Positions 1 to 64,000 of a stretch of DNA of 64,000 bases are shown piece by piece. Positions within the stretch are counted from its first letter, which is position 1. Each line of letters starts with the position of its first letter. The notes under the pieces were generated by a model that worked only from the letters and a program-made list of their open reading frames with translations, was not told the origin of the DNA and did not search any database. The DNA comes from Virgibacillus doumboii. Its GTDB lineage: Bacteria > Bacillota > Bacilli > Bacillales > Amphibacillaceae. The stretch lies in assembly GCF_902806455.1 (NCBI RefSeq), contig NZ_CADCWQ010000001.1:992001-1056000 (forward strand), given 5' to 3'. Position numbers and translations under genes: made by a program.

Positions 1-259
1 TATTAAAAGTTTCTATCAATCAATCATAGGCGATATGGGTGTTGCTGCTGAGGAAGCTAACCGGATGGTTGAAAATTCGGGGATTCTTCGTCAACAGGTC
101 AATAACCAGCGGATGTCTGTCAGTTCTGTGTCACTGGATGAGGAAATGTCCAATATGATCAAGTTTCAGCATGCATACAATGCGGCTGCGCGAAGTATGA
201 CAGCAGTTGATGAGATGCTCAATCGCGTTATTAATAATATGGGAATAGTAGGAAGGTAG
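1..259 (+). CDS. flgK: Flagellar hook-associated protein 1 (FlgK), C-terminal end
   Basis: This is the 3' end of a gene that begins before the window; the frame is open from base 2. The last residues have the usual heptad-rich C-terminal helix of FlgK: NQRMSVSSVSLDEEMSNMI, then FQHAYNAAARSM, and an ending close to MLNRVINNMGIVGR. FlgK forms the first hook-filament junction ring outside the cell. It lies 9 bp before flgL, as in B. subtilis, which supports the identity. Only about 85 codons are visible, so nothing can be said about its start or control. Confidence 0.93.
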   Translation, partial: IKSFYQSIIGDMGVAAEEANRMVENSGILRQQVNNQRMSVSSVSLDEEMSNMIKFQHAYNAAARSMTAVDEMLNRVINNMGIVGR

Positions 260-268
260 GTAGTATTT

Positions 269-1186
269 ATGCGAATTACGCAAAGTATGCTTTCGAATAA
301 TATGCTTCGAAATCTTTCAAACAGTTATTCCAAAATGAATACGTATATGGAGCAATTATCTACAGGTAAAAAAATTAACCGTCCTTCCGATGATCCGGTA
401 ATTGCAATGAAAGGTATGGGCTATCGAACACAGCTTACAGAAGTTCAACAATATCAACGCAATACAAACGAGATGCATAATTGGATGGACAACTCGGATG
501 CTGCACTTGATAAAGCTACCCAGGCACTGCAGAAATTACGTGAACTCGCAGTGCAGGCAAGTAATGACACGTATGATGAAGAACAGCGTGAAAGTATTAT
601 GGAAGAGGCTGAGCAACTGAAACAGCATCTAATTGACATTGCCAATACAAATGTGAATGGTAAATATATTTTTAACGGTACAGATACAGATGCAGCACCA
701 ATTTCTGTAGACGAAAACGGTGATATTACAAAAATTGGAATCAATTCAAATCCGGTAATGATTGAAGTTTCAAATGGAACGAAATTGAAAGCGAATGTTG
801 ACGCTGGCGAGGTATTCGCTGGTGATTCCAGTAACGACAGTGCTAATGACGTATCAAATATGTTTGATGAAATTGATGATTTTATTGCAGCACTTGGTTC
901 TGATAAACGGGAAGAAATTGAGAATAGTATCGGAACGCTTGATGCAAATATTGACAATGTCATTAACGCCCGTGCTGATCTTGGAGCACGCATGAATCGA
1001 CTGGATTTAATCGAGAACCGGCTTGGCGAGCAGGAAGTCATTGCTACCAAGACAATGTCCGAAAATGAAGATATCGATTATGAGAAAGTAATAACAGAGT
1101 TGATTACACAAGAAAGTTTACACCGTGCTGCATTATCAGCAGGATCGAGAATTATTCAGCCAACATTGGTGGACTTTCTACGTTAA
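269..1186 (+). CDS. flgL: Flagellar hook-associated protein 3 (FlgL)
   Basis: FlgL is the second hook-filament junction protein, exported through the flagellar type III apparatus. The 305-residue product has a flagellin-like N-terminal helix (MRITQSMLSNNMLRNL, then the LSTGKKINRPSDDP turn typical of flagellins and FlgL). It also has a flagellin-like C-terminal helix ending SAGSRIIQPTLVDFLR. The middle (about residues 140-225) is the variable surface domain. Length is normal for Bacillaceae FlgL. A ribosome site (AGGTAGG) precedes the ATG. It follows flgK by 9 bp and is presumably in the same operon. Confidence 0.95.
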   Translation: MRITQSMLSNNMLRNLSNSYSKMNTYMEQLSTGKKINRPSDDPVIAMKGMGYRTQLTEVQQYQRNTNEMHNWMDNSDAALDKATQALQKLRELAVQASNDTYDEEQRESIMEEAEQLKQHLIDIANTNVNGKYIFNGTDTDAAPISVDENGDITKIGINSNPVMIEVSNGTKLKANVDAGEVFAGDSSNDSANDVSNMFDEIDDFIAALGSDKREEIENSIGTLDANIDNVINARADLGARMNRLDLIENRLGEQEVIATKTMSENEDIDYEKVITELITQESLHRAALSAGSRIIQPTLVDFLR

Positions 1187-1196
1187 TAACCATACC

Positions 1197-1229
1197 AGCC
1201 CTGGCCACAATTGGTACAGGGCTTATTTT
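1197..1229 (+). terminator. Hairpin between flgL and yviE
   Basis: AGCCCTG at 1197-1203 pairs with CAGGGCT at 1217-1223, followed by TATTTT. The T-tract is short, so this may be a weak or partial terminator between the flgKL transcript and the yviE-fliW-csrA genes. Confidence 0.4.
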
Positions 1230-1246
1230 GAATAAGGATTGATACG

Positions 1247-1819
1247 ATGCAGTTACCGCAAATCCGAATGGAATCACAAATGGCAAAAATTCAGATACAG
1301 CAGCAGTCAGGTAAACAGCAAATTCAGCAGCCCGAAGCCAAATTGTCAATCAGGCAACCAGAAGCGGACCTTACAATCAATACTACACCTTCCAAGCTGG
1401 ATATTAATCAGACACAGGCCTGGGAGGATATGAATCTGATGCATGTTTTTAAATTGATTGATAAGTTTGCGAACGAAGGCCGGCAGGGGGCTATGGAAGG
1501 AATTGCGCGTCGTGCGCAGGAAGGTCAGCAGCTTATGAAAATTGAGAACAAAGGGAATCCAATCGTAAGTCAGGCAGTTTCAAATGCCTTTGATCAGAAA
1601 AAACAATTGGGTATCAAATTTATTCCATCGACGTTCGCGGTTAAAACGAATTACCAGCCTTCTGAAGTACAAATCGAAGTGAAGGTGAACGAACCAGTCA
1701 TTGATGCAAAACCGCAAAAACCTATTATAAGTTACACGCCAGGCGGAGTGACAACAAGTATAAAGCAATATCAGGATTTGCAAATAGATTTTGTTCACTT
1801 ATTTTCCAAGTCAATTTAA
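1247..1819 (+). CDS. yviE: DUF6470 family protein (YviE-like)
   Basis: The 190-residue protein has no catalytic motif I can recognise. It opens with a stretch rich in glutamine and repeated short basic-hydrophobic units (IQQQ, IQQPEAKLSIRQPEADL, then LDINQTQAWEDM). A moderately conserved body and a VQIEVKVNEPVIDAKPQKP segment follow. Position between flgL and fliW matches YviE of B. subtilis, a conserved flagellar-locus protein of unknown function. The start ATG has AAGGATTGAT upstream. The family call rests on gene order and general sequence character; the function is unknown. Confidence 0.8.
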   Translation: MQLPQIRMESQMAKIQIQQQSGKQQIQQPEAKLSIRQPEADLTINTTPSKLDINQTQAWEDMNLMHVFKLIDKFANEGRQGAMEGIARRAQEGQQLMKIENKGNPIVSQAVSNAFDQKKQLGIKFIPSTFAVKTNYQPSEVQIEVKVNEPVIDAKPQKPIISYTPGGVTTSIKQYQDLQIDFVHLFSKSI

Positions 1820-1840
1820 GAAAGGAAGTTTAAAATAAGC

Positions 1841-2290
1841 ATGATTATACAGACAAAATATTTAGGTGAAATGGAAATAGAAGAAAGCAACGCTATTAAA
1901 TTTCCATCAGGATTGCCGGGTTTTATTGATGAAACTGATTTTGTATTGTTGGGTTTGCCCGGAAACCCTATTTTTAAGGTTTTGCAGTCAACCCGAACTC
2001 CGAATCTCGCATTTATAGCTGCAAATCCGTACCACTTTTATGAGGACTATGTAATTGATTTGGATGACAGTATTATTGAAAATCTGCAAATCAGAAATGA
2101 TAAGGAAGTGGTCGTTTTAACAATCGTGACGTTAAAAGATCCATTTGAAAACAGTACAATGAATTTGAAAGCGCCAATTATTATAAACTCGCAAAAACAG
2201 CGGGGAAAGCAATATATTTTGAATGTCGATCACTATTCATCGCAAGCTGCAATTGCTCCAACAAAATCCTCCTTAGAGAAAGGGGAATAA
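1841..2290 (+). CDS. fliW: Flagellar assembly factor FliW
   Basis: FliW is a cytoplasmic 149-residue protein that binds both flagellin and CsrA. When flagellin is secreted, FliW is released, sequesters CsrA and so relieves translational repression of hag. Family features are visible at the N-terminus ([22 protein letters not shown]) and in the [11 protein letters not shown] segment. It ends 2 bp before csrA, and the csrA ribosome site lies in the 3' end of fliW, so the partners are translationally coupled. The flagellin gene they control in B. subtilis is not in its usual place here. Confidence 0.95.
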
Positions 2291-2292
2291 AA

Positions 2293-2517
2293 ATGCTGGT
2301 ACTTACAAGAAAACAGAATGAATCAATCCAAATCGGTGATGATATTGAGATTAAAGTGCTGGCTGTCGAAGGAGACCAGATAAAGCTTGGGATTGATGCT
2401 CCGAAATCAGTGGATATCCACCGCAAGGAAATTTATCTTGATATTCAGAAACAAAACAACGAAGCTGCCAGTGTTTCCTTGGATGTATTGGATTTACTGA
2501 AAAATAACAAGGAATAA
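2293..2517 (+). CDS. csrA: Carbon storage regulator CsrA (translational repressor)
   Basis: CsrA is a small dimeric RNA-binding protein that blocks ribosome sites containing GGA motifs. In Bacillus its known target is hag mRNA and its antagonist is FliW. The 74-residue product shows the signature start [20 protein letters not shown], the ...[22 protein letters not shown] core with the conserved arginine-containing C-terminal strand, and a helical tail. A GAGAAAGGGG ribosome site overlaps the end of fliW. Downstream, the next gene is flaG rather than hag. Confidence 0.96.
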
Positions 2518-2546
2518 AGTTACTTGCAATTATTTCCTTAAACCCT

Positions 2547-2573
2547 TAACAATCCCCACTTTTTTGCCGATAT
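2547..2573 (+). promoter_or_regulatory. Sigma-D-type flagellar promoter for flaG-fliD-fliS-fliT
   Basis: TAAC at 2547-2550 (one mismatch to the sigma-D -35 TAAA), a 15-bp spacer, then a perfect GCCGATAT -10 at 2566-2573. The flaG start lies 38 bp further on. The B. subtilis sigma-D consensus is TAAA-N14-16-GCCGATAT, so this is a strong match. It implies that these late genes need the motility sigma factor. Confidence 0.85.
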
Positions 2574-2611
2574 AAATAAAAAATCATATGGTATGAGGAG
2601 TTGCTTGGGCA

Positions 2612-2962
2612 ATGAAGTTAGAAAACACACTAACAGGTACTCAACCCTTGCAAAATGAACAGTACAACAGGCAAATGACAACTGCAAAGGAAAAAGTGGC
2701 CGAGAAAGAAAATGAATTACAAAATGAGGAATTAATCAATACTGACAAGATTAAAACAGTAGTGGACAAGTTAAACGAATTCACAGAACCACTGCGAACC
2801 AATCTCAGGTTTGAGTTTCATGAAAAATTGGAAGAATACTATGTCACCGTTGTCAATCCAATGACAGATGAAGTAATAAAAGAAATCCCGCCAAAGAAAA
2901 TGCTTGATATGTATGCGGCAATGGCAGAGTTTATGGGGATTCTGGTAGATGAAAAGATTTAA
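2612..2962 (+). CDS. flaG: Flagellar protein FlaG (YvyC-like)
   Basis: The 116-residue protein has a low-complexity, charged N-terminal third and the conserved FlaG domain in the second half: VDKLNEFTEPLRTNLRFEFHEKLEEYYV, then VIKEIPPKKMLDMYAAM. FlaG proteins influence filament length; the mechanism is poorly understood. It is the first gene after the sigma-D-type promoter and lies 15 bp before fliD. The GGAG ribosome site is about 13 bp from the ATG. Confidence 0.9.
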   Translation: MKLENTLTGTQPLQNEQYNRQMTTAKEKVAEKENELQNEELINTDKIKTVVDKLNEFTEPLRTNLRFEFHEKLEEYYVTVVNPMTDEVIKEIPPKKMLDMYAAMAEFMGILVDEKI

Positions 2963-2977
2963 AAGGAGTTGTAAGTT

Positions 2978-4528
2978 ATGCGAATAGGCGGCCTGGCTAC
3001 AGGAATGGACATCGACAAGATGGTTAATAAGCTGATGAAAGCAGAGCGGATGCCCCTTCAACGGATGGAACAGGAACGTACAACGCTTACGTGGAAAAGG
3101 GATGCTTTTCGTGATGTGAACAAAAAGCTGCTTGAATTGGATAACATGATTCTGAACATGAAGTTTGAGAGTACATATAACTCCAAATCGGTTAGTTCTT
3201 CGCAGGAAAGTGCTGTAACGGCGACGGGTTCTGCTGGAGCTACTAATGGAACGTATAAAATCGAAGTGGGTAAATTGGCTACATCAGCTATTAATGTAAG
3301 TGATAGTAGTTTAGGACTTAAAGTGGATAAAACTTTTAGAGCTTTAGTTGATGATGGTGAAGTTAATCAAAGTGTTCTTGATAATAAGTTTACGTTTTAC
3401 ACATACGACGAAAATGGAAACGCTAATCCACACACCTATGATATAAGTGAAGATGAAACAATAAATGATGTATTAAAGCGTATTACTGAAGATGATAACA
3501 ACGTTCGTGCTTTTTATGATGCAAATACGGAAAAAGTAATCATGGAAACTACAAGAACAGGAAATTACAATCAATCAAACGAGTTTCTTGGAGCGGAAAT
3601 AGGCTTTACCAACGATGGTACTAATTTTAAAACCGATAATGGCTTCCTCATGGGTGTTTTAAACATGAAAATGGCTGAGAAAAATGATTCAGGTAACTGG
3701 GTCGCAGTTGAAAAAGGCGGAGAAGACGCTAAATTCAAATACAATGGCCTAGACATGACCTCACACGATAACTCATACGAACTTGGAGGCGTAACTTTCC
3801 AATTTAATGATGTAACGGATGGTGCCGCAAATCTTACTGTAACAAATAATGTTGATGCCTCATTTGATCAGATCATGAAGTTTGTTGAGAAGTATAATGA
3901 GGTTGTTGAAAAGCTGAATGGAACACAGCAGGAAGAGATTTATCGGGACTATAAACCATTAACCGATAAACAAAAGGAAGCAATGTCTGAAAATGAAATA
4001 GAACTATGGGAAGAAAAAGCTAAAAGTGGTATTCTTCGCGGTGAATCAGCGATTTCTGAAGGGCTCTTTTCGATGCGTCGCAGCTGGTATGCAAATGTGG
4101 ATACCGGTGGCGATATTACTTCTTTAACTCAAGTTGGAATTACCACATCGAAAAACTATTTGGATGGTGGTAAACTGAAAGTCGATGAACAAGAACTTAA
4201 AGAGGCACTAAGGACTGATCCTGACGGTGTTCACAAGTTATTTTCCAATAATGCTGAAGGTGACAGCCGAGGGATTATCAACCGGTTGGAAGATGCCCTT
4301 GAATCCACGAAAGAGCAAATTGAACGTCGTGCTGGTGAAGGAACTGATACACTTGAGAATTATACACTTGGTAAGCGCATGAAGGATCTTAATGAACGTA
4401 TAGAAGCATTTGAAGACCGACTGGTTCGTGTAGAGAATCGATACTGGAGCCAGTTCACTCAGATGGAGAAAGCCATTCAGCGGATGAATCAGCAGTCTGC
4501 CCAATTAATGTCCCAGTTTGGCGGTTAG
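2978..4528 (+). CDS. fliD: Flagellar filament cap protein FliD (HAP2)
   Basis: FliD forms the pentameric cap that folds flagellin onto the growing filament tip. The 516-residue product has the conserved N-terminal FliD domain (MRIGGLATGMDIDKMVNKLM, then the LTWKRDAFRDVNKKL helix). The C-terminal coiled-coil domain has the ...LRTDPDGVHKLFSN... motif and the ending RVENRYWSQFTQMEKAIQRM. The middle (about residues 100-290, bases 3280-3840) looks more AT-rich and less conserved, as expected for the exposed D2/D3 domains. A good AAAGGAG ribosome site precedes the ATG. Confidence 0.96.
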   Translation: MRIGGLATGMDIDKMVNKLMKAERMPLQRMEQERTTLTWKRDAFRDVNKKLLELDNMILNMKFESTYNSKSVSSSQESAVTATGSAGATNGTYKIEVGKLATSAINVSDSSLGLKVDKTFRALVDDGEVNQSVLDNKFTFYTYDENGNANPHTYDISEDETINDVLKRITEDDNNVRAFYDANTEKVIMETTRTGNYNQSNEFLGAEIGFTNDGTNFKTDNGFLMGVLNMKMAEKNDSGNWVAVEKGGEDAKFKYNGLDMTSHDNSYELGGVTFQFNDVTDGAANLTVTNNVDASFDQIMKFVEKYNEVVEKLNGTQQEEIYRDYKPLTDKQKEAMSENEIELWEEKAKSGILRGESAISEGLFSMRRSWYANVDTGGDITSLTQVGITTSKNYLDGGKLKVDEQELKEALRTDPDGVHKLFSNNAEGDSRGIINRLEDALESTKEQIERRAGEGTDTLENYTLGKRMKDLNERIEAFEDRLVRVENRYWSQFTQMEKAIQRMNQQSAQLMSQFGG

Positions 4529-4552
4529 TAAACTTTTAAGGAGTGTTAATAT

Positions 4553-4954
4553 ATGTCAGTAAACAAACATTATCAGGCATATCAGAATAACTCAGTTAAC
4601 ACCGCATCAGGTGGAGAACTGACACTAATGTTATATAATGGCTGCATAAAATTTATTAAACAGGCAATGAAAGATATGCAAAATCAGAGCCATGAAGCAA
4701 AGAATACCAACATCCAGAAAGCACAAAATATCATTCGTGAATTAATGCTGACACTTGACCCTAAGGTTGAAATTTCACAACAAATCATGCCTTTATATGA
4801 ATATATTTTACATCAGCTGCAAGAAGGCAATATTAAAAATGATGTGGCTATACTGGAAGAAGCATTAGGTTATGTTATTGAATTCCGTGATACATGGAAA
4901 GAAGTAATCAAACAGACAAGACAAACACAATATGCACAGGGCGCCAGAGTATAA
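4553..4954 (+). CDS. fliS: Flagellar export chaperone FliS
   Basis: FliS binds the disordered C-terminus of flagellin in the cytoplasm and delivers it to the export gate. The 133-residue, all-helical product shows the family pattern: YQNNSVNTASGGELTLMLYNGCIKF near the N-terminus, then AQNIIRELMLTLD and the C-terminal FRDTWKEVIKQTRQ helix. An AAGGAGTG ribosome site precedes ATG. Its stop codon TAA overlaps the ATG of the next gene (TAATG), implying translational coupling to fliT. Confidence 0.95.
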   Translation: MSVNKHYQAYQNNSVNTASGGELTLMLYNGCIKFIKQAMKDMQNQSHEAKNTNIQKAQNIIRELMLTLDPKVEISQQIMPLYEYILHQLQEGNIKNDVAILEEALGYVIEFRDTWKEVIKQTRQTQYAQGARV

Positions 4955-5307
4955 TGAGTCAATTGCATGAAATATATGACATAACCAAAGAGCTGGAAAA
5001 AGTTCTGAATGAGAAGGTTCACGCAAAAGACCGGGACAGCATGATTGAACAGGTAAATGATTTGGTTGAACAGAGAGGTCAGTTATTAAATAAAACTTCT
5101 CCTCCGTTTACAGAAGCAGAAAAGCAGCTTGGAAAAGAACTGGTCCATTTAAACGAAAATATTCAAGTGAAAATGAACGCACTGTTTGATGATCTAAAAG
5201 TGGAAATGAAACAAGTGAAAAAACAGAAAAAATCCAATCGTACCTATTTGAATCCTTATGAAGACGTAAAATCGCTGGACGGTATGTATTTGGACAGCAA
5301 AAAATAA
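4954..5307 (+). CDS. fliT: Flagellar protein FliT (putative FliD chaperone)
   Basis: The 117-residue product is helical and strongly charged (LHEIYDITKELEKVLNE, DSMIEQVNDLVEQRGQLLNK). This fits FliT, the chaperone for FliD. The frame is open further upstream, but the ATG at 4954, which overlaps the fliS stop by one base, gives the usual family length and start. The C-terminus is basic (KQVKKQKKSNR). The gene closes the flagellar operon and is followed at once by a terminator. Identity rests mainly on position and length, because FliT sequences diverge widely. Confidence 0.82.
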   Translation: MSQLHEIYDITKELEKVLNEKVHAKDRDSMIEQVNDLVEQRGQLLNKTSPPFTEAEKQLGKELVHLNENIQVKMNALFDDLKVEMKQVKKQKKSNRTYLNPYEDVKSLDGMYLDSKK

Positions 5308-5308
5308 A

Positions 5309-5342
5309 AAGAAGCCCTTGATAAAAATTCAGGGGCTTTTTT
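5309..5342 (+). terminator. Intrinsic terminator after fliT
   Basis: AAGCCCTTGA (5312-5321) pairs with TCAGGGGCTT (5329-5338) with one G-T pair, followed by a T-tract. It ends the flaG-fliDST transcript. Confidence 0.85.
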
Positions 5343-5441
5343 ACTATTTTTCCCCCGAACTTTCCGCTCACAACGTGCGTATGTAGGCATTATAGCATTC
5401 TATCGACACATGGAAACAAATATCCACATAATAATTTTAAG

Positions 5442-5468
5442 GTTTAAGCAGGAAAAATGAGGGGGAAA
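5442..5468 (+). promoter_or_regulatory. Candidate sigma-B promoter for hpf
   Basis: GTTTAA at 5442-5447, 15 bp spacer, GGGAAA at 5463-5468. This fits the general-stress consensus GTTTAA-N12-15-GGGWAW. The B. subtilis orthologue yvyD is known to be a sigma-B target, which supports the reading. The spacer is at the long end of the usual range. Confidence 0.6.
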
Positions 5469-5477
5469 GTAGTATAA
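5448..5477 (+). promoter_or_regulatory. Candidate sigma-H promoter for hpf, overlapping the sigma-B site
   Basis: GCAGGAAAA at 5448-5456 is a perfect RNAGGAWWW -35. After 12 bp, GTAGTATAA at 5469-5477 matches RNNGAATWW with one change. The B. subtilis yvyD gene has dual sigma-B and sigma-H control, so the interleaved pair looks conserved here. Confidence 0.55.
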
Positions 5478-5510
5478 TAAATACATAAGGATGAAAGGAG
5501 GACACTTTTT

Positions 5511-6062
5511 ATGAAGTACAACATTCGTGGTGAGAATATTGAGGTGACAGGGGCAATACGTGATTACGTAGAAAAGAAAATCAGCAAGCTTGAGAGATAC
5601 TTTGATACACCGCCAACATCTGATGTACATGTAAACTTAAGTGTCTATAACGATGAACAGCGAATTGAGGTTACGATTCCAATGACTGATTTGCTGCTGC
5701 GGGCCGAGGAACAGCATATTGATCTTTATGCGGCAATTGACCTGGTAGTAGACAAATTGGAAAGGCAAATTCGTAAGTACAAAACAAAAGTTAATCGTAA
5801 ATTTAGACAGAAAGGTTCTCCGAAACACATATTTGCTGAGTTAGAAAAAGAAGCAAATAACGAAAAAAGTGAATCCGATGAAATAGAAATTGTACGAACT
5901 AAACGATTTAATTTAAAACCAATGGATTCTGAAGAAGCAGTACTGCAAATGGATATGTTAGGCCATGCATTCTATGTATTTACCAACTCCTTTTCCGGTG
6001 ATACGAACGTAGTATATCGCCGGAAAGACGGAAAATACGGATTGATTGAGCCTAACGCCTGA
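5511..6062 (+). CDS. hpf: Long-form ribosome hibernation promoting factor (HPF, YvyD)
   Basis: Long HPF binds the decoding region of resting 30S subunits and joins two 70S ribosomes into translationally silent 100S dimers. The 183-residue product has the N-terminal S30AE domain (MKYNIRGENIEVTGAIRDYVEKKISKL, residues 1 to about 100), a charged linker (about 105-125) and the C-terminal dimerisation domain. The C-terminal domain is recognisable by RTKRFNLKPMDSEEAVLQMDMLGHAFYVF and GLIEPNA. An AAAGGAGG site lies ahead of the ATG. It is transcribed separately between two terminators. Confidence 0.95.
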   Translation: MKYNIRGENIEVTGAIRDYVEKKISKLERYFDTPPTSDVHVNLSVYNDEQRIEVTIPMTDLLLRAEEQHIDLYAAIDLVVDKLERQIRKYKTKVNRKFRQKGSPKHIFAELEKEANNEKSESDEIEIVRTKRFNLKPMDSEEAVLQMDMLGHAFYVFTNSFSGDTNVVYRRKDGKYGLIEPNA

Positions 6063-6078
6063 AAATAGAAAAATAGTT

Positions 6079-6113
6079 AAAGGGCGACCCCGGTTTCGAG
6101 GGTCGCTTTTTAT
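6079..6113 (+). terminator. Intrinsic terminator after hpf
   Basis: GCGACCC (6084-6090) and GGGTCGC (6100-6106) form the stem, followed by five T. Confidence 0.88.
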
Positions 6114-6168
6114 TTTGGTGCTGTTTAAATGCTTTACTAAAAAACTCTTTTAATAATTTATCTATTTT

Positions 6169-6314
6169 TGTCGAAATTTGTAGCAGAGTTTACCAAAATT
6201 GAATTTTGGCAGTTTAAAATTACTTGTTTTTTTAATATATTTCTTAAAAACCCAGCAGAAATATACATATCCATGAAAAAATATGTCGAATAGGTTGCCA
6301 AAATTGAAAAATGG
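6169..6314 (+). promoter_or_regulatory. Duplicated element: Spo0A-like box plus CCAAAATTGAA palindrome
   Basis: Two related sites lie in the 300-bp gap before a small gene. Copy 1 has TGTCGAA (6169-6175) then CCAAAATTGAATTTTGG (6193-6209). Copy 2 has TGTCGAA (6284-6290) then CCAAAATTGAAAAATGG (6298-6314). TGTCGAA matches the Spo0A 0A-box. The 17-bp element is dyad-symmetric in copy 1 and partly in copy 2. The order is the same in both copies but spacing differs (17 and 7 bp). Which regulator would bind the palindrome is unknown. Confidence 0.45.
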
Positions 6315-6378
6315 CGATTAGCGCCTTTTGTTATTCCGTGATATAACTAAACTACACCAAACGAAAGGGGGGATTTAT

Positions 6379-6534
6379 GTGAGTGAATACAAGTATGACG
6401 AGCTGGTAAGAAGAATACAACAACATGAAGAAACCATTACACAATTAGTGGAAATCATCGCCACCACAAACCGTCGCCTTTCAGAGCTGGACAGGAAATA
6501 TAATGAACAAAAACATGCTTATGCTCTCACATAG
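6379..6534 (+). CDS. Small hypothetical coiled-coil protein (51 aa)
   Basis: I do not recognise a family. The frame is open from a TTG at 6328, but the best start is GTG at 6379, which has a strong AAAGGGGGG site (6364-6372) about 6 bp upstream. The product is short, helical and charged, with heptad-like spacing (YDELVRRIQQHEETITQLVEII, then RRLSELDRKYNEQ). A single small coiled coil is the likely structure. It is flanked by the hpf terminator region and its own strong terminator, so it is probably monocistronic. A small gene also lies between yvyD and secA in B. subtilis, but I cannot show orthology. Confidence 0.65.
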   Translation: MSEYKYDELVRRIQQHEETITQLVEIIATTNRRLSELDRKYNEQKHAYALT

Positions 6535-6599
6535 ATCTGCCCCAAGTCAGCATGAGCACTTCTACTTTCCACAACGAAGCCTCATACCTACCTCACTGA

Positions 6600-6633
6600 A
6601 AGAACAGTTCACCCCCGAACTGTTCTTTTTCTT
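6600..6633 (+). terminator. Intrinsic terminator after the small coiled-coil gene
   Basis: Perfect 9-bp stem GAACAGTTC (6602-6610) / GAACTGTTC (6617-6625) with an ACCCCC loop and a T-tract. Confidence 0.9.
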
Positions 6634-6658
6634 TGTGCCCGGTATGCTTTTCAATCAG

Positions 6659-6687
6659 TTGTCATAGGACTTAAGATAAGTTATTAT
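6659..6687 (+). promoter_or_regulatory. Sigma-A-type promoter upstream of secA
   Basis: TTGTCA (6659-6664), 17-bp spacer, TATTAT (6682-6687); both hexamers match 5 of 6. It leaves a leader of roughly 120 nt before secA. I see no conserved leader structure in that stretch. Confidence 0.55.
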
Positions 6688-6814
6688 TAATGATGGACTA
6701 TAGTAATCAATTTATGTATTTTTGTGTATATAAGATTTACTTTTTATAGGGTAGAAAGCTGACTGATTATCAGGGGCTTTCCATGTTTATCCAACAATAC
6801 GAGGAGCGTTTTAA

Positions 6815-9328
6815 ATGGCTGGTTTATTGACAAAAATATTCGGTGATGGCACCAAAAAACAACTTGCACAATTACAGAAAAAAGTCGATCAGATAGAAGC
6901 ATTGGAATCTGATATGGAAAAACTGTCTGATGATGATCTTACAAATAAAACCGCAGAATTCAAAGAACGTTATGAAAATGGAGAAACATTGAACGACATG
7001 ATGATTGAAGCTTATGCAGTTGTCCGTGAAGCTTCAAAGCGCGTTTTGAAAATGCGTCCTTTCCCGGTTCAGCTTATGGGTGCGATTGCGTTGCATGAAG
7101 GCAATATCGCTGAAATGAAAACCGGTGAAGGTAAAACATTAGCGTCAACTATGCCTGCATATTTAAATGCGATTTCCGGAAAAGGCGTTCATATTATAAC
7201 AGTAAACGAATACCTTGCAGACCGTGACGCGAGAGAAATGGGAGAACTGTATGGCTTTCTTGGTCTGACGGTTGGTTTAAATGGCAATGGACTTACGAAA
7301 GAAGAAAAGAGAGAAGCGTATTACAGTGATATCACGTATGGTACGAATAACGAATTTGGCTTCGATTATTTACGTGACAACATGGTTCTTTATAAAGAGC
7401 AAATGGTTCAGCGCCCGTTGAATTTTGCAATTATTGACGAGGTTGACTCCATTCTAATTGATGAAGCCAGAACACCATTAATTATTTCCGGCTCTGCACA
7501 AAAGTCAGCTGCCATGTATCAACAGGCCAACTCATTTGTAAGTACACTGAAACGTGAAACTGACTATACGTTTGATGAAAAAACAAAAGGTGTACAGTTG
7601 ACGGAAGAAGGTATAAATAAGGCAGAACGCTATTTCAGTATTGAAAACCTGTTCGATTTAAATAACGTATCACTGACACACCACATTAACCAGGCACTAA
7701 AAGCACATGCATCGATGCAGCGTGATACCGATTATGTTGTTCAGGAAGGCGAAGTAATTATCGTTGACCAATTCACAGGTCGTTTGATGAAAGGACGGCG
7801 CTACAGTGATGGACTTCATCAGGCAATCGAGGCAAAAGAAGGTCTGCAGATTCAAAATGAAAGCATGACACTGGCGTCCATTACATTCCAGAACTTCTTC
7901 CGTATGTACAATAAACTTTCCGGGATGACCGGTACTGCGAAGACAGAGGAAGAAGAATTCCGGAATATTTACAACATGGATGTCGTCGCGATTCCGACGA
8001 ACAAACCAATTGTCCGTGCTGATAATTCCGATATGATTTATAAATCAATGGAAGGAAAATTCCGGGCTGTTGTTAATGAAATTAAAGAGAGATATGAGAA
8101 CGGACAGCCGGTTCTTGTAGGTACGGTTGCTGTTGAAACATCCGAGCTGATTTCAAAAATGCTTAAGAATGCCGGTGTTAAACACAATGTCTTAAATGCG
8201 AAAAACCACTATCGGGAAGCGGAGATTATTGAAAATGCCGGCCAAAGAGGTGCAGTAACGATTGCAACCAATATGGCAGGTCGTGGTACGGATATTAAAC
8301 TTGGTGATGGAGTAACAGAACTTGGCGGTCTCGCTGTTATTGGTACGGAGCGGCATGAATCACGTCGTATTGATAACCAGCTGCGTGGACGTTCAGGACG
8401 TCAGGGTGACCCGGGACTGACGCAATTTTATTTATCGATGGAAGATGAATTAATGCGTCGTTTTGGATCGGACAATTTGAAGTCGATGATGGAACGTCTT
8501 GGAATGGATGACACACAGCCGATTGAAAGTAAAATGGTTTCCAGAGCGGTTGAATCTGCCCAGAAACGGGTTGAAGGTAACAACTTCGATGCACGTAAAA
8601 CTGTACTTTCCTATGATGATGTTTTACGTCAGCAACGTGAAATCATTTACAAGCAACGTTTTGATGTAATCGAAGCAAATGAGGATCTTCGTGAGATTGT
8701 TGAAGGTATGATTGTTTCAACACTTCAACGCGTGGTCCATGCAAATACCCAGGATGAACTTGACGAGAACTGGGAGCTCGATTCAATTGTGGAATATGTT
8801 CATGGCAATCTGCTCGATTATAACGATATTTCAGTGGATGACATTAAAGGAAAAGAGCCGGAAGAAATTACGGAATTTATTATGGAAAAAGTAAGAGCCC
8901 GTTATGATGAAAAAGAACAGGAGCTTACCCCTGAACAGATGCGCGAGTTTGAAAAGGTTATTTTACTTCGTACAGTGGATACGAAGTGGATGGACCATAT
9001 CGATCAAATGGATCAGCTTCGCCAGGGAATTCATTTACGTGCATACGGACAAAACGATCCATTGCAGGAATATCAGGCAGAAGGCTTCCACATGTTTGAA
9101 GAAATGGTTGTTGCAATTGAAGAAGAAGTTGCCAGATACGTAATGAAAGCACAAATACGCGAGAACCTGCAACGCCAGGAAGTTGTAAAGAATACACAAG
9201 CAGTTTCCGGTGATCAGGAAGAGAAGAAAAAATCACGTAAGCCATATGTGAAAACCGAGGATATCGGACGAAATGATCCATGTCCATGCGGCAGCGGTAA
9301 AAAGTATAAAAACTGTCATGGAAAATAA
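6815..9328 (+). CDS. secA: Preprotein translocase ATPase SecA
   Basis: SecA drives preproteins through the SecYEG channel by ATP hydrolysis. The 837-residue product is full length. Visible are Walker A (MKTGEGKTL, near residue 105), the DEVD box in [18 protein letters not shown] (near 210), helicase motifs such as [12 protein letters not shown] and [12 protein letters not shown], and the [13 protein letters not shown] segment. The extreme C-terminus carries the zinc-binding SecB/ribosome-contact tail [22 protein letters not shown] precedes the ATG. The gene order hpf-secA-prfB matches B. subtilis. Confidence 0.98.
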
Positions 9329-9332
9329 AGAT

Positions 9333-9575
9333 GGAGGCTGGGACATAACAAAAACGTGTAGGATAAGCAACGAACAATGTATGGATAAAGCGGAGGAAAT
9401 ATACGTAGACTCCTGCGGGAGGAAAGGCCTAGGTGAGATTCGGAGTGCGAAAGCACGGAGAGGCTCGACAGCCGCCCGCGGAAAGCGAAGTATATTTCCG
9501 GAGCGGTTTATGCACCATTTTCCAATTTGTTCGGATATTCCTTTTGATAAAACACTTTTGTACCAGCCTCTTTTT
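9333..9575. repeat. Hairpin-forming repeat between secA and prfB (core shared with the MITE-like family)
   Basis: The ends GGAGGCTGG (9333-9341) and CCAGCCTC (9563-9570) are inverted and the right arm is followed by five T, so the whole unit can fold as a very large terminator for secA. Inside lies the core seen elsewhere in the window. GCGGAGGAAATATACG and GACTCCTGCGGG are on one side, and GCCGCCCGCGGAAAGCGAAG followed by TATATTTCCGGAGCGG on the other. This copy lacks the terminal repeats found on the copies at 19857, 47959 and 62805. Short frames crossing it are not genes. Confidence 0.8.
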
Positions 9576-9606
9576 ACTGAAAATATCACATTATGAGGTG
9601 AATAAA

Positions 9607-10708
9607 ATGGAACTAGCAGAAATCAGCAATGAACTGGAACAAATGAAAAAGCGAATTAATGAATTCAGGGGGTCTCTTTGACTTAGATAACAAGAGAGAG
9701 CGCATAAAAGAGCTTGAAATGGAAATGACAGTTCCTGCGTTCTGGGATGATCCGTCTGAAGCACAAAAAGTTATTGATGAAAATAACGGATTGAAAAGTT
9801 ATGTGGATAATTTTGAGGATTTAGAGGAGAAACTCGATAACCTCAAAGTATCCTATGAACTGGTAAAGGAAGAAACTGATGCAGAATTATTTGCTGAACT
9901 TGAGGAAGAAATCACTGCTCTAAGAAAAAATATTAATGATTTTGAACTGCAGATGCTCTTAAGCGAACCATATGATGCAAATAATGCCATATTGGAACTG
10001 CATCCGGGAGCAGGTGGAACCGAGTCACAGGATTGGGCAAGCATGCTGCTCAGGATGTATCAGCGGTGGGCTGATAAGAAGAATTTTTCTGTGGAAACAT
10101 TGGATTACTTGCCAGGTGATGAAGCGGGTGTTAAGAGTGTTACGCTATTGATAAAGGGCCATAATGCCTATGGTAATTTGAAAGCTGAAAAAGGCGTCCA
10201 CAGGCTTGTTCGGATATCTCCATTTGACTCATCCGGACGACGTCACACATCTTTTACGTCGTGTGATGTAATGCCTGAAATGTCTGATGATGTTGATGTA
10301 GAGGTAAAAAATGAGGATATCAAGATTGATACGTACCGTGCCAGCGGGGCTGGTGGTCAGCACGTAAACACTACAGATTCGGCAGTTCGTATTACCCATT
10401 TACCGACAAAAACGATTGTTACGTGTCAGTCTGAACGGTCGCAAATCCAAAATCGGGAGCAGGCAATGAAAATGTTGAAGTCGAAACTGTACCAGCTTGA
10501 ATTGGAACGCCAGCAACAGGAAGTGGATGCACTAAGAGGAGAACAAAAAGAAATTGGCTGGGGAAGCCAAATTCGTTCGTATGTTTTCCATCCATACACT
10601 ATGGTAAAAGATCACCGTACAAATGTTGAAGTTGGTAATGCACAAGGTGTTATAGATGGTAATCTTGACCCGTTCATTGATGCCTATTTACGTGCACAAT
10701 TGAACTAA
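9607..10708 (+). CDS. prfB: Peptide chain release factor 2 (RF2), with programmed +1 frameshift
   Basis: RF2 reads UGA and UAA stop codons and triggers peptide release. Translation starts at ATG 9607 (GAGGTG upstream) and runs 24 codons to an in-frame TGA at 9679-9681. A +1 slip on CTT continues the frame from GAC at 9680 to the stop at 10708, giving 366 residues. The slip site is canonical: an SD-like AGGGGG at 9667-9672, three bases, then CTTTGAC. The second part shows the recognition motif [13 protein letters not shown] and the catalytic GGQ loop ([11 protein letters not shown]). RF2 thereby senses its own level. This is one functional gene, not a pseudogene. Confidence 0.97.
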
Positions 10709-10897
10709 ACGAAACAATTACCAAATGTTCACAATGAAGTCATGAAAATGACACAATTTGCCAAAAGCTTTGCCCCCCATGCGGTTATGTTCATTTTTAG
10801 TGAAAGACAGTGATGGACAAGGGTTTTAAATCATTGTAATTGGGTTATAATAACTGTGATAACCTTTACACTAAAATATGTTTGGGGGGATTTAAGC

Positions 10898-11278
10898 ATG
10901 AAAAAATGGTTATTGACAGTATTGTTCGGCTCAGCGCTTGTGCTCGGCGCTTGTGGCGGCGGAGGGGATGACGGCGCTACGGATGATTCAGCCGATAACG
11001 GCAGCAATGGTACTGAAGAATCTGCCGATGAAGGCGGCGGTACAGTTGATTCTGCTGCAGCCGAAGAAATTTACCAAAGTAATTGTGCTACCTGTCATGG
11101 TGCAGATCTATCCGGTGGTGCAGGTGCTGATTTGACATCAGTCGGTGCAGATCATTCATCTGATGAAATCAAGGATATTATTACAAATGGTACAGATGGT
11201 GGTATGCCGGCATTTGGATCTCAGCTATCTGAAGGAGACATCCAAACACTTGCTTCATGGTTAGCACAAAAAAAGTAA
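10898..11278 (+). CDS. cccB: Cytochrome c-551-type lipoprotein (CccB)
   Basis: Small membrane-anchored cytochrome c that carries electrons on the outer face of the membrane. The preferred start is ATG 10898, not the longer upstream frame, because it gives a clean lipoprotein signal (MKKWLLTVLFGSALVLGAC, lipid on Cys19) and lies after TTTGGGGGGA. A Gly/Asp/Ser-rich linker follows, then one heme site CATCH (Cys63, Cys66, His67) and a likely Met ligand in GGMPAFG (near Met103). Position before ftsEX matches B. subtilis cccB. It could feed the CuA enzyme encoded at 17.8 kb, but that is inference. Confidence 0.92.
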   Translation: MKKWLLTVLFGSALVLGACGGGGDDGATDDSADNGSNGTEESADEGGGTVDSAAAEEIYQSNCATCHGADLSGGAGADLTSVGADHSSDEIKDIITNGTDGGMPAFGSQLSEGDIQTLASWLAQKK

Positions 11279-11305
11279 TGCTAAAATAAATACCTAACGA
11301 TAAAA

Positions 11306-11347
11306 ACTTGGCTCAATGGATTCTTTCCAGTGGGCCAGCTTTTTTTA
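11306..11347 (+). terminator. Intrinsic terminator after cccB
   Basis: Imperfect stem TTGGCTCAATGG / CCAGTGGGCCAG followed by seven T. The rest of the gap to ftsE (11348-11623) is AT-rich. It holds a TATAAT at 11488-11493 that may be the ftsE -10 (no convincing -35) and no gene. Confidence 0.75.
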
Positions 11348-11623
11348 TCCACAAATTTTCTCCACTCCCAGCTCCTAAATTGCAAAATACTCCAATAGCG
11401 TACAAAATATTACAAAAATTTAAGAAATTTATAGCGTTTGAAATGAAAATGTAATAATTTTTGTCTAAAATTTTTGCTGAAAAATGTTATAATAGATAAT
11501 AATTATTTATTGGTTAATCAGAAATGTAATAGGAAAGGCGTGAAGCCACTTTCTAATTTCATTTATGCGCAAAGATTCGACAACATGAGACTACAACATT
11601 AAAAAGTAAAAGGTGATACATAG

Positions 11624-12310
11624 ATGATAAAAATGAAAGATATTTACAAGACGTATGCCAATGGGGTTACAGCCCTTAATGGCATTAATATAGATATTGA
11701 TCAGGGCGAGTTTGTATATATTGTCGGGCCAAGTGGTGCCGGTAAATCCACTTTTGTAAAACTGATGTACCGAGAAGTAAAGCCCTCAGATGGAACAATT
11801 ATCATTAACGAGGTCGATATGAGCGAACTGAAGGAGAAAAAAGTACCGTTTCTTCGCAGGGAAATCGGTGTTATATACCAGGACTTTAAGTTGCTTCCCA
11901 AACTATCAGTCTATGAAAATATCGCATTTGCACTGGAAGTTATCGAAGAATCTCCCCGTAATATCCGCAAACGTGTGATGGATGTTCTTGATCTGGTTGG
12001 TTTAAAGAATAAAGCCCGTTTTATTCCTGATGAATTATCAGGCGGGGAACAGCAACGGGTATCCATTGCCCGTGCTATTGTCAATCATCCGAAAATTGTT
12101 ATAGCGGACGAGCCTACAGGAAATCTGGACCCGGAGACATCATGGGGCATCATGCGGATCTTTGAAGAAATAAATGCCAGGGGTACAACGGTTATCATGG
12201 CCACCCACAGCAAAGAGATTGTTAACACGATTAAAAAACGAGTAATCGCGGTTGAAGATGGTTTAATCGTGCGTGACGAACAACGAGGTGAATACGGCTA
12301 TGAAGTTTAG
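11624..12310 (+). CDS. ftsE: Cell-division ABC transporter ATP-binding protein FtsE
   Basis: FtsE is the cytoplasmic ATPase of FtsEX, which does not transport but activates peptidoglycan hydrolases outside the cell. The 228-residue product shows Walker A GPSGAGKST (35-43), Q-loop YQDFKLLP, signature LSGGEQQRVS, Walker B IVIADEPT and the switch histidine in MATHSKEI. An AAAGGTGAT site precedes ATG. The last bases overlap the start of ftsX, so the pair is translationally coupled. Confidence 0.97.
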   Translation: MIKMKDIYKTYANGVTALNGINIDIDQGEFVYIVGPSGAGKSTFVKLMYREVKPSDGTIIINEVDMSELKEKKVPFLRREIGVIYQDFKLLPKLSVYENIAFALEVIEESPRNIRKRVMDVLDLVGLKNKARFIPDELSGGEQQRVSIARAIVNHPKIVIADEPTGNLDPETSWGIMRIFEEINARGTTVIMATHSKEIVNTIKKRVIAVEDGLIVRDEQRGEYGYEV

Positions 12311-13193
12311 TACGGTAAAAAGACATTTCAGAGAAGGTATAAAGAACATTTTCCGTAATGGATGGATGACTGTCGCATCTGTTGGCGCAGTGACAACAAC
12401 ACTTATTCTGGTAGGGGCGTTCCTTGCTCTAATGCTGAATCTTAATAATATGGCCAATACCCTTGAAGAGCAGGTACAGATTGATGCATTAATTGATCGC
12501 ACTGCCAATGAAGAACAAATAGAAGAACTTGGAAACAAGATTGAGCAAATGGAAGAAGCGAAAAGTGTTGAATTCTCTTCCAAAGATGAACAGCTTGCCC
12601 AGTTAATGGAAAGCATGGGGAAAGAAGGCGGCGCGTGGCAGATGTATCAACAGGAAAATCCATTAAGTCATGCATATATCGTTAAGGCAGACAACCCCGC
12701 TGATACAGAATCTTTGGCAAAACAAATTAACAGCCTTGATAATATTCAGGAAGTCAACTATGGAAGAGATGTTATTCATCGATTATTTCAGTTTAATGAA
12801 TACGCACGTAACATCGGATTGGTATTAATTTTGGGATTAGTATTTACTGCTATATTCCTCATTTCAAATACAATTAAACTTACAATCATGGCCCGAAGCA
12901 AGGAAATTGGTATTATGAAGCTTGTCGGAGCTACAAATGGATTTATCCGCTGGCCGTTCTTTATCGAAGGGATGCTGCTTGGAGTGTTAGGCGCAATTAT
13001 TCCAATCTCACTTGTTTTAGGTGGATATTACTATTTGGAAAATAGTATCAGCGGACAAATTACCTACGACTTCGTTGAGCTATTGCCATTTAATCCATTT
13101 GCATGGCAACTTTCTCTTATTATCCTGGTCATCGGCGCATTCATTGGAGTTTGGGGCAGTGTCATGAGTGTCCGTAAATTCCTGAAAGTTTAA
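12300..13193 (+). CDS. ftsX: Cell-division ABC transporter permease FtsX
   Basis: FtsX is the membrane partner of FtsE; its extracellular loop contacts a coiled-coil hydrolase. I choose ATG 12300 (MKFSTVKRHFREGIKNIF), which follows a GAGGTG site and overlaps ftsE by 11 bp, over an upstream in-frame ATG. The 297-residue product has one N-terminal membrane segment (about 22-45), a large external domain (about 46-165) and three C-terminal segments (LVLILGLVFTAIFLIS; MLLGVLGAIIPISLVL; LSLIILVIGAFIGVWG). The cytoplasmic EIGIMKLVGAT loop typical of the FtsX/MacB fold is present. Confidence 0.96.
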   Translation: MKFSTVKRHFREGIKNIFRNGWMTVASVGAVTTTLILVGAFLALMLNLNNMANTLEEQVQIDALIDRTANEEQIEELGNKIEQMEEAKSVEFSSKDEQLAQLMESMGKEGGAWQMYQQENPLSHAYIVKADNPADTESLAKQINSLDNIQEVNYGRDVIHRLFQFNEYARNIGLVLILGLVFTAIFLISNTIKLTIMARSKEIGIMKLVGATNGFIRWPFFIEGMLLGVLGAIIPISLVLGGYYYLENSISGQITYDFVELLPFNPFAWQLSLIILVIGAFIGVWGSVMSVRKFLKV

Positions 13194-13253
13194 TAAAAGT
13201 AAATTCCTATAAACAATTATGCATTTATTTTTTAGAGGGAAAGGGGAAACGTG

Positions 13254-14573
13254 ATGAGAAAAGTAGTTTCGTATTTACTAATAGCTGTACTGGTTCTCGG
13301 TACAGGCTTAGTAGATTGGCAGAAAGTATCGGCAGCTTCAGCCGGAGAAGTTAAACAGGAAATTAACGATTTAGAAGAAAAACAGGACCAACTGAACAAA
13401 AAGAAATCTGAAATAAAAAATGACAAGGCAAATACCGAAGAAAAGATTGACGAAAACCTTGATAAGCAAGAAGACGTTAAAGGCGACATTAACTCAATCG
13501 ACCAGCAACTGGATACAACAAGAAACAAGATTGAAGCAAAGGAAAATGACATTGCAGCAACAAATAAGGAAATTGAAGAATTAAAACGGCGGGTTAATGA
13601 CTTACATAACAGGATTGACCAGCTTAAAGAAGAAATCAAAGAATTAAAGGAACGAATTAAAAAACGGGAAAAATTGTTGAAAGACCGTCTTCGTGCTATA
13701 CAGTCAAACGGTGGGAGTATGAAATATCTGGAAGTAATCCTGGGCGCACAAAGCTTTGGTGATTTTATCAGCAGATCCTCAGCTGTTAACACGATTATGG
13801 ACCAGGATAAACATATCATGGAAACACATATGGCTGAAAAAAAGGAAGTAGAATCGAAAAAGGAAGAAGTAGAACAAAAGAAAGCTGAAGTAGAAGAAAA
13901 GAAAGCAGAGGTCGAAGCGAAAAAAGCATCTCTGGAAAGTCAAAGACAGGAATTGGAATCCTTGAAATCTCAGTTGAACGATCAAATGGCTGAAAAAGAG
14001 CAGAAAATGGGAGAACTTAAAGAACAGCATAATCATCTGGAACAATATAAAATGAGTCTGGCAGAACAGCAACAAGTTCTGAATGACCAGGCTGCTGTTA
14101 TCGCACAGGCTAAAAAAGAAGCTCAAAACCAACTTAATCAACTATCTGGAGATAATAAAGGCTCGTCATCAAGCTCAGCCGGTGGGGGTAATGGTACCTT
14201 TATCTGGCCTGTATCCCCAAATATTTCTTCAGGATTTGGATCAAGAAGTTTGGGATACCATTATGGTGTAGACTTTGCACATCCGACCGGTACTGCTGTT
14301 TCAGCTGCAGCAGGTGGTGTAGTTACAAGATCTGCTTATTCCAGCAGTTATGGAAATGTAATATACATTTATCATGCCCAGTATGATAAAACGACAGTAT
14401 ATGCACATTTGTCCAGCCGATCAGTATCACTTGGTCAAAGCGTATCCAGAGGACAAACAATTGGTGCAGTAGGCAATACCGGAAATTCATATGGAGCTCA
14501 TTTGCATTTTGAGGTTCACAATGGTGGATGGAATTATCATTCTGGAATAAACCCAATGCCATTCCTTCCCTAA
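13254..14573 (+). CDS. Coiled-coil M23 murein endopeptidase, probable FtsEX-activated hydrolase
   Basis: The 439-residue product has a signal peptide (residues 1 to about 27), a very long coiled coil (about 28-290, with repeats such as KKEEVEQKKAEVEEKKAEVEAKK), a short Ser/Gly linker and a C-terminal LytM/M23 domain. Zinc and catalytic residues look intact: HYGVD, the later VYAHL histidine and HLHFEVH. ATG 13254 fits the AAAGGGGA site better than the GTG three bases earlier. Coming 60 bp after ftsX, it is the probable extracellular target of FtsEX. B. subtilis uses CwlO, which has an NlpC/P60 domain instead; this layout resembles EnvC of E. coli. Confidence 0.9.
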   Translation: MRKVVSYLLIAVLVLGTGLVDWQKVSAASAGEVKQEINDLEEKQDQLNKKKSEIKNDKANTEEKIDENLDKQEDVKGDINSIDQQLDTTRNKIEAKENDIAATNKEIEELKRRVNDLHNRIDQLKEEIKELKERIKKREKLLKDRLRAIQSNGGSMKYLEVILGAQSFGDFISRSSAVNTIMDQDKHIMETHMAEKKEVESKKEEVEQKKAEVEEKKAEVEAKKASLESQRQELESLKSQLNDQMAEKEQKMGELKEQHNHLEQYKMSLAEQQQVLNDQAAVIAQAKKEAQNQLNQLSGDNKGSSSSSAGGGNGTFIWPVSPNISSGFGSRSLGYHYGVDFAHPTGTAVSAAAGGVVTRSAYSSSYGNVIYIYHAQYDKTTVYAHLSSRSVSLGQSVSRGQTIGAVGNTGNSYGAHLHFEVHNGGWNYHSGINPMPFLP

Positions 14574-14620
14574 TTTTTAACGAATGTATTTGCAATTTGT
14601 TTGCATAAACTATAATATTA

Positions 14621-14655
14621 GAGGCATCGCACATTACGGTGTGATGCCTCTTTAT
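14621..14655 (+). terminator. Terminator-like hairpin between the M23 gene and ctpB
   Basis: GAGGCATCGCAC (14621-14632) pairs with GTGTGATGCCTC (14639-14650), followed by a short TTTAT tail. A TATAAT (14611-14616) lies just upstream, so this could also sit in a ctpB leader. Confidence 0.7.
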
Positions 14656-14710
14656 AAGTATTGGAAGAGGACGACCCATCGATCAAATACATACTAGTTG
14701 GGGTGAGAAG

Positions 14711-16171
14711 ATGAAGCTTCGCAAGCAACATATCGTACTCATATTATTTGCGGCTCTTGTCTTAGGGTTTGCTGGTGCCTTTTTTGGAATAAAACTGGCA
14801 CAGCCTGATTCAGTAACAGAACTCATAGAGGATACTGTTGAAACGTCACAGCAATCGCAACAAGAGACAGATGAAATACCCGCAAACGTTCAAAAAGTTG
14901 CCCGGGCATACAATATAATAAAAGAAAACTATCTGAATGATGTGGAAGATAAACAATTAATAGAAGGTGCCATACAGGGAATGCTTACATCGTTGAAAGA
15001 TCCATACAGCTCTTATATGGATGCGGAAACGATGGAACAGTTCAATGAAACAATCGAATCCTCATTTGAAGGGATTGGTGCAGAAGTCAGTACGGTAAAT
15101 GGAAAAGTGACGATTGTTGCACCGATTAAAGATTCACCTGCTGAAGAAGCGGGATTACGGCCAAATGACCAGATTTTGAGTGTGGATGGCGAAAGTGTAG
15201 TAGGAATGGATTTATATGAAGCGGTTGAAAAAATCCGCGGGGAAAAGGGCACAGAAGTTGTCCTCGAAGTTCAGCGTGCCGGTGTTTCTGAACCGTTTAA
15301 TGTAACAATTACACGTGATAATATACCATTGGAAACTGTGTATTCAGAAGTGAAAAAAGTTGACGATAAGAAGACCGGTATAATTGAAATCACCACTTTT
15401 TCAGAAAATACTGCTGAACATTTTAATAAACAGTTAAGTGAATTGGAAAACAAAAATATTGAAGGACTAGTAATTGATGTACGGGGTAACCCAGGCGGTC
15501 TTTTAACTGCCGTAGAAGGTATCCTGAAGAACTTTATTCCAAAAGACATTCCTTACGTACAAATCGAGAATCCAGATGGAAAAAGGTCCAAATCCTTCTC
15601 GAACCTCGAGGAGAAAAAACCGTATCCAATCAGTGTCCTTATCAATGAAGGAAGTGCATCAGCTTCGGAAATACTGGCAGTAGCGATGAAAGAAGTAGGC
15701 TATGATGTTGTTGGTAAGACCAGTTATGGTAAAGGTACGGTACAGAAAGCAATACCATTTGGAGATGGCAGTACGATTAAATTGACCTTTTATAAATGGC
15801 TCTCGCCAGAAGGTACTTGGATTCACGAAAAAGGTGTAAAGCCTACGGTGAAGGCAGAGCAGCCTGAATATTATTTTACAAATCCTGTTCAGGTGGAAGA
15901 ACCTATCACATACAATCATACAGGTGAAAAGGTTGAGAATCTGCAGATCATGCTTAAAGGTATAGGATATGACCCTGGACGGACGGATGGTTACTTCAGC
16001 AGGCAAACAGAATCAGCAGTTGAAGCTTTTCAAACGGATAATGATCTCGAAGTTACCGGAGAGGTTAATGGAAAGACTGCAGGTTTAATTGAGTCGCAGG
16101 TAGTTGATAAAGTTCGTTCTGGTAAAGATGACAGGCAAATGGAAAAAGCGCTGAACGTTTTATATGAGTAA
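14711..16171 (+). CDS. ctpB: Carboxy-terminal processing protease CtpB (S41 family)
   Basis: CtpB is a membrane-anchored serine protease; in B. subtilis it cleaves SpoIVFA to trigger sigma-K activation during sporulation. The 486-residue product has an N-terminal anchor (about 6-27), a PDZ domain (about 105-180; GIGAEVSTVNGKVTIVAPI, SPAEEAGLRPNDQIL), and the S41 core with catalytic Ser in NEGSASASEILA and Lys in TSYGKGTVQ. A C-terminal peptidoglycan-binding domain follows (about 400-465; LQIMLKGIGYDPGRTDGYF). A GGGGTGAG site precedes ATG. It lies directly before minJ; swrA, present between them in B. subtilis, is missing. Confidence 0.94.
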   Translation: MKLRKQHIVLILFAALVLGFAGAFFGIKLAQPDSVTELIEDTVETSQQSQQETDEIPANVQKVARAYNIIKENYLNDVEDKQLIEGAIQGMLTSLKDPYSSYMDAETMEQFNETIESSFEGIGAEVSTVNGKVTIVAPIKDSPAEEAGLRPNDQILSVDGESVVGMDLYEAVEKIRGEKGTEVVLEVQRAGVSEPFNVTITRDNIPLETVYSEVKKVDDKKTGIIEITTFSENTAEHFNKQLSELENKNIEGLVIDVRGNPGGLLTAVEGILKNFIPKDIPYVQIENPDGKRSKSFSNLEEKKPYPISVLINEGSASASEILAVAMKEVGYDVVGKTSYGKGTVQKAIPFGDGSTIKLTFYKWLSPEGTWIHEKGVKPTVKAEQPEYYFTNPVQVEEPITYNHTGEKVENLQIMLKGIGYDPGRTDGYFSRQTESAVEAFQTDNDLEVTGEVNGKTAGLIESQVVDKVRSGKDDRQMEKALNVLYE

Positions 16172-16177
16172 GGTATT

Positions 16178-16208
16178 CCGTGGGTGATGCCCGCGGATTT
16201 CCTTTTTA
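16178..16208 (+). terminator. Intrinsic terminator after ctpB
   Basis: TCCGTGGG pairs with CCCGCGGA (one G-T pair) around TGATG, followed by a T-rich tail. Confidence 0.75.
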
Positions 16209-16238
16209 ATTGAGTTTGTGGATAGTAAAGCAGGAAAT

Positions 16239-16258
16239 TATTCGACAAATATCGAATA
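16239..16258. promoter_or_regulatory. Palindrome upstream of minJ
   Basis: TATTCGA and TCGAATA form perfect 7-bp arms around a 6-bp spacer. The left arm includes TTCGACA, the complement of a Spo0A 0A-box. It lies about 50 bp before the minJ start. No regulator can be assigned. Confidence 0.35.
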
Positions 16259-16306
16259 TAGCAGTAATGGAAACAATTATTGCATCTATGCTGGAAGGTG
16301 ATCATA

Positions 16307-17497
16307 ATGGCAGAAGCCTGGTTAATTGAGGCGGCAAAAGGACTGGGAAGATTATTTTTAAACCCGTTATTGTATTGGGTATTCATTCTTGTTTTACTTG
16401 CGGGGTACCGAAGGATACGAAAAGAACGGCTGAACTTCGGTTTTAAGCTGTTCGATGTTTTTTCTGAATGGAAGAATACATGGGCTGTATCCGTTATCTC
16501 AGGGGTTCTCATATCCCTTGCAATCGTTGGTGCGGGGATGGTTTTTTCCTATGAAACGATTCTTCTTTTATGCCTGGTTACGATTGTACTGAGTCTGACA
16601 TTACGATTCACCCTGCTTTCAGCAAGTTATACGGTTGGTATTACATATCTGATTCTTTTGTTTATGCCTTACTTACTGGAATATCAGAATGTGATAGATA
16701 CTGAATTATTTGGGAAAACCAATTTTACGGGTCTTAGTTTATTATTGGCTATCTTTTTATTGGTGGAATCTATACTTCTAAAACGAAGCAGCCGAAATAG
16801 TACGTTTCCCGATTTGGAACTAGGGCGCCGGGGAATCTGGATTGGTTCACACCACATTAAAAAATTAGCCCTAATACCGTTCTTCGTCGTGATACCATCC
16901 GGTTTGATTACACCATTTGCACCGTTCTGGCCTTATTTTTCCTTAAATGGTGGAACATACAGTTTACTTTTGGTACCATTTTTGATTGGCGTCGATCATA
17001 TTGTGAAGGCAAGTCTACCGGAGAAAGCGGCTAATCGTCTTGCCAGATCCATCCAAATCCTGAGCTTGTTTGTACTTTTGTTTGCAGTAGGAAGTATTTA
17101 TATTAGCTGGTTGTCACTGGGAGCTGTTGTGGTTGGGATTATAGGAAGAGAATTTATTAATTACAGGCATCGTTTAGCTGAAAATGAAAAGTCTTCCTAT
17201 TTTAATAGAACGGAGCATGGACTGAAGGTACTGGCAATAATACCCGGAACACCTGCAGACCGGTTAGGAATCCTTGTCGGTGAAACGATTAAAAAGGTGA
17301 ACGGCAGGAAGATTAGCAGCATGAATGAATTCTACTACGCATTACAGGATAGTGGTGCATTTTTCAAACTGGAAATTGTCGGCGATAATGGTGAAGTCCG
17401 ATTTGTGCAGAGTGCGTTATACGAGGAGGACCATCATGAATTGGGAGTTATAACGACAGATAACCGCTACCGGGAAAAACAATCCGAGGCAAACTGA
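16307..17497 (+). CDS. minJ: Division topology determinant MinJ (PDZ membrane protein)
   Basis: MinJ links DivIVA to MinD and so places the Min system at poles and septa. The 396-residue product starts at ATG 16307 after GGAAGGTGATC. It has about seven or eight hydrophobic segments (for example LYWVFILVLLAGY, TYGV/ITYLILLFMPYLL, LLLVPFLIGVDHI, LSLFVLLFAVGSIYISW). A C-terminal PDZ domain spans about residues 300-375 (GLKVLAIIPGTPADRLGILV). Topology, PDZ placement and position after ctpB match B. subtilis MinJ (YvjD). Confidence 0.88.
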   Translation: MAEAWLIEAAKGLGRLFLNPLLYWVFILVLLAGYRRIRKERLNFGFKLFDVFSEWKNTWAVSVISGVLISLAIVGAGMVFSYETILLLCLVTIVLSLTLRFTLLSASYTVGITYLILLFMPYLLEYQNVIDTELFGKTNFTGLSLLLAIFLLVESILLKRSSRNSTFPDLELGRRGIWIGSHHIKKLALIPFFVVIPSGLITPFAPFWPYFSLNGGTYSLLLVPFLIGVDHIVKASLPEKAANRLARSIQILSLFVLLFAVGSIYISWLSLGAVVVGIIGREFINYRHRLAENEKSSYFNRTEHGLKVLAIIPGTPADRLGILVGETIKKVNGRKISSMNEFYYALQDSGAFFKLEIVGDNGEVRFVQSALYEEDHHELGVITTDNRYREKQSEAN

Positions 17498-17520
17498 ACT
17501 TTATAGCTGATTACTTAGCT

Positions 17521-17557
17521 GGCAGTAAGGTACTTAATGTATCTTGCTGCCTGTTTT
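17521..17557 (+). terminator. Intrinsic terminator after minJ
   Basis: GGCAGTAAGGTAC pairs with GTATCTTGCTGCC (11 of 13 positions), followed by TGTTTTT. Confidence 0.8.
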
Positions 17558-17690
17558 TATGTAGAAGGATCTGTAAAACAAAAACGTTTCTATTTCGAAC
17601 CTTATTTAGCTATAAGATGGAAAACACTATACTAACGGTTAAAAACATATAAACTAAAAAAACTGTTTTTTCGAAAAATTAATCGAAAAC

Positions 17691-17733
17691 AGTGATTTGT
17701 ATCACTAGTTAATTGTCCTTATTTTCGTATGAT
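17691..17733 (+). promoter_or_regulatory. CRP/FNR-type site and promoter for the heme-copper enzyme operon
   Basis: AGTGATTTGTATCACT (17691-17706) is a symmetric relative of the FNR/CRP consensus TGTGA-N6-TCACA. TATGAT at 17728-17733 is a good -10. If transcription starts about 7 bp after it (near 17740), the palindrome centre sits at -41.5, the class II activator position. A second inverted repeat, ACTGTTTTTTCGA (17662-17674) / TCGAAAACAGT (17683-17693), abuts the site. The TTG start of the first gene lies 60 bp downstream. Confidence 0.7.
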
Positions 17734-17799
17734 AAAGCCGATCATATCTAATTCTTTATGATTAGCAAACAAAAATGAACAGCTAAGGGGGGCTTTTAG

Positions 17800-18321
17800 T
17801 TGGTACAAACAGTTGCCTGGATTGTCAGTTTAATTTTTATGACTATTATTGCAGTGGTATTTGCATTTGTTGCATGGAAGTCCAGAGAGAAGCGGGAATA
17901 TGAACCGATCAAGAAAAAATGGTATAAAGCCCGGACATTCTATGGTAGTACGTTAATCGTTTTATTGTTGGTAATGACTATTTATACGTTGAGGGAACTG
18001 CCATACAATCAGCCAGTATACGGTGAAGAGAGCAAACCGCCAATTGTTGATGTTGAAGCAATGCAATTTGGCTGGAATATGAGTCAAACTGAATTTGCAG
18101 TTGGTGAACCGGTTGAATTTCATGTAACGAGCAAGGATGTTAATCATGGATTTGGGATTTATGATGAAGAAATGAACATGATTGCTCAAACACAGGCAAT
18201 GCCGGAATATACAAACAAAGTATTTATTACCTTTGACGAACCCGGAACATATGAGATTCTTTGCCTGGAATATTGTGGTGTAGCTCATCATTTAATGAAA
18301 GGAAAAATTACTGTTAAGTAA
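17800..18321 (+). CDS. Heme-copper oxidoreductase subunit II with CuA site (ba3-like)
   Basis: The electron-entry subunit of a heme-copper terminal enzyme. The 173-residue product has two hydrophobic segments (about 5-26 and 49-65), then an external cupredoxin domain. The CuA ligands are all present: His116 (VNHGF), Cys155, Glu157, Cys159, His163 and Met166 (CLEYCGVAHHLM). There is no fused cytochrome c domain, so a separate cytochrome c would donate electrons. The start is TTG 17800 after TAAGGGGGGC. Its stop overlaps an ATG in the subunit I frame. It is commonly annotated as cytochrome c oxidase subunit II; see the finding on subunit I for a different possible role. Confidence 0.9.
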   Translation: MVQTVAWIVSLIFMTIIAVVFAFVAWKSREKREYEPIKKKWYKARTFYGSTLIVLLLVMTIYTLRELPYNQPVYGEESKPPIVDVEAMQFGWNMSQTEFAVGEPVEFHVTSKDVNHGFGIYDEEMNMIAQTQAMPEYTNKVFITFDEPGTYEILCLEYCGVAHHLMKGKITVK

Positions 18322-18335
18322 TGGGGGTGTACGAA

Positions 18336-19802
18336 ATGGAAGCAACTATGAAGTCACGGAATAAGTTAGTTGTATCATACCTGGTAGTTGGTGGAGTAAT
18401 TATCATGGCAATGATGGTATTTGGGATCTTGATGCTTTTGGCACAAGGTGGCGTATTGGATCTGCCGCCAGCTGTGTTTTATCAGTTTTTAACAATTCAT
18501 GGTACCGGGATGGTTGGTGCTGCAGCATTTGCGTCCGCAGGTATTATGTGGTATTTCCTCAGTCAGTATGTTGAACTGTCGAAACGAATTATGAAAGCTA
18601 ATATGGTATTGTTCCTCATTGGGGTATTTATGGTCATTATTGGTGTATTTTCGTTTAAATATGCCAGTGCATGGACATTTTTATATCCGCTGCCGGCACT
18701 TTCCGGAAGTGCTTGGGGAACAATTGGAGCACTGCTCTATCTTGGCGGAATGCTAATTCTGGGGATAGGTTTTCTATTATTTTATCTGGATTCCGGAAGA
18801 GCTATTATAAAAAATTATGGCAGTCTTGCAAAAGGTTTGGGATGGGATGTTATCGCGGGCAAAAAAGCGGAAAAAGATGCCCCGACAGGAACAGTAGTAG
18901 CCAGCACTATGGTAACAATTGTTAATGTTACTGCATTAATAGCAGGAGCAATAGTGCTGATAATGAATATGATTAATGTAATAAATCCTGCATTTACATT
19001 TGATCCATTATTGGCGAAAAACCTGACATATGCATTTGGCCATATTTTTGCGAATGCAATTATTTACATGGCTGTAATAGCTGTATATGAAATTTTACAG
19101 AAACGTACAAATCGCCCATGGAAATCCAATAAAGCATTTTTAATAGCCTGGACAATGTCAACAGCATTTACATTAGTAATTTACACACACCATATGTTAA
19201 TGGATTCGGTAATGCCTACATGGACGCTCGTTCTTGGACAAATTCTGTCATATGCTAATGGGCTGCCGGTACTTGTTGTAACAGCGTATGGTGCCTTAAT
19301 GATCGTTTATAAATCCGGTATTAAATGGGATATGGGTTCCGGAATGATCTATCTGTCCATGTTTGGATGGGTGGTCGGTGTCGTACCAGCGATTGTCGAC
19401 GCAACAATCGTTGTAAACCATGTCATGCACAATACGAAATGGGTACCGGGGCATTTCCACATGTATATGGCACTCGGAGCGTGTGCGATGATCTTTGGAT
19501 TTATGTATTTCCTTGCAAAAGAAGACAGTACTATCAAAACGAATGGGCTGGATAAAATTGCATTTATTTCATTTACACTGGGGATAATCAGCTTGAGCGG
19601 TTCATTCCTGGTATCCGGGGCGATAAGTACACCAAGAAGGTGGGCTACACATATTCCTGAATGGATGGGACCAGCACTTTTTGGATCTGTAGCAGGTGTA
19701 TTGGCTTTGCTTGCGGTAATGATTTTTGTCATTCATTTTATCCGCTATATGATGATACGGAAAAATGTCGTTCCAGAAGCTGACCTGCAGAAATTGGCTT
19801 AA
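18336..19802 (+). CDS. Heme-copper oxidoreductase subunit I, B-family (ba3-like), lacking the active-site Tyr
   Basis: Catalytic subunit with about 12-13 membrane segments, 488 residues from ATG 18336, which has GGGGGTG just upstream. Metal ligands are conserved: His55 and His375 (low-spin heme), His373 (high-spin heme), and His236, His285, His286 (CuB). Overall resemblance is to B-family ba3 oxidases (FDPLLAKNL before helix VI, THHMLMD, VPGHFHMYM). The residue four after His236, a cross-linked Tyr in A- and B-family oxidases, is Asn240 (GHIFAN). That change, with nirK nearby, suggests a nitric oxide reductase evolved from an oxidase; an oxidase cannot be excluded. Confidence 0.88.
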   Translation: MEATMKSRNKLVVSYLVVGGVIIMAMMVFGILMLLAQGGVLDLPPAVFYQFLTIHGTGMVGAAAFASAGIMWYFLSQYVELSKRIMKANMVLFLIGVFMVIIGVFSFKYASAWTFLYPLPALSGSAWGTIGALLYLGGMLILGIGFLLFYLDSGRAIIKNYGSLAKGLGWDVIAGKKAEKDAPTGTVVASTMVTIVNVTALIAGAIVLIMNMINVINPAFTFDPLLAKNLTYAFGHIFANAIIYMAVIAVYEILQKRTNRPWKSNKAFLIAWTMSTAFTLVIYTHHMLMDSVMPTWTLVLGQILSYANGLPVLVVTAYGALMIVYKSGIKWDMGSGMIYLSMFGWVVGVVPAIVDATIVVNHVMHNTKWVPGHFHMYMALGACAMIFGFMYFLAKEDSTIKTNGLDKIAFISFTLGIISLSGSFLVSGAISTPRRWATHIPEWMGPALFGSVAGVLALLAVMIFVIHFIRYMMIRKNVVPEADLQKLA

Positions 19803-19856
19803 ATACTTTTGCTTTTTGTAATAGGCTGCTTTCGTATAAGTTGTTGCTACAGAAAA

Positions 19857-20232
19857 GATATAAAATGTGACGTAACTTTAAAAAAAAAGATTGAGTGCTA
19901 TAACACCGCTACGGAAATACACTTCGCTTTCCGTGGGCGGCTGATGAGCCTCCTTGCTCCTTCGTCGCTGCGGAGTCTCATCTAGGCCTCTGCTCCCACA
20001 GGAGTCTCCGTGTATTTCCTCCGCTGGGTAAGATGAATAACGCTGCACTAGCTGTTATCAAGACAAAAAAACTTTAGATTAAAAATAACAACAGTGTTTG
20101 ATTGTAGCGGAGGCCAGTCGATTCCTGCGGGAAAAGCAAAAGGTTTTCAGAGTGGGGCGAGTAATCGCAGTCCCAATGGCTGAAGACCCCGGAGCGAAAA
20201 TCATACGCATCAGTTACATCGCAGTTTATATC
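19857..20232. repeat. MITE-like element, copy 1 (376 bp)
   Basis: Terminal inverted repeats GATATAAAATGTGACGTAAC (19857-19876) and GTTACATCGCAGTTTATATC (20213-20232) match at 17 of 20 positions. Inside is a hairpin core in which GCGGAAATACAC-type and GTGTATTTCCTCCGC arms face each other (about 19905-20025). A second, less conserved module with TTCCTGCGGG and AAGACCCCGGAGCG follows. No transposase frame exists. It separates subunit I from the membrane-protein gene at 20286; a short frame inside (20098-20295) is not a gene. Confidence 0.8.
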
Positions 20233-20285
20233 AAATACAAGTTTAAAAACAAAAAAGAGTCTTACAAAAAAGGGGGTAATCTGGT

Positions 20286-20840
20286 GTGCGGGTGAAATTC
20301 GGTTTTCTTTTGTTCATAATATTAATCATTCCGACTGTCAGAAACCTGATGGAATCTGTAATGGTTGTACACATGCTCGTGCAAATTCCTTTACTTATCA
20401 TTTCAGGATGGTGGGTGGCAGGCTATTTTCAAAAAAAGTTTCCGGGTTTTTTTGAAAAATGGAATGAAAATGGCATCCCTGGAATAACCCTGGTTGTGTT
20501 CATTACAATCTACTGGATGATTCCCCGCACATTGGATGAAGCCCTTGTTTCGTGGGATGTTGAGCTATTTAAATTTATCAGTTTACCTTTCCTGGCAGGA
20601 ATCCCATTCCGTGACAGTTGGAGAAAACTAGGTTCAGTTGGGAAAAGCTTTATTATTTTTAATTATATTCCCATGTTCGGTTTAATGGCATGGTTATATA
20701 TTGACGCACCTGTCCGTATCTGCAATAACTATTTGGAAGTGGAGCAAAAAGTGCTTGGCTGGGGATTCCTGGCTGTTACAGCAGCCCTTGTTTTATATAT
20801 ACTCCAAAGTGTATTTACTGATCAATCGGATGTCACATAA
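20286..20840 (+). CDS. Membrane protein of unknown function linked to nirK
   Basis: I do not recognise a characterised family. The 184-residue product begins at GTG 20286 after an AAAAAAGGGGG site. It has five or six hydrophobic segments: FLLFIILIIPTV, HMLVQIPLLIISGWWVAG, ITLVVFITIYWMI, FKFISLPFLAGI, FIIFNYIPMFGLMAWLYI and LAVTAALVLYIL. The HMLVQIPLL stretch recalls oxidase-assembly membrane proteins of the CtaG type, but this is weak. Located between the heme-copper enzyme and nirK, it is plausibly an assembly or accessory factor for one of them. Confidence 0.75.
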   Translation: MRVKFGFLLFIILIIPTVRNLMESVMVVHMLVQIPLLIISGWWVAGYFQKKFPGFFEKWNENGIPGITLVVFITIYWMIPRTLDEALVSWDVELFKFISLPFLAGIPFRDSWRKLGSVGKSFIIFNYIPMFGLMAWLYIDAPVRICNNYLEVEQKVLGWGFLAVTAALVLYILQSVFTDQSDVT

Positions 20841-20846
20841 GTTGGC

Positions 20847-20893
20847 AAAAATCCCTGATGAACCTGGATAAGGTTGGTCACCAGGGATTTTTT
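20847..20893 (+). terminator. Intrinsic terminator after the membrane-protein gene
   Basis: AAATCCCTG at the left pairs with CAGGGATTT at the right, with further pairing inside, and is followed by a T-tract. It separates this gene from nirK. Confidence 0.85.
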
Positions 20894-20927
20894 AATGCCA
20901 TACTTTGTTCATAATTTCACATAATTA

Positions 20928-20970
20928 TGTGATGCGTATCACAGGAGCAATAGGTTATTCGAATTACACT
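20928..20970 (+). promoter_or_regulatory. CRP/FNR-type box and promoter of nirK
   Basis: TGTGATGCGTATCACA (20928-20943) is a perfect palindrome matching TGTGA-N6-TCACA. TACACT at 20965-20970 can serve as -10. A start near 20977 would put the box centre at -41.5, the same geometry as before the heme-copper operon. About 100 nt of leader then precede nirK. An oxygen- or NO-sensing Fnr/Crp-family activator is the likely ligand. Confidence 0.75.
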
Positions 20971-21078
20971 TTAAATGAAGATAAGGTAAACCATTCAGTC
21001 AGGCAGATAGCAGGCAGATACCATTTTTGATTGGGTGGTAATTTAACTTATCTACCAATAAGCCATGAGGTGATTGGA

Positions 21079-22164
21079 ATGTTGAGAAGGACAAGAGTTT
21101 ATTCAATTATTTTTCTAAGTGCTATGGTTTTATTGTTATCTGCTTGTGGTGAAGGAAGTCTAGAATCCCAGAAAGACGCTTCAACTGATTTGGAAAACGG
21201 AATTCACAAAGTTAGTGCCGAAGAAGCAGCTGAAACGGAGGTTATTAAGCCGCATCAAGGTGTGAATCAGGAACCTGTTCCGGTGGAGATGACCCGTGAT
21301 GGAAAAGATGTTTACATTAACATGACTGCTCAGATTACGGACATTGAAATAAAGGAAGGCTATACGTATAAAGCCTGGACATTTAACGGAGAGGCACCAG
21401 GACCGCTCGTTGTTGTAAATGAAGGTGATACAATTCATTTTACGTTAGAAAATAAAGACCCGGCAATCCCGCACAGCATGGATTTTCATGCAGTACACAC
21501 AGCCCCTGATAAAGGGTTTGCCGATGTAGCACCAAATGATGAGGGAACATTCTCCTATCAGGCAACAAAGCCCGGGGTGTTTATGTATCACTGTGGGACA
21601 GACCCGATGATTTCTCATATAGCCAATGGGATGCATGGAGTAATTATCGTTAAACCGGCTGATGGCTATCCAACTGATAGTGAAATCGATAAGGAATATG
21701 TAGTAATCCAAAACGAATGGTACCAGTACAATGATTTTGAAAATATGACAAATGGAGAGCCATCCCAGGTCGTATTTTCTACAAAAGCACTTCATAAGGG
21801 ACAGCCGAATACAAACGGAACCGTTAACGCAGTAAAGGATGCACCTTTAACTGCCATGGTCGGCGATAAAGTTCGAATCTACATTAACAATGTCGGTCCG
21901 AATGAGGTAAGCAGTTTCCATGTCGTCGGAACAATATTTGATGATGTGTATATTGACGGAAATCCTGAAAACCATTTTGAAGGGATGCAAACAGTTATGC
22001 TTCCGGCAAGCGGTGGAGCGGTTGTCGAGTTCACAGTAAAAGAAGAAGGACTTTACCCATTCCTCACACATCAAGTTAACCATGCAACAAAAGGAGCAGT
22101 TGGACATATTAAAGTAACCGCTGATGGAAAAGATGATGGAAGTACTGTTGACGAACAACATTAA
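21079..22164 (+). CDS. nirK: Copper-containing nitrite reductase, lipoprotein (NirK)
   Basis: Reduces nitrite to nitric oxide outside the membrane. ATG 21079 follows GAGGTGATTGG and gives a lipoprotein signal with lipid Cys23 (LLLSACGEG), so the enzyme is membrane-tethered as expected in Gram-positives. Two cupredoxin domains are present. Type 1 copper ligands are His132, Cys172, His180, Met185. Type 2 ligands are His137, His171 and probably His335 (QVNHATKGA). Catalytic Asp135 and His281 are also in place (HSMDFH, SSFHVVG). The 361-residue length is normal. Its product NO would be the substrate of a nitric oxide reductase, which makes the nearby heme-copper operon notable. Confidence 0.95.
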   Translation: MLRRTRVYSIIFLSAMVLLLSACGEGSLESQKDASTDLENGIHKVSAEEAAETEVIKPHQGVNQEPVPVEMTRDGKDVYINMTAQITDIEIKEGYTYKAWTFNGEAPGPLVVVNEGDTIHFTLENKDPAIPHSMDFHAVHTAPDKGFADVAPNDEGTFSYQATKPGVFMYHCGTDPMISHIANGMHGVIIVKPADGYPTDSEIDKEYVVIQNEWYQYNDFENMTNGEPSQVVFSTKALHKGQPNTNGTVNAVKDAPLTAMVGDKVRIYINNVGPNEVSSFHVVGTIFDDVYIDGNPENHFEGMQTVMLPASGGAVVEFTVKEEGLYPFLTHQVNHATKGAVGHIKVTADGKDDGSTVDEQH

Positions 22165-22168
22165 TATA

Positions 22169-22207
22169 TGAAAAAACTCCTGTTCAGAATTGAGCAGGAG
22201 TTTTTTT
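22169..22207 (+). terminator. Intrinsic terminator after nirK
   Basis: AAAAAACTCCTG pairs with CAGGAGTTTTTTT around a TTCAGAATTGAG loop. Confidence 0.92.
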
Positions 22208-22285
22208 GGTTTAATATTCCTTCAATATTTTTGGTTCTTTTACAGCAAACTAGTTGTGAAGTATGAAAAAAGAAAGGGAATTAGC

Positions 22286-22825
22286 ATGAAAGGTTATCTA
22301 TTGGGTGTGTGGAATGCCATTGATCCCATTTACTTCAGTTTCACAAGATTACATTACGTACATGATAAAGATAAGAGAAATACATTGTTTCGGGTCAGGC
22401 TGACAAGGTATAAAGGGACTACTGTTTCACTGCAGGATGGAACAACCATTCATAAAAATGATTTACTGATTAAAATACATTTGCACAATGTCAGGGTGAT
22501 AAGTGAAATAAAACCTGTTAAAAGCGACATCAAACGGGCGGTAATAATATATCACAAGATAAAAGATGCCTTACCCTGGCTTTCCCAATACGTTTCGGCA
22601 CACAAAAAAGGAAATAATATAAAAGGAATTATCGGCATCACCACATTGTGCCGCGGGGCCAATCGCCTTGGCTTTGAATTGGTACCAATAAAAAACCCCT
22701 TTTATCGTTTATATAAAAAGGGGACATTTTACCCGATTAATCATTTGTCAAACACTTCAAAGCATCAGGCTCCTGTATATTTATTTATGTCGAAAAAGCA
22801 ATTATTCGAACGATATCTTGTGTGA
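22286..22825 (+). CDS. ykoP: YkoP-like protein of unknown function
   Basis: The 179-residue product starts at ATG 22286, after AAAGGGAATT; a longer upstream frame runs through the nirK terminator and is unlikely. It is basic, with no clear signal or catalytic motif (FSFTRLHYVHDKDKRN, KIHLHNVRVI, LCRGANRLGFELVPIKNP). Similarity to B. subtilis YkoP is by recall and by the neighbourhood: ykoQ- and ykoN-like genes follow. It is convergent with the phosphoesterase gene, with only 2 bp between the stops. Function unknown. Confidence 0.75.
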   Translation: MKGYLLGVWNAIDPIYFSFTRLHYVHDKDKRNTLFRVRLTRYKGTTVSLQDGTTIHKNDLLIKIHLHNVRVISEIKPVKSDIKRAVIIYHKIKDALPWLSQYVSAHKKGNNIKGIIGITTLCRGANRLGFELVPIKNPFYRLYKKGTFYPINHLSNTSKHQAPVYLFMSKKQLFERYLV

Positions 22826-22827
22826 AA

Positions 22828-23661
22828 TTAAGCACTTTTTGAGCGAATGGCAACATCGTGAAAAGTTATTTCGGGCCTGCTTCCGACACGGATATTGAGG
22901 CCGGTTTGACCAAGCCCTTCACTTATATAAAATGGTGTGTCGTTATGCTTATGCAACCCTTTGATTACATTTTTGCGCGCAAGCTTACCCATTTTAACTA
23001 GGTGATATGCTTTTGGATAACAAATCTGTCCACCGTGAAAATGACCTGCCATTAAATAATCGAATGAATAATCCTGCATCTCAAGGACAACTGTCGGATC
23101 ATGGGTTAAAACAATATTGGTTCCCTGTTCAACATGCTGATACGCTAATGGCAGATTGCTGCGGTTCGTACTGTAATCATCTATTCCAATAATGTTTATG
23201 GTTTGTCCATTTACCGAAATTATTTCACTTTCGTTTTGCAGCACTCGGACATCATTTTGCTCCATCAACAATTTAAGTTTATTCAGATCATGACTTTTTA
23301 GCACATAATCATGATTGCCGAACACAGCATACGTTCCATATTTCGGTTGGACGTTGCTTAGCACACGCAAATACGGCAGCAATTTTGGGATCGATCGTTT
23401 TCGGTCCATAAAATCACCAGTTAAAGCAATCATATCAACGGACTCATTCTTCAGCTTATTTTCCAGTTGTTCGGGTGTCAGTGAAATATTTTCAAGGTGC
23501 AAGTCGGACAGGTGGAGAATCGATAGTACCTGGTCTTGTTTTGCAGTTGATTCGGAAGAAATAGTTATTTTGTTTATTTTTATATCAAACGTATTTTTAT
23601 AGGCTTTATAAAGTAGAAAACAAATTACCATTACGAGTATTAAAACGAATGATAAAGTCAT
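22828..23661 (-). CDS. ykoQ: Membrane-anchored calcineurin-like metallophosphoesterase (YkoQ-like)
   Basis: The 277-residue product has an N-terminal membrane anchor (TLSFVLILVMVICFLLYKAY) and a metallophosphoesterase domain. Dimetal motifs are visible: HLSDLHLE, ALTGDFMDR, FGNHDY, VLTHDP, MAGHFHGGQ. Start at 23661 follows GGAGAGGAGAGG; an earlier in-frame ATG lacks a ribosome site. Relatives act on nucleotide-sugar or lipid pyrophosphates; the substrate here is unknown. It is divergent from the glycosyltransferase gene with about 94 bp between starts. Confidence 0.9.
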   Translation of the reverse strand: MTLSFVLILVMVICFLLYKAYKNTFDIKINKITISSESTAKQDQVLSILHLSDLHLENISLTPEQLENKLKNESVDMIALTGDFMDRKRSIPKLLPYLRVLSNVQPKYGTYAVFGNHDYVLKSHDLNKLKLLMEQNDVRVLQNESEIISVNGQTINIIGIDDYSTNRSNLPLAYQHVEQGTNIVLTHDPTVVLEMQDYSFDYLMAGHFHGGQICYPKAYHLVKMGKLARKNVIKGLHKHNDTPFYISEGLGQTGLNIRVGSRPEITFHDVAIRSKSA

Positions 23662-23755
23662 TGCAGCCTCTCCTCTCCTATTAAAAATATAACATGTCTG
23701 GTGTGACTCTATCATTGGTAATTGAAGCCATATCATGTTAGTTGGAGGCAGTAAT

Positions 23756-24865
23756 ATGGAACAGAAGAAAGCATTATTCCTGCCTTTTATGCAAATTCCC
23801 ACCGGACATCACCATGTTGCTGATGCGTTAATCCAGGAAATGCAGCAAGCCCGGGAGGATATGATTTGCGATAAGGTTGATATTTTATCGTATAGTTACG
23901 GACGAATGGAGAAGGTCATTTCGTCTGCTTATTTGACGTGGATCAGACTGTTTCCTGATGTTTATGACCGGATATACCAGCATGCGGCATATCGGCGGTC
24001 ACCGGTTGGAAGACACTATCTGTATGAGACTTTATTTGTGCATTTTTTGAAACGTCTTGCCAATCAGTTACACCCCAATATTCTTTTCTGTACACACGCG
24101 CTCCCGTCCAACATTGCAAGTGTATTAAAAATGAAAGAACAACTGCAATCGATTACGGTAAATGTTTATACGGACTATTTTGTTAACCGGATATGGGGAA
24201 TCGAAGGAATTGATTACCACCTTGTTCCGTCTGTAATGGTTAAGGAAGACTTATTGAAGAAAGGTGTTCAGGAAGAACGGATTTTTATAACCGGCATACC
24301 AATTCATCCTGTTTTTCATTTGGGGAAACATTCGCGGGAATCATCTGAGGAAATTTCCATATTGGTTACCGGGGGGAGTCTTGGCGTTGGGGCTATAGAA
24401 AAGATTTTAGCTTCTTCAACATCTGATAAGATTCATTACTTTGTGCTTTGTGGAAAAAACGAGGCATTATATGAACAATTAGTACGCGAAAAAAGGCAGT
24501 CTGTAACTCCGATTCCATATGTGACTAGTAAAGGTGAAATGAATGCACTATACGATAGGGTCGATGCCGTAGTAACAAAGCCTGGCGGGGTAACGGTCAG
24601 TGAATGTTTAATGAAGCGGAAACCAATATTTGTGTATAACCCACTGCCGGGTCAGGAGAAAATCAATGCCGACAACTTAAAACAATTAGGATTAGTGACG
24701 CCTGTCGAATTACATGATAATTTAGTTGAACAGCAAATCATTGATTTTTTTGCTGATGAAAAAAAGCATGAAAAGTACAATAAGAACGTTGATGCCTATC
24801 ACCAGCATTTGGATGAGAGGTCTCTATCCATAGTGATTAATCAAATACTAAGCCAAAAACATTAG
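23756..24865 (+). CDS. ykoN: GT28-like glycosyltransferase, MGDG-synthase/UgtP type (YkoN-like)
   Basis: Probable sugar transfer to a diacylglycerol-like acceptor at the membrane. The 369-residue product starts at ATG 23756 (TTGGAGGC upstream). It has the N-terminal acceptor domain typical of diacylglycerol glycosyltransferases (LFLPFMQIPTGHHHVADALI). The C-terminal donor-binding domain shows ILVTGGSLGVGAIEKIL, VVTKPGGVTVSE and NPLPGQEKINADNL. Arrangement with ykoP/ykoQ-like genes resembles a B. subtilis cluster. The true sugar and acceptor cannot be read from sequence. Confidence 0.85.
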   Translation: MEQKKALFLPFMQIPTGHHHVADALIQEMQQAREDMICDKVDILSYSYGRMEKVISSAYLTWIRLFPDVYDRIYQHAAYRRSPVGRHYLYETLFVHFLKRLANQLHPNILFCTHALPSNIASVLKMKEQLQSITVNVYTDYFVNRIWGIEGIDYHLVPSVMVKEDLLKKGVQEERIFITGIPIHPVFHLGKHSRESSEEISILVTGGSLGVGAIEKILASSTSDKIHYFVLCGKNEALYEQLVREKRQSVTPIPYVTSKGEMNALYDRVDAVVTKPGGVTVSECLMKRKPIFVYNPLPGQEKINADNLKQLGLVTPVELHDNLVEQQIIDFFADEKKHEKYNKNVDAYHQHLDERSLSIVINQILSQKH

Positions 24866-24888
24866 CTGTATGGGCTGATGTTTTTTAG
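24856..24888 (+). terminator. Intrinsic terminator overlapping the end of the glycosyltransferase gene
   Basis: ACATTAGC and GGCTGATGT pair across TGTATG, and six T follow. The left arm overlaps the stop codon. Confidence 0.75.
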
Positions 24889-24951
24889 TTCGCATTTTCT
24901 TAAAGATTTGCTATTTACGTCACTTAAGGAAATGAAAATATACTTCACATT

Positions 24952-25491
24952 TTCTGTAAACTGCGAACTACTTTGAAAAAAAGTTGATTGCTATAAAACC
25001 GCTGCGAAAATACACTTTGCTTTCACACCTCCGGGTACCAAGGCGACATCTGCTCAAAAAGTACGTTTTCACAGTGTCTTCTTAGCCGGGGGAGGCTGCT
25101 GAACTTTTTGTACTCTTCTTGTCGCAAGTTTTTCTTGAGATGTGGTACTCCTGCGGGTAGGACGGGTTGTGAAAGACAATTGGAGGCGGAAACGTTGATG
25201 AAAAGTGGTTCATCAGGCGTATGAAGCACAATTGGAAGCAATAACATCGATGAAAAGTGGTTCATTGGGGGTATGAAGGACAAAAGAAAGCCTAATAACT
25301 AAAAAAATGTCTTTCATCACGAATACGAAGTACAAAAGGAAGGGGAATCCTCTCTAAAATATTTTTCTCAAGGTAAGAATCGGGAAAGGAATGCTGAGTA
25401 GGCTCCCCAACAAGAGCTTATGAAATCGAATATATTCTATCTGCTATGTCAGAGAGCCCCACTTAATAATACTGTTTCGCATTTTACGTCA
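24952..25491. repeat. MITE-like element, copy 2 (degenerate, about 540 bp)
   Basis: Degenerate termini TCTGTAAACTGCGAACTAC (24953-24971) and TGTTTCGCATTTTACGTC (about 25473-25490) resemble the terminal repeats of the other copies. The core is decayed (GCTGCGAAAATACACTTTGC at 24999-25021), and the second module (about 25090-25170) contains CTCCTGCGGG. The extra length comes partly from a 52-bp tandem repeat listed separately. No credible gene lies in the 24890-25720 gap. Confidence 0.65.
25174..25335. repeat. 52-bp tandem repeat inside the degenerate element
   Basis: Units begin near 25174, 25226, 25278 and 25330 (GACAATTGG, GCACAATTGG, GGACAAAAG, GTACAAAAG). The first two share GATGAAAAGTGGTTCAT; the third is diverged, and the fourth is only a start. 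Confidence 0.6.
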
Positions 25492-25640
25492 ACTGTAGTT
25501 GAAAAACATCAAAGTTTACGAAAAGAGTCTTTTAGTTAGATATGTAATTTGCTGGTATCATGCATTTGAAATCATTGTGCATGATTTTTTGGCTGTAAAT
25601 CGGGTAGAATGGTAATGGATATGAAGGAAAAGCAAATAAT

Positions 25641-25654
25641 CGAATATTTGTTCG
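25641..25654. promoter_or_regulatory. LexA (SOS) box upstream of uvrB
   Basis: CGAATATTTGTTCG matches the Gram-positive SOS box CGAAC-N4-GTTCG with one change. A TATAAT at 25675-25680 lies downstream, so LexA would cover the -35 region. uvrBA is a standard LexA target. Confidence 0.82.
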
Positions 25655-25723
25655 CTTTTCTGTTAAAATTAGTATATAATTGTGATAGAATATTAGGTAG
25701 ACTGATGAACGGAGGACTGCCTT

Positions 25724-27706
25724 GTGGAAAATAAATTTGATCTTGTGGCACAGTACGAGCCACAGGGGGATCAGCCAAAAGCAATAAAAGAAATTGTTGA
25801 AAAAGTAAAAGCCGGACAACGTCATCAGACATTATTGGGTGCAACCGGTACTGGGAAAACATTTACGGTATCAAATGTTGTTCAGGAAATTAACCGTCCC
25901 ACACTGGTAATTGCACATAACAAAACACTGGCGGGCCAATTATACAGCGAGTTCAAGGAATATTTTCCGAATAATGCGGTCGAGTATTTTGTTAGCTATT
26001 ACGACTACTATCAACCGGAGGCGTATGTACCGTCGACCGATACCTTTATTGAAAAAGATGCAAGCATCAATGATGAAATTGATAAACTTCGCCATTCGGC
26101 AACATCATCTTTGTTCGAGCGTCGTGACGTTCTGATTGTGGCTAGTGTTTCGTGTATCTACGGTTTAGGTTCTCCTGAAGACTATGAGAGCCAGGTGCTT
26201 TCATTACGAATGGGGATGGAGAAAGACCGTGACCAGCTGCTGCGTGATCTGGTCGATATTCAGTATGCGAGAAATGATATAAACTTTCAGCGCGGTACAT
26301 TTCGCGTGCGTGGAGATTCAGTTGAGATTATCCCGGCATCAAGGGAAGAACACTGTATTCGCATTGAGTTTTTTGGTGACGAAATTGACCGGATTCGGGA
26401 AGTGGATGCATTAACCGGCGAGATAATCGGTGACCGTGAGCATATAGCTATTTTCCCGGCATCCCACTTCGTAACACGTGAAGAAAAGCTGAAAAAGGCG
26501 ATTAAAAATATCGAAAAAGAACTTGAGGAACAATTAAAGAAACTGCGTGCGGAAAATAAATTGCTGGAAGCACAGCGGTTGGAGCAACGAACAAATTATG
26601 ATTTGGAAATGATGAATGAGATGGGATTCTGTTCAGGCATCGAAAACTATTCACGCCATTTAACGTTTCGTGAGCCAGGGTCAACACCTTATACACTGCT
26701 GGATTTCTTTCCGGATGATTTTCTGGTAGTTGTCGATGAGTCACACGTTACATTGCCACAGGTGCGCGGAATGTATAATGGTGACAGGGCGCGAAAACAG
26801 GTGCTTGTTGATCATGGATTCCGTTTACCTTCAGCACTTGATAACCGTCCATTAAAATTTGATGAATTTGAAAAAGCGACAAACCAGCTGATTTATGTTT
26901 CGGCAACACCGGGACCATATGAGTCGGAGCATTCACCGGGGGTTACCGAGCAAATCATTCGCCCTACCGGTTTATTGGATCCTAAAATTGATGTCCGGCC
27001 AATTGACGGCCAAATTGATAATTTGATTGAGGAAATAAACAAACGGTCGGAGCGGAATGAACGTGTTCTGGTTACAACGCTGACAAAGAAAATGTCCGAA
27101 GATTTAACGGATTATCTGAAGGAAATTGGTATAAAGGTTGCCTATTTACATTCGGAAATTAAAACTCTTGAACGAATAGAAGTTATTCGTGACTTGCGTG
27201 TGGGAAAATACGATGTTCTTGTAGGGATTAACTTATTACGTGAGGGTCTCGATATTCCTGAAGTTTCGCTGGTAGCTATTCTGGATGCGGATAAGGAAGG
27301 CTTTCTGCGCTCCGAACGGTCACTTATCCAGACAATGGGCCGTGCAGCACGTAATGAGAACGGAGAAGTTGTCATGTATGCTGACCGCATTACCAACTCT
27401 ATGCAAGTGGCGATTGATGAAACAAACCGGCGTCGTGAAAAACAGATGGCATATAACGAAGAACACAATATAACACCGACTACAATTCGCAAAGAAGTAC
27501 GTGATGTCATTAAAGCAACCGTTGCAGCTGAGGACCAGGAAGAATATAAAGATAATAAAGTAAGTGTCGCTAAGCTTTCAAAAACGGAGAAGTCAAAGAT
27601 GATTGATAATATGGAAAAAGAAATGAAGGATGCAGCCAAAGCGCTTGATTTCGAGAAGGCTGCAGAGCTTCGTGATATAATACTTGAACTAAAAGCGGAA
27701 GGATGA
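25724..27706 (+). CDS. uvrB: Excinuclease ABC subunit B (UvrB)
   Basis: UvrB verifies DNA damage delivered by UvrA and loads UvrC for incision. The 660-residue product starts at GTG 25724, 8 bp after GGAGG. Visible are Walker A (GATGTGKT), the damage-probing beta-hairpin region ([20 protein letters not shown]), DESHV, the helicase motifs [14 protein letters not shown] and [23 protein letters not shown], and the C-terminal UVR motif ([21 protein letters not shown]). It is followed after 7 bp by uvrA. Confidence 0.98.
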
Positions 27707-27713
27707 CCTGTTC

Positions 27714-30590
27714 ATGCCTAGTAAGTCTATTAAAATCCAGGGTGCTCGTGCCCATAATTTAAAAAATGTTGATGTAACCATTCCAAAAAATAACCTTGTC
27801 GTCTTAACAGGTTTGTCCGGATCGGGCAAGTCTTCACTTGCTTTTGATACGATTTATGCAGAGGGGCAGCGTCGTTACGTTGAATCACTATCTGCATATG
27901 CACGTCAATTTTTAGGGCAGATGGATAAGCCTGATGTTGATGCGATTGACGGGTTATCTCCTGCAATCTCGATTGATCAGAAAACGACAAGCAGGAACCC
28001 GAGGTCAACAGTTGGTACCGTTACGGAAATTTACGATTATTTACGGTTGCTCTATGCCCGCGCAGGCCGGCCAACGTGTCCAAAACATGGTATTGAAATT
28101 ACTTCACAAACAGTACAGCAAATGGTCGACCGAATTCTGGAATATCCGGAGCGAACGAAAATGCAAATCCTTGCACCGGTTGTTTCCGGTCGTAAAGGTG
28201 AGCATGTCAAAACGTTTGAAAAGCTGAAGCAGGAAGGTTATGTGCGGATTCGTGTTGACAATGAAATGCGCGAAGTAACCGATGACATTAATCTTGAAAA
28301 AAACAAAAAGCATTCCATTGAAGTTGTTATTGACCGGATTGTTGTCAAAGATGGTATTTCCGGCCGTCTTAGTGATTCAATTGAAACAGCGCTTGGATTA
28401 GGTGAAGGGAAAATAATTGTGGATGTAATCGGTGATGAAGAGCTAATGTTCAATGAGAACCATGCATGTCCGATATGCGGTTTCTCCATTGGCGAACTGG
28501 AACCACGGTTATTTTCCTTTAACAGCCCGTTTGGTGCATGTCCAACGTGTGATGGGCTGGGAACTAATTTGGAGGTAGACCTTGATCTGGTTATTCCGGA
28601 TTGGGACCTTTCATTAAAAGAACATGCGATTGCTGCATGGGAGCCAATTAGCTCACAATACTATCCGCAGCTCTTGAAGAGTGTTTGTGACCATTATGGA
28701 ATTGACATGAATACACCTGTCAAAGATATTCCGAAAAATCAGATGGACATTATTCTATATGGAAGCGGTAAAGAGAAGATCCACTTCCACTATGTAAATG
28801 ATTTTGGCAAGGTACGTGATAATGACATTCTTTTTGAAGGTGTTTTGAACAATATCGCCCGTCGTTACAAGGAAACATCGTCTGATTTTATCCGGGAAAC
28901 GCTCGGGAAATATATGGCGCAAAAGAAGTGTCCAACGTGTAAGGGATACCGGCTTAAAGAAGGTGCCTTAGCAGTATTGGTCAATAATATGCACATCAGT
29001 CAGGTTACCGACTTTTCCATCACCGAGGCTATCGACTTTTTTCAGAACCTTGAACTGACGGAAAAAGAAGAACAAATTGCCCAGATGATTCTGAAGGAAA
29101 TTGATAATCGATTGAACTTTTTAAATAATGTTGGACTTGAATATCTGACAATGTCCCGTGCTGCCGGAACATTATCAGGCGGGGAAGCACAGCGGATCCG
29201 TCTGGCTACACAAATTGGATCAGCACTGACAGGCGTGCTGTACGTCCTCGATGAACCTTCAATAGGTCTGCATCAGCGTGACAATAATCGTTTGATTAAT
29301 ACATTGAAGCAGATGCGTGACCTTGATAATACACTGATTGTTGTTGAACATGATGAGGACACAATGCTTGCTGCTGATTACTTAGTCGATATCGGTCCTG
29401 GTGCAGGTGAACATGGCGGTGAAATTGTAGCCAGTGGTACTCCGGAAAAGGTAATGAAAAATAAAGACTCACTGACAGGAAAATATCTGTCAGGTGATAA
29501 ATATGTGCCACTGCCATTGAAACGCAGGAAACCAACGAAAAAGAAAATTGAAATCGTTGGTGCCGAGGAAAATAATCTGAAGAATGTCACTGCAAAGTTT
29601 CCGATTGGATTAATGACGGTTGTTACTGGTGTTTCCGGCTCCGGAAAAAGTACACTCGTTAACGAAATCCTGCATAAATCACTGTCAAAGCAATTGCACC
29701 GGGCAAAACATAAGCCTGGTAAACACAAGCGCGTGAATGGAATTAAAAATATTGAGAAGGTAATCGATATCGACCAGTCACCAATAGGCCGGACACCTCG
29801 TTCGAACCCGGCAACATATACTGGTGTGTTCGATAATATCCGTGATGTCTTCGCCCAGACAAATGAGGCCAAGATACGCGGGTATAAAAAGGGAAGATTC
29901 AGCTTTAATGTTAAAGGCGGCCGCTGTGAAGCATGTCATGGTGACGGGATTATCAAAATAGAAATGCACTTCTTGCCGGATGTTTATGTTCCATGTGAAG
30001 TATGTCACGGAAGCCGCTATAACCGTGAGACATTGGAAGTAAAATATAAAGGCAAAAGCATAGCGGATGTTCTTGAAATGACAATTGAGGAAGCATTGGA
30101 GTTTTTTGAAAATATCCCTAAAATAAAACGCAAGCTGCAAACGATTTTTGATGTTGGTCTTGGCTATGTTAAGCTCGGTCAGCCCGCAACAACATTATCA
30201 GGCGGAGAAGCTCAACGGGTTAAGCTTGCCAGTGAACTTCATCGCCGGTCAAACGGAAAGTCATTTTATATCTTGGATGAGCCGACAACAGGACTTCATA
30301 CAGATGATATTAAGCGATTATTAGATGTACTGCAGCGGCTGGTTGAAAATGGAGATTCTGTGTTAATCATTGAGCATAACCTCGATGTAATTAAGACAGC
30401 AGACCATATTGTTGACCTTGGCCCTGAAGGCGGTGACCGTGGCGGACAGATAATTGCTGCCGGAACACCGGAGCAAATCGCTGAAACAGAAGGATCTTAT
30501 ACGGGGCGTTATTTGAAACCGGTGCTTGAACGTGATCGGGGACGTATGGAAAAAGATATGAAGAAGCGGGAAAAAGTTGGTTCGAAGTAG
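27714..30590 (+). CDS. uvrA: Excinuclease ABC subunit A (UvrA)
   Basis: UvrA is the dimeric ABC-type damage sensor of nucleotide excision repair. The 958-residue product has two ATPase modules: Walker [10 protein letters not shown] near residue 32 and GVSGSGKST near 642. Two signature stretches ([12 protein letters not shown] and [12 protein letters not shown]) and the zinc sites CPICG...CPTCDG and CEACHGDG...CEVCHGSR are present. It starts at ATG 27714, just after uvrB, and shares its LexA-controlled promoter. The length is typical. Confidence 0.98.
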
Positions 30591-30596
30591 ATAAGA

Positions 30597-30632
30597 GGCA
30601 GTGAATCTTGTAGGGTTCACTGCTTTTTTTTG
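30597..30632 (+). terminator. Intrinsic terminator after uvrA
   Basis: GCAGTGAA (30598-30605) pairs with TTCACTGC (30616-30623), followed by eight T. Confidence 0.92.
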
Positions 30633-30640
30633 AGTAGTGC

Positions 30641-30800
30641 GGGATATCGGCAGAAGAATTGAAACATCGGCAGATTAGCAGGAACATCGGCAGATAAGCC
30701 GAAACATCAGCAGATAAGCAGGAACATCGGCAGAACAGCCAAAACATCGGCAGAAGAACTAGAACATCAGCAGAAGAATCAAATTATCGGCAGAAGGAAC
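30641..30800. repeat. 20-bp tandem repeat, locus 1 (8 units)
   Basis: Eight head-to-tail 20-bp units with consensus near GAAACATCGGCAGAATAGCA. The ATCRGCAGA block is nearly invariant while the other positions drift. The array begins 9 bp after the uvrA terminator T-tract. It contains no spacers, so it is not a CRISPR array, and the frame is not maintained as coding sequence. Confidence 0.9.
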
Positions 30801-30918
30801 ACATTACCCCCACGAAAAAACCCGTAATCGGGCGAATCTTTCGCAATCAAAACTTTTGACGCATTCCTGACGTTTCGGTAAGGTAAAATGAGAAGGATTG
30901 CCAGGGAGGACGCATAGC

Positions 30919-31272
30919 ATGAAACCTATTGATATAAAAGAAGTTCAAACTAGATTGGAAGAGTTTATAAATAAAGATGTATATGTTCATTTAGAAACGA
31001 CAAATGGGGCTTATGCCAGTCATCATAACAATAAAGCATACAATGTTGGGGCATATATCCGTAATGCGCAAGTGAAATTTAATCAGGCAAAAATTGTTGG
31101 AAATGGAAAGACGTATCGTGTTGGGCTGAAAATGGAGATTGGCTGGATTTATGCAGAGGGGTTAACTGATTGGACGATTCACGGTGATAACCAACTGCTG
31201 ATTGCCGGACATGATCGTGAGGGCCGCTTAATGGTTTCTTTACAAATAAGTGAAACACCATTTCGTTATTAA
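30919..31272 (+). CDS. yojF: YojF family protein (DUF1806)
   Basis: A 117-residue soluble protein of unknown biochemical role. The start ATG 30919 follows AGGGAGG; the longer frame is not needed. It reads as a small beta-rich domain (VHLETTNGAYASH, VGAYIRNAQVKFNQAKI, GLKMEIGWIYAEGLTDW). In many Bacillaceae this gene precedes the bacillithiol deacetylase gene bshB2, as here (21 bp gap), so a role near bacillithiol metabolism is plausible but unproven. Confidence 0.85.
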   Translation: MKPIDIKEVQTRLEEFINKDVYVHLETTNGAYASHHNNKAYNVGAYIRNAQVKFNQAKIVGNGKTYRVGLKMEIGWIYAEGLTDWTIHGDNQLLIAGHDREGRLMVSLQISETPFRY

Positions 31273-31293
31273 TGTGGAGGTAAGGTGATAGAT

Positions 31294-31962
31294 ATGGAAA
31301 GACATGTTGTGGTTATTTACCCGCATCCGGATGATGAGTCATTTGGGGCAGCCGGGACGATTATGAAGTATCGTGAACAAGGTGTACCGGTAACCTATTT
31401 ATGTGGAACACTGGGTGAAATGGGAAGAAATATGGGTTCGCCCACTTTTGCTAACAGAGAGACGCTTCCGGAAATTCGGAAGGAAGAAATAAAAGAAGCA
31501 TGTGAAATACTCGATATTAAGCTGCTTCTTCTTGGGTACAGAGATAAAACATTGGAGTTTGAGGACAGGCGGGAAGTTTCGGAACATTTAAAAGGGATTT
31601 TAGAAGAAATCAATCCAAGTTTAGTGATTACACATTATCCGGAGCATGCTGTACATCCTGATCATAATGCATTGGGCGCTGCGGCGATTGAAGCAGTTCG
31701 TCTGATGGACCCTGAAAGCCGCCCGGAAGTTTGGGCACAGGCAATTACGAATAATTATTTTGAAGAACTTGGTAAACCTGATGTCAGTAATGATGTGACA
31801 GCAGTTTTCGATCAAAAAATGAAGGCTATCTCTGCTCATAAATCACAGGCGAGCGGGGTTTTAAAAAGTATTAGTAACAACCCTGAACTGGAGGACGACC
31901 TGAAAGAAGAGGCGAAGAAACGACTGGGGAAAGAGCAGTTTTACATTTGGAAGTTTGATTAA
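31294..31962 (+). CDS. bshB2: Bacillithiol biosynthesis deacetylase BshB2 (LmbE family)
   Basis: Removes the acetyl group from GlcNAc-malate in bacillithiol synthesis, or acts on bacillithiol adducts. The 222-residue zinc enzyme shows the LmbE signature PHPDDESFGAAGT near the N-terminus and the second metal motif HPDHNALG. ATG 31294 follows GGAGGTAAGGTG. Operon with yojF as in B. subtilis yojFG. Bacillithiol is the low-molecular-weight thiol of Firmicutes, in line with the taxonomic reading. Confidence 0.92.
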   Translation: MERHVVVIYPHPDDESFGAAGTIMKYREQGVPVTYLCGTLGEMGRNMGSPTFANRETLPEIRKEEIKEACEILDIKLLLLGYRDKTLEFEDRREVSEHLKGILEEINPSLVITHYPEHAVHPDHNALGAAAIEAVRLMDPESRPEVWAQAITNNYFEELGKPDVSNDVTAVFDQKMKAISAHKSQASGVLKSISNNPELEDDLKEEAKKRLGKEQFYIWKFD

Positions 31963-31989
31963 TAAAAGATCGAGGGGTGGGAGTTAATC

Positions 31990-32184
31990 ATGGCTAAGCG
32001 ATTATACCGGTCAGAATCCAATCTGATGATTGGTGGAATATGCGGCGGACTTGCCGAGTACTTTAATATTGATCCGACAATCATCCGCTTGTTGTTTGTG
32101 GCAACTATTTTTATGGGTGGAACCGGAGTTTTTGTTTATATAATTGGTTTGTTTGTGATTCCTAAGGAAAGTGAGGTTCGTTAA
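31990..32184 (+). CDS. yvlC: PspC domain membrane protein (YvlC-like)
   Basis: A 64-residue PspC-type protein: basic start (MAKRLYRSESN), then the PspC core LMIGGICGGLAEYFNIDPTI and a hydrophobic helix (LLFVATIFMGGTGVFVYIIGLFVI). PspC domains act in envelope-stress sensing. It abuts yvlD with no gap and precedes hprK, as in B. subtilis. The start follows GAGGGGTGGGAG. Confidence 0.92.
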   Translation: MAKRLYRSESNLMIGGICGGLAEYFNIDPTIIRLLFVATIFMGGTGVFVYIIGLFVIPKESEVR

Positions 32185-32541
32185 ATGCTGCTTCGCTGGG
32201 TTATATCCATTTTTTTAAATGCGGTTGCACTGATAGCAGTTGCACAGCTTTTTGACGGGTTTCAGCTTGACGGGTTTGGTACCGCACTCTTAGCAAGTAT
32301 TATATTAGCCATTCTTAATACTATAATTAAACCGATTTTAATAGTATTAACGCTGCCAATCACCTTTTTAACCCTTGGTTTGTTTTTATTTGTAATTAAT
32401 GCCATCACACTGATGATTACCCAGGGAGTAATGGATGATTCATTTGTTATTGCTGGATTCGGCACAGCAATTATCGCTGCGGTTGTTATTTCAATATTGA
32501 ATTTGCTGTTAAATAAGTTAGTTAAGGATACAGTGAAATAG
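32185..32541 (+). CDS. yvlD: YvlD-type (phage holin family 4-like) membrane protein
   Basis: A 118-residue protein made almost wholly of four hydrophobic segments (LLRWVISIFLNAVALIAVAQ, ALLASIILAILNTII, TFLTLGLFLFVINAITLMI, FGTAIIAAVVISILNLLL) with the family glycine/asparagine pattern. B. subtilis YvlD belongs to the envelope-stress responsive yvlABCD operon. Despite the holin family name there is no phage context here. It begins directly at the yvlC stop. Confidence 0.9.
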   Translation: MLLRWVISIFLNAVALIAVAQLFDGFQLDGFGTALLASIILAILNTIIKPILIVLTLPITFLTLGLFLFVINAITLMITQGVMDDSFVIAGFGTAIIAAVVISILNLLLNKLVKDTVK

Positions 32542-32548
32542 ATGGATT

Positions 32549-32577
32549 ATTCGCAGGTGTATTCCTGCGATTTCTTA
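32549..32577 (+). terminator. Probable terminator after yvlD
   Basis: TCGCAGG (32551-32557) pairs with CCTGCGA (32564-32570) followed by TTTCTT; the tail is weak. Confidence 0.5.
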
Positions 32578-33019
32578 TGAGGGCTGTTTCTTAAGATTGT
32601 TGTTTTTCGTCAATTTAGAAAGGGAATCTTTACTAAACAAATTCCGTACTCCAAGATGTACTGAAACTAATTCTATATACACTTTATTTTAATGTAACCT
32701 CTTATATTCTTTTATCCCTCTCACTTATATAATCGAATGTGTATCTAAAAAAGTGGCATATCTTTTAAATTAAATTTCTGCCACCTTTTGCTCCTGAGAT
32801 TCGATTATAATAGTAGAAGAGGGTGTTAGGTTGGTTGCATGTTTTGGGGACCGGGAATTGCAATTCAGACTCAGTGATTTGCATTTTCCAGCTGCTGGTT
32901 TTAATGGTGTAATAATCTTGATATATCTTTTTATTTAAAGCAAAACCCAGCGGAGTGCATTTCCGCAGTGGTGTTATAGCACTCAATTCTTTTTTGACAG
33001 TTATGTCGTAGTATATGTC
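32578..33019. repeat. Gene-free stretch with a decayed MITE-like remnant
   Basis: No convincing gene. The part from about 32948 shows the reverse-oriented core end (CCAGCGGAGTGCATTTCCGC, then TGGTGTTATAGCACTCAATT). It finishes with GTTATGTCGTAGTATATGTC (33000-33019), a mutated version of the terminal repeat. The left end cannot be found. The remainder is AT-rich and featureless to me. Confidence 0.5.
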
Positions 33020-33093
33020 TTTTGCGTCAAAAACAACAATCTTTACAAAAACAGTTTTTATAAAAAGTATCCATACTTCCACCTGTCAAAATA

Positions 33094-33102
33094 TGCTACA
33101 AT
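33094..33102 (+). promoter_or_regulatory. Extended -10 promoter for hprK
   Basis: TGCTACAAT has the TGN extension directly before TACAAT. No good -35 is seen at the right distance. The start codon of hprK is about 40 bp downstream. Confidence 0.5.
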
Positions 33103-33142
33103 AAAAAACAGTAATCGTGGATTTCAATGGAGGTTGCAATCA

Positions 33143-34084
33143 ATGGCAAAAGTCCGTACGAAAGATTTACTGGAAAATTTCAACCTGACCCTGGTCGCCG
33201 GGGAAGATGGTGTACATAGAGAAATTATTACGAGTGATATTTCCCGTCCGGGGATTGAAATGACCGGATATTTTAAATACTATCCGAAAGAACGCCTGCA
33301 GTTAATCGGCAAAACGGAGATGGCTTATTTTCTTGATCTGACGGATGAAAACAAAAAGGACCGTATGGAAAAGTTGTGCACGGACGTTACACCAGGCATT
33401 GTTATATCAAGGGGGATGGAGATTCCTGATGTTATGTTGGAAGCTGCCAATAAATCAGGCGTGCCAATTCTACATTCCCCAAGAAAAACAACCCGTGTTA
33501 TAAGCAGGCTTACTAACTACTTGGAAGCAAAATTTGCTCCATTCACTGCTATTCATGGTGTATTGGTCGATATTTACGGTGTTGGAGTTCTGATTACCGG
33601 ACAAAGTGGTGTTGGTAAAAGTGAAACAGCACTGGAACTGGTGAAACGGGGTCATCGACTTGTCGCAGATGACAGTGTGGAAATTCGTCAGGAAGATTAT
33701 GATAGTTTAATTGGGAATCCGCCGCCGTTGATTGAACATCTGCTTGAAATACGCGGACTTGGGATTATCAATGTAATGACACTTTTTGGTGCCGGGGCTG
33801 TCCGGAGCCATAAAAAAATAACACTGATTATTAATCTGGAGCTTTGGGATCAGAAAAAACAGTATGATCGCCTTGGACTGGATGAAGAAACGATGAAAAT
33901 AATGGATGTAAGTCTTCCGAAAGCAACAATTCCTGTTCGTCCGGGGAGGAACCTTGCTGTTATTATTGAAGTTGCAGCAATGAATTTCCGGCTGAAACGA
34001 ATGGGTGTTAATGCTGCTGAGGAATTTTCCGAACGACTGACAACAATGATTGAACAGGAATCAGATGAATCAGGACAGGAGTGA
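33143..34084 (+). CDS. hprK: HPr kinase/phosphorylase
   Basis: HprK/P phosphorylates HPr and Crh on Ser46 when glycolytic intermediates are high, and removes the phosphate when they are low. It is thus the sensor of CcpA-dependent catabolite repression. The 313-residue product starts at ATG 33143 after GGAGG. It has an N-terminal domain (1 to about 130), Walker [10 protein letters not shown] (near 155) and the family signature [20 protein letters not shown]. First gene of an hprK-lgt-yvoD-ppaX-yvoF operon. One of its targets, crh, is in this same window. Confidence 0.97.
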
Positions 34085-34089
34085 TTGTA

Positions 34090-34932
34090 TTGAGTTGTAG
34101 TGCACCCGTACTGGACCGTGTTTTTCTGCAAATTGGTCCCTTGCCTATCTATTGGTATGGAGTAATTATTGCTACAGGAGCTTTTCTGGGTCTTTATTTG
34201 GCTACAAGAGAATCCGACCGGTTAGGCTTAAAAAAGGATTTAATGGTTGACCTTGTTGTTTTTGCAATTCCAATATCGATTCTTTTTGCGCGGATTTATT
34301 ACGTGATATTTGAGTGGGATCGTTATGTTGGCGGTCCATGGTGGGATGTTTTTGCTGTCTGGGAAGGCGGAATTGCGATTCACGGTGCCCTGATTGGTGC
34401 TGTGTTAACAGCAGTCATTTATGCCCGTGTCCAAAAAGTATCATTCTGGCAGCTGGCTGACATTGCTGCGCCAAGCCTAATTCTGGGTCAGGCAATTGGC
34501 CGCTGGGGAAACTTTATGAATCAGGAAGCACATGGGGGGCCGATTTCTGAGGCCACGTATAATAGTTTTCATACATATTTACCTGATTTTATTATGAATC
34601 AAATGTGCATTGAAGGTGTCATGTATCATCCAACTTTTTTATATGAATCATTCTGGAACGTATTAGTTTTTATTTTCCTGCTTGTTTTACGCCGCAAAAA
34701 TCCTTTGCGCGGAGAAGTGTTCCTGAGTTACGTTATTGCTTATTCGATCGGGCGTTTCTTTGTTGAAGGAATGCGGACGGATAGCTTATATATTCCGGGA
34801 ACTGAAATTCGTATGGCACAGTTCATTTCTGTGGCACTTATTCTGGTGATGGTTGCAATCATTGTTTACCGTCGTAAGAAAGGTCTGGCAAACAGACATT
34901 ATGACGGTAAAAAAGTCAAGAAGAAAAAGTAA
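34090..34932 (+). CDS. lgt: Prolipoprotein diacylglyceryl transferase (Lgt)
   Basis: Transfers diacylglycerol from phosphatidylglycerol to the lipobox Cys of prolipoproteins, the first step of lipoprotein maturation. About seven membrane segments; the family motif region is [16 protein letters not shown], with [13 protein letters not shown] near the N-terminus and [16 protein letters not shown] near the C-terminus. I prefer TTG 34090, spaced 6 bp from AGGAGTGA; a GTG at 34081 overlapping the hprK stop is the alternative. Substrates in this window include CccB, NirK and the App binding protein. Confidence 0.95.
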
Positions 34933-34956
34933 TTTGCTGGGAAGAGGGATGGACGA

Positions 34957-35916
34957 TTGACTGGGATTTTATACCGCGGTTTACAACAGGGACTTAAAGT
35001 GACCTGGATGTTGGGTAAGGTTATTTTTCCTATTACGTTGTTAGTAACGATTCTGCAATATACACCGATTTTACCCTGGATTGTTGAGCAAATCAGCCCG
35101 CTTTTGGGATTAATTGGATTGAGTGGCGAAGCGGCTGTTCCACTTGTTTTGGGAAATGCCCTGAATCTATATGCGGGAATTGCTGCGATTGTATCGTTTG
35201 ATTTTACAGTAAAAGAAGTATTTATCATGGCCGTGATGCTCTCGTTTTCGCATAATTTGTTTATTGAATCTGCCCTTGCATCGAAAGTTGGCGTAAGCTG
35301 GTGGCTTATTTCCGGAATTCGCCTGTCGTTGGCGATCATCTCGGCAATTATTATCAATTTATTATGGAATGGCGGGGCAGAACAGGCACAATATGGTCTA
35401 ATTTCTTCATCGGAGGCCGTGATGGATGGCTGGAATGAAATTGTTCTGCATGGGTTACAAACAGCGATTATTGCTGTTGTGCAGTTAGCACTTATTGTCA
35501 TTCCGATAATGATCGTCATGCAGTTCTTACGGGAAAAAGGCTGGTTAACAATCATTTCGGATAAGTTTGCTCCATTTACCAGAATGCTTGGCATGGAAAA
35601 AAACACATCCATGACACTTGTGGCCGGACTGACAATTGGGCTTGCTTACGGTGCAGGGCTGATGATCCAGGCTGTGGAGGAAGATGGAGTGTCGCGGAGG
35701 GATATGTATCTGGCGCTGATTTTTCTGGTTTCCTGCCACGCGGTGGTAGAAGATACAGTGATTTTCATTCCGCTCGGGATTCCTGTCCTTCCGTTACTGT
35801 TAATCCGACTGATTACGGCAATACTATTAACCATGGCTGTTGCGTTTGTCTGGAAACGTATTGATTATCGAAAAAGGAAGGAAACATCGCATGAGCATTC
35901 ATACAATACTCTTTGA
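34957..35916 (+). CDS. yvoD: YvoD-like nucleoside-recognition (Gate) domain membrane protein
   Basis: A 319-residue protein with about eight or nine hydrophobic segments (VIFPITLLVTILQYTPILPWI, AAVPLVLGNALNLYAGIAAIVSF, LSLAIISAIIINLLW, LALIVIPIMIVMQFL, ITAILLTMAVAFVW). The Gate/nucleoside-recognition fold is inferred from the GNALNLYAGIAAI and SFSHNLFIESALASKVGVSWW stretches and by synteny with B. subtilis yvoD. Substrate unknown. Start is TTG 34957 after GGGAAGAGGGATGG. Its end overlaps the start of ppaX by 26 bp. Confidence 0.85.
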   Translation: MTGILYRGLQQGLKVTWMLGKVIFPITLLVTILQYTPILPWIVEQISPLLGLIGLSGEAAVPLVLGNALNLYAGIAAIVSFDFTVKEVFIMAVMLSFSHNLFIESALASKVGVSWWLISGIRLSLAIISAIIINLLWNGGAEQAQYGLISSSEAVMDGWNEIVLHGLQTAIIAVVQLALIVIPIMIVMQFLREKGWLTIISDKFAPFTRMLGMEKNTSMTLVAGLTIGLAYGAGLMIQAVEEDGVSRRDMYLALIFLVSCHAVVEDTVIFIPLGIPVLPLLLIRLITAILLTMAVAFVWKRIDYRKRKETSHEHSYNTL

Positions 35917-36526
35917 TCTTGACGGCACACTGATTGATACAAATGAACTGATTATTGAATCATTCATACACACGTTTAAGGAATATGGAAAAGAACTTAC
36001 AAGGGAAGAAGCAATTGAATTCATCGGACCGCCATTAAGGGATTCGTTTTACCAGTTTGGTCCTGATCAGGTGGAACCGATGATTGCAACATACCGCGAA
36101 CATAATTTGTATCACCATGATAATTATGTAGTTGCTTTCCCAAATGTTATTGAAACAATTGAGCAATTGAATAAAGAAAATTTCAAGCTCGGAATTGTTA
36201 CCACAAAAATGCGCGGAACAGTTGATATGGGGTTAAAAGTCACTGGGCTGGACCGATTTTTTAATACCGTTATTACGCTTGATGATGTCGTGCATGCCAA
36301 GCCGAATCCAGAGCCGATCATCAAAGCGATGAAGGAACTGGATGCCGATGCCAGCTCAACGTTGATGGTTGGTGACAGCAATCATGATATTGAGGCTGGC
36401 CAAAATGCAGGTATTCAAACTGCCGGAGTTGCCTGGTCACTAAAAGGTAAAGAGAGGTTAACAACATATAAACCAACATACATGCTTGATGATATGCTGG
36501 ATTTGTTGAAAATTACAGGAGTGTAG
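35891..36526 (+). CDS. ppaX: Pyrophosphatase PpaX (HAD superfamily)
   Basis: Hydrolyses the pyrophosphate released when HprK/P dephosphorylates P-Ser-HPr by phosphorolysis, so it belongs functionally with hprK. The 211-residue HAD enzyme has motif I FDLDGTLIDT, motif II VTTKMRGTV, the Lys in HAKPNPEPI and motif IV MVGDSNHDIEAGQNAG. ATG 35891 follows AAAGGAAGGAAA and overlaps the end of yvoD, implying coupled translation. Confidence 0.94.
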   Translation: MSIHTILFDLDGTLIDTNELIIESFIHTFKEYGKELTREEAIEFIGPPLRDSFYQFGPDQVEPMIATYREHNLYHHDNYVVAFPNVIETIEQLNKENFKLGIVTTKMRGTVDMGLKVTGLDRFFNTVITLDDVVHAKPNPEPIIKAMKELDADASSTLMVGDSNHDIEAGQNAGIQTAGVAWSLKGKERLTTYKPTYMLDDMLDLLKITGV

Positions 36527-36529
36527 ACA

Positions 36530-37045
36530 ATGCGGAAAACGGAGCGATACCCTGTTGAACATGCCAATTCATTATGGCAAATATATAAAACCGTGTCATT
36601 CTGGAAGGTGATGAAAAATTTCATCTTTATTCAGGTTGGCAGATATATCCCTTTATTAAATGTGAAAAATTGGCTCTATCGAACGTTTTTGCGGATGAAG
36701 GTTGGTAAGCAAACAGCCTTTGCATTGATGGTAATGCCGGATATTATGTTTCCCGAAAAAATATCAGTCGGTTCGAACAGTGTAATCGGCTATAATACAA
36801 CGATATTGGCGCATGAATATTTGATAAAGGAGTACCGGATTGGTGAAGTGGTTATTGGCAATGATGTCCTGATCGGTGCCAACACTACGATTCTCCCGGG
36901 GGTAACCATTGGTGACGGGGCAGTAGTCTCGGCTTCTACACTTGTAAATAAGGATGTACCTGCGGGCGCTTTTGTTGGCGGGAATCCGATGGCGGTTATT
37001 TATACGAAGGAAGAGATGGAACACCGGATGGAAGACGATAGCTAG
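36530..37045 (+). CDS. yvoF: Hexapeptide-repeat acyltransferase (YvoF-like)
   Basis: A 171-residue left-handed beta-helix acetyltransferase. Hexapeptide repeats run from about residue 75 (ISVGSNSVIGYNTTIL; VVIGNDVLIGANTTILPGVTIGDGAVVSA), ending with the usual VPAGAFVGGNPMAVI. A positively charged N-terminal region with a hydrophobic helix precedes the repeats. The acceptor is unknown. It is the last gene of the hprK operon, 3 bp after ppaX. Confidence 0.9.
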   Translation: MRKTERYPVEHANSLWQIYKTVSFWKVMKNFIFIQVGRYIPLLNVKNWLYRTFLRMKVGKQTAFALMVMPDIMFPEKISVGSNSVIGYNTTILAHEYLIKEYRIGEVVIGNDVLIGANTTILPGVTIGDGAVVSASTLVNKDVPAGAFVGGNPMAVIYTKEEMEHRMEDDS

Positions 37046-37047
37046 AT

Positions 37048-37080
37048 TGAGATCATACTTTAGTATGGTCTTTTTTTATA
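37048..37080 (+). terminator. Intrinsic terminator after yvoF
   Basis: GATCATAC pairs with GTATGGTC across TTTA, followed by seven T. In B. subtilis the glp genes have a GlpP-dependent leader terminator. Because this hairpin follows the yvoF stop so closely, it is more simply the operon end, but antitermination control of glpK cannot be excluded. Confidence 0.8.
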
Positions 37081-37187
37081 TTGTTGTTATTTTTGACGTT
37101 TCTTTGGGAAGATAATTATAGAGGATTTTGCAGGGAAATACAGTTTAAATCGAGAAATCTTTTAGAAAGATGTTTATGGAGGGGTAA

Positions 37188-38681
<1,494 letters not shown>

Positions 38682-38729
38682 TAGATCAGGGTAAAAATAA
38701 TAGAGAGAAACGCAGCGGGGTGTGTACAA

Positions 38730-40391
38730 ATGGGAGACTTTTCAAGCTACAAACGAGATGCAATGTATAAGCAAATAGAAAATAAGGAATTGGACGTGCT
38801 GATAATCGGCGGCGGAATAACCGGATCGGGAATTTCCCTGGACGCTGTCACACGCGGGTTAAACACGGCAGTAGTTGAGATGCAGGACTTTGCTGCCGGT
38901 ACATCCAGCCGATCAACAAAGCTTGTCCATGGCGGTCTTCGCTATTTGAAGCAATTTGAAGTGGGAATGGTTTCCGAAGTAGGGAAAGAACGTGCGATTG
39001 TTTATGAAAATGGTCCACACGTGACGACTCCGGAGTGGATGATGCTCCCATTTTACAAAGGCGGCAATTTCGGACCATTCACAACGAACATTGGATTACG
39101 TGTATACGACTTTTTGGCAGGTGTTAAAAAAGGAGAACGGCGGGAAATGCTGAACCCCGAGGAGGCACTGGAAAAAGAACCACTTGTTAAAAAGGAAGAT
39201 CTGAAAGGTGCGGGGTATTATGTGGAATACAAAACTGATGATGCCCGCCTGACAATCGAAGTGATGAAAAAAGCGGTGCAAAAAGGTGCACATGCAATTA
39301 ACTATGCAAAGGTCATTGATTTCATTTATGAATCCGGGAGTGTTGTTGGGGCAGTCGTTGAAGATCAACTCAGTGGTGAACAGCATAACGTTTTTGCTAA
39401 AAAAATTATTAATGCCGGCGGTCCATGGGTTGATAATTTGCGTGAAATCGATGGTTCAAAAACAGGAAAAACGCTGCACCTGACTAAAGGTGTACATCTT
39501 GTTTTTCCAAAAAAACGATTCCCGCTGCAGCAGGCAATTTACTTTGATGCACCAGACGGAAGGATGATTTTTGCGATTCCACGGAATAAAAAAACTTATG
39601 TGGGAACAACGGATACGAGCTATGATGGTGATATTTCTCATCCTGTCATGACTGCCGCTGATCAGGATTATCTGCTGGATGCAATCAATTATATTTTTCC
39701 TGCATTGGAAATGAACAGGGATGACGTGGAATCCAGTTATGCCGGTTTGCGGCCATTAATCGCTGAAGAAGGAAAAGAAGACCCGGATGAAATCTCCCGA
39801 AAAGATGAAATATTTATTTCTGATTCCGGGCTGATTTCCATGGCAGGCGGCAAACTGACAGGATACCGCAAGATGGCGGAGGACGCTGTTAATACTATTG
39901 TGGAACAGTTGAAAAAAGAAGAAGGAATTTTATATTCGGAATCTGAAACAGAGCATCTGCCTATTTCAGGTGGTGAAGTTGGTGGTTCCAGTGGTTTTGC
40001 GCGCTTTAAAACTCATAAAGTTGAAGAAGCAGTTGCACTTGGTGTTGATGAGGAAACGGCACTGTTCCTGATTCAGAAATACGGAGCAAATATCGATACG
40101 ATTTTTGAGTATTTTCAGGAAGAGCAGGTGAATGCTGAAGAAGCTGGCATTGATCCAATTGTCTTTGCCGAGTTGAAATATGCCATCGAACACGAAATGA
40201 CATACAAGCCAGTCGATTTTTTCGTACGCCGAACCGGGGCATTATTTTTCGATATTGATTTTGTGCGGGAATATAAAGATAAGGTGATTGATTATATGGC
40301 TGAGGCCCTTGAGTGGAGTGACGAGCAGAAGCGTGATTTTGTGGAGGAACTTGAGAAACTGCTGCGTGAAGCGGTGAATCCGGTTGAGTGA
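38730..40391 (+). CDS. glpD: Aerobic glycerol-3-phosphate dehydrogenase
   Basis: FAD enzyme that oxidises glycerol 3-phosphate to dihydroxyacetone phosphate and passes electrons to quinone. The 553-residue product has the FAD-binding GxGxxG motif (VLIIGGGITGSGISLDA), the GlpD signature GTSSRSTKLVHGGLRYL, and the conserved TDARLTIE-like and GGKLTGYRKMAEDAV stretches. The C-terminal domain is helical. Weak GGGGTG ribosome site. Probably cotranscribed with glpK. Confidence 0.97.
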   Translation: MGDFSSYKRDAMYKQIENKELDVLIIGGGITGSGISLDAVTRGLNTAVVEMQDFAAGTSSRSTKLVHGGLRYLKQFEVGMVSEVGKERAIVYENGPHVTTPEWMMLPFYKGGNFGPFTTNIGLRVYDFLAGVKKGERREMLNPEEALEKEPLVKKEDLKGAGYYVEYKTDDARLTIEVMKKAVQKGAHAINYAKVIDFIYESGSVVGAVVEDQLSGEQHNVFAKKIINAGGPWVDNLREIDGSKTGKTLHLTKGVHLVFPKKRFPLQQAIYFDAPDGRMIFAIPRNKKTYVGTTDTSYDGDISHPVMTAADQDYLLDAINYIFPALEMNRDDVESSYAGLRPLIAEEGKEDPDEISRKDEIFISDSGLISMAGGKLTGYRKMAEDAVNTIVEQLKKEEGILYSESETEHLPISGGEVGGSSGFARFKTHKVEEAVALGVDEETALFLIQKYGANIDTIFEYFQEEQVNAEEAGIDPIVFAELKYAIEHEMTYKPVDFFVRRTGALFFDIDFVREYKDKVIDYMAEALEWSDEQKRDFVEELEKLLREAVNPVE

Positions 40392-40394
40392 AAT

Positions 40395-40427
40395 AAAGGC
40401 TAATCGCAAATGTGCGATTAGCCTTTA
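40395..40427 (+). terminator. Intrinsic terminator after glpD
   Basis: AAAGGCTAATCGCA and TGCGATTAGCCTTT form a near-perfect 14-bp stem. The right arm runs directly into the tandem repeat and the T-tract is short. Confidence 0.82.
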
Positions 40428-40428
40428 T

Positions 40429-40608
40429 GAATTTATCAGGAGAAGAATGAATTTATCAGGAGAAGAATGAATTTATCAGGAGAAGAATGAATTTATCAGG
40501 AGAAGAATGAATTTATCAGGAGAAGAATGAATTTATCAGGAGAAGAATGAATTTATCAGGAGAAAAATAAATATAACAGGAGAAAAACAAATATAACAGG
40601 AGAAGCAA
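40429..40608. repeat. 20-bp tandem repeat, locus 2 (9 units)
   Basis: Units of GAATTTATCAGGAGAAGAAT start every 20 bp from 40429. The first six are identical, the seventh differs by one base and the last two are diverged (AAATATAACAGGAGAAAAAC). The block ATCAGGAGAAGAA corresponds to ATCGGCAGAAGAA in the other two arrays, so the three are related. Near-identity of six units implies recent expansion. There are no spacers. Confidence 0.92.
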
Positions 40609-40629
40609 AATTATAATGCACCTAACAAA

Positions 40630-40664
40630 GGAAAAAAGACAGCATCACGCTGCCTTTTTATCTT
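40630..40664. terminator. Bidirectional terminator between the glpD and NERD genes
   Basis: AAAAAGACAGC and GCTGCCTTTTTA pair around ATCAC. On the minus strand the stem is followed by T-rich sequence, so it can end the NERD gene transcript. Confidence 0.75.
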
Positions 40665-40673
40665 TGTTAAAAA

Positions 40674-41758
40674 CTATCTGTATACATGCTGTTTTTTCAT
40701 GTACAATTTAATCTTTTCAGGAATGTAAGAATGTTGAGGAAATTCACTCAGCGTAGGGGCGTGATAAACTGATCCTTTTTTAACCCCCGTATGTTCAAGC
40801 TTCATAGATTGTAAAATGGTCTGTGATGTCCATGGCGATCCTATCCCAAGATAATCCCGGCATTTCCTGTTCGTAATCATATCTCCGTAAAGCAGAAAAT
40901 AATCTAGAAGATCGCGTTTGTGTGCTTTAGCGTCCCGATTTTTACAGCGGGGACATAACCATCCTTTATACTCTCTTATCATTGGATGATGATTACATTT
41001 CTTACAAATGACTCCTTTAACAAAATGATTCTCGTTGATATTCAGGTCTCCAAGAACGTCGGTGCGAAGCGGGTCGTTCCGCTGCAGCATTGTAGTGGCG
41101 ATTTTTTTAGTGGACGCGATACTTGTAATATCTCTTGTATATTTTTTTCAAGTCTCTCTATTCGGTCATGCAAACTGGCAGTGTGAATGATTTTTTCATA
41201 TACGAGAGGGTCCTTGTGAACGTTTTCGATAATTGTGGAAGGAAATGCTATTACAACAAGTGTTTCAATTGGAGGACTTGTAATCCCAAACTGTTGGAGC
41301 CAAATCTGCAAATGATTTTTTTGTGCTTCGGCTTGCATTATCGGGTCTTTATAAGATTTCTTATTACCATCGACTACCTGTGTTAATTGCTTTTGCCTGG
41401 AATCATATTGCAATGTACCTTTATTGTTCTTAATTTCAAGAATCAGGAAAAATTTTCTGGAAAGGATGAGCGTGTCTATTTGGAAATGAAATGGAGGGTT
41501 TTCCAATCGCAGGCCTTTTATGATTAAAAAGTCATTCCGTGGAAAGGTAGACAGCGCATAGTCAACAGTGCGTTCGCCATCATAACCGGCTTTTTCTTTC
41601 TTGTAGTCAGAAATAAGTGATTCGTTGTACAAGTATTTCTCCGGAAGCCGCCGGAAAACTGCTTCGAGAGTCAGTAAATCGTATGTTTTTAACCTAAGAT
41701 TTAATTCCAGTGGAACCACCTCTTTATCTAGTTTTACTTTATATATTCTTCTAATCAA
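40674..41758 (-). pseudogene. NERD-domain (nuclease-related) protein gene split by a frameshift
   Basis: Two overlapping frames make one NERD protein. The upstream part (41758-41042) has the nuclease-like core: AGYDGERTVDYAL, FHFQIDTLILSRKFFLILEIKNNKGTL. The downstream part (from about 41090) has a CKKC...CPRCKN zinc ribbon. The frames meet at seven A (plus-strand T at 41102-41108). A -1 slip on A-AAA-AAA joins them exactly, giving KKIATTMLQRNDPLR, which continues as in intact relatives. It may be a one-base deletion, a sequencing error or real slippage. The annotated first codon is TTG 41758; a later CTG preceded by AAAGAGGTGG is another possible start. Function of NERD proteins is not established. 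Confidence 0.8.
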
Positions 41759-41789
41759 TGAAAAATCCTTCTTTTTCCTCCAAATAATC

Positions 41790-41820
41790 TTGCCCTTTAC
41801 GTTAACGTTAATGGTAAACT
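41790..41820 (+). promoter_or_regulatory. MerR-type promoter with operator in a 19-bp spacer
   Basis: TTGCCC (41790-41795) and TAAACT (41815-41820) are separated by 19 bp, the over-long spacing typical of MerR-activated promoters. An imperfect dyad fills the region: TTTACGTTAAC against GTTAATGGTAAA. The TTTACGTTAAC half-site resembles operators of LiuR-type MerR regulators that control acyl-CoA degradation genes. The merR gene follows about 50 bp downstream. Confidence 0.65.
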
Positions 41821-41870
41821 GAGTTAAAAGAATATTTTGATTTCAGGAATAACAAAGGAGGGGGTTCAAA

Positions 41871-42251
41871 ATAAAAACATATACCATCTCAGAAATAGCT
41901 TCCCACTTCAATGTTTCCAATCGGACCATCCGTTACTATGAAGAGATAGGGTTGCTGAAACCGGAAAGGACTAAAGGCGGACAAAGACAATACAGCAAAA
42001 AAGAGTTCACACAGCTCCAGTTGATCTTCAGAGGCAAAAAATACGGTTTCCAGCTGGATGAGATAAAAGAAATGATTCTATTATTTGATAAGGATCCGAC
42101 TGGAAAAGAACAGCTAAAGCGGACAATCGAGTATGGTGAAATCAAAATCCAGGAAGTTTCCGATCGTATTGATGAACTGATCGGGATGCGACGGGAAATG
42201 GAACAATTGGTAGACGACTTTAAACAAAATTTAGGTGAAATGGGGGAGTAA
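41871..42251 (+). CDS. MerR-family regulator of the acyl-CoA operon, apparent ATA start
   Basis: The winged-helix DNA-binding domain begins KTYTISEIASHFNVSNRTIRYYE and continues EIGLLKPERTKGGQRQYS. A dimerisation coiled coil follows (IKIQEVSDRIDELIGMRREME). In-frame codons between the stop at 41850 and TTG 41952 include no ATG, GTG or TTG. Starting at TTG would remove the recognition helices. ATA at 41871 lies 9 bp after a perfect AAAGGAGG (41854-41861), so ATA initiation is the best reading; total 126 residues. No metal-binding cysteines, so a CoA-ester or similar effector is likely. It ends 2 bp before the acyl-CoA synthetase gene. Confidence 0.82.
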   Translation: MKTYTISEIASHFNVSNRTIRYYEEIGLLKPERTKGGQRQYSKKEFTQLQLIFRGKKYGFQLDEIKEMILLFDKDPTGKEQLKRTIEYGEIKIQEVSDRIDELIGMRREMEQLVDDFKQNLGEMGE

Positions 42252-42253
42252 GT

Positions 42254-43756
42254 ATGAACATTTCAAATCTGTTAATGTATCAATCACGTAAATATCCGGA
42301 TCATGAGGCAATTGTTACTCCACAGGAACGAATCACTTTCAATGAATGGGATATGGCTGTGAATCAGCTTGGGGGAAATTTATTAAAAGCCGGTGTGCAA
42401 AAAGGCGATAAGTTCATTATTCATATGCCGAACACGAAGGAATTCCTTTACCTGTATCTTGCAGCAATCCGTATTGGTGCAATAGCGATTCCGATTAATG
42501 CGAAGCTGACCGAGAGTGAAATCCATTATATTATCGATCATAGTGATGCACGTTTTTTTGCAACCCATGAACTGCTTTTTGACCAGGTGAAAAATGTAAG
42601 CGCAAACAATCAGCTGGCTTGTTTCAAAACCGGCGAGGAAAAAGAAAACTGGAAGTCGCTCAATAACCTTTTGACAGGGGATGGGACATCAATCGAATTG
42701 AACGCCACCGAAGATGATGAGGTGTCCATCCTGTATACTTCCGGAACTACTGGTAATCCAAAGGGAGTTGTGTTTACACATCGCAGTATTTTGACAGTAG
42801 CGACAATGATTTGTATTGAAATGACGATGAAAAAAGAAAGCCGCATCCTGCACATGATGCCTTTAAGTCATTCAGCACCACTTCACCTGTTCATGGCTGC
42901 CGGTTTGTATGTCGGGGCTACTCATGTTCTCGCGCCAACATTCACGCCTGACCTCCTGCTGAACATGGTGGAGAAAGAAAAAGTGACACACTTTTTCGGA
43001 GCGCCTGTGGCATACCTGATGACGGCAAAACAACCTGCCATCGAAAATACCGACTTATCCTCCATGAAGTATTGGGTATATGGCGGTGCACCTTTGGGTA
43101 AACAGGAAGTTGAATTTGTAAAAGGACGGTTTGCGACGGATAACCTTTACTGTGTGTATGGCCTGACAGAAGCTGGGCCAAACGGAACATTGCTGACTCC
43201 TGAGGAACATAAAACGAAAGCTGGCAGTGTCGGCAGCCGTGCAGCATTGAACTGTGAGATCCGGCTGGTCGATGAACATGGCAATGATGTTAAAACAGGT
43301 GACCCTGGCGAGATTATTCTTCGTGGGGAAGGGAATATGAAGGGATACTATAAAGATCAGGTAAAGACAGATGAAACGCTGAAAGATGGCTGGCTATACA
43401 CTGGTGATATTGCTAAACAGGATGAAGACGGATATTACTGGGTGATTGACCGCAAGAAAGATATCATCATTTCAGGCGGCGTCAATATTTATCCGAACGA
43501 GGTGGAAAAAGTACTGATGGGCCATCCCGCAGTTGATGATGTTGCGATTGTCGGGATACCGCATCCGGACTGGGGCGAAACAGCAAAGGCATTTGTCGTA
43601 TTGAACAAGCCAGTCGACGATATGGAAAATACCTTTCATACTTTTTTAAAAGAAAAGGTTGCATCTTACAAAATACCAAAGCTTTACGAAAAGCTGGATG
43701 CACTCCCGCGTAACATGACAGGGAAACTTTTGAAAAATAAACTTCGCGAGCAATAA
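42254..43756 (+). CDS. Fatty acyl-CoA synthetase (AMP-forming ligase)
   Basis: Activates a carboxylic acid to its CoA thioester through an acyl-adenylate. The 500-residue ANL-family product has the phosphate-binding loop LYTSGTTGNPKGVV, the YGLTEAGPNG motif, DGWLYTGDIAKQDEDGYYWVIDRKKDIIISGGVNIYPNEVE and the catalytic lysine in NMTGKLLKNKL. Chain length of the substrate cannot be deduced. It starts 2 bp after the merR stop and is followed 16 bp later by an acyl-CoA dehydrogenase gene, so the operon likely degrades a fatty or branched-chain acid. Confidence 0.93.
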   Translation: MNISNLLMYQSRKYPDHEAIVTPQERITFNEWDMAVNQLGGNLLKAGVQKGDKFIIHMPNTKEFLYLYLAAIRIGAIAIPINAKLTESEIHYIIDHSDARFFATHELLFDQVKNVSANNQLACFKTGEEKENWKSLNNLLTGDGTSIELNATEDDEVSILYTSGTTGNPKGVVFTHRSILTVATMICIEMTMKKESRILHMMPLSHSAPLHLFMAAGLYVGATHVLAPTFTPDLLLNMVEKEKVTHFFGAPVAYLMTAKQPAIENTDLSSMKYWVYGGAPLGKQEVEFVKGRFATDNLYCVYGLTEAGPNGTLLTPEEHKTKAGSVGSRAALNCEIRLVDEHGNDVKTGDPGEIILRGEGNMKGYYKDQVKTDETLKDGWLYTGDIAKQDEDGYYWVIDRKKDIIISGGVNIYPNEVEKVLMGHPAVDDVAIVGIPHPDWGETAKAFVVLNKPVDDMENTFHTFLKEKVASYKIPKLYEKLDALPRNMTGKLLKNKLREQ

Positions 43757-43772
43757 CAGGAGGCGTTAACAG

Positions 43773-45407
43773 ATGAATAATGCATACACGTCTGATAAAA
43801 AAATCCAGGATATTTTGCATCAAAATTTGCCTGCAGATTTTTATAAATATGCTGATCAGCAGCTGACCAAATTCGGAAACAGGGTTGCTACAGATATTGA
43901 TGAACGTGCAGCCCATACGGACCGGGAAGGACAGCCCAGGTTGATCAAGTATGACAAAATGGGCAATGACATTTCGCATGTCTGGGTGAATGAAGGCTAT
44001 AAGCAAACGGTGAAAGAGACATATGAAACGGGAATTGTCGGGTATGTCCATAAAGAAATCCCTGAACTCGGCCATCAGGGTAATTATCTCTATTCATTCG
44101 CTCAAGGATATCTGCTCTCACAAGCGGAACCTGGATTTTATTGCCCAGTGACATTAACTATGGCTACTGCTTACCTAACAGACCATTATGCCGACGAAAA
44201 ACTTAAAGAAGAATTTCTCCCGCATGTCCTTGCTACCGGAGATACCGAACTATATGAAGGGGCGACGTTTCTAACGGAGCGGCAAGGCGGATCTGATGTT
44301 GGTGCAAATGAAGTGGAGGCGATTGAGGAAGACGGATACTATACAATCCATGGTGAGAAATATTTTGCCAGTAATGCAGGGATGTGTGGTGTTGCCATGG
44401 TGCTGGCGCGAATAAAAGGTGCAGAAAGCGGTACTAAAGGGTTAAGTCTTTTCCTTGTTCCATGGAAAGATAACAACATTACTATTCGCAGGTTGAAGGA
44501 TAAACTTGGCGTGCGGGCTGTTCCATCAGCCGAAGTGGAATTTCATGGTGCGAAGGGATATCTTGTAGGCGATGCTGACCAAGGATTTAAGTATATGATG
44601 GAAGCATTGAATCTTTCCAGAGTCTGCAATGCTGTTGCATCAGTAGGAATCATGCGCCGTGCCTACACAGAGGCAAAAGATTATGCATTCGATCGCGAAG
44701 CATTTGGAAAAAAGCTTGCTTCCTACCCGATGGTTCAGGAAACACTGGCTCAATTAGCGGTTAAACAGGAAGTTGAATTAAGTGCCACGTTTGCGGTGAT
44801 TAAGTTATTTGACAAGGTTATGCAAAAAAACTCCACCGCAACAGCTGAGGAGCAAGCTCTGCTAAGGTTATATATCGCTATTTTGAAAAAAGAAACAGCC
44901 GAACAATCGATTCATTTTTGCCATGAAGCAATCGAAATGCATGGCGGGAATGGCTATATTGAAGACTTTGTTACACCACGGCTGCTGAGAGATGCACAGG
45001 TGTTGACGGTTTGGGAAGGGACAGCAAACATCCTTGGCTTGGAAGTATTGCGGTTGATGAAGAAATTCAAGATCCATCATATTTTTATTCGTGAAATGAA
45101 GGCATATCTCCAGGATCTGCCCAACGATGAACTTACGACGCCAATTTATGATGCAATAAGTGAACTTGAAATCTTTATTAAAAAAATCCAGTATTACGAT
45201 GAAAACCAGCAACTCATGTATCCGAAAAAAATAGCCAAAAAAATGAGTGATATTTTTGAAAGCGTCATTGCTGTGAAGGACATATATGAAACAAATAAAG
45301 GTCAACCAAGACGAAAAGCGATTGCAAAACTGTTCCTTCAGATGACCTATAAAACGACAGAGGAACCGCTCCCGGTGGAGTTTTTTGATTTAATTGTTAC
45401 CGAATAA
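43773..45407 (+). CDS. Acyl-CoA dehydrogenase, AidB-like long type
   Basis: FAD enzyme introducing a 2,3-double bond into acyl-CoA. At 544 residues it is longer than classical acyl-CoA dehydrogenases (about 380). It shows the features of the AidB/long ACAD group: TERQGGSDVGANE, YTIHGEKYFASNAG, ARIKG, RVCNAVASVGIMRRAYTEAKDYA and EMHGGNGYIEDFVTPRLLRDAQVLTVWEGTANI. The C-terminal helical extension is intact. It follows GGAGGCG and completes the MerR-ligase-dehydrogenase operon. Confidence 0.93.
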   Translation: MNNAYTSDKKIQDILHQNLPADFYKYADQQLTKFGNRVATDIDERAAHTDREGQPRLIKYDKMGNDISHVWVNEGYKQTVKETYETGIVGYVHKEIPELGHQGNYLYSFAQGYLLSQAEPGFYCPVTLTMATAYLTDHYADEKLKEEFLPHVLATGDTELYEGATFLTERQGGSDVGANEVEAIEEDGYYTIHGEKYFASNAGMCGVAMVLARIKGAESGTKGLSLFLVPWKDNNITIRRLKDKLGVRAVPSAEVEFHGAKGYLVGDADQGFKYMMEALNLSRVCNAVASVGIMRRAYTEAKDYAFDREAFGKKLASYPMVQETLAQLAVKQEVELSATFAVIKLFDKVMQKNSTATAEEQALLRLYIAILKKETAEQSIHFCHEAIEMHGGNGYIEDFVTPRLLRDAQVLTVWEGTANILGLEVLRLMKKFKIHHIFIREMKAYLQDLPNDELTTPIYDAISELEIFIKKIQYYDENQQLMYPKKIAKKMSDIFESVIAVKDIYETNKGQPRRKAIAKLFLQMTYKTTEEPLPVEFFDLIVTE

Positions 45408-45412
45408 GTTAA

Positions 45413-45457
45413 CAAATTGGATTGATTCGACAAGAATCGATCCAATTTTATTTTTTT
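45413..45457 (+). terminator. Intrinsic terminator after the acyl-CoA dehydrogenase gene
   Basis: AAATTGGATTGATTC pairs with GAATCGATCCAATTT (14 of 15) and is followed by a T-rich tail. Confidence 0.92.
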
Positions 45458-45607
45458 GCATATATAAATCTGTTGATAACTGTGATATACTTTGGTCTTA
45501 GGTCAGGAAATGTAAAAAACTTGAAGAGGAAATGTCGGATTTTGCGACCTTTTTTCATCAGTGCCTGCACTTTTAATTATGAACTTCGACTTATAAGGGG
45601 GATATAC

Positions 45608-46612
45608 ATGCAGCATAGAGAAAAAAATACATATGAAGAACAGGGCAACATTCTCCCTTATATTCCAGAAGGCGACTTTTATTTTACAAAAGGTGTTGAA
45701 GCCTTTCAGAAAAGAAAATTTGAAGCCGCAATAAAATGGCTTCGTAAAGCGATTGAAATGGCACCGAAAAACCCATTATACCAGTGTCAAATGTCGATTA
45801 TTTATACAGAGTTGGGTGCTTATCACACTGCAAATCAGTTATTGACAAGAGTTTTGCAGTCCGCTGGTGGGCAGTATCCGGATTGCTATTATTTATTGGC
45901 TAATAATTATGCCCATTTGGGACTCTTAAATGATGCAAAAAAATATGCGAAATCATATCTTGATAATGAACCCGATGGTGACTTTCGGGGAGATGCAGAA
46001 CATCTGCTGGACCTGATCGATTTTGATGAAGATGACAGTGATGATTGGGAGCTTGAATCAGAAGATGAGCTTCTCATGTACCAGGAGACGGTTTTTTATT
46101 ATATGGATAATGAAGAATGGGATAAAGCACTTGTGCTGCTCGAGGAAATGATCACACTATTTCCGGAACGAAAGGCTACGAAACATGATTACACACAAGC
46201 ATTATTCTTTTCAGGATTTGAGGATGATGCAATCGAAATGGAACAGGGTATTCTAGAAGAGCAGCCAAATTCATTCTACAGTCATATCAATTTGGCAACT
46301 TTCTATTATGAATCGGACCGGACAGAGGAATATGAACGGCATATACAGGGATTACTAAATGTATACCCAATTCATGGGGAACAAAAATTGCGGCTTGCAG
46401 TTACACTGGCCAGAACGGGCTTGTACGAGGAGGCATACATCCGCTTTCGTAAATTGCCCAAAGCGACCGTAAAAAATCATCTTTCCTATTTCAAATGGTA
46501 CAGTGTGACTGCTTATAAGCTGGGGAATCCGGCAAAAGCACTTTCACTGTGGGAAGAAGGCTGCAAGAAACACCCCAATTTATCGAAAGAAGAGGGACCA
46601 TGGGATGTGTAG
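45608..46612 (+). CDS. yvcD: Tetratricopeptide repeat protein (YvcD-like)
   Basis: A 334-residue cytoplasmic TPR protein, presumably a protein-interaction scaffold. The start is ATG 45608 after TAAGGGGGA; an upstream in-frame start would cross the preceding terminator. TPR-like helix pairs are visible from about residue 30 (EAFQKRKFEAAIKWLRKAIEMAPKNPLYQCQMSIIYTE is one, split by family consensus positions). Later repeats follow around EEWDKALVLLEEMI and RTEEYERHIQGLL. An acidic stretch (about 130-150) separates two blocks. Position before trxB matches B. subtilis yvcD. Confidence 0.88.
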   Translation: MQHREKNTYEEQGNILPYIPEGDFYFTKGVEAFQKRKFEAAIKWLRKAIEMAPKNPLYQCQMSIIYTELGAYHTANQLLTRVLQSAGGQYPDCYYLLANNYAHLGLLNDAKKYAKSYLDNEPDGDFRGDAEHLLDLIDFDEDDSDDWELESEDELLMYQETVFYYMDNEEWDKALVLLEEMITLFPERKATKHDYTQALFFSGFEDDAIEMEQGILEEQPNSFYSHINLATFYYESDRTEEYERHIQGLLNVYPIHGEQKLRLAVTLARTGLYEEAYIRFRKLPKATVKNHLSYFKWYSVTAYKLGNPAKALSLWEEGCKKHPNLSKEEGPWDV

Positions 46613-46699
46613 TATCCAGTGATTATATTTTCTCTGAGCATAAAATTAGACTAAATGGAAGAGTTTTTATACGATAAATGTGGCTTGAACAAAAAGTGA

Positions 46700-47671
<972 letters not shown>

Positions 47672-47800
47672 TATCTCAATGTTAACAACAACTTTTCAGA
47701 AAGTAATTACTTCTTAACGCTGTTGTAACACGCTCGAAACATTTTTGGGGTACAATGTAGTTAACTAATTGACCCCCTTTTAATAGATAAATTAGTTTTT

Positions 47801-47837
47801 GCGCAGGGTGAACTGTTCACCTTGCGTATTTTTTTTG
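47801..47837 (+). terminator. Intrinsic terminator downstream of trxB
   Basis: CGCAGGGTGAAC pairs with GTTCACCTTGCG (11 of 12), then eight or more T. It lies about 130 bp after the trxB stop; nothing else is seen in that interval. Confidence 0.85.
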
Positions 47838-47958
47838 ATAAATACATACATGCAATTACTTGTCCGATCCTGTCGAACAGAAACATATCCTTGTTGGTTC
47901 TTCTTTTTTCGTTGTATAATGGAAGTAGTGTTAAGTAATTGAAGTTTGTGACACAAAA

Positions 47959-48341
47959 AATATAAACTGCAATGTACTGTAAAAAAATTGAGTGCTATAA
48001 CACCGCTGCGGAAATACACTTCGCTTTCCGTGGGCGGCTGATGAGCCCTCTTCGTGCTAACGCACTCAGTGGTCTCACCTGGGCCTTTCCACCCACAGGA
48101 GTCTACGTGTATTTCCTCCGCTGGATATTGCTCATTATATCTTGTTAATATTATGCCGAATAAAGCAGAATTTGAAAACCAGCAGCTGGAATATGCGAGA
48201 CTCCTGCTCAGAAGTTCAAGCTAAGCGAGACTCGGAGGCGAGGTACGAGCTGAGGAGGCTCTGCACTTGCCCACGGCTAAGAAGACACTGCGAAAGGTGA
48301 AGTTGTATTAAACAAGTGAGTGTTACGTCGCATTTTATATC
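47959..48341. repeat. MITE-like element, copy 3 (383 bp)
   Basis: Terminal inverted repeats AATATAAACTGCAATGTAC (from 47959) and GTTACGTCGCATTTTATATC (48322-48341). The hairpin core (about 47983-48125) has GCTGCGGAAATACACTTCGC on one side and GTGTATTTCCTCCGC on the other, in the same orientation as copy 1. The second module (about 48190-48300) has GCGAGACTCCTGC and CTAAGAAGACACTGCG. It fills the gap between trxB and yvcI. No transposase. Confidence 0.82.
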
Positions 48342-48409
48342 AATTGTGAATGATAAATCTAACTAAAATTATGATAAGAATCCCTCTTAAACGGAAGAAG
48401 TGAAAATGA

Positions 48410-48874
48410 ATGCAACGTGTTGCGAATTGCATATTAATAAATAATAATAAGATTTTATTAATAAAAAAACCGCGGCGGGGCTGGTATGCAATGCCCGGTG
48501 GTAAAATGGAACAGGGCGAGTCCATTAAGGAATCAGTAACCCGGGAATACAGGGAAGAAACCGGATTACATTTAACGGAACCACAATTGGCTGGCTCATT
48601 TACATTTACTATTTTTAACGATGATGATCTTGTCCAGGAATGGATGATGTTTACTTTCATTTGCAAGGAATTCGAGGGTAAGCTAGCAGAATATTGCAGT
48701 GAAGGTGAATTAGAATGGGTTGCGATTGATGATGTTAAGGATTTACCAATGGCGGAAGGGGACAGAAAAATATTTGAACATGTTCTGTCTTCTGATGCAA
48801 TGTTATTTGGGTCGTTTGCATATACTGAAGATTATAATCTAATTGATTTACGTCTCGATCCATCCAGGGCTTAA
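48410..48874 (+). CDS. yvcI: NUDIX hydrolase (YvcI)
   Basis: A 154-residue NUDIX-fold pyrophosphohydrolase. The NUDIX box is complete ([14 protein letters not shown] then [10 protein letters not shown], matching G-x5-E-x7-REUXEEXGU). The exact nucleotide substrate is unknown. It heads a cluster with rapZ, glmR, whiA and crh as in B. subtilis yvcI-yvcJ-yvcK-yvcL-crh. The ribosome site is GGAAGAAGTG. Confidence 0.93.
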
Positions 48875-48888
48875 GGGGGAAATATTTC

Positions 48889-49773
48889 ATGTCAACTAAC
48901 GAAAAAGAAACAAAATTGGTTGTTATAACGGGAATGTCGGGAGCAGGAAAAACGGTTGCTGTACAAAGCTTTGAGGACCTGGGATATTATTGTGTTGATA
49001 ATCTTCCTCCAGCATTGCTTCCGAAGTTTCTGGAACTGATGAGAGATTCTACAAACAACATTCATCAGGTAGCGTTGGTAATGGATTTACGCGGCCGTGA
49101 GTTTTTTGATTCCTTATTCGAAGCATTGGATATCTTAGGTGAGGAAGACTGGCTCGATGAACATATTCTTTTTCTGGATGCCAAGGATGAATCGCTGGTT
49201 ACAAGATATAAAGAAACAAGACGTTCACATCCATTGGCAGTTGGCGGATTACCGCTTAACGGAATTCAGCAGGAACGAAAAATACTGGATGAGTTAAGGG
49301 GAAGGGCGCAGCGGATAATCGATACTACTAATTTAAAACCTAAAGAACTGCGCGAAAAAATCCTGAAAGCATATACGGAGGAAAAACAGGAGATTTTTTC
49401 TGTTAATATGGTTTCATTCGGATTTAAATATGGTGTCCCTATTGATGCTGATTTAGTATTTGATGTGAGATTTTTGCCAAATCCCCATTATGTATCACAT
49501 ATGCAGCCTCTAACGGGACTTAATCCGGAAGTATCCTCATATGTATTCAAATGGTCGGATACGCAGAAGTTTAATCAAAAGGTTCTTGATTTACTGCAAT
49601 TCATGCTTCCTCAGTATAAAAAAGAAGGTAAATCACAGCTTGTCGTTGCAATTGGCTGTACAGGCGGCCAGCATCGTTCCGTTGCAATTGCCGAATACTT
49701 CGCCAAGCAGCTTTCATCCAATTATATTACCCATGTAAGCCATCGCGATATCGACAAAAGAAAGGGTCATTAA
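48889..49773 (+). CDS. rapZ: RapZ/YvcJ-family nucleotide-binding protein
   Basis: A 294-residue P-loop protein. Walker A is [11 protein letters not shown] near residue 18; the C-terminal domain has the conserved [15 protein letters not shown] motif. In E. coli RapZ is an RNA adapter for GlmZ decay that senses glucosamine 6-phosphate. In B. subtilis YvcJ has nucleotide hydrolysis activity and affects competence; its main role is less clear. AAGGGGGAAA precedes the ATG. It ends 1 bp before glmR. Confidence 0.95.
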
Positions 49774-49774
49774 T

Positions 49775-50731
49775 ATGAGTAACAATAAACAGCCGAATGT
49801 TGTCGTAATAGGTGGAGGTACAGGGATGCCGGTACTTCTGCGCGGGCTGAAGGATCTGCCTGTAAAATTAACCGCACTTGTAACTGTAGCCGATGATGGT
49901 GGAAGCACTGGAAGATTACGAAATGAAATGGCAATTCCTGCACCTGGTGATATTCGCAATGTGATTGCCGCTTTATCTGATGCGGAGCCTATGCTGCTGG
50001 AGCTTTTTCAGCACCGTTTTACAATCGGCAATGGCTTATCAGGGCATTCAATGGGAAATTTATTGCTCGCTGCGATGACATCAATTACCGGGAATTTTTA
50101 TACAGGAATAAAGGAAATATCACGTGTATTAAATGTAAAGGGAAAAATTTATCCGATCTCCAATGAAAGTATGTCATTACATGCGACAATGGAAGATGGA
50201 ACGACTGTATCAGGCGAATCAAACATCCCGCTTGCCAATAAAAAGATTGAACGTGTTTTTTTAAGTCCACAGCCTGTAAATCCGCTGCCAAATGCTGTAC
50301 GGGCTATTAAAAAGGCGGACCTGATCGTTATTGCACCCGGAAGTCTTTATACAAGTATTATGCCCAATCTGATCATTCCGCAAATTGATGTGGCACTGCA
50401 GCAAACAAAGGGTAAGGTCGTGTATGTTTGCAATGTAATGACACAGGCGGGGGAAACAACCGGTTATACCGCCGCTGATCATGTTCAGGCAATTAGTGAT
50501 CATATTGGCAACGGCTGTGTTGATTCGATTGTAGTGCACAATGAACCAATTAATAAAAATGTCCGTGATGTATATGCGGAAGAAAACGCAGCCCCGGTAG
50601 TTTATGATACCGATCGTTTGTTGGAAATGGGACTGCAAATAATCGAGAGTGACATTATTAATCCATCCAGAACAACTTTACGTCATGACACACAAAAAAT
50701 AGCGAAATTGCTTCATTCGTTAATCAGTTAA
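49775..50731 (+). CDS. glmR: GlmR/YvcK family gluconeogenesis and cell-wall factor
   Basis: The 318-residue product resembles CofD/UPF0052 proteins: VVVIGGGTGMPVLLRGLKDL, VADDGGSTGRLRNEM, PGDIRNVIAAL and GLSGHSMGNLLLAAM. B. subtilis GlmR (YvcK) binds UDP-GlcNAc and stimulates GlmS, steering carbon into peptidoglycan during growth on gluconeogenic substrates. It is tightly packed between rapZ (1 bp) and whiA (31 bp). Confidence 0.95.
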   Translation: MSNNKQPNVVVIGGGTGMPVLLRGLKDLPVKLTALVTVADDGGSTGRLRNEMAIPAPGDIRNVIAALSDAEPMLLELFQHRFTIGNGLSGHSMGNLLLAAMTSITGNFYTGIKEISRVLNVKGKIYPISNESMSLHATMEDGTTVSGESNIPLANKKIERVFLSPQPVNPLPNAVRAIKKADLIVIAPGSLYTSIMPNLIIPQIDVALQQTKGKVVYVCNVMTQAGETTGYTAADHVQAISDHIGNGCVDSIVVHNEPINKNVRDVYAEENAAPVVYDTDRLLEMGLQIIESDIINPSRTTLRHDTQKIAKLLHSLIS

Positions 50732-50762
50732 ACATATGATGGTCTTATAGGGGGTGCCTGAG

Positions 50763-51716
50763 TTGTCATTTGCATCTGAAATAAAAAAAGAACTGACAGG
50801 AATCGAACTGGATTCATGCTGTAAATATGCCGAACTCGCTGCACTGATACGCATGGACGGCGTAATATCCATGTCCAGGCAACGGTATACGCTCGATGTT
50901 CAAACCGAGAATGCTGCAATCGCACGCCGTATATATACGTTAATAAAATCGCAGTATTCTTTTCCAGTGGAATTACTTGTACGGAAAAAAATGAAATTAA
51001 AAAAGAATAATGTTTATATTGTACGACTGAAAAAAGATGTTCAGCAATTGCTGACCGATTTAGGAATAATGGGAGAATCACATGAAGTCGTACAAACCAT
51101 TCCACCTAAGTACCTGGAAAAAACCTGCTGTAAAAAATCCTATCTGCGCGGTGCTTTCCTTGCAGGAGGGTCGATCAATAACCCGGAAACGTCCTCCTAC
51201 CATCTGGAAATCTACAATTCGTACCAGGAACACAATGATGCATTGTGTGATTTGCTTAATGACTTTAATCTCCATGCGAGAAAGCTCGAACGGAAAAAGG
51301 GCTATATCACATACCTGAAGGAAGCGGAGAAAATCACTGAATTTCTGAGTATAATTGGTGCGCATAACGCATTGTTTAAGTTTGAGGACGTCCGAATTGT
51401 CCGTGATATGCGAAATTCAGTGAATCGGCTTGTCAATTGTGAAACAGCTAACTTGAATAAAACGATTGGTGCAGCATTCCGCCAAATTGAAAATATCAAA
51501 CTGATTGAAAATACGGTTGGACTTGATGCACTTCCGGAAAAACTGCAGGAAATCGCAACTTTACGCATACAGCATCAGGATGTTTCATTAAAAGAATTGG
51601 GTGAGCTTGTTTCGACTGGAAAGATTTCCAAGTCAGGAGTGAATCATCGCTTAAAGAAAATCGATGAATTTGCGGAAAAAATCCAGTATGATGATCCTCT
51701 GTTAAAAAGTGATTAA
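50763..51716 (+). CDS. whiA: DNA-binding protein WhiA
   Basis: WhiA combines a degenerate LAGLIDADG homing-endonuclease fold with a C-terminal helix-turn-helix. In Bacillus it affects chromosome segregation and division. TTG 50763 ([15 protein letters not shown]) aligns with the B. subtilis start and lies downstream of AGGGGGTG; GTG 50754 is an alternative that adds three residues. Visible are [21 protein letters not shown] (split LAGLIDADG region) and the C-terminal HTH ([25 protein letters not shown]). Product 317 residues. Confidence 0.95.
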
Positions 51717-51793
51717 TTTTTAGTCGAAGAGTCGTATATTATATGATATACTATCGATAATTTAATATAAAATTCAAAAATATTCAGAGATAC

Positions 51794-51838
51794 TGGCAGC
51801 TGGTAAAAAAATATATAATCAGCTGCTGATTTTTCAAA
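51794..51838 (+). terminator. Terminator or attenuator between whiA and crh
   Basis: GGCAGCTG and CAGCTGC pair around a 17-nt AT-rich loop, followed by GATTTTT. Only about 40 bp separate it from crh and no promoter fits between. It may therefore modulate read-through into crh rather than end the operon. Confidence 0.6.
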
Positions 51839-51843
51839 AGTAA

Positions 51844-51858
51844 TTGAAAACGATTTCA
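51844..51858 (+). promoter_or_regulatory. cre (CcpA) site directly upstream of crh
   Basis: TTGAAAACGATTTCA matches the catabolite-responsive element consensus WTGNAANCGNWNNCW at every fixed position. It lies 19 bp before the crh start codon, so CcpA bound there would block transcription as a roadblock. Confidence 0.7.
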
Positions 51859-51877
51859 GTTGAGGGAGATGAGGAAT

Positions 51878-52132
51878 GTGGTTGAGAGATCGGTAAAAGT
51901 TGAGCTTGAAACAGGTCTGCAGGCAAGACCGGCTGCCCAGTTTGTTCAGGAAGCTAATCGTTACACGGCAAATTTATTTCTTGAAAAAGACGGGAAACGC
52001 GTCAATGCAAAAAGTATAATGGGGCTGATGAGTTTGGCTGTTAATACCGGGGAAACCATAAAATTGATTGCAGAAGGCGCAGATGAAGAAGTTGCACTTA
52101 GTCATCTGACATCATTTGTTTCAAAAGAATAG
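51878..52132 (+). CDS. crh: HPr-like catabolite co-repressor Crh
   Basis: Crh is an HPr paralogue that cannot take part in PTS phosphotransfer. After Ser46 phosphorylation by HprK it acts as a CcpA co-repressor. GTG 51878 gives an 84-residue protein aligned with B. subtilis Crh: residue 15 is Gln (ETGLQARPA) where HPr has His, and Ser46 is in NAKSIMGL. This Gln separates it from PtsH. Earlier TTG/ATG codons in frame would add a tail not seen in the family. hprK, the kinase gene, is 17 kb upstream. Confidence 0.95.
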   Translation: MVERSVKVELETGLQARPAAQFVQEANRYTANLFLEKDGKRVNAKSIMGLMSLAVNTGETIKLIAEGADEEVALSHLTSFVSKE

Positions 52133-52146
52133 CTTGAGAAGAGACT

Positions 52147-52178
52147 GCCTCCAAATTGAGTTTTGGAGGTGTTTTTGT
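52147..52178 (+). terminator. Intrinsic terminator after crh
   Basis: CCTCCAAA pairs with TTTTGGAGG around TTGAG, followed by TGTTTTT. Confidence 0.88.
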
Positions 52179-52183
52179 GTGCG

Positions 52184-52263
52184 GGAATATTGGCAGAAGA
52201 GGGAGAACATCAGCAGAACAGCATGAACATCAGCAGAAGAGCGGGAACATCGGCAGAAAGTCA
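52184..52263. repeat. 20-bp tandem repeat, locus 3 (4 units)
   Basis: Four 20-bp units related to TGAACATCAGCAGAAGAGCG begin at 52184, 6 bp after the crh terminator. Same consensus (ATCRGCAGAAGA) as locus 1 and same relation to the preceding terminator. Confidence 0.88.
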
Positions 52264-52302
52264 CCATTTTAGCAGGGATGAAGCTCAAAAATAATTTCCA
52301 CA

Positions 52303-52337
52303 ACAAAAAAAGTTGCTCCCAATCGGGAACAACTTTT
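52303..52337 (-). terminator. Intrinsic terminator after clpP
   Basis: On the minus strand AAAAGTTGTTCCC pairs with GGGAGCAACTTTTTTT around GATT. Confidence 0.92.
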
Positions 52338-52348
52338 GCATCAAACTT

Positions 52349-52942
52349 TTATTTACGATCTGCATTTCTTTCCAAAATCTTGTCAATCAAGCCATACTCT
52401 ACTGATTTTGCAGCTGACATAAAGTTATCACGGTCTGTATCGCGATCGATTACTTCAATTGGCTGACCAGTACGTTCAGCAAGAATTTCGTTAATTTTTT
52501 CACGCATTTGGATAATCCGTTTCGCGTGAATTTCGATATCTGTTGCCTGACCTTGTGTTCCGCCCAGTGGCTGGTGAATCATTACTTCACTGTTTGGAAG
52601 TGCATACCGTTTGCCTTTCTCACCGGCTGCCAGCAGGAACGCTCCCATGGATGCTGCCATACCTGTGCAGATTGTGGAGACATTCGGTTTGATAAACTGC
52701 ATTGTATCGTAGATTGCCATTCCGGCTGTGATTGACCCGCCCGGAGAGTTAATGTAAAGTGAGATATCCTTATCCGGATCTTCTGCCTCCAGGAAGAGCA
52801 ACTGTGCGACTATCGAGTTGGCAACATTATCGTCAATGCCACTTCCAAGCATAATTATGCGGTCTTTCAATAATCGTGAGTAAATATCGTATGCGCGTTC
52901 ACCACGGTTAGTCTGTTCAATGACTGTAGGTATTAAATTCAT
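52349..52942 (-). CDS. clpP: ATP-dependent Clp protease proteolytic subunit ClpP
   Basis: ClpP forms the tetradecameric chamber that degrades proteins unfolded by ClpX or ClpC. The 197-residue product has the catalytic triad: Ser in GMAASMGAF (near 98), His in MIHQPLGG (near 123) and Asp in [10 protein letters not shown] (near 172). The start region [25 protein letters not shown] is typical. GGAGGA lies upstream. A CtsR site overlaps its promoter. Confidence 0.98.
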
Positions 52943-52996
52943 GTGAAAATCCTCCTCATTTTATCTCGATTCATCCTTTAAATACTGGATATTTTT

Positions 52997-53026
52997 ATCA
53001 TAACTAATAGGTCAAAAAAGGTCAAA
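52997..53026 (-). promoter_or_regulatory. clpP promoter with CtsR operator
   Basis: The plus strand reads GGTCAAA-AAA-GGTCAAA at 53010-53026, the exact CtsR heptad direct repeat. On the minus strand TTGACC (53025-53020) and TATGAT (53002-52997) are 17 bp apart, so CtsR would occlude the -35 and spacer. Expect induction by heat and protein-damage stress. Confidence 0.88.
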
Positions 53027-53099
53027 CAAAAACGTTCTGCAAATTTGGCAAAAACTCTTTCACCATCATTCCCTTTACTTTGAAAAATAAACGTTACTG

Positions 53100-53711
53100 C
53101 TAAACAAGTTTATACTTGTTTTTCGGGCGGCCCTGCTTACCGTACTGAGAAATTATTTCAACTTCACCTCTGCCTTCCAAATAATTTAAATACCGGTGAA
53201 CGGTCTGGTAAGCGATGGGTAGTGATTTTTGTATCTCATTAATTGATGCAGGCTCTTCCTGATGGATTAGAAAGTTTTTAATGGAGTGCAGTGTGGATTG
53301 ACTGATTCCCTTATCCACAAACACATTATCCTCGTTTCTGGTTAATTTTACAATCTTCAGGTTAATCCGGATTCTGGAAATCAAATCAGGTGCTTTAATT
53401 GGCTTTAAGGCAAAATCATTGGCTCCGGCCTGTAAAAAAGTGTCCGCAATTTCCTGTCGTTCATCAACTGTTAGAATAATGATCGGGATACTTTTATTAT
53501 GCTTTCGCAGTTCTTTTGTCGTTTTAAGGCCGTCCCAATCCGGCATGTGATAATCGAGCAGCACCAGATTGGGCTCCATTTTTGTAAAAAGTTCAACCGC
53601 CTGTTTTCCATTCGCTGCTTCTACGATTTCCCACTCCGCATAGTCACAGATTTCTTTTAGTGTATAACGGATATCTTCATTGTCATCGACTATTAATATA
53701 GTAGTGCTCAT
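53100..53711 (-). CDS. Response regulator, CitB/DctR-like
   Basis: The receiver domain (residues 1 to about 120) has the acidic pocket in ILIVDDNEDIR, the phospho-acceptor Asp in LVLLDYHMPDWDG, the Thr in IIILTVDER and the Lys in DFALKPIKAPDL. The C-terminal part (about 140-203) is a winged-helix-like domain of the CitB/DctR type (ASINEIQKSLPIAYQTVHRYLNYLEGRGEVEI). ATG 53711 follows AGGTGGTGA and lies inside the 3' end of the kinase gene (29-bp overlap). Targets are unknown; there is no adjacent transporter apart from the app operon on the same strand. Confidence 0.9.
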   Translation of the reverse strand: MSTTILIVDDNEDIRYTLKEICDYAEWEIVEAANGKQAVELFTKMEPNLVLLDYHMPDWDGLKTTKELRKHNKSIPIIILTVDERQEIADTFLQAGANDFALKPIKAPDLISRIRINLKIVKLTRNEDNVFVDKGISQSTLHSIKNFLIHQEEPASINEIQKSLPIAYQTVHRYLNYLEGRGEVEIISQYGKQGRPKNKYKLV

Positions 53712-55077
53712 CGATTTCACCACCTGTTTCTTGTACTGGAATAATGATGTTCATTTGTGTATGGCTGCCAGGGATGCTGTTAACTGTTACACTTCCCTTG
53801 TGATTTTCCACAACGCGTTTTACAAAGGAAAGTCCTATACCGGATGATTTTTTTGTGCTGAAGCCATCACGCCAAATATTTTTTAAGTGCTCGGATTTAA
53901 TCCCTGGACCGTTATCCTGAATCCGGAACAAAATTCCTTCATCTATACTTTTGACATCGAAGCGAATATATCCTTTTTTTCCGGCAAATGAACTTATGGC
54001 ATTTTCCAAAATATTTGATATAGCGCGGGAAAAACGGATTTTATTTACTTGAATAGGAGGCAGGTTTTCTTCCATCTCAATTTCCAGATTTACCAGTTGC
54101 TCATCCAGAATGAGGTGACTGGTTACGTACTCCAGCAACTCTTTTACAGACAGGTCCTGTTTAATATTTTCATATAATATTTCTGAAATCATGTCGTTCA
54201 TTTTATCGATGGAATGGTCCATTCGTGTAAAATAATTTTGAAGTGCTGATCCGGCATTCGACTGCATTTTCATATCAATTAATGACATCAGTCCCTGTAC
54301 CGTCACGAGTGGCGTTTTCAGATCATGAACAAGCATATTTATCTCTTCGTGAACTTTTGACTCAATCAGAGCAGTTCGTGTTTCTTTTAATTCTTCTTCC
54401 TGCACCTGGTATTTTTTAGCGGTGTGAAATTGTTTGTTCACCAGATGGATTAAAAACGTAAAGATTACAGCGATGGTCAGAAATGCAACGAAAAATATCG
54501 AAGCAATCGTGTTGAATAAGCTGTTTCCGGTTAGAAAGCTGTCTGCTATTTTAATACTGGCGGCGATATCATTTTGTCCGAAGCCAAATGTTGTCAGTGC
54601 CGGAATGAGATGCAGCCATTGCACAGCCAGCAACACCAAAAATAAAATGATTGAAAATATAAAATGAAAATACTTTTGCTTTGGTATGTATAATTGCAGA
54701 AGTACTACAATTCCAGTTGTTAAAATATGTCCGGGATAAGTGAAATGCTCCTGGTATAATTGATTATATAAAGTAAGAGACAGCAAAATGATCCCAATAA
54801 ACGTGATCGAAAAAAATTCCGATTCCAGGTCTTTTATCAACGCGTGTGCCAACAGTATGGAGCCAAAGTAAATAAGGAAGAAAATCAGCAGATATTTTGC
54901 AAGATAAACAAATGATGTTATCAACAGCAATCCACTGTCAGGCTGGATAATACTTTGGTTTATGCTTTCAACGATAAATAATGTCCAATTATCCAGAAAA
55001 GGGGGCAGAATTTCACCATAAAATATTAAAAACAGACCAATACTTCCGGTCAATACTAATTTTTTTCTGGTTTCCAT
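53683..55077 (-). CDS. Sensor histidine kinase with multi-pass N-terminal domain
   Basis: The 464-residue product has six or seven hydrophobic segments in the first 215 residues (ITSFVYLAKYLLIFFLIYF, ITFIGIILLSLTLY, ILTTGIVVLLQLYI, FIFSIILFLVLLAVQW, IASIFFVAFLTIAVIFTFLI) and no obvious PAS domain. The kinase core follows: H-box MLVHDLKTPLVTVQGL, N-box ISNILENAISS, G1 DNGPGI and G2 GIGLSFVKRV. Start ATG 55077 follows GAAAGGGTG. It sits between the DUF6305 and response-regulator genes in one operon. Confidence 0.9.
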   Translation of the reverse strand: METRKKLVLTGSIGLFLIFYGEILPPFLDNWTLFIVESINQSIIQPDSGLLLITSFVYLAKYLLIFFLIYFGSILLAHALIKDLESEFFSITFIGIILLSLTLYNQLYQEHFTYPGHILTTGIVVLLQLYIPKQKYFHFIFSIILFLVLLAVQWLHLIPALTTFGFGQNDIAASIKIADSFLTGNSLFNTIASIFFVAFLTIAVIFTFLIHLVNKQFHTAKKYQVQEEELKETRTALIESKVHEEINMLVHDLKTPLVTVQGLMSLIDMKMQSNAGSALQNYFTRMDHSIDKMNDMISEILYENIKQDLSVKELLEYVTSHLILDEQLVNLEIEMEENLPPIQVNKIRFSRAISNILENAISSFAGKKGYIRFDVKSIDEGILFRIQDNGPGIKSEHLKNIWRDGFSTKKSSGIGLSFVKRVVENHKGSVTVNSIPGSHTQMNIIIPVQETGGEIDEHYYINSR

Positions 55078-55103
55078 CTGTTTGCACCCTTTCTGAAGGA
55101 AAG

Positions 55104-55697
55104 TTAACGAAATATAGAATTAAATGGAGTATGCAAATCCTCCAATTGATTAACAAGCGTGACTGGTACTGAGTGTTCACGTAAAGTTTGTATGGAACGT
55201 GCTGGGTTTTTCATATTTTTTAATCCGATATAATAATCAGCCGAAGAAGCGATCAGCTCAAATAATTCCCACGTACGGCTATCATCACGGAAAGCACCGG
55301 ATACATTAATAAGAATAATAGGAAGCTTGGTGCGATTGGCTTCCTTTACCAATTGTCTGGTGCGTTTCAGTTCTTCCTGGAAAGATCTGTTCGTATGGGA
55401 TAGTCCATTTGCGCTGTATCCAAGGGTTATGACAACACTTCTATAATCGTACAGGTCTGTTCCAAGTGCTCTGGGTCGGTAATCTGCTTCAAGATTAAGG
55501 CTTTCGGCGATATTCAGTAAAATGCTGCCCTCTGCAGCCTGGCCGGTGGATGTAATCAGAATTTTTTCATTGCCAATCGGTGCAGGCAGGTTCGGGTATG
55601 TATTAAAATGCTTTGATTGTGAGGTACCAATCGAAGTCGACGTGAAAAGAATGACGATTGTAAAGCAAACAAGTGCTGGAATATATTTTCTGATCAA
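55104..55697 (-). CDS. Exported DUF6305 family protein
   Basis: The 197-residue product has a signal peptide or N-terminal anchor (IPALVCFTIVILFTSTSIG). A globular alpha/beta domain follows, recognisable from NEKILITSTGQAAEGSILLNIAESL, YRSVVITLGYSANGLSH, LPIILINVSGAF and IASSADYYIG. This pattern matches what I recall of DUF6305. Function is unknown. As first gene of an operon with a multi-pass kinase and a regulator (27 bp to the kinase start), it could be an extracytoplasmic ligand binder for the kinase. Confidence 0.75.
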   Translation of the reverse strand: MIRKYIPALVCFTIVILFTSTSIGTSQSKHFNTYPNLPAPIGNEKILITSTGQAAEGSILLNIAESLNLEADYRPRALGTDLYDYRSVVITLGYSANGLSHTNRSFQEELKRTRQLVKEANRTKLPIILINVSGAFRDDSRTWELFELIASSADYYIGLKNMKNPARSIQTLREHSVPVTLVNQLEDLHTPFNSIFR

Positions 55698-55735
55698 CTT
55701 AAAATCCCCCCTTGAGAAAGCAGTGGTTCAATACA

Positions 55736-55776
55736 TAAAAAATAAGGTAAAGCAAAAGCTTTACCTTATGATACTA
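55736..55776 (-). terminator. Intrinsic terminator after the app operon
   Basis: AAGGTAAAG and CTTTACCTT pair around CAAAAG; on the minus strand ATTTTTTATG follows the stem. Confidence 0.82.
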
Positions 55777-55796
55777 CATCTTTTTAAAAATTGTAA

Positions 55797-56720
55797 TTAT
55801 TCTTTTAATCTTGGGTCTAAAGCATCACGTAAGCCATCACCAAATAAGTTGAACCCCAGCACGACCAGGAAAATGGCAAGTCCGGGAAATGCTACCACCC
55901 ATGGAGCGTTCTGCAGTGCAGCGCGTCCGTCACTCAGCATGGCACCCCATTCAGGCTTTGGCGGCTGAGCCCCGAGTCCCAAAAAGCTGAGTCCAGCAGC
56001 ATCCAAAATGGCTGTTCCAACACTTAAAGTTGCCTGCACTATTATCGGTGCAAGACAATTTGGTAAAACATGCTGCATTAACGTTCGTCCGTGTTTTGCA
56101 CCGATTGCCCGGGCGGCTTCGACATATTCCGTTTCTTTTACAGATAGAACGGCCGATCGGACAATCCTGGCAAACTGCGGGATTCCGACTATTCCGACCG
56201 CTATCATGGCATTTCTCAGGGTTGGTCCCAATACGGCGACTAACGCGATAGCTAACAGAATACTTGGGAACGCCATTAGAATATCAATGAATCGCATGAT
56301 AACATTATCAACCCATCTTCCAAAATAACCTGCAATTCCACCGAGCAAAACACCGATTATCATGGATATTCCGACTGCAATAACACCGATTTGAATTGAA
56401 ATACGTGACCCGTATACTATCCTGCTGAAAATATCCCGACCGAGCGCATCAGTACCTAAAAAGTGCTCGGATGAAGGGGGCTGATACCGGTCAGTCACAG
56501 ATTCAAAATCAGTAGGACTGTGTGTCGCAATAAAAGGTGCAAAGATAGCGGTAATAATCAAAACTAATATGATACACATTCCAATTAAGGATGTCTTGCT
56601 TTTTATAATACGGGAAAAGGCATCACCCCATAAGCTGCTTGATTTCGGCTGTTTAACTTCCTGCGAATCAGTTGGTTTGGAATCAGGTACCGGTTCCGGC
56701 TGCAATGACATTGGCTGCAC
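55797..56720 (-). CDS. appC: Oligopeptide ABC transporter permease AppC-like
   Basis: The 307-residue inner-membrane permease has a cytoplasmic N-terminal extension and six membrane segments. The binding-protein-dependent transport loop is intact (EYVEAARAIGAKHGRTLMQHVLPN). The ending (FGDGLRDALDPRLKE) is characteristic of the DppC/OppC/AppC family. Its start follows AAAGGATG. Last gene of the D-F-A-B-C operon. Confidence 0.9.
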   Translation of the reverse strand: MQPMSLQPEPVPDSKPTDSQEVKQPKSSSLWGDAFSRIIKSKTSLIGMCIILVLIITAIFAPFIATHSPTDFESVTDRYQPPSSEHFLGTDALGRDIFSRIVYGSRISIQIGVIAVGISMIIGVLLGGIAGYFGRWVDNVIMRFIDILMAFPSILLAIALVAVLGPTLRNAMIAVGIVGIPQFARIVRSAVLSVKETEYVEAARAIGAKHGRTLMQHVLPNCLAPIIVQATLSVGTAILDAAGLSFLGLGAQPPKPEWGAMLSDGRAALQNAPWVVAFPGLAIFLVVLGFNLFGDGLRDALDPRLKE

Positions 56721-56767
56721 ATCCTTTCATTAGGGTATCTTTGTCTAACTTTAGGCCTCCGCTTTTG

Positions 56768-57772
56768 TTATTCATACCTAATCCTCGGATCAAAGTATTT
56801 GTATAGCAAGTCGGTCAGCAGATTAACTAACACGAACATGGTTGCAATGATCAATATAGTACTTTGGACTATCGGGTAATCACGCCCCAGAACAGCTAAG
56901 TATACATATCGACCAACACCCGGCCATGAAAAGATTGTTTCGGTTAAAACGGCACCTCCAAGTAATAAACCGAATTGAAGGCCAATTACCGTCAATACTG
57001 GCAGGAAGGCGTTCTTCAGTGCATGGCGGAATATAATCAAATGGCCCCTCAGTCCTTTGGCGTCAGCTGTTCGGATATAATCCTGTTTCATGACTTCAAG
57101 CATGCTTGATCTTGTCATACGGGCTATTATCGCCATTGGTATGGTGCTTAATGCGATGCCGGGCATAAGCAGATGAAAAAATGCATCCTTAAATGCTGTC
57201 CAGTTCCAGGTTAAAATACTGTCCAGTAAATAGAAATTTGTGATTGTCTCAAGTTCAATGCTTGATGATAATCGTCCGGAAGGCGGCATGAGCTGCAGCT
57301 GAACAGAAAATAGGAGAATCATCATTAACCCAAGCCAGAAAATAGGCATGGAAACACCGAACAAAGCTCCTGTCATCGTAATATTGTCAAACCATGAATA
57401 CTGTTTAACTGCGGCTATTACCCCTGCACCTATCCCCACAACGATGGCTAAAATCATTGCAAAAAAAGCAAGTTCCATGGTTGCAGGCAGTTTATTCATT
57501 AATTCGTGTGCAATGTCTTCTTTTGACTGTATCGACTCACCCAAATCACCCTGCAGGATATCACCTAAAAACCGTCCATATTGAACAATGTAAGGGTCAT
57601 TCAAGCCCAATTCTTCACGCAAATTCTCTAATTGTGCTTCGGTTGCTTTGTTTCCAAGCATGCTTACAGCAGGATCACCAGGCACTAAATGAATAAGGGA
57701 GAAGGTAAGTATAGAGACGCCAATTAATACGGGGATAAGCATGAGAATTCTTCGTATAATGTATTTCAGCAT
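56768..57772 (-). CDS. appB: Oligopeptide ABC transporter permease AppB-like
   Basis: Partner permease of AppC. ATG 57772 (MLKYIIRRILMLIPVLIGVS) after GGGAGGT fits the family start. Six membrane segments; family motifs FSLIHLVPGDPA near the N-terminus and the EAA-type loop QDYIRTADAKGLRGHLIIFRHALKN. Product 334 residues. It is separated from the binding-protein gene by about 130 bp that hold a strong hairpin. Confidence 0.9.
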   Translation of the reverse strand: MLKYIIRRILMLIPVLIGVSILTFSLIHLVPGDPAVSMLGNKATEAQLENLREELGLNDPYIVQYGRFLGDILQGDLGESIQSKEDIAHELMNKLPATMELAFFAMILAIVVGIGAGVIAAVKQYSWFDNITMTGALFGVSMPIFWLGLMMILLFSVQLQLMPPSGRLSSSIELETITNFYLLDSILTWNWTAFKDAFFHLLMPGIALSTIPMAIIARMTRSSMLEVMKQDYIRTADAKGLRGHLIIFRHALKNAFLPVLTVIGLQFGLLLGGAVLTETIFSWPGVGRYVYLAVLGRDYPIVQSTILIIATMFVLVNLLTDLLYKYFDPRIRYE

Positions 57773-57825
57773 CGATGTACCTCCCATTCTGAAAAGATAT
57801 GTATTTCACAAATTCTCAAGTTTTT

Positions 57826-57858
57826 TCCGGAGACTGCAGTAAAATAACAGTCTCCGGA
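57826..57858. other. Intercistronic hairpin between appA and appB
   Basis: TCCGGAGACTG and CAGTCTCCGGA form a perfect 11-bp stem with an 11-nt loop. In the minus-strand transcript it is followed by A, not T, so it is not a standard terminator for the operon. It more likely protects the 3' end of the appA message, raising binding protein over permease. Confidence 0.65.
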
Positions 57859-57900
57859 TAGTAACTTCCAACTAAGGAACCTCCCGTAAAGTTCAGCAGT

Positions 57901-59556
57901 CTACTGTTTTATATCCAGGAAGTTGAATGGCTCACTGCCGGTCGGGTGCGGCAGATAATCAACCACTTTTTTACTTGCTGCAAGCGGAGGTGTCGTATGA
58001 GCAATAGGGAACCACGGTGCATCCTCATGAATGATTTCCTGTGCCTGCATATACAGCTCCGTACGCACTTCCTGATCCATTTCAGTTTGCGCCTGTTTTA
58101 ACAGGTCGTGTACTTCATCATTTTTGTAAAATGCAATGTTTCCTGCCGAACCAACTTTTGCATTATCTTTATCCAGAAGAACGTACAGGAAGTTATCAGG
58201 ATCACCATTATCACCAGTCCAGCCAAGGAATGCCATGTCATGCTCGCCATTTTCGGTTGCCGTCAAATGTGTGTCCCAGTCGCTTACAACAATCTCAACA
58301 TTAATATTGACATCTTTCAGCATATTCTTAATCGCCTGTGCTGTAACTTTTGGCTGTGGCATGTATGGTCTAGGGTTTGCCATTGTGTGAAGTGTCACAT
58401 CAAATCCGTCGGCATAACCAGCCTCTGCCAGCAGTGCTTTTGCTTCTTCGACATCATACCCATAGTCCTCTATTTCATCATTGTATCCCCACAGTGACGG
58501 AGGAATAGGGTTTTTGGCAGGCTTTCCAATGCCTTCGTACAATTTAAGCAGCTCTTCTTTATCAATTGCGAGATTGATAGCCTGTCGTACCAGTTTTTCG
58601 GACATTGGGCCTTCCTTGCTTGTATTCATAGCCATGTAACTGACATTCATGGATGGTCTGCGGATGATTTGCAGATTTTTATCATCTTCAGCTATTTGAA
58701 TGTCCTGCGGGTTTAAACCAGTCATCAAATCAATTGAACCTGCCTGTAACTCCAGGAAGCGTGCCCCATTATCCGGAATGGTACGGAAAATAACTTTATC
58801 CACCTTGGCAACTTCACCAAAGTAATCTTCATTTTTTGTTACCGTAATCTGGTCATCAGGAACCCATTCCTCAAATACGAACGGTCCAGTACCTACCGGA
58901 TTCTTGAAATAATTTTCGCCATGTTTTTCAACTGCTTCAGGACTTGCAATACCAAATGGCGGCATTGCCAAGGTTTGCAGGAATGGAGCATTTGGCTCAG
59001 ATAATGTAAACTTCACTTCGTAATCACCGGTTGCTTCAACACTTTCGATGATTCCGCCGAGGTCATCCTCTGTCGCGCCAAACATATAACCGTAGTATAT
59101 AAATTCACCGGACGTCGCCCAACGCTCAAAGTTAAAGACAACATCTTCTGCTGTGAAATCAGTTCCATCATGGAATTTTACATCGTCACGAAGCTTAAAT
59201 GTCCACACTTTTCCATCATCACTGGTGCTCCACTCGGTGGCAAGTGCCGGTCTTACTTCTGTACTGTCCTGTTTGTACCGAACCAGCGTGTCATAAATCT
59301 GGTTCGTAACATAGATGGACTCACCATCGGTTACTTTTGATGGATCCAACTGAATAGAGTCTGCACCTCGCCCAAACACCAGTGTCTTTTCACCGCTTGC
59401 TTCTGCAGCTTCCTGATCATCAGAAGAATCAGAGGAAGAACTGTCTGACTGGCTGTCATCAGTAGATCCTGTGCCTGCATCTTCCGTACATGCTGCCAAT
59501 ACTAAAAATGCTGCACAAAGTAAAGCAAACATCAATACCAACTTACGTTTTTTCAA
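57901..59556 (-). CDS. appA: Peptide-binding lipoprotein of ABC transporter (AppA-like)
   Basis: Extracellular solute-binding protein, family 5. The 551-residue product has a lipoprotein signal (MKKRKLVLMFALLCAAFLVLAAC, split here by its lipobox LAAC, lipid Cys22) and a Ser/Asp-rich linker. The mature domain has the family 5 patterns YDTLVRYKQDSTEVRPALATEW, WTFKLRDDVKFHDGTDFTAEDV and RQAINLAIDKEEL. Peptide, dipeptide or another small ligand is possible. Order appD-appF-appA-appB-appC matches the B. subtilis app operon, the main reason for the symbol. Confidence 0.88.
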   Translation of the reverse strand: MKKRKLVLMFALLCAAFLVLAACTEDAGTGSTDDSQSDSSSSDSSDDQEAAEASGEKTLVFGRGADSIQLDPSKVTDGESIYVTNQIYDTLVRYKQDSTEVRPALATEWSTSDDGKVWTFKLRDDVKFHDGTDFTAEDVVFNFERWATSGEFIYYGYMFGATEDDLGGIIESVEATGDYEVKFTLSEPNAPFLQTLAMPPFGIASPEAVEKHGENYFKNPVGTGPFVFEEWVPDDQITVTKNEDYFGEVAKVDKVIFRTIPDNGARFLELQAGSIDLMTGLNPQDIQIAEDDKNLQIIRRPSMNVSYMAMNTSKEGPMSEKLVRQAINLAIDKEELLKLYEGIGKPAKNPIPPSLWGYNDEIEDYGYDVEEAKALLAEAGYADGFDVTLHTMANPRPYMPQPKVTAQAIKNMLKDVNINVEIVVSDWDTHLTATENGEHDMAFLGWTGDNGDPDNFLYVLLDKDNAKVGSAGNIAFYKNDEVHDLLKQAQTEMDQEVRTELYMQAQEIIHEDAPWFPIAHTTPPLAASKKVVDYLPHPTGSEPFNFLDIKQ

Positions 59557-59615
59557 GATAAGTCCCCCTTTGAAAATTAAAATAATAGAGTAATAGATAC
59601 CATTTGCGTGGTTAG

Positions 59616-60596
59616 TTAATCAACCACCTCCTTAACGAAATGACAGGCTGCCATTTGTCCATCTGCCGAAACTTTTTTAAGCTTCGGTTTCTGTGTGCGG
59701 CATATTTCCTCTGCAAATGGACAGCGTGTGTGAAATTTACATCCCTGTGGCGGGGTTGCGGGGGGAGGGAAAACACCTTTTAAAAAAATCCGCTGTTTTT
59801 TTTGATGCGGGGTCGCTTCAGGGACTGCTGATAATAGTGCCTGTGTATACGGGTGCTTTGGATTCCGGTAGACTTCATCAACATCACCGGTTTCGACGAG
59901 TTCACCGAGATACATAACTGCCACCCTGTCACTTATATGGTGTACAACACTCAGGTCATGGGCGATAAATATGTATGTAAGGTTGAACGCCTCCTGTAAA
60001 TCTTCCATTAAATTGATAACCTGTGCCTGAATAGAAACATCCAAAGCCGATACGGGTTCATCACAAATAACTAAATCAGGTTCAAGTGCGATTGCCCGCG
60101 CAATCCCGATGCGCTGCCGTTGACCGCCACTGAATTCATGCGGATAACGGTTTTTGTGATAGGGCATTAAACCAACAACATCCAGCAGTCGTTTCAGCTT
60201 TTTGTTACGCTCCGCTTTCGGTATATTGAAAATCTTCATTGGTTCCGTTATCGTTTGTTCAATTGTTTTACGGGGATTGAGTGATGCATAAGGATCCTGA
60301 AAAATAATCTGCATTTCTTTTCTCAGTTTGCGAAGCTTTTCCCCACGGTGAGCCGTAATATTTTCACCCTTGAAAAAAACTTCACCTTCCGTTGGTTCCA
60401 GCAGTTTAAGCATTACTCTTCCTGCTGTTGACTTGCCGCATCCGCTTTCACCGACAAGCCCCAGCGTTTCCCCCGACTGAACCGCAAAAGAAATCCCATC
60501 AACAGCTTTTAAGACAGGTTTTTCCCTGGAAAAAAGGTTCGTATTGGTTATTGGAAAATGTTTTTTTACGTTTTTTACTTCTAATAATGTACTCAT
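59616..60596 (-). CDS. appF: Oligopeptide ABC transporter ATP-binding protein AppF-like
   Basis: Cytoplasmic ATPase. ATG 60596 ([15 protein letters not shown]) is preferred over an upstream in-frame ATG and overlaps the appD stop region by 4 bp. Walker A GESGCGKST, signature FSGGQRQRIGIA, Walker B LVICDEPVSALD and the C-terminal oligopeptide-type extension with the CKFHTRCPFAEEIC cysteine motif are all present. Product 326 residues. Confidence 0.92.
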   Translation of the reverse strand: MSTLLEVKNVKKHFPITNTNLFSREKPVLKAVDGISFAVQSGETLGLVGESGCGKSTAGRVMLKLLEPTEGEVFFKGENITAHRGEKLRKLRKEMQIIFQDPYASLNPRKTIEQTITEPMKIFNIPKAERNKKLKRLLDVVGLMPYHKNRYPHEFSGGQRQRIGIARAIALEPDLVICDEPVSALDVSIQAQVINLMEDLQEAFNLTYIFIAHDLSVVHHISDRVAVMYLGELVETGDVDEVYRNPKHPYTQALLSAVPEATPHQKKQRIFLKGVFPPPATPPQGCKFHTRCPFAEEICRTQKPKLKKVSADGQMAACHFVKEVVD

Positions 60597-61591
60597 GTGG
60601 TTACCGCCTTCTTGGATTCCTCGTATAGTAAGCATCGAACAAAGTGGTCATCGTCAACTTCTCTTAACTCGGGATCTGTTGTCAGACAGCTTTCCATTGC
60701 ATGTTTGCATCGTGGTGCAAAGCTGCAGCCTTTAGGCAGTGCCCTTAGATCCGGCGGTACACCTTCAATTGCCTCCAGCTTCTGTTTATCAGGAGTTATC
60801 CTTGGTATTGAATTCATGAGACCAAGCGTATAAGGGTGTTTTCCATTGTCAAACAAATTTTTGGTCTCTGAGAATTCTGCTGGTTTTCCGGCATACATAA
60901 CCATCACCCTGTCACAAACTTCAGAAACTACCCCCAGATCATGGGTTATCATGATAATTGCCATATCAAGTTCTTTTTGCATCCGTTTAAATAGTTCCAG
61001 AATTTGCGCTTGAATAGTTACATCAAGTGCTGTTGTTGGTTCATCAGCAATAAGCAGGGAGGGGTTGCATGACAGTGCAATCGCAATCATTACCCGCTGT
61101 CGCATCCCGCCGCTGAATTCATGCGGATAGTTTTTCAGTCGTTTATGCGGATCAGGAATACCAACCAGATTGAGCAATTCCAATGCACGTTCTTTCGCTG
61201 CTTTTTTGGATATCTTCTCGTGTGCCAGTATCGTTTCCATCATTTGCCGCTCAACGGTTAGTACAGGGTTTAATGATGTCATCGGATCCTGGAACACCAT
61301 GGCGATCTCTTTACCGCGAATTTTTCGCATTTGTTTAGCTGACTTGTTGAGCAGATTTTCACCGTTAAAATATATATCGCCATCAACAATTTTTCCCGGT
61401 GGGGCAGGAATTAAGCCGAGGATGGACATTGCTGTTATACTTTTACCGGAACCGGATTCTCCAACGATTCCAAGTGTTTCACCAGGCTTAATTGAAAAAT
61501 TTACACCATCTACTGCTTTTACGACTCCTGCTTTGGTAAAAAAATGCGTATGTAAATTATTCACTTCAAGTAATGGTGCATTGTTATTCAT
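60593..61591 (-). CDS. appD: Oligopeptide ABC transporter ATP-binding protein AppD-like
   Basis: First gene of the permease operon. The 332-residue ATPase has Walker [10 protein letters not shown], signature [14 protein letters not shown], Walker [13 protein letters not shown] and the C-terminal [14 protein letters not shown] motif. The start at 61591 follows AAGGAGGCTGC. The 300 bp upstream to the tRNA gene hold no gene; I see no clear regulator site there. Confidence 0.92.
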
Positions 61592-61839
61592 AAGCAGCCT
61601 CCTTCGCTGATGATATTTTGTCAGTTAAGAAAGTATTTTTACCTTCTTACTGCATAAGTGCAACTAATGCTTTCACCATAAAGCCTGGCGATAAGCCAAG
61701 TTCCCTAATAATTATCTGACTGTTTTGAATTAACATACAGTATACAAGGTTTAAATGTTTTTTGGGGTTTTTCTCTTTTTTCTCAAAAATAATAATAATT
61801 AAAATTTACGGCTGGAAATGATTGATTGAAAGAAAAGAC

Positions 61840-61868
61840 TTGTTTCTATAGGAATGTGGCGTTATAAT
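61840..61868 (+). promoter_or_regulatory. Promoter of the tRNA-Arg gene
   Basis: TTGTTT (61840-61845), 17-bp spacer, perfect TATAAT (61863-61868); the tRNA begins 33 bp further on. Confidence 0.75.
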
Positions 61869-61901
61869 ATCCTATGTGTCGATTGAAACAAAAGCGTATA
61901 T

Positions 61902-61977
61902 GCGCCCGTAGCTCAGCTGGATAGAGCACTGGTTTCCGGTACCAGGTTTGCCGGGGGTTCGAATCCCTCCGGGCGCG
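61902..61977 (+). tRNA. tRNA-Arg (anticodon CCG)
   Basis: Cloverleaf of 76 nt: acceptor GCGCCCG/CGGGCGC with discriminator G, D-arm GCTC...GAGC, anticodon arm CTGGT-TTCCGGT-ACCAG with CCG at the anticodon, and T-arm CGGGG-GTTCGAA-TCCCT (one mismatch). It reads the arginine codon CGG. CCA is not encoded (CTA follows). It has its own promoter and terminator. Confidence 0.97.
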
Positions 61978-61987
61978 CTAAATGAAG

Positions 61988-62028
61988 AAAGACAAGGGAA
62001 GAGCTGTTGCTCTCCCTTGTCTTTTTTA
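61988..62028 (+). terminator. Intrinsic terminator after tRNA-Arg
   Basis: AGACAAGGGAAGAGC pairs with GCTCTCCCTTGTCT around TGTT, then six T. Confidence 0.93.
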
Positions 62029-62126
62029 GTTTTGGGCAAATATGGTTTAGTTACCCCTTTCTGAAATTATTAAGTCGGTTTCAGGGAATACTGAGGATAA
62101 ACAAGTTAGACTTGGAGGGGATTTCT

Positions 62127-62702
62127 TTGTATGATTTTTGCCCAGTTATATGGCCGGAGGAGCCAACTCCTGATGATGTTAAAGCGTGTGAAGAATGTGG
62201 TTTATATAAACACGGAACACGGATGGTTTGGGGAGAGGGTAATCCGGAAGCACCTATTATAATTATTCTGGATAACCCGGGTTTACGTGAGGATTCTAAA
62301 GGAAAACAATTTATTTGCGGAACAAGACAAACGTTGCAAAAGGGTGTTTATGATGCAGGATTGACAATGGATGACCTGTACGTTACGTATATTTTAAAAA
62401 GAAAGCCGACACGTTCTTATGATAAAGAACAGACACGGAAAATTTGTATGAATCATTTGGAACAGCAACTTAAGACTAAAGATCCGGCACTGATTCTTTG
62501 TCTGGGAAATGTGGCAGTCCGGTCCTTTTTTCAAAGTCCTGAAGTCGATGTAAAGACCTTGCGCGGGACTACACACGATGTACAAGGTTATCCGACTACA
62601 GCAGCATATCATCCATTAGCTGTCAGGCGCCGTCCGAATTTAGAGCCTTTATTCAGGGAAGATTTGACATATGCAGCCAACCAATATCGTGAGTTAAGAT
62701 GA
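62127..62702 (+). CDS. Uracil-DNA glycosylase superfamily protein
   Basis: Start TTG 62127 follows GGAGGGG; earlier in-frame ATG lies in the tRNA terminator and is unlikely. The 191-residue product has the UDG-superfamily pattern: VWGEGNPEAPIIIILDNPGLRED (motif 1, split by family glycine residues), DLYVTYILKRKPT, a LILCLGNVAVRSFF core and the C-terminal YHPLAVRRRPNLE loop. Only two N-terminal cysteines (CEECGLY) and one in FICGTRQ are seen, so a full type 4 iron-sulfur site is doubtful. Activity is inferred from fold only. Confidence 0.85.
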   Translation: MYDFCPVIWPEEPTPDDVKACEECGLYKHGTRMVWGEGNPEAPIIIILDNPGLREDSKGKQFICGTRQTLQKGVYDAGLTMDDLYVTYILKRKPTRSYDKEQTRKICMNHLEQQLKTKDPALILCLGNVAVRSFFQSPEVDVKTLRGTTHDVQGYPTTAAYHPLAVRRRPNLEPLFREDLTYAANQYRELR

Positions 62703-62804
62703 GGGTTTTAAGATTGATCAGACAAGAGATGCAGATGTTTTGCATTTTCTTGTCTATTTGTTTATAAAAGGCTGTTTTTGTGCGCATTGTTGTTTTACAC
62801 AAAA

Positions 62805-63210
62805 GATGTAAATTGCGCAGTAACTGGAATGTTCTTTATACCCGCCGTCCGGGATCGCTCCGGGCGGATGCTTTCCGCGGGCACGGCCTCAGCCTCCTCG
62901 AGAAAACCGCTCTGCGGGGTCTTCGGACTCGTGCTGTTCCCGCAGGAGTCACCGCCCTCCGCTCACCCGGACTAGTGAAGTGTTATCCTGTGTGTTTTAT
63001 CCCGTTTCCTACTCCAACCAATAGTTCATAGACGTAGAACCTAGCGGAGGAAATACACGGAGACTCCTGTGGGAGCAGAGGCCTAGATGAGACTCCGCAG
63101 CGACGAAGGAGCAAGGAGGCTCATCAGCCGCCCACGGAAAGCGAAGTGTATTTCCGCAGCGGTGATATAGCACTCCATATTTTTAAAAAAGTTACTGCGC
63201 ATTATATATC
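62805..63210. repeat. MITE-like element, copy 4 (406 bp)
   Basis: Terminal inverted repeats GATGTAAATTGCGCAGTAAC (62805-62824) and GTTACTGCGCATTATATATC (63191-63210). The hairpin core (about 63040-63165) is the reverse orientation of copies 1 and 3 and nearly the complement of copy 1. The other module (about 62840-62970) is a separate GC-rich stem (GCTCCGGGCGGATGC, CTTTCCGCGGGCACGGCC). Short frames here (62778-63031) are products of the repeat. Confidence 0.83.
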
Positions 63211-63353
63211 AAATACGATGTTAAAGAGTAACAATATTTATTAACAGAGCCTAACAAAATAATTTGTTAACCAGTTCCCCTTTCCGAATAGAACAAATAA
63301 TTTCAGAAATACTAATATCATGTAGCTGAGGGAAACAAGGGAAGGTGAACACA

Positions 63354-64000
63354 ATGAAAAAAGTAACTTCGGTTTTTTGGATCACACTGGCCATTACAAT
63401 TGCATTGTCTGTTTGGGGAGCTGTGGCACCTAAGGGTTTTGAAAACAGGTCAAATTCTATTATGAATTTTATATCTGTAAACTTTGGCTGGTATTATTTA
63501 TTAATCGTTTCTTTATTTGTTGTTTTTTGTTTATATTTGATTATTAGTCCCTATGGAAAAATCAGACTTGGTAAGCAGGGAGAGAAACCTGAATTCAGCT
63601 ATCCTACCTGGTTTGCCATGCTTTTTAGTGCAGGTATGGGGATTGGGTTAGTATTTTATGGTGTGGCTTCACCTGTCTCCCATTATATAAAAACCCCTCC
63701 AACAGCTGAACCGGGCACGAGAGAGGCACTTGTGGACTCGTTGCGCGTTACCTTCTTTCATTATGGAATTCATGCGTGGGCAATATATGCTGTTATCGCG
63801 TTAGTTCTCGCTTATTTTATTTTTCGTCACGACAAGCCCGGGTTAATCAGTGCTACGCTCGAACCTGTTTTTGGAAAAAAGATGGAGGGCGCCTGGGGAA
63901 AGGCAGTCGATGTCATTGCTGTATTTGCGACTATTGTTGGTGTAGCTACTACCCTTGGTTTTGGTGCAACACAGATTAATGGAGGTTTATCTTACCTTCT
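63354..64000 (+). CDS. BCCT-family osmolyte (betaine/carnitine/choline) transporter, N-terminal part
   Basis: Sodium-coupled uptake of compatible solutes. The gene runs past the window end; 215 codons are visible from ATG 63354 (GGGAAGGTG upstream). Membrane segments include FWITLAITIALSVWGAVAP, YYLLIVSLFVVFCLYLII and AWAIYAVIALVLAYFIF. The BCCT glycine motif GMGIGLVFYGVASPVSHY is clear, as is ATLEPVFGKK. The substrate (for example glycine betaine, as in OpuD) cannot be settled from this fragment. It would suit a salt-tolerant organism. Confidence 0.93.
   Translation, partial: MKKVTSVFWITLAITIALSVWGAVAPKGFENRSNSIMNFISVNFGWYYLLIVSLFVVFCLYLIISPYGKIRLGKQGEKPEFSYPTWFAMLFSAGMGIGLVFYGVASPVSHYIKTPPTAEPGTREALVDSLRVTFFHYGIHAWAIYAVIALVLAYFIFRHDKPGLISATLEPVFGKKMEGAWGKAVDVIAVFATIVGVATTLGFGATQINGGLSYL

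Follow-up and report, generated by a model that had tools for sequence, protein, structure and literature searches.

An sNOR-type candidate nitric oxide reductase encoded beside nirK in Virgibacillus doumboii

We analyze an oxidase-like gene pair in a 64,000-nt stretch of Virgibacillus doumboii (GCF_902806455.1, NZ_CADCWQ010000001.1, positions 992,001-1,056,000 of the forward strand; hereafter, the window) and find that its subunit I is supported, by residues and phylogeny, as a member of sNOR (NorSY), an already named and little-tested class. The reading that we regard overall as likely is that NorSY is an NO-reducing sNOR operating in a nitrite pathway beside the copper nitrite reductase NirK. 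The observation is real and mostly known; new here are a norS-norY-orf1-nirK cluster devoid of senC, the co-occurrence and adjacency of sNOR and NirK, an accompanying Fnr protein and a truncated pathway.

The gene order in the window is norS-norY-orf1-nirK (Table 1). A first-pass annotation had the genes and promoter sites right, with the open reading frames of the oxidase-like pair found where it had placed them, and missed the third gene, orf1, and a repeat at ~19890-20045.

Table 1. Features of the norS-norY-orf1-nirK locus, in window coordinates
Feature	Position	Strand	Evidence or remark
Fnr-type palindrome AGTGATTTGTATCACT	17691..17706		~100 nt 5′ of norS; holds exact GTGATN4ATCAC
norS, CuA electron-transfer subunit II, 173 aa	17800..18321	+	CoxB/COX2 matches; CuA motif in translation
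norY, catalytic subunit I, 488 aa	18336..19802	+	PF00115; alignment; trees; BAZO_04705 ortholog
Interspersed genomic repeat	19890..20045		Many matches in own genome
orf1, 184 aa membrane protein	20286..20840	+	Homologs in S. azotoformans and R. pomeroyi clusters
Fnr-type palindrome TGTGATGCGTATCACA	20928..20943		Precedes nirK
nirK, copper nitrite reductase	21079..22164	+	PDB 3x1e match; TIGR02376

The norS gene begins with TTG and encodes two N-terminal hydrophobic segments over threshold and the motif NH...CLEYCGVAHHLM, which is complete in the translation, as the full CuA site claimed for this subunit would have it, and whose residues we take to be the ligands. A CuA subunit II gene just 5′ of the subunit I gene is an sNOR trait, and a norS homolog also precedes the subunit I gene in relatives. 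The subunit I reading frame spans 18321-19802, with the ATG at 18336, just downstream of GGGGGTG, as the most likely start.

The active site of NorY departs from that of oxidases in a consistent manner. The six predicted heme and CuB histidines (55, 236, 285, 286, 373 and 375) all align with His in 15/15 reference heme-copper enzymes, and alignment also bears out the replacement of the oxidase cross-link Tyr by Asn at residue 240, four positions after the CuB His, where 14/14 reference B oxidases carry Tyr. Asn occupies this position in all 120 matches listed for the window protein (its own record included) and in all 120 listed for a proteobacterial relative, 240/240 over both searches; purified CuANOR (bNOR) likewise has Asn there. 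The Pro following the CuB His is kept in 14/14 Tyr-bearing B and 5/5 A oxidases, and gives way to Ile, Val or Thr in 63/63 sNOR. In cbb3 oxidases (C family) the Tyr is supplied by helix VII, six residues before the HH pair. The sole cbb3 reference (L088) carries it and none of 63 sNOR does, the position being Thr in 32/32 and Val in 31/31, which bears on the earlier suggestion of a Tyr from another helix and sets aside membership in the C family. Asn240 likewise sets aside a B-family O2 reductase by the Tyr criterion. One helix turn past Asn240, Tyr244 is present in 240/240 listed sNOR and 0/120 listed bNOR.

Phylogenetic analysis of subunit I, which the first-pass annotation had recommended, places NorY in the sNOR clade with published members. 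NorY groups with BAZO_04705 and proteobacterial sNOR at SH-aLRT 100, and the clade is supported at 100/98 after adding Ruegeria (Silicibacter) pomeroyi. NorY is an ortholog of BAZO_04705 ('qCuANOR type II') of Bacillus (Schinkia) azotoformans, whose coordinates are matched exactly by our locus L045 for that relative. Type II qCuANOR is the name given to the B. azotoformans enzyme by Heylen and Keltjens 2012; Bell 2024 reports sNOR from Bacillota and terms the class only 'proposed', and Table A4 of PMC8756737 lists Silicibacter and Geobacillus under sNOR. Reading PMC3475470 alongside Bell 2024, we take type II qCuANOR to be sNOR. The earlier description of an oxidase-like enzyme lacking the cross-link Tyr thus stands, while its statement that no named class could be assigned does not, since sNOR is already named. 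These NOR classes were reportedly defined by Murali et al. 2024.

A close sister relation to ba3 oxidases, as the earlier 'ba3-like' might suggest, is not borne out by the trees, for which 24 B-family loci were fetched and two with internal stops (L124 and L132) left out: the close sister of ba3 oxidases is the bNOR of the same genome, not NorY. The ba3-type (B-family) O2 reductase shares with NorY the fold, the six histidines, CuA and two K-path residues (Tyr248 and Thr312 of ba3) out of the four checked, the other two being lost; the ba3 residues Tyr237, Tyr244 and Ser309 are replaced in NorY, as is the Pro that follows the CuB His. PMC8756737 predicts no complete proton channel (0) for sNOR. 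The node joining sNOR to bNOR and B oxidases reaches SH-aLRT 60 only, with a program warning of long branches, which leaves descent of sNOR from the B family unconfirmed. Membership in cNOR or qNOR is rejected, since Glu is expected where NorY has Asn and NorY lies outside their clade. The trees held no eNOR or gNOR sequence, and these classes are set aside by residue, Gln or Asp being expected (Table A4, PMC8756737) where NorY has Asn.

The closest described system is BAZO_04705-04710 of B. azotoformans (PMC3475470), in which subunit I is 57% identical to NorY and of the same length class, with the same Asn, a CuA subunit II that also carries two hydrophobic segments, and an orf1 homolog. That cluster contains SenC and a protein with 4-5 TMH, whereas the window cluster lacks senC and has a repeat between norY and orf1; nirK lies downstream in the window but is reported as isolated in B. 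azotoformans. The megaplasmid cluster of R. pomeroyi (Silicibacter), from another phylum, encodes homologous proteins in the order norS-norY-SCO-orf1, keeping the SCO gene, with a formate/nitrite transporter and an Rrf2 regulator adjoining and, unlike the window, no nirK in the stretch shown. PMC3772326 places NsrR near the N. oceani sNOR.

The orf1 product, possibly an accessory protein or third subunit of sNOR, is 43% identical to a 194 aa protein encoded in the S. azotoformans cluster, matches the R. pomeroyi cluster protein at 36.5% over 156 aa (E 2e-32) and has a weak, below cut-off match to DUF1404. SenC/SCO is a frequent sNOR neighbour outside the enzyme itself; that it is a required one is not supported, as it is absent from the window cluster and tblastn did not find it in 45/80 named loci, some of them short. 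Five SCO matches lie elsewhere in the genome. The repeat has at least 43 matches in its own genome, split pieces counted (40/153 candidates scored), and its core has four copies in the window; its DNA fold is unexceptional (z -1.76), and an Rfam search of 16000-24000 returned only matches far below gathering scores.

As the first-pass annotation had it, nirK lies 1.3 kb downstream, starting 1277 nt (1.28 kb) past the end of norY. Its best PDB match is nitrite reductase 3x1e (E 4e-154), and it matches TIGR02376 at E 1.2e-57, below the curated cut-off. The 'matching promoters' claim is upheld: norS and nirK carry the only two exact GTGATNNNNATCAC sites in the 64 kb (at 17692 and 20929; 0.06 expected; 0/100 shuffles with two). 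Among 77 usable homologous loci, 21 have a site scoring 9 or 10/10 within 300 nt before norS, versus 1.2% of base shuffles, and the genome encodes a Crp/Fnr protein with a C-terminal Cys cluster.

Across 159 genomes, sNOR and NirK occur together in 23, sNOR only in 7, NirK only in 10 and neither in 119 (p 3.6e-14, kinship ignored); within the 59 bNOR genomes the corresponding counts are 23/6/8/22 (p 7e-5, kinship ignored). In 13/30 sNOR genomes nirK lies 1.2-2.1 kb downstream, and Alkalibacillus shows a second arrangement, with nirK upstream on the opposite strand. NirK is absent from 6/30 sNOR genomes, or 7/30 if a fragmentary one is discounted. The V. doumboii genome holds narG, nirK and two oxidase-derived NORs, and no match over cut-off for qNOR or NosZ, constituting a truncated pathway. 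Searching the 80 named loci at E 1e-10 for qNOR, NarG and the formate/nitrite transporter and Rrf2 proteins of R. pomeroyi gave no homolog, and bNOR at >=45% identity was likewise not found in them. A literature search by title and abstract start returned no published report of nirK clustered with sNOR in Virgibacillus or Lentibacillus, which is no proof of absence.

NO reduction is supported as the most likely activity of NorSY. The gene content, residues, family membership, nirK linkage and promoter sites observed directly here fit the reduction of NO to N2O proposed earlier, and from them we infer the activity itself, the electron donor and the regulation of the cluster; the literature consulted gave no proof of activity with purified sNOR. 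The CuA subunit, with a membrane cytochrome c as its probable electron donor, would feed the low-spin heme and the heme/CuB site of NorY, where, without the cross-linked Tyr that oxidases use to split O2, two NO would be coupled to N2O. NO would be supplied on the same face of the membrane by NirK, a probable lipoprotein (we read its LLSACG as lipobox-like), with norS and nirK probably switched on together without oxygen through their Fnr-type sites. Because an NO reductase-like enzyme adjoins an NO-making gene, the pair probably converts nitrite to N2O. More tentatively, sNOR might represent an oxidase-to-NO-reductase conversion independent of bNOR, in which Asn240, Tyr244, Glu252, Asp355 and Tyr377 replace the lost Tyr and part of the K path, and in this Bacillaceae lineage it might have become, under Fnr control, a sink dedicated to the NO from a membrane-anchored NirK, forming a nitrite-to-N2O module.

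Several points count against the preferred reading: the 'proposed' status of the class, a disputed O2 role, the genome's own bNOR, broken norY genes and sNOR genomes without NirK. A variant of it, whose odds overlap with it and which we hold to be a serious minority prospect, is that NorSY reduces NO mainly for detoxification and the respiratory flux from NirK runs through bNOR. It draws on the presence of bNOR in 29/30 sNOR and 31/33 NirK genomes, on the loss of two of the four ba3 K-path residues and on norY being broken or cut in 4/30 sNOR genomes (in three of them next to nirK), so that norY seems dispensable there; the tight nirK linkage and shared Fnr-type sites instead suggest a nitrite pathway role. 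Sedlacek 2020 (PMC6967387) argues that the Nitrosomonas enzyme is a high-affinity O2 reductase, citing induction at low O2 in N. europaea. That NorSY serves as such an enzyme under microoxic, NO-rich conditions, with another residue, in principle the invariant Tyr244 of listed sNOR, replacing the Tyr, is improbable given the empty cross-link and cbb3 positions, the Asn of purified CuANOR and the linkage to nirK. Identity with the type I CuANOR/bNOR of B. azotoformans (clade of BAZO_06399), which shares the Asn, CuA subunit and Bacillota host, is very improbable: NorY falls outside that clade (98; 99/97), which pairs with Tyr-bearing B oxidases and whose members, about 560 aa, keep Ser309 of the ba3 K path; a joint bNOR and sNOR clade receives AU p 0.0153, a value too favourable because the group was picked after the tree was seen; and the genome has its own bNOR (L003), with an SCO gene within 0.8 kb.

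The function of sNOR, NO versus O2, is disputed in print (PMC6967387), and an organism in which sNOR and nirK adjoin, promoter sites are shared and both qNOR and cNOR are lacking constitutes a simpler test case than ammonia oxidisers. Public records name NorY homologs 'cbb3-type cytochrome c oxidase subunit I' and KEGG puts sNOR under coxA (Bell 2024), so such organisms can be overlooked as N2O producers. If the pair works as proposed, it would convert nitrite to the greenhouse gas nitrous oxide.

Alignment with 15 reference enzymes bears out the six histidines and the Asn240 that the first-pass annotation had read in subunit I, the latter at the site of the cross-linked Tyr of A- and B-family oxidases. 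Asn occupies this site in 120/120 proteins retrieved with the window protein (the best 120 of 1819 matches), in 120/120 retrieved with a proteobacterial relative (best 120 of 2681) and in 120/120 bNOR (best 120 of 3752), the query's own record being included each time. Within a residue subset (sNOR, 32 + 31; bNOR, 42; B oxidases, 14; A oxidases, 5), Tyr is found there in all 14 B and all 5 A oxidases. A Tyr from another helix, which the annotation had listed as counting against its reading, was sought at the cbb3 helix VII position and is absent from 63/63 sNOR, where the residue is Thr or Val. Tyr244, Glu252, Asp355 and Tyr377 (window numbering) are present in 63/63 sNOR, 0/42 bNOR and 0/14 B oxidases, Glu252 occurring additionally in 2/5 A oxidases. 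Among four K-path residues checked in ba3 numbering, Tyr248 and Thr312 are kept and Tyr244 and Ser309 replaced in NorY.

The window subunits match Pfam COX1 (E 6e-45) and COX2 (E 9e-6), whereas none of the named oxidase families of NCBIfam is matched at anything near its cut-off score. The phylogeny that the annotation had called for, a tree of 77 rows including four cNOR/qNOR/cbb3 rows, places window subunit I inside sNOR (SH-aLRT 100), with bNOR at 98, Tyr-bearing B oxidases at 88 and these two joined at 100. The sNOR junction with the A and B families has a support of only 60. In a second tree (75 rows; those four dropped, Ruegeria pomeroyi and Thermomicrobium roseum added) the bNOR clade stands at 99/97. 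Both trees were built without Nitrosomonas NorY. A single bNOR + sNOR clade was rejected (AU p 0.0153), and this suggests two separate origins of Asn, in sNOR and in bNOR, the tested group having been picked after the tree was seen. A deep sNOR-like relative on a T. roseum plasmid also carries Asn, its place in the tree being unsure; a formate/nitrite transporter gene adjoins it.

Scanning named genomes with a 25-row alignment (A1) yielded 92 relatives, of which 80 loci were kept. One of these is on Schinkia azotoformans LMG 9581 contig40. Its subunit I ORF spans 62823-61342 of the contig, exactly where Heylen and Keltjens 2012 (PMC3475470) place cbaA2 (BAZO_04705). Their paper names this enzyme qCuANOR type II and describes Asn instead of Tyr, a subunit I of short length, a subunit II with two helices, and SenC and a 4-5 helix protein encoded alongside. 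The type II enzyme shares 57% subunit I identity and a two-segment subunit II with the window enzyme (window norS encodes two hydrophobic segments), and its fourth gene encodes a homologue of the window 184 aa protein (43%). In that paper the name sNOR is attached to type I; Bell 2024 (PMC11388526) sets bNOR (formerly CuANOR) and sNOR apart. In Table A4 of PMC8756737, Asn is given both for sNOR, under which Silicibacter and Geobacillus stand, and for CuANOR, under which Bacillus stands. The present name of Silicibacter pomeroyi is Ruegeria pomeroyi; its megaplasmid protein groups with window subunit I (support 100/98), and its fourth cluster gene product matches window orf1 (E 2e-32). On the type II match, these class lists and the R. 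pomeroyi evidence, the window NorSY, which the annotation had left without a named class, is filed as sNOR.

Features of the window cluster and of the interspersed repeat
Feature	Position	Strand	Remark
norS, subunit II	17800-18321	+	ORF
norY, subunit I	18321-19802	+	ORF; probable start ATG 18336, giving 488 aa
orf1, membrane protein, 184 aa	20286-20840	+	ORF
nirK	21079-22164	+	ORF; downstream of norY, as first annotated
PDZ-domain membrane protein	16280-17497		flanks cluster
YkoP-domain gene	22190-22825		flanks cluster
~140 bp repeat copy	19890-20045		inside sNOR cluster, norY-orf1 gap
Repeat core	9472	-	
Repeat core	48018	+	
Repeat core	63128	-	

The PDZ-domain gene recurs in 11/80 related loci and the YkoP-domain gene in 7/80, which suggests a conserved chromosomal site; the repeat was found at some 40 places in the genome.

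The best PDB match of window NirK is nitrite reductase 3x1e (E 4e-154), identical in the motifs that we presume to be copper ligands. Among the 159 genomes obtained, out of 200 sought, from the window's family, 30 carry sNOR (>700 bits), 33 near full-length NirK (>170 bits; one gene with in-frame stops) and 23 both (Fisher p 3.6e-14), or 24 once two genomes with fragmentary NirK are included. Of the same genomes, 59 have bNOR (at least 63% identity), and all but one of the 30 sNOR genomes are among them. Seven have qNOR, which is accompanied by sNOR in five; one further qNOR match was too short to be counted. In 13 of the 30, nirK lies 1.2-2.1 kb downstream of the sNOR genes on the same strand. 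The 80 named loci, a set overlapping with these genomes, have NirK inside 6 kb flanks in 11 cases, ten of them downstream on the same strand; the exception, in Alkalibacillus (L031), has nirK upstream on the opposite strand and hints that the linkage arose a second time, although rearrangement could be the cause. Directly before norS in this locus (L031:4513-5379) lies a gene we read as CtaA-like (heme A synthase), a hint that some sNOR may contain heme A. orf1 is found in 49/80 loci, and SenC in 35/80 and in 1/10 with nirK downstream. None of these genome and locus counts is corrected for kinship.

Exact Fnr-type palindromes (GTGATN4ATCAC) precede both norS and nirK in the window, in agreement with the matching promoters first described. 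Upstream of norS, 21/77 usable loci have a site with at least 9 of the 10 positions matching, vs 1.2% of base shuffles, three loci without a usable upstream region being dropped; the other 56/77 have none. The genome encodes a 237 aa Crp/Fnr protein with the tail CEHCGVENC, as in Bacillus Fnr.

Sedlacek 2020 (PMC6967387) makes the case for a possible role of sNOR in reducing O2 with high affinity, the evidence it cites for NO reduction being indirect only. The first-pass view that the enzyme probably reduces NO faces this published rival; the evidence gathered here, all of it genomic, favours NO reduction. In 4/30 sNOR genomes (G038, G046, G051 and G054) norY is cut or has in-frame stops; all four have bNOR, and nirK still adjoins the damaged gene in three. 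Such damage counts against a vital role of norY, sequencing error being a possible alternative cause.

Besides sNOR, the genome holds two narG, one NirK, two A-family oxidases and a bNOR (L003, G000:C1:2506470-2510825; subunit I of 562 aa carrying Asn in place of the Tyr, and a subunit II of the CuA type) with an SCO gene within 0.8 kb and no exact palindrome in the stretches searched around it. Searches of this genome gave no match for qNOR and nothing over the cut-off for NosZ, and N2O is the expected end product.
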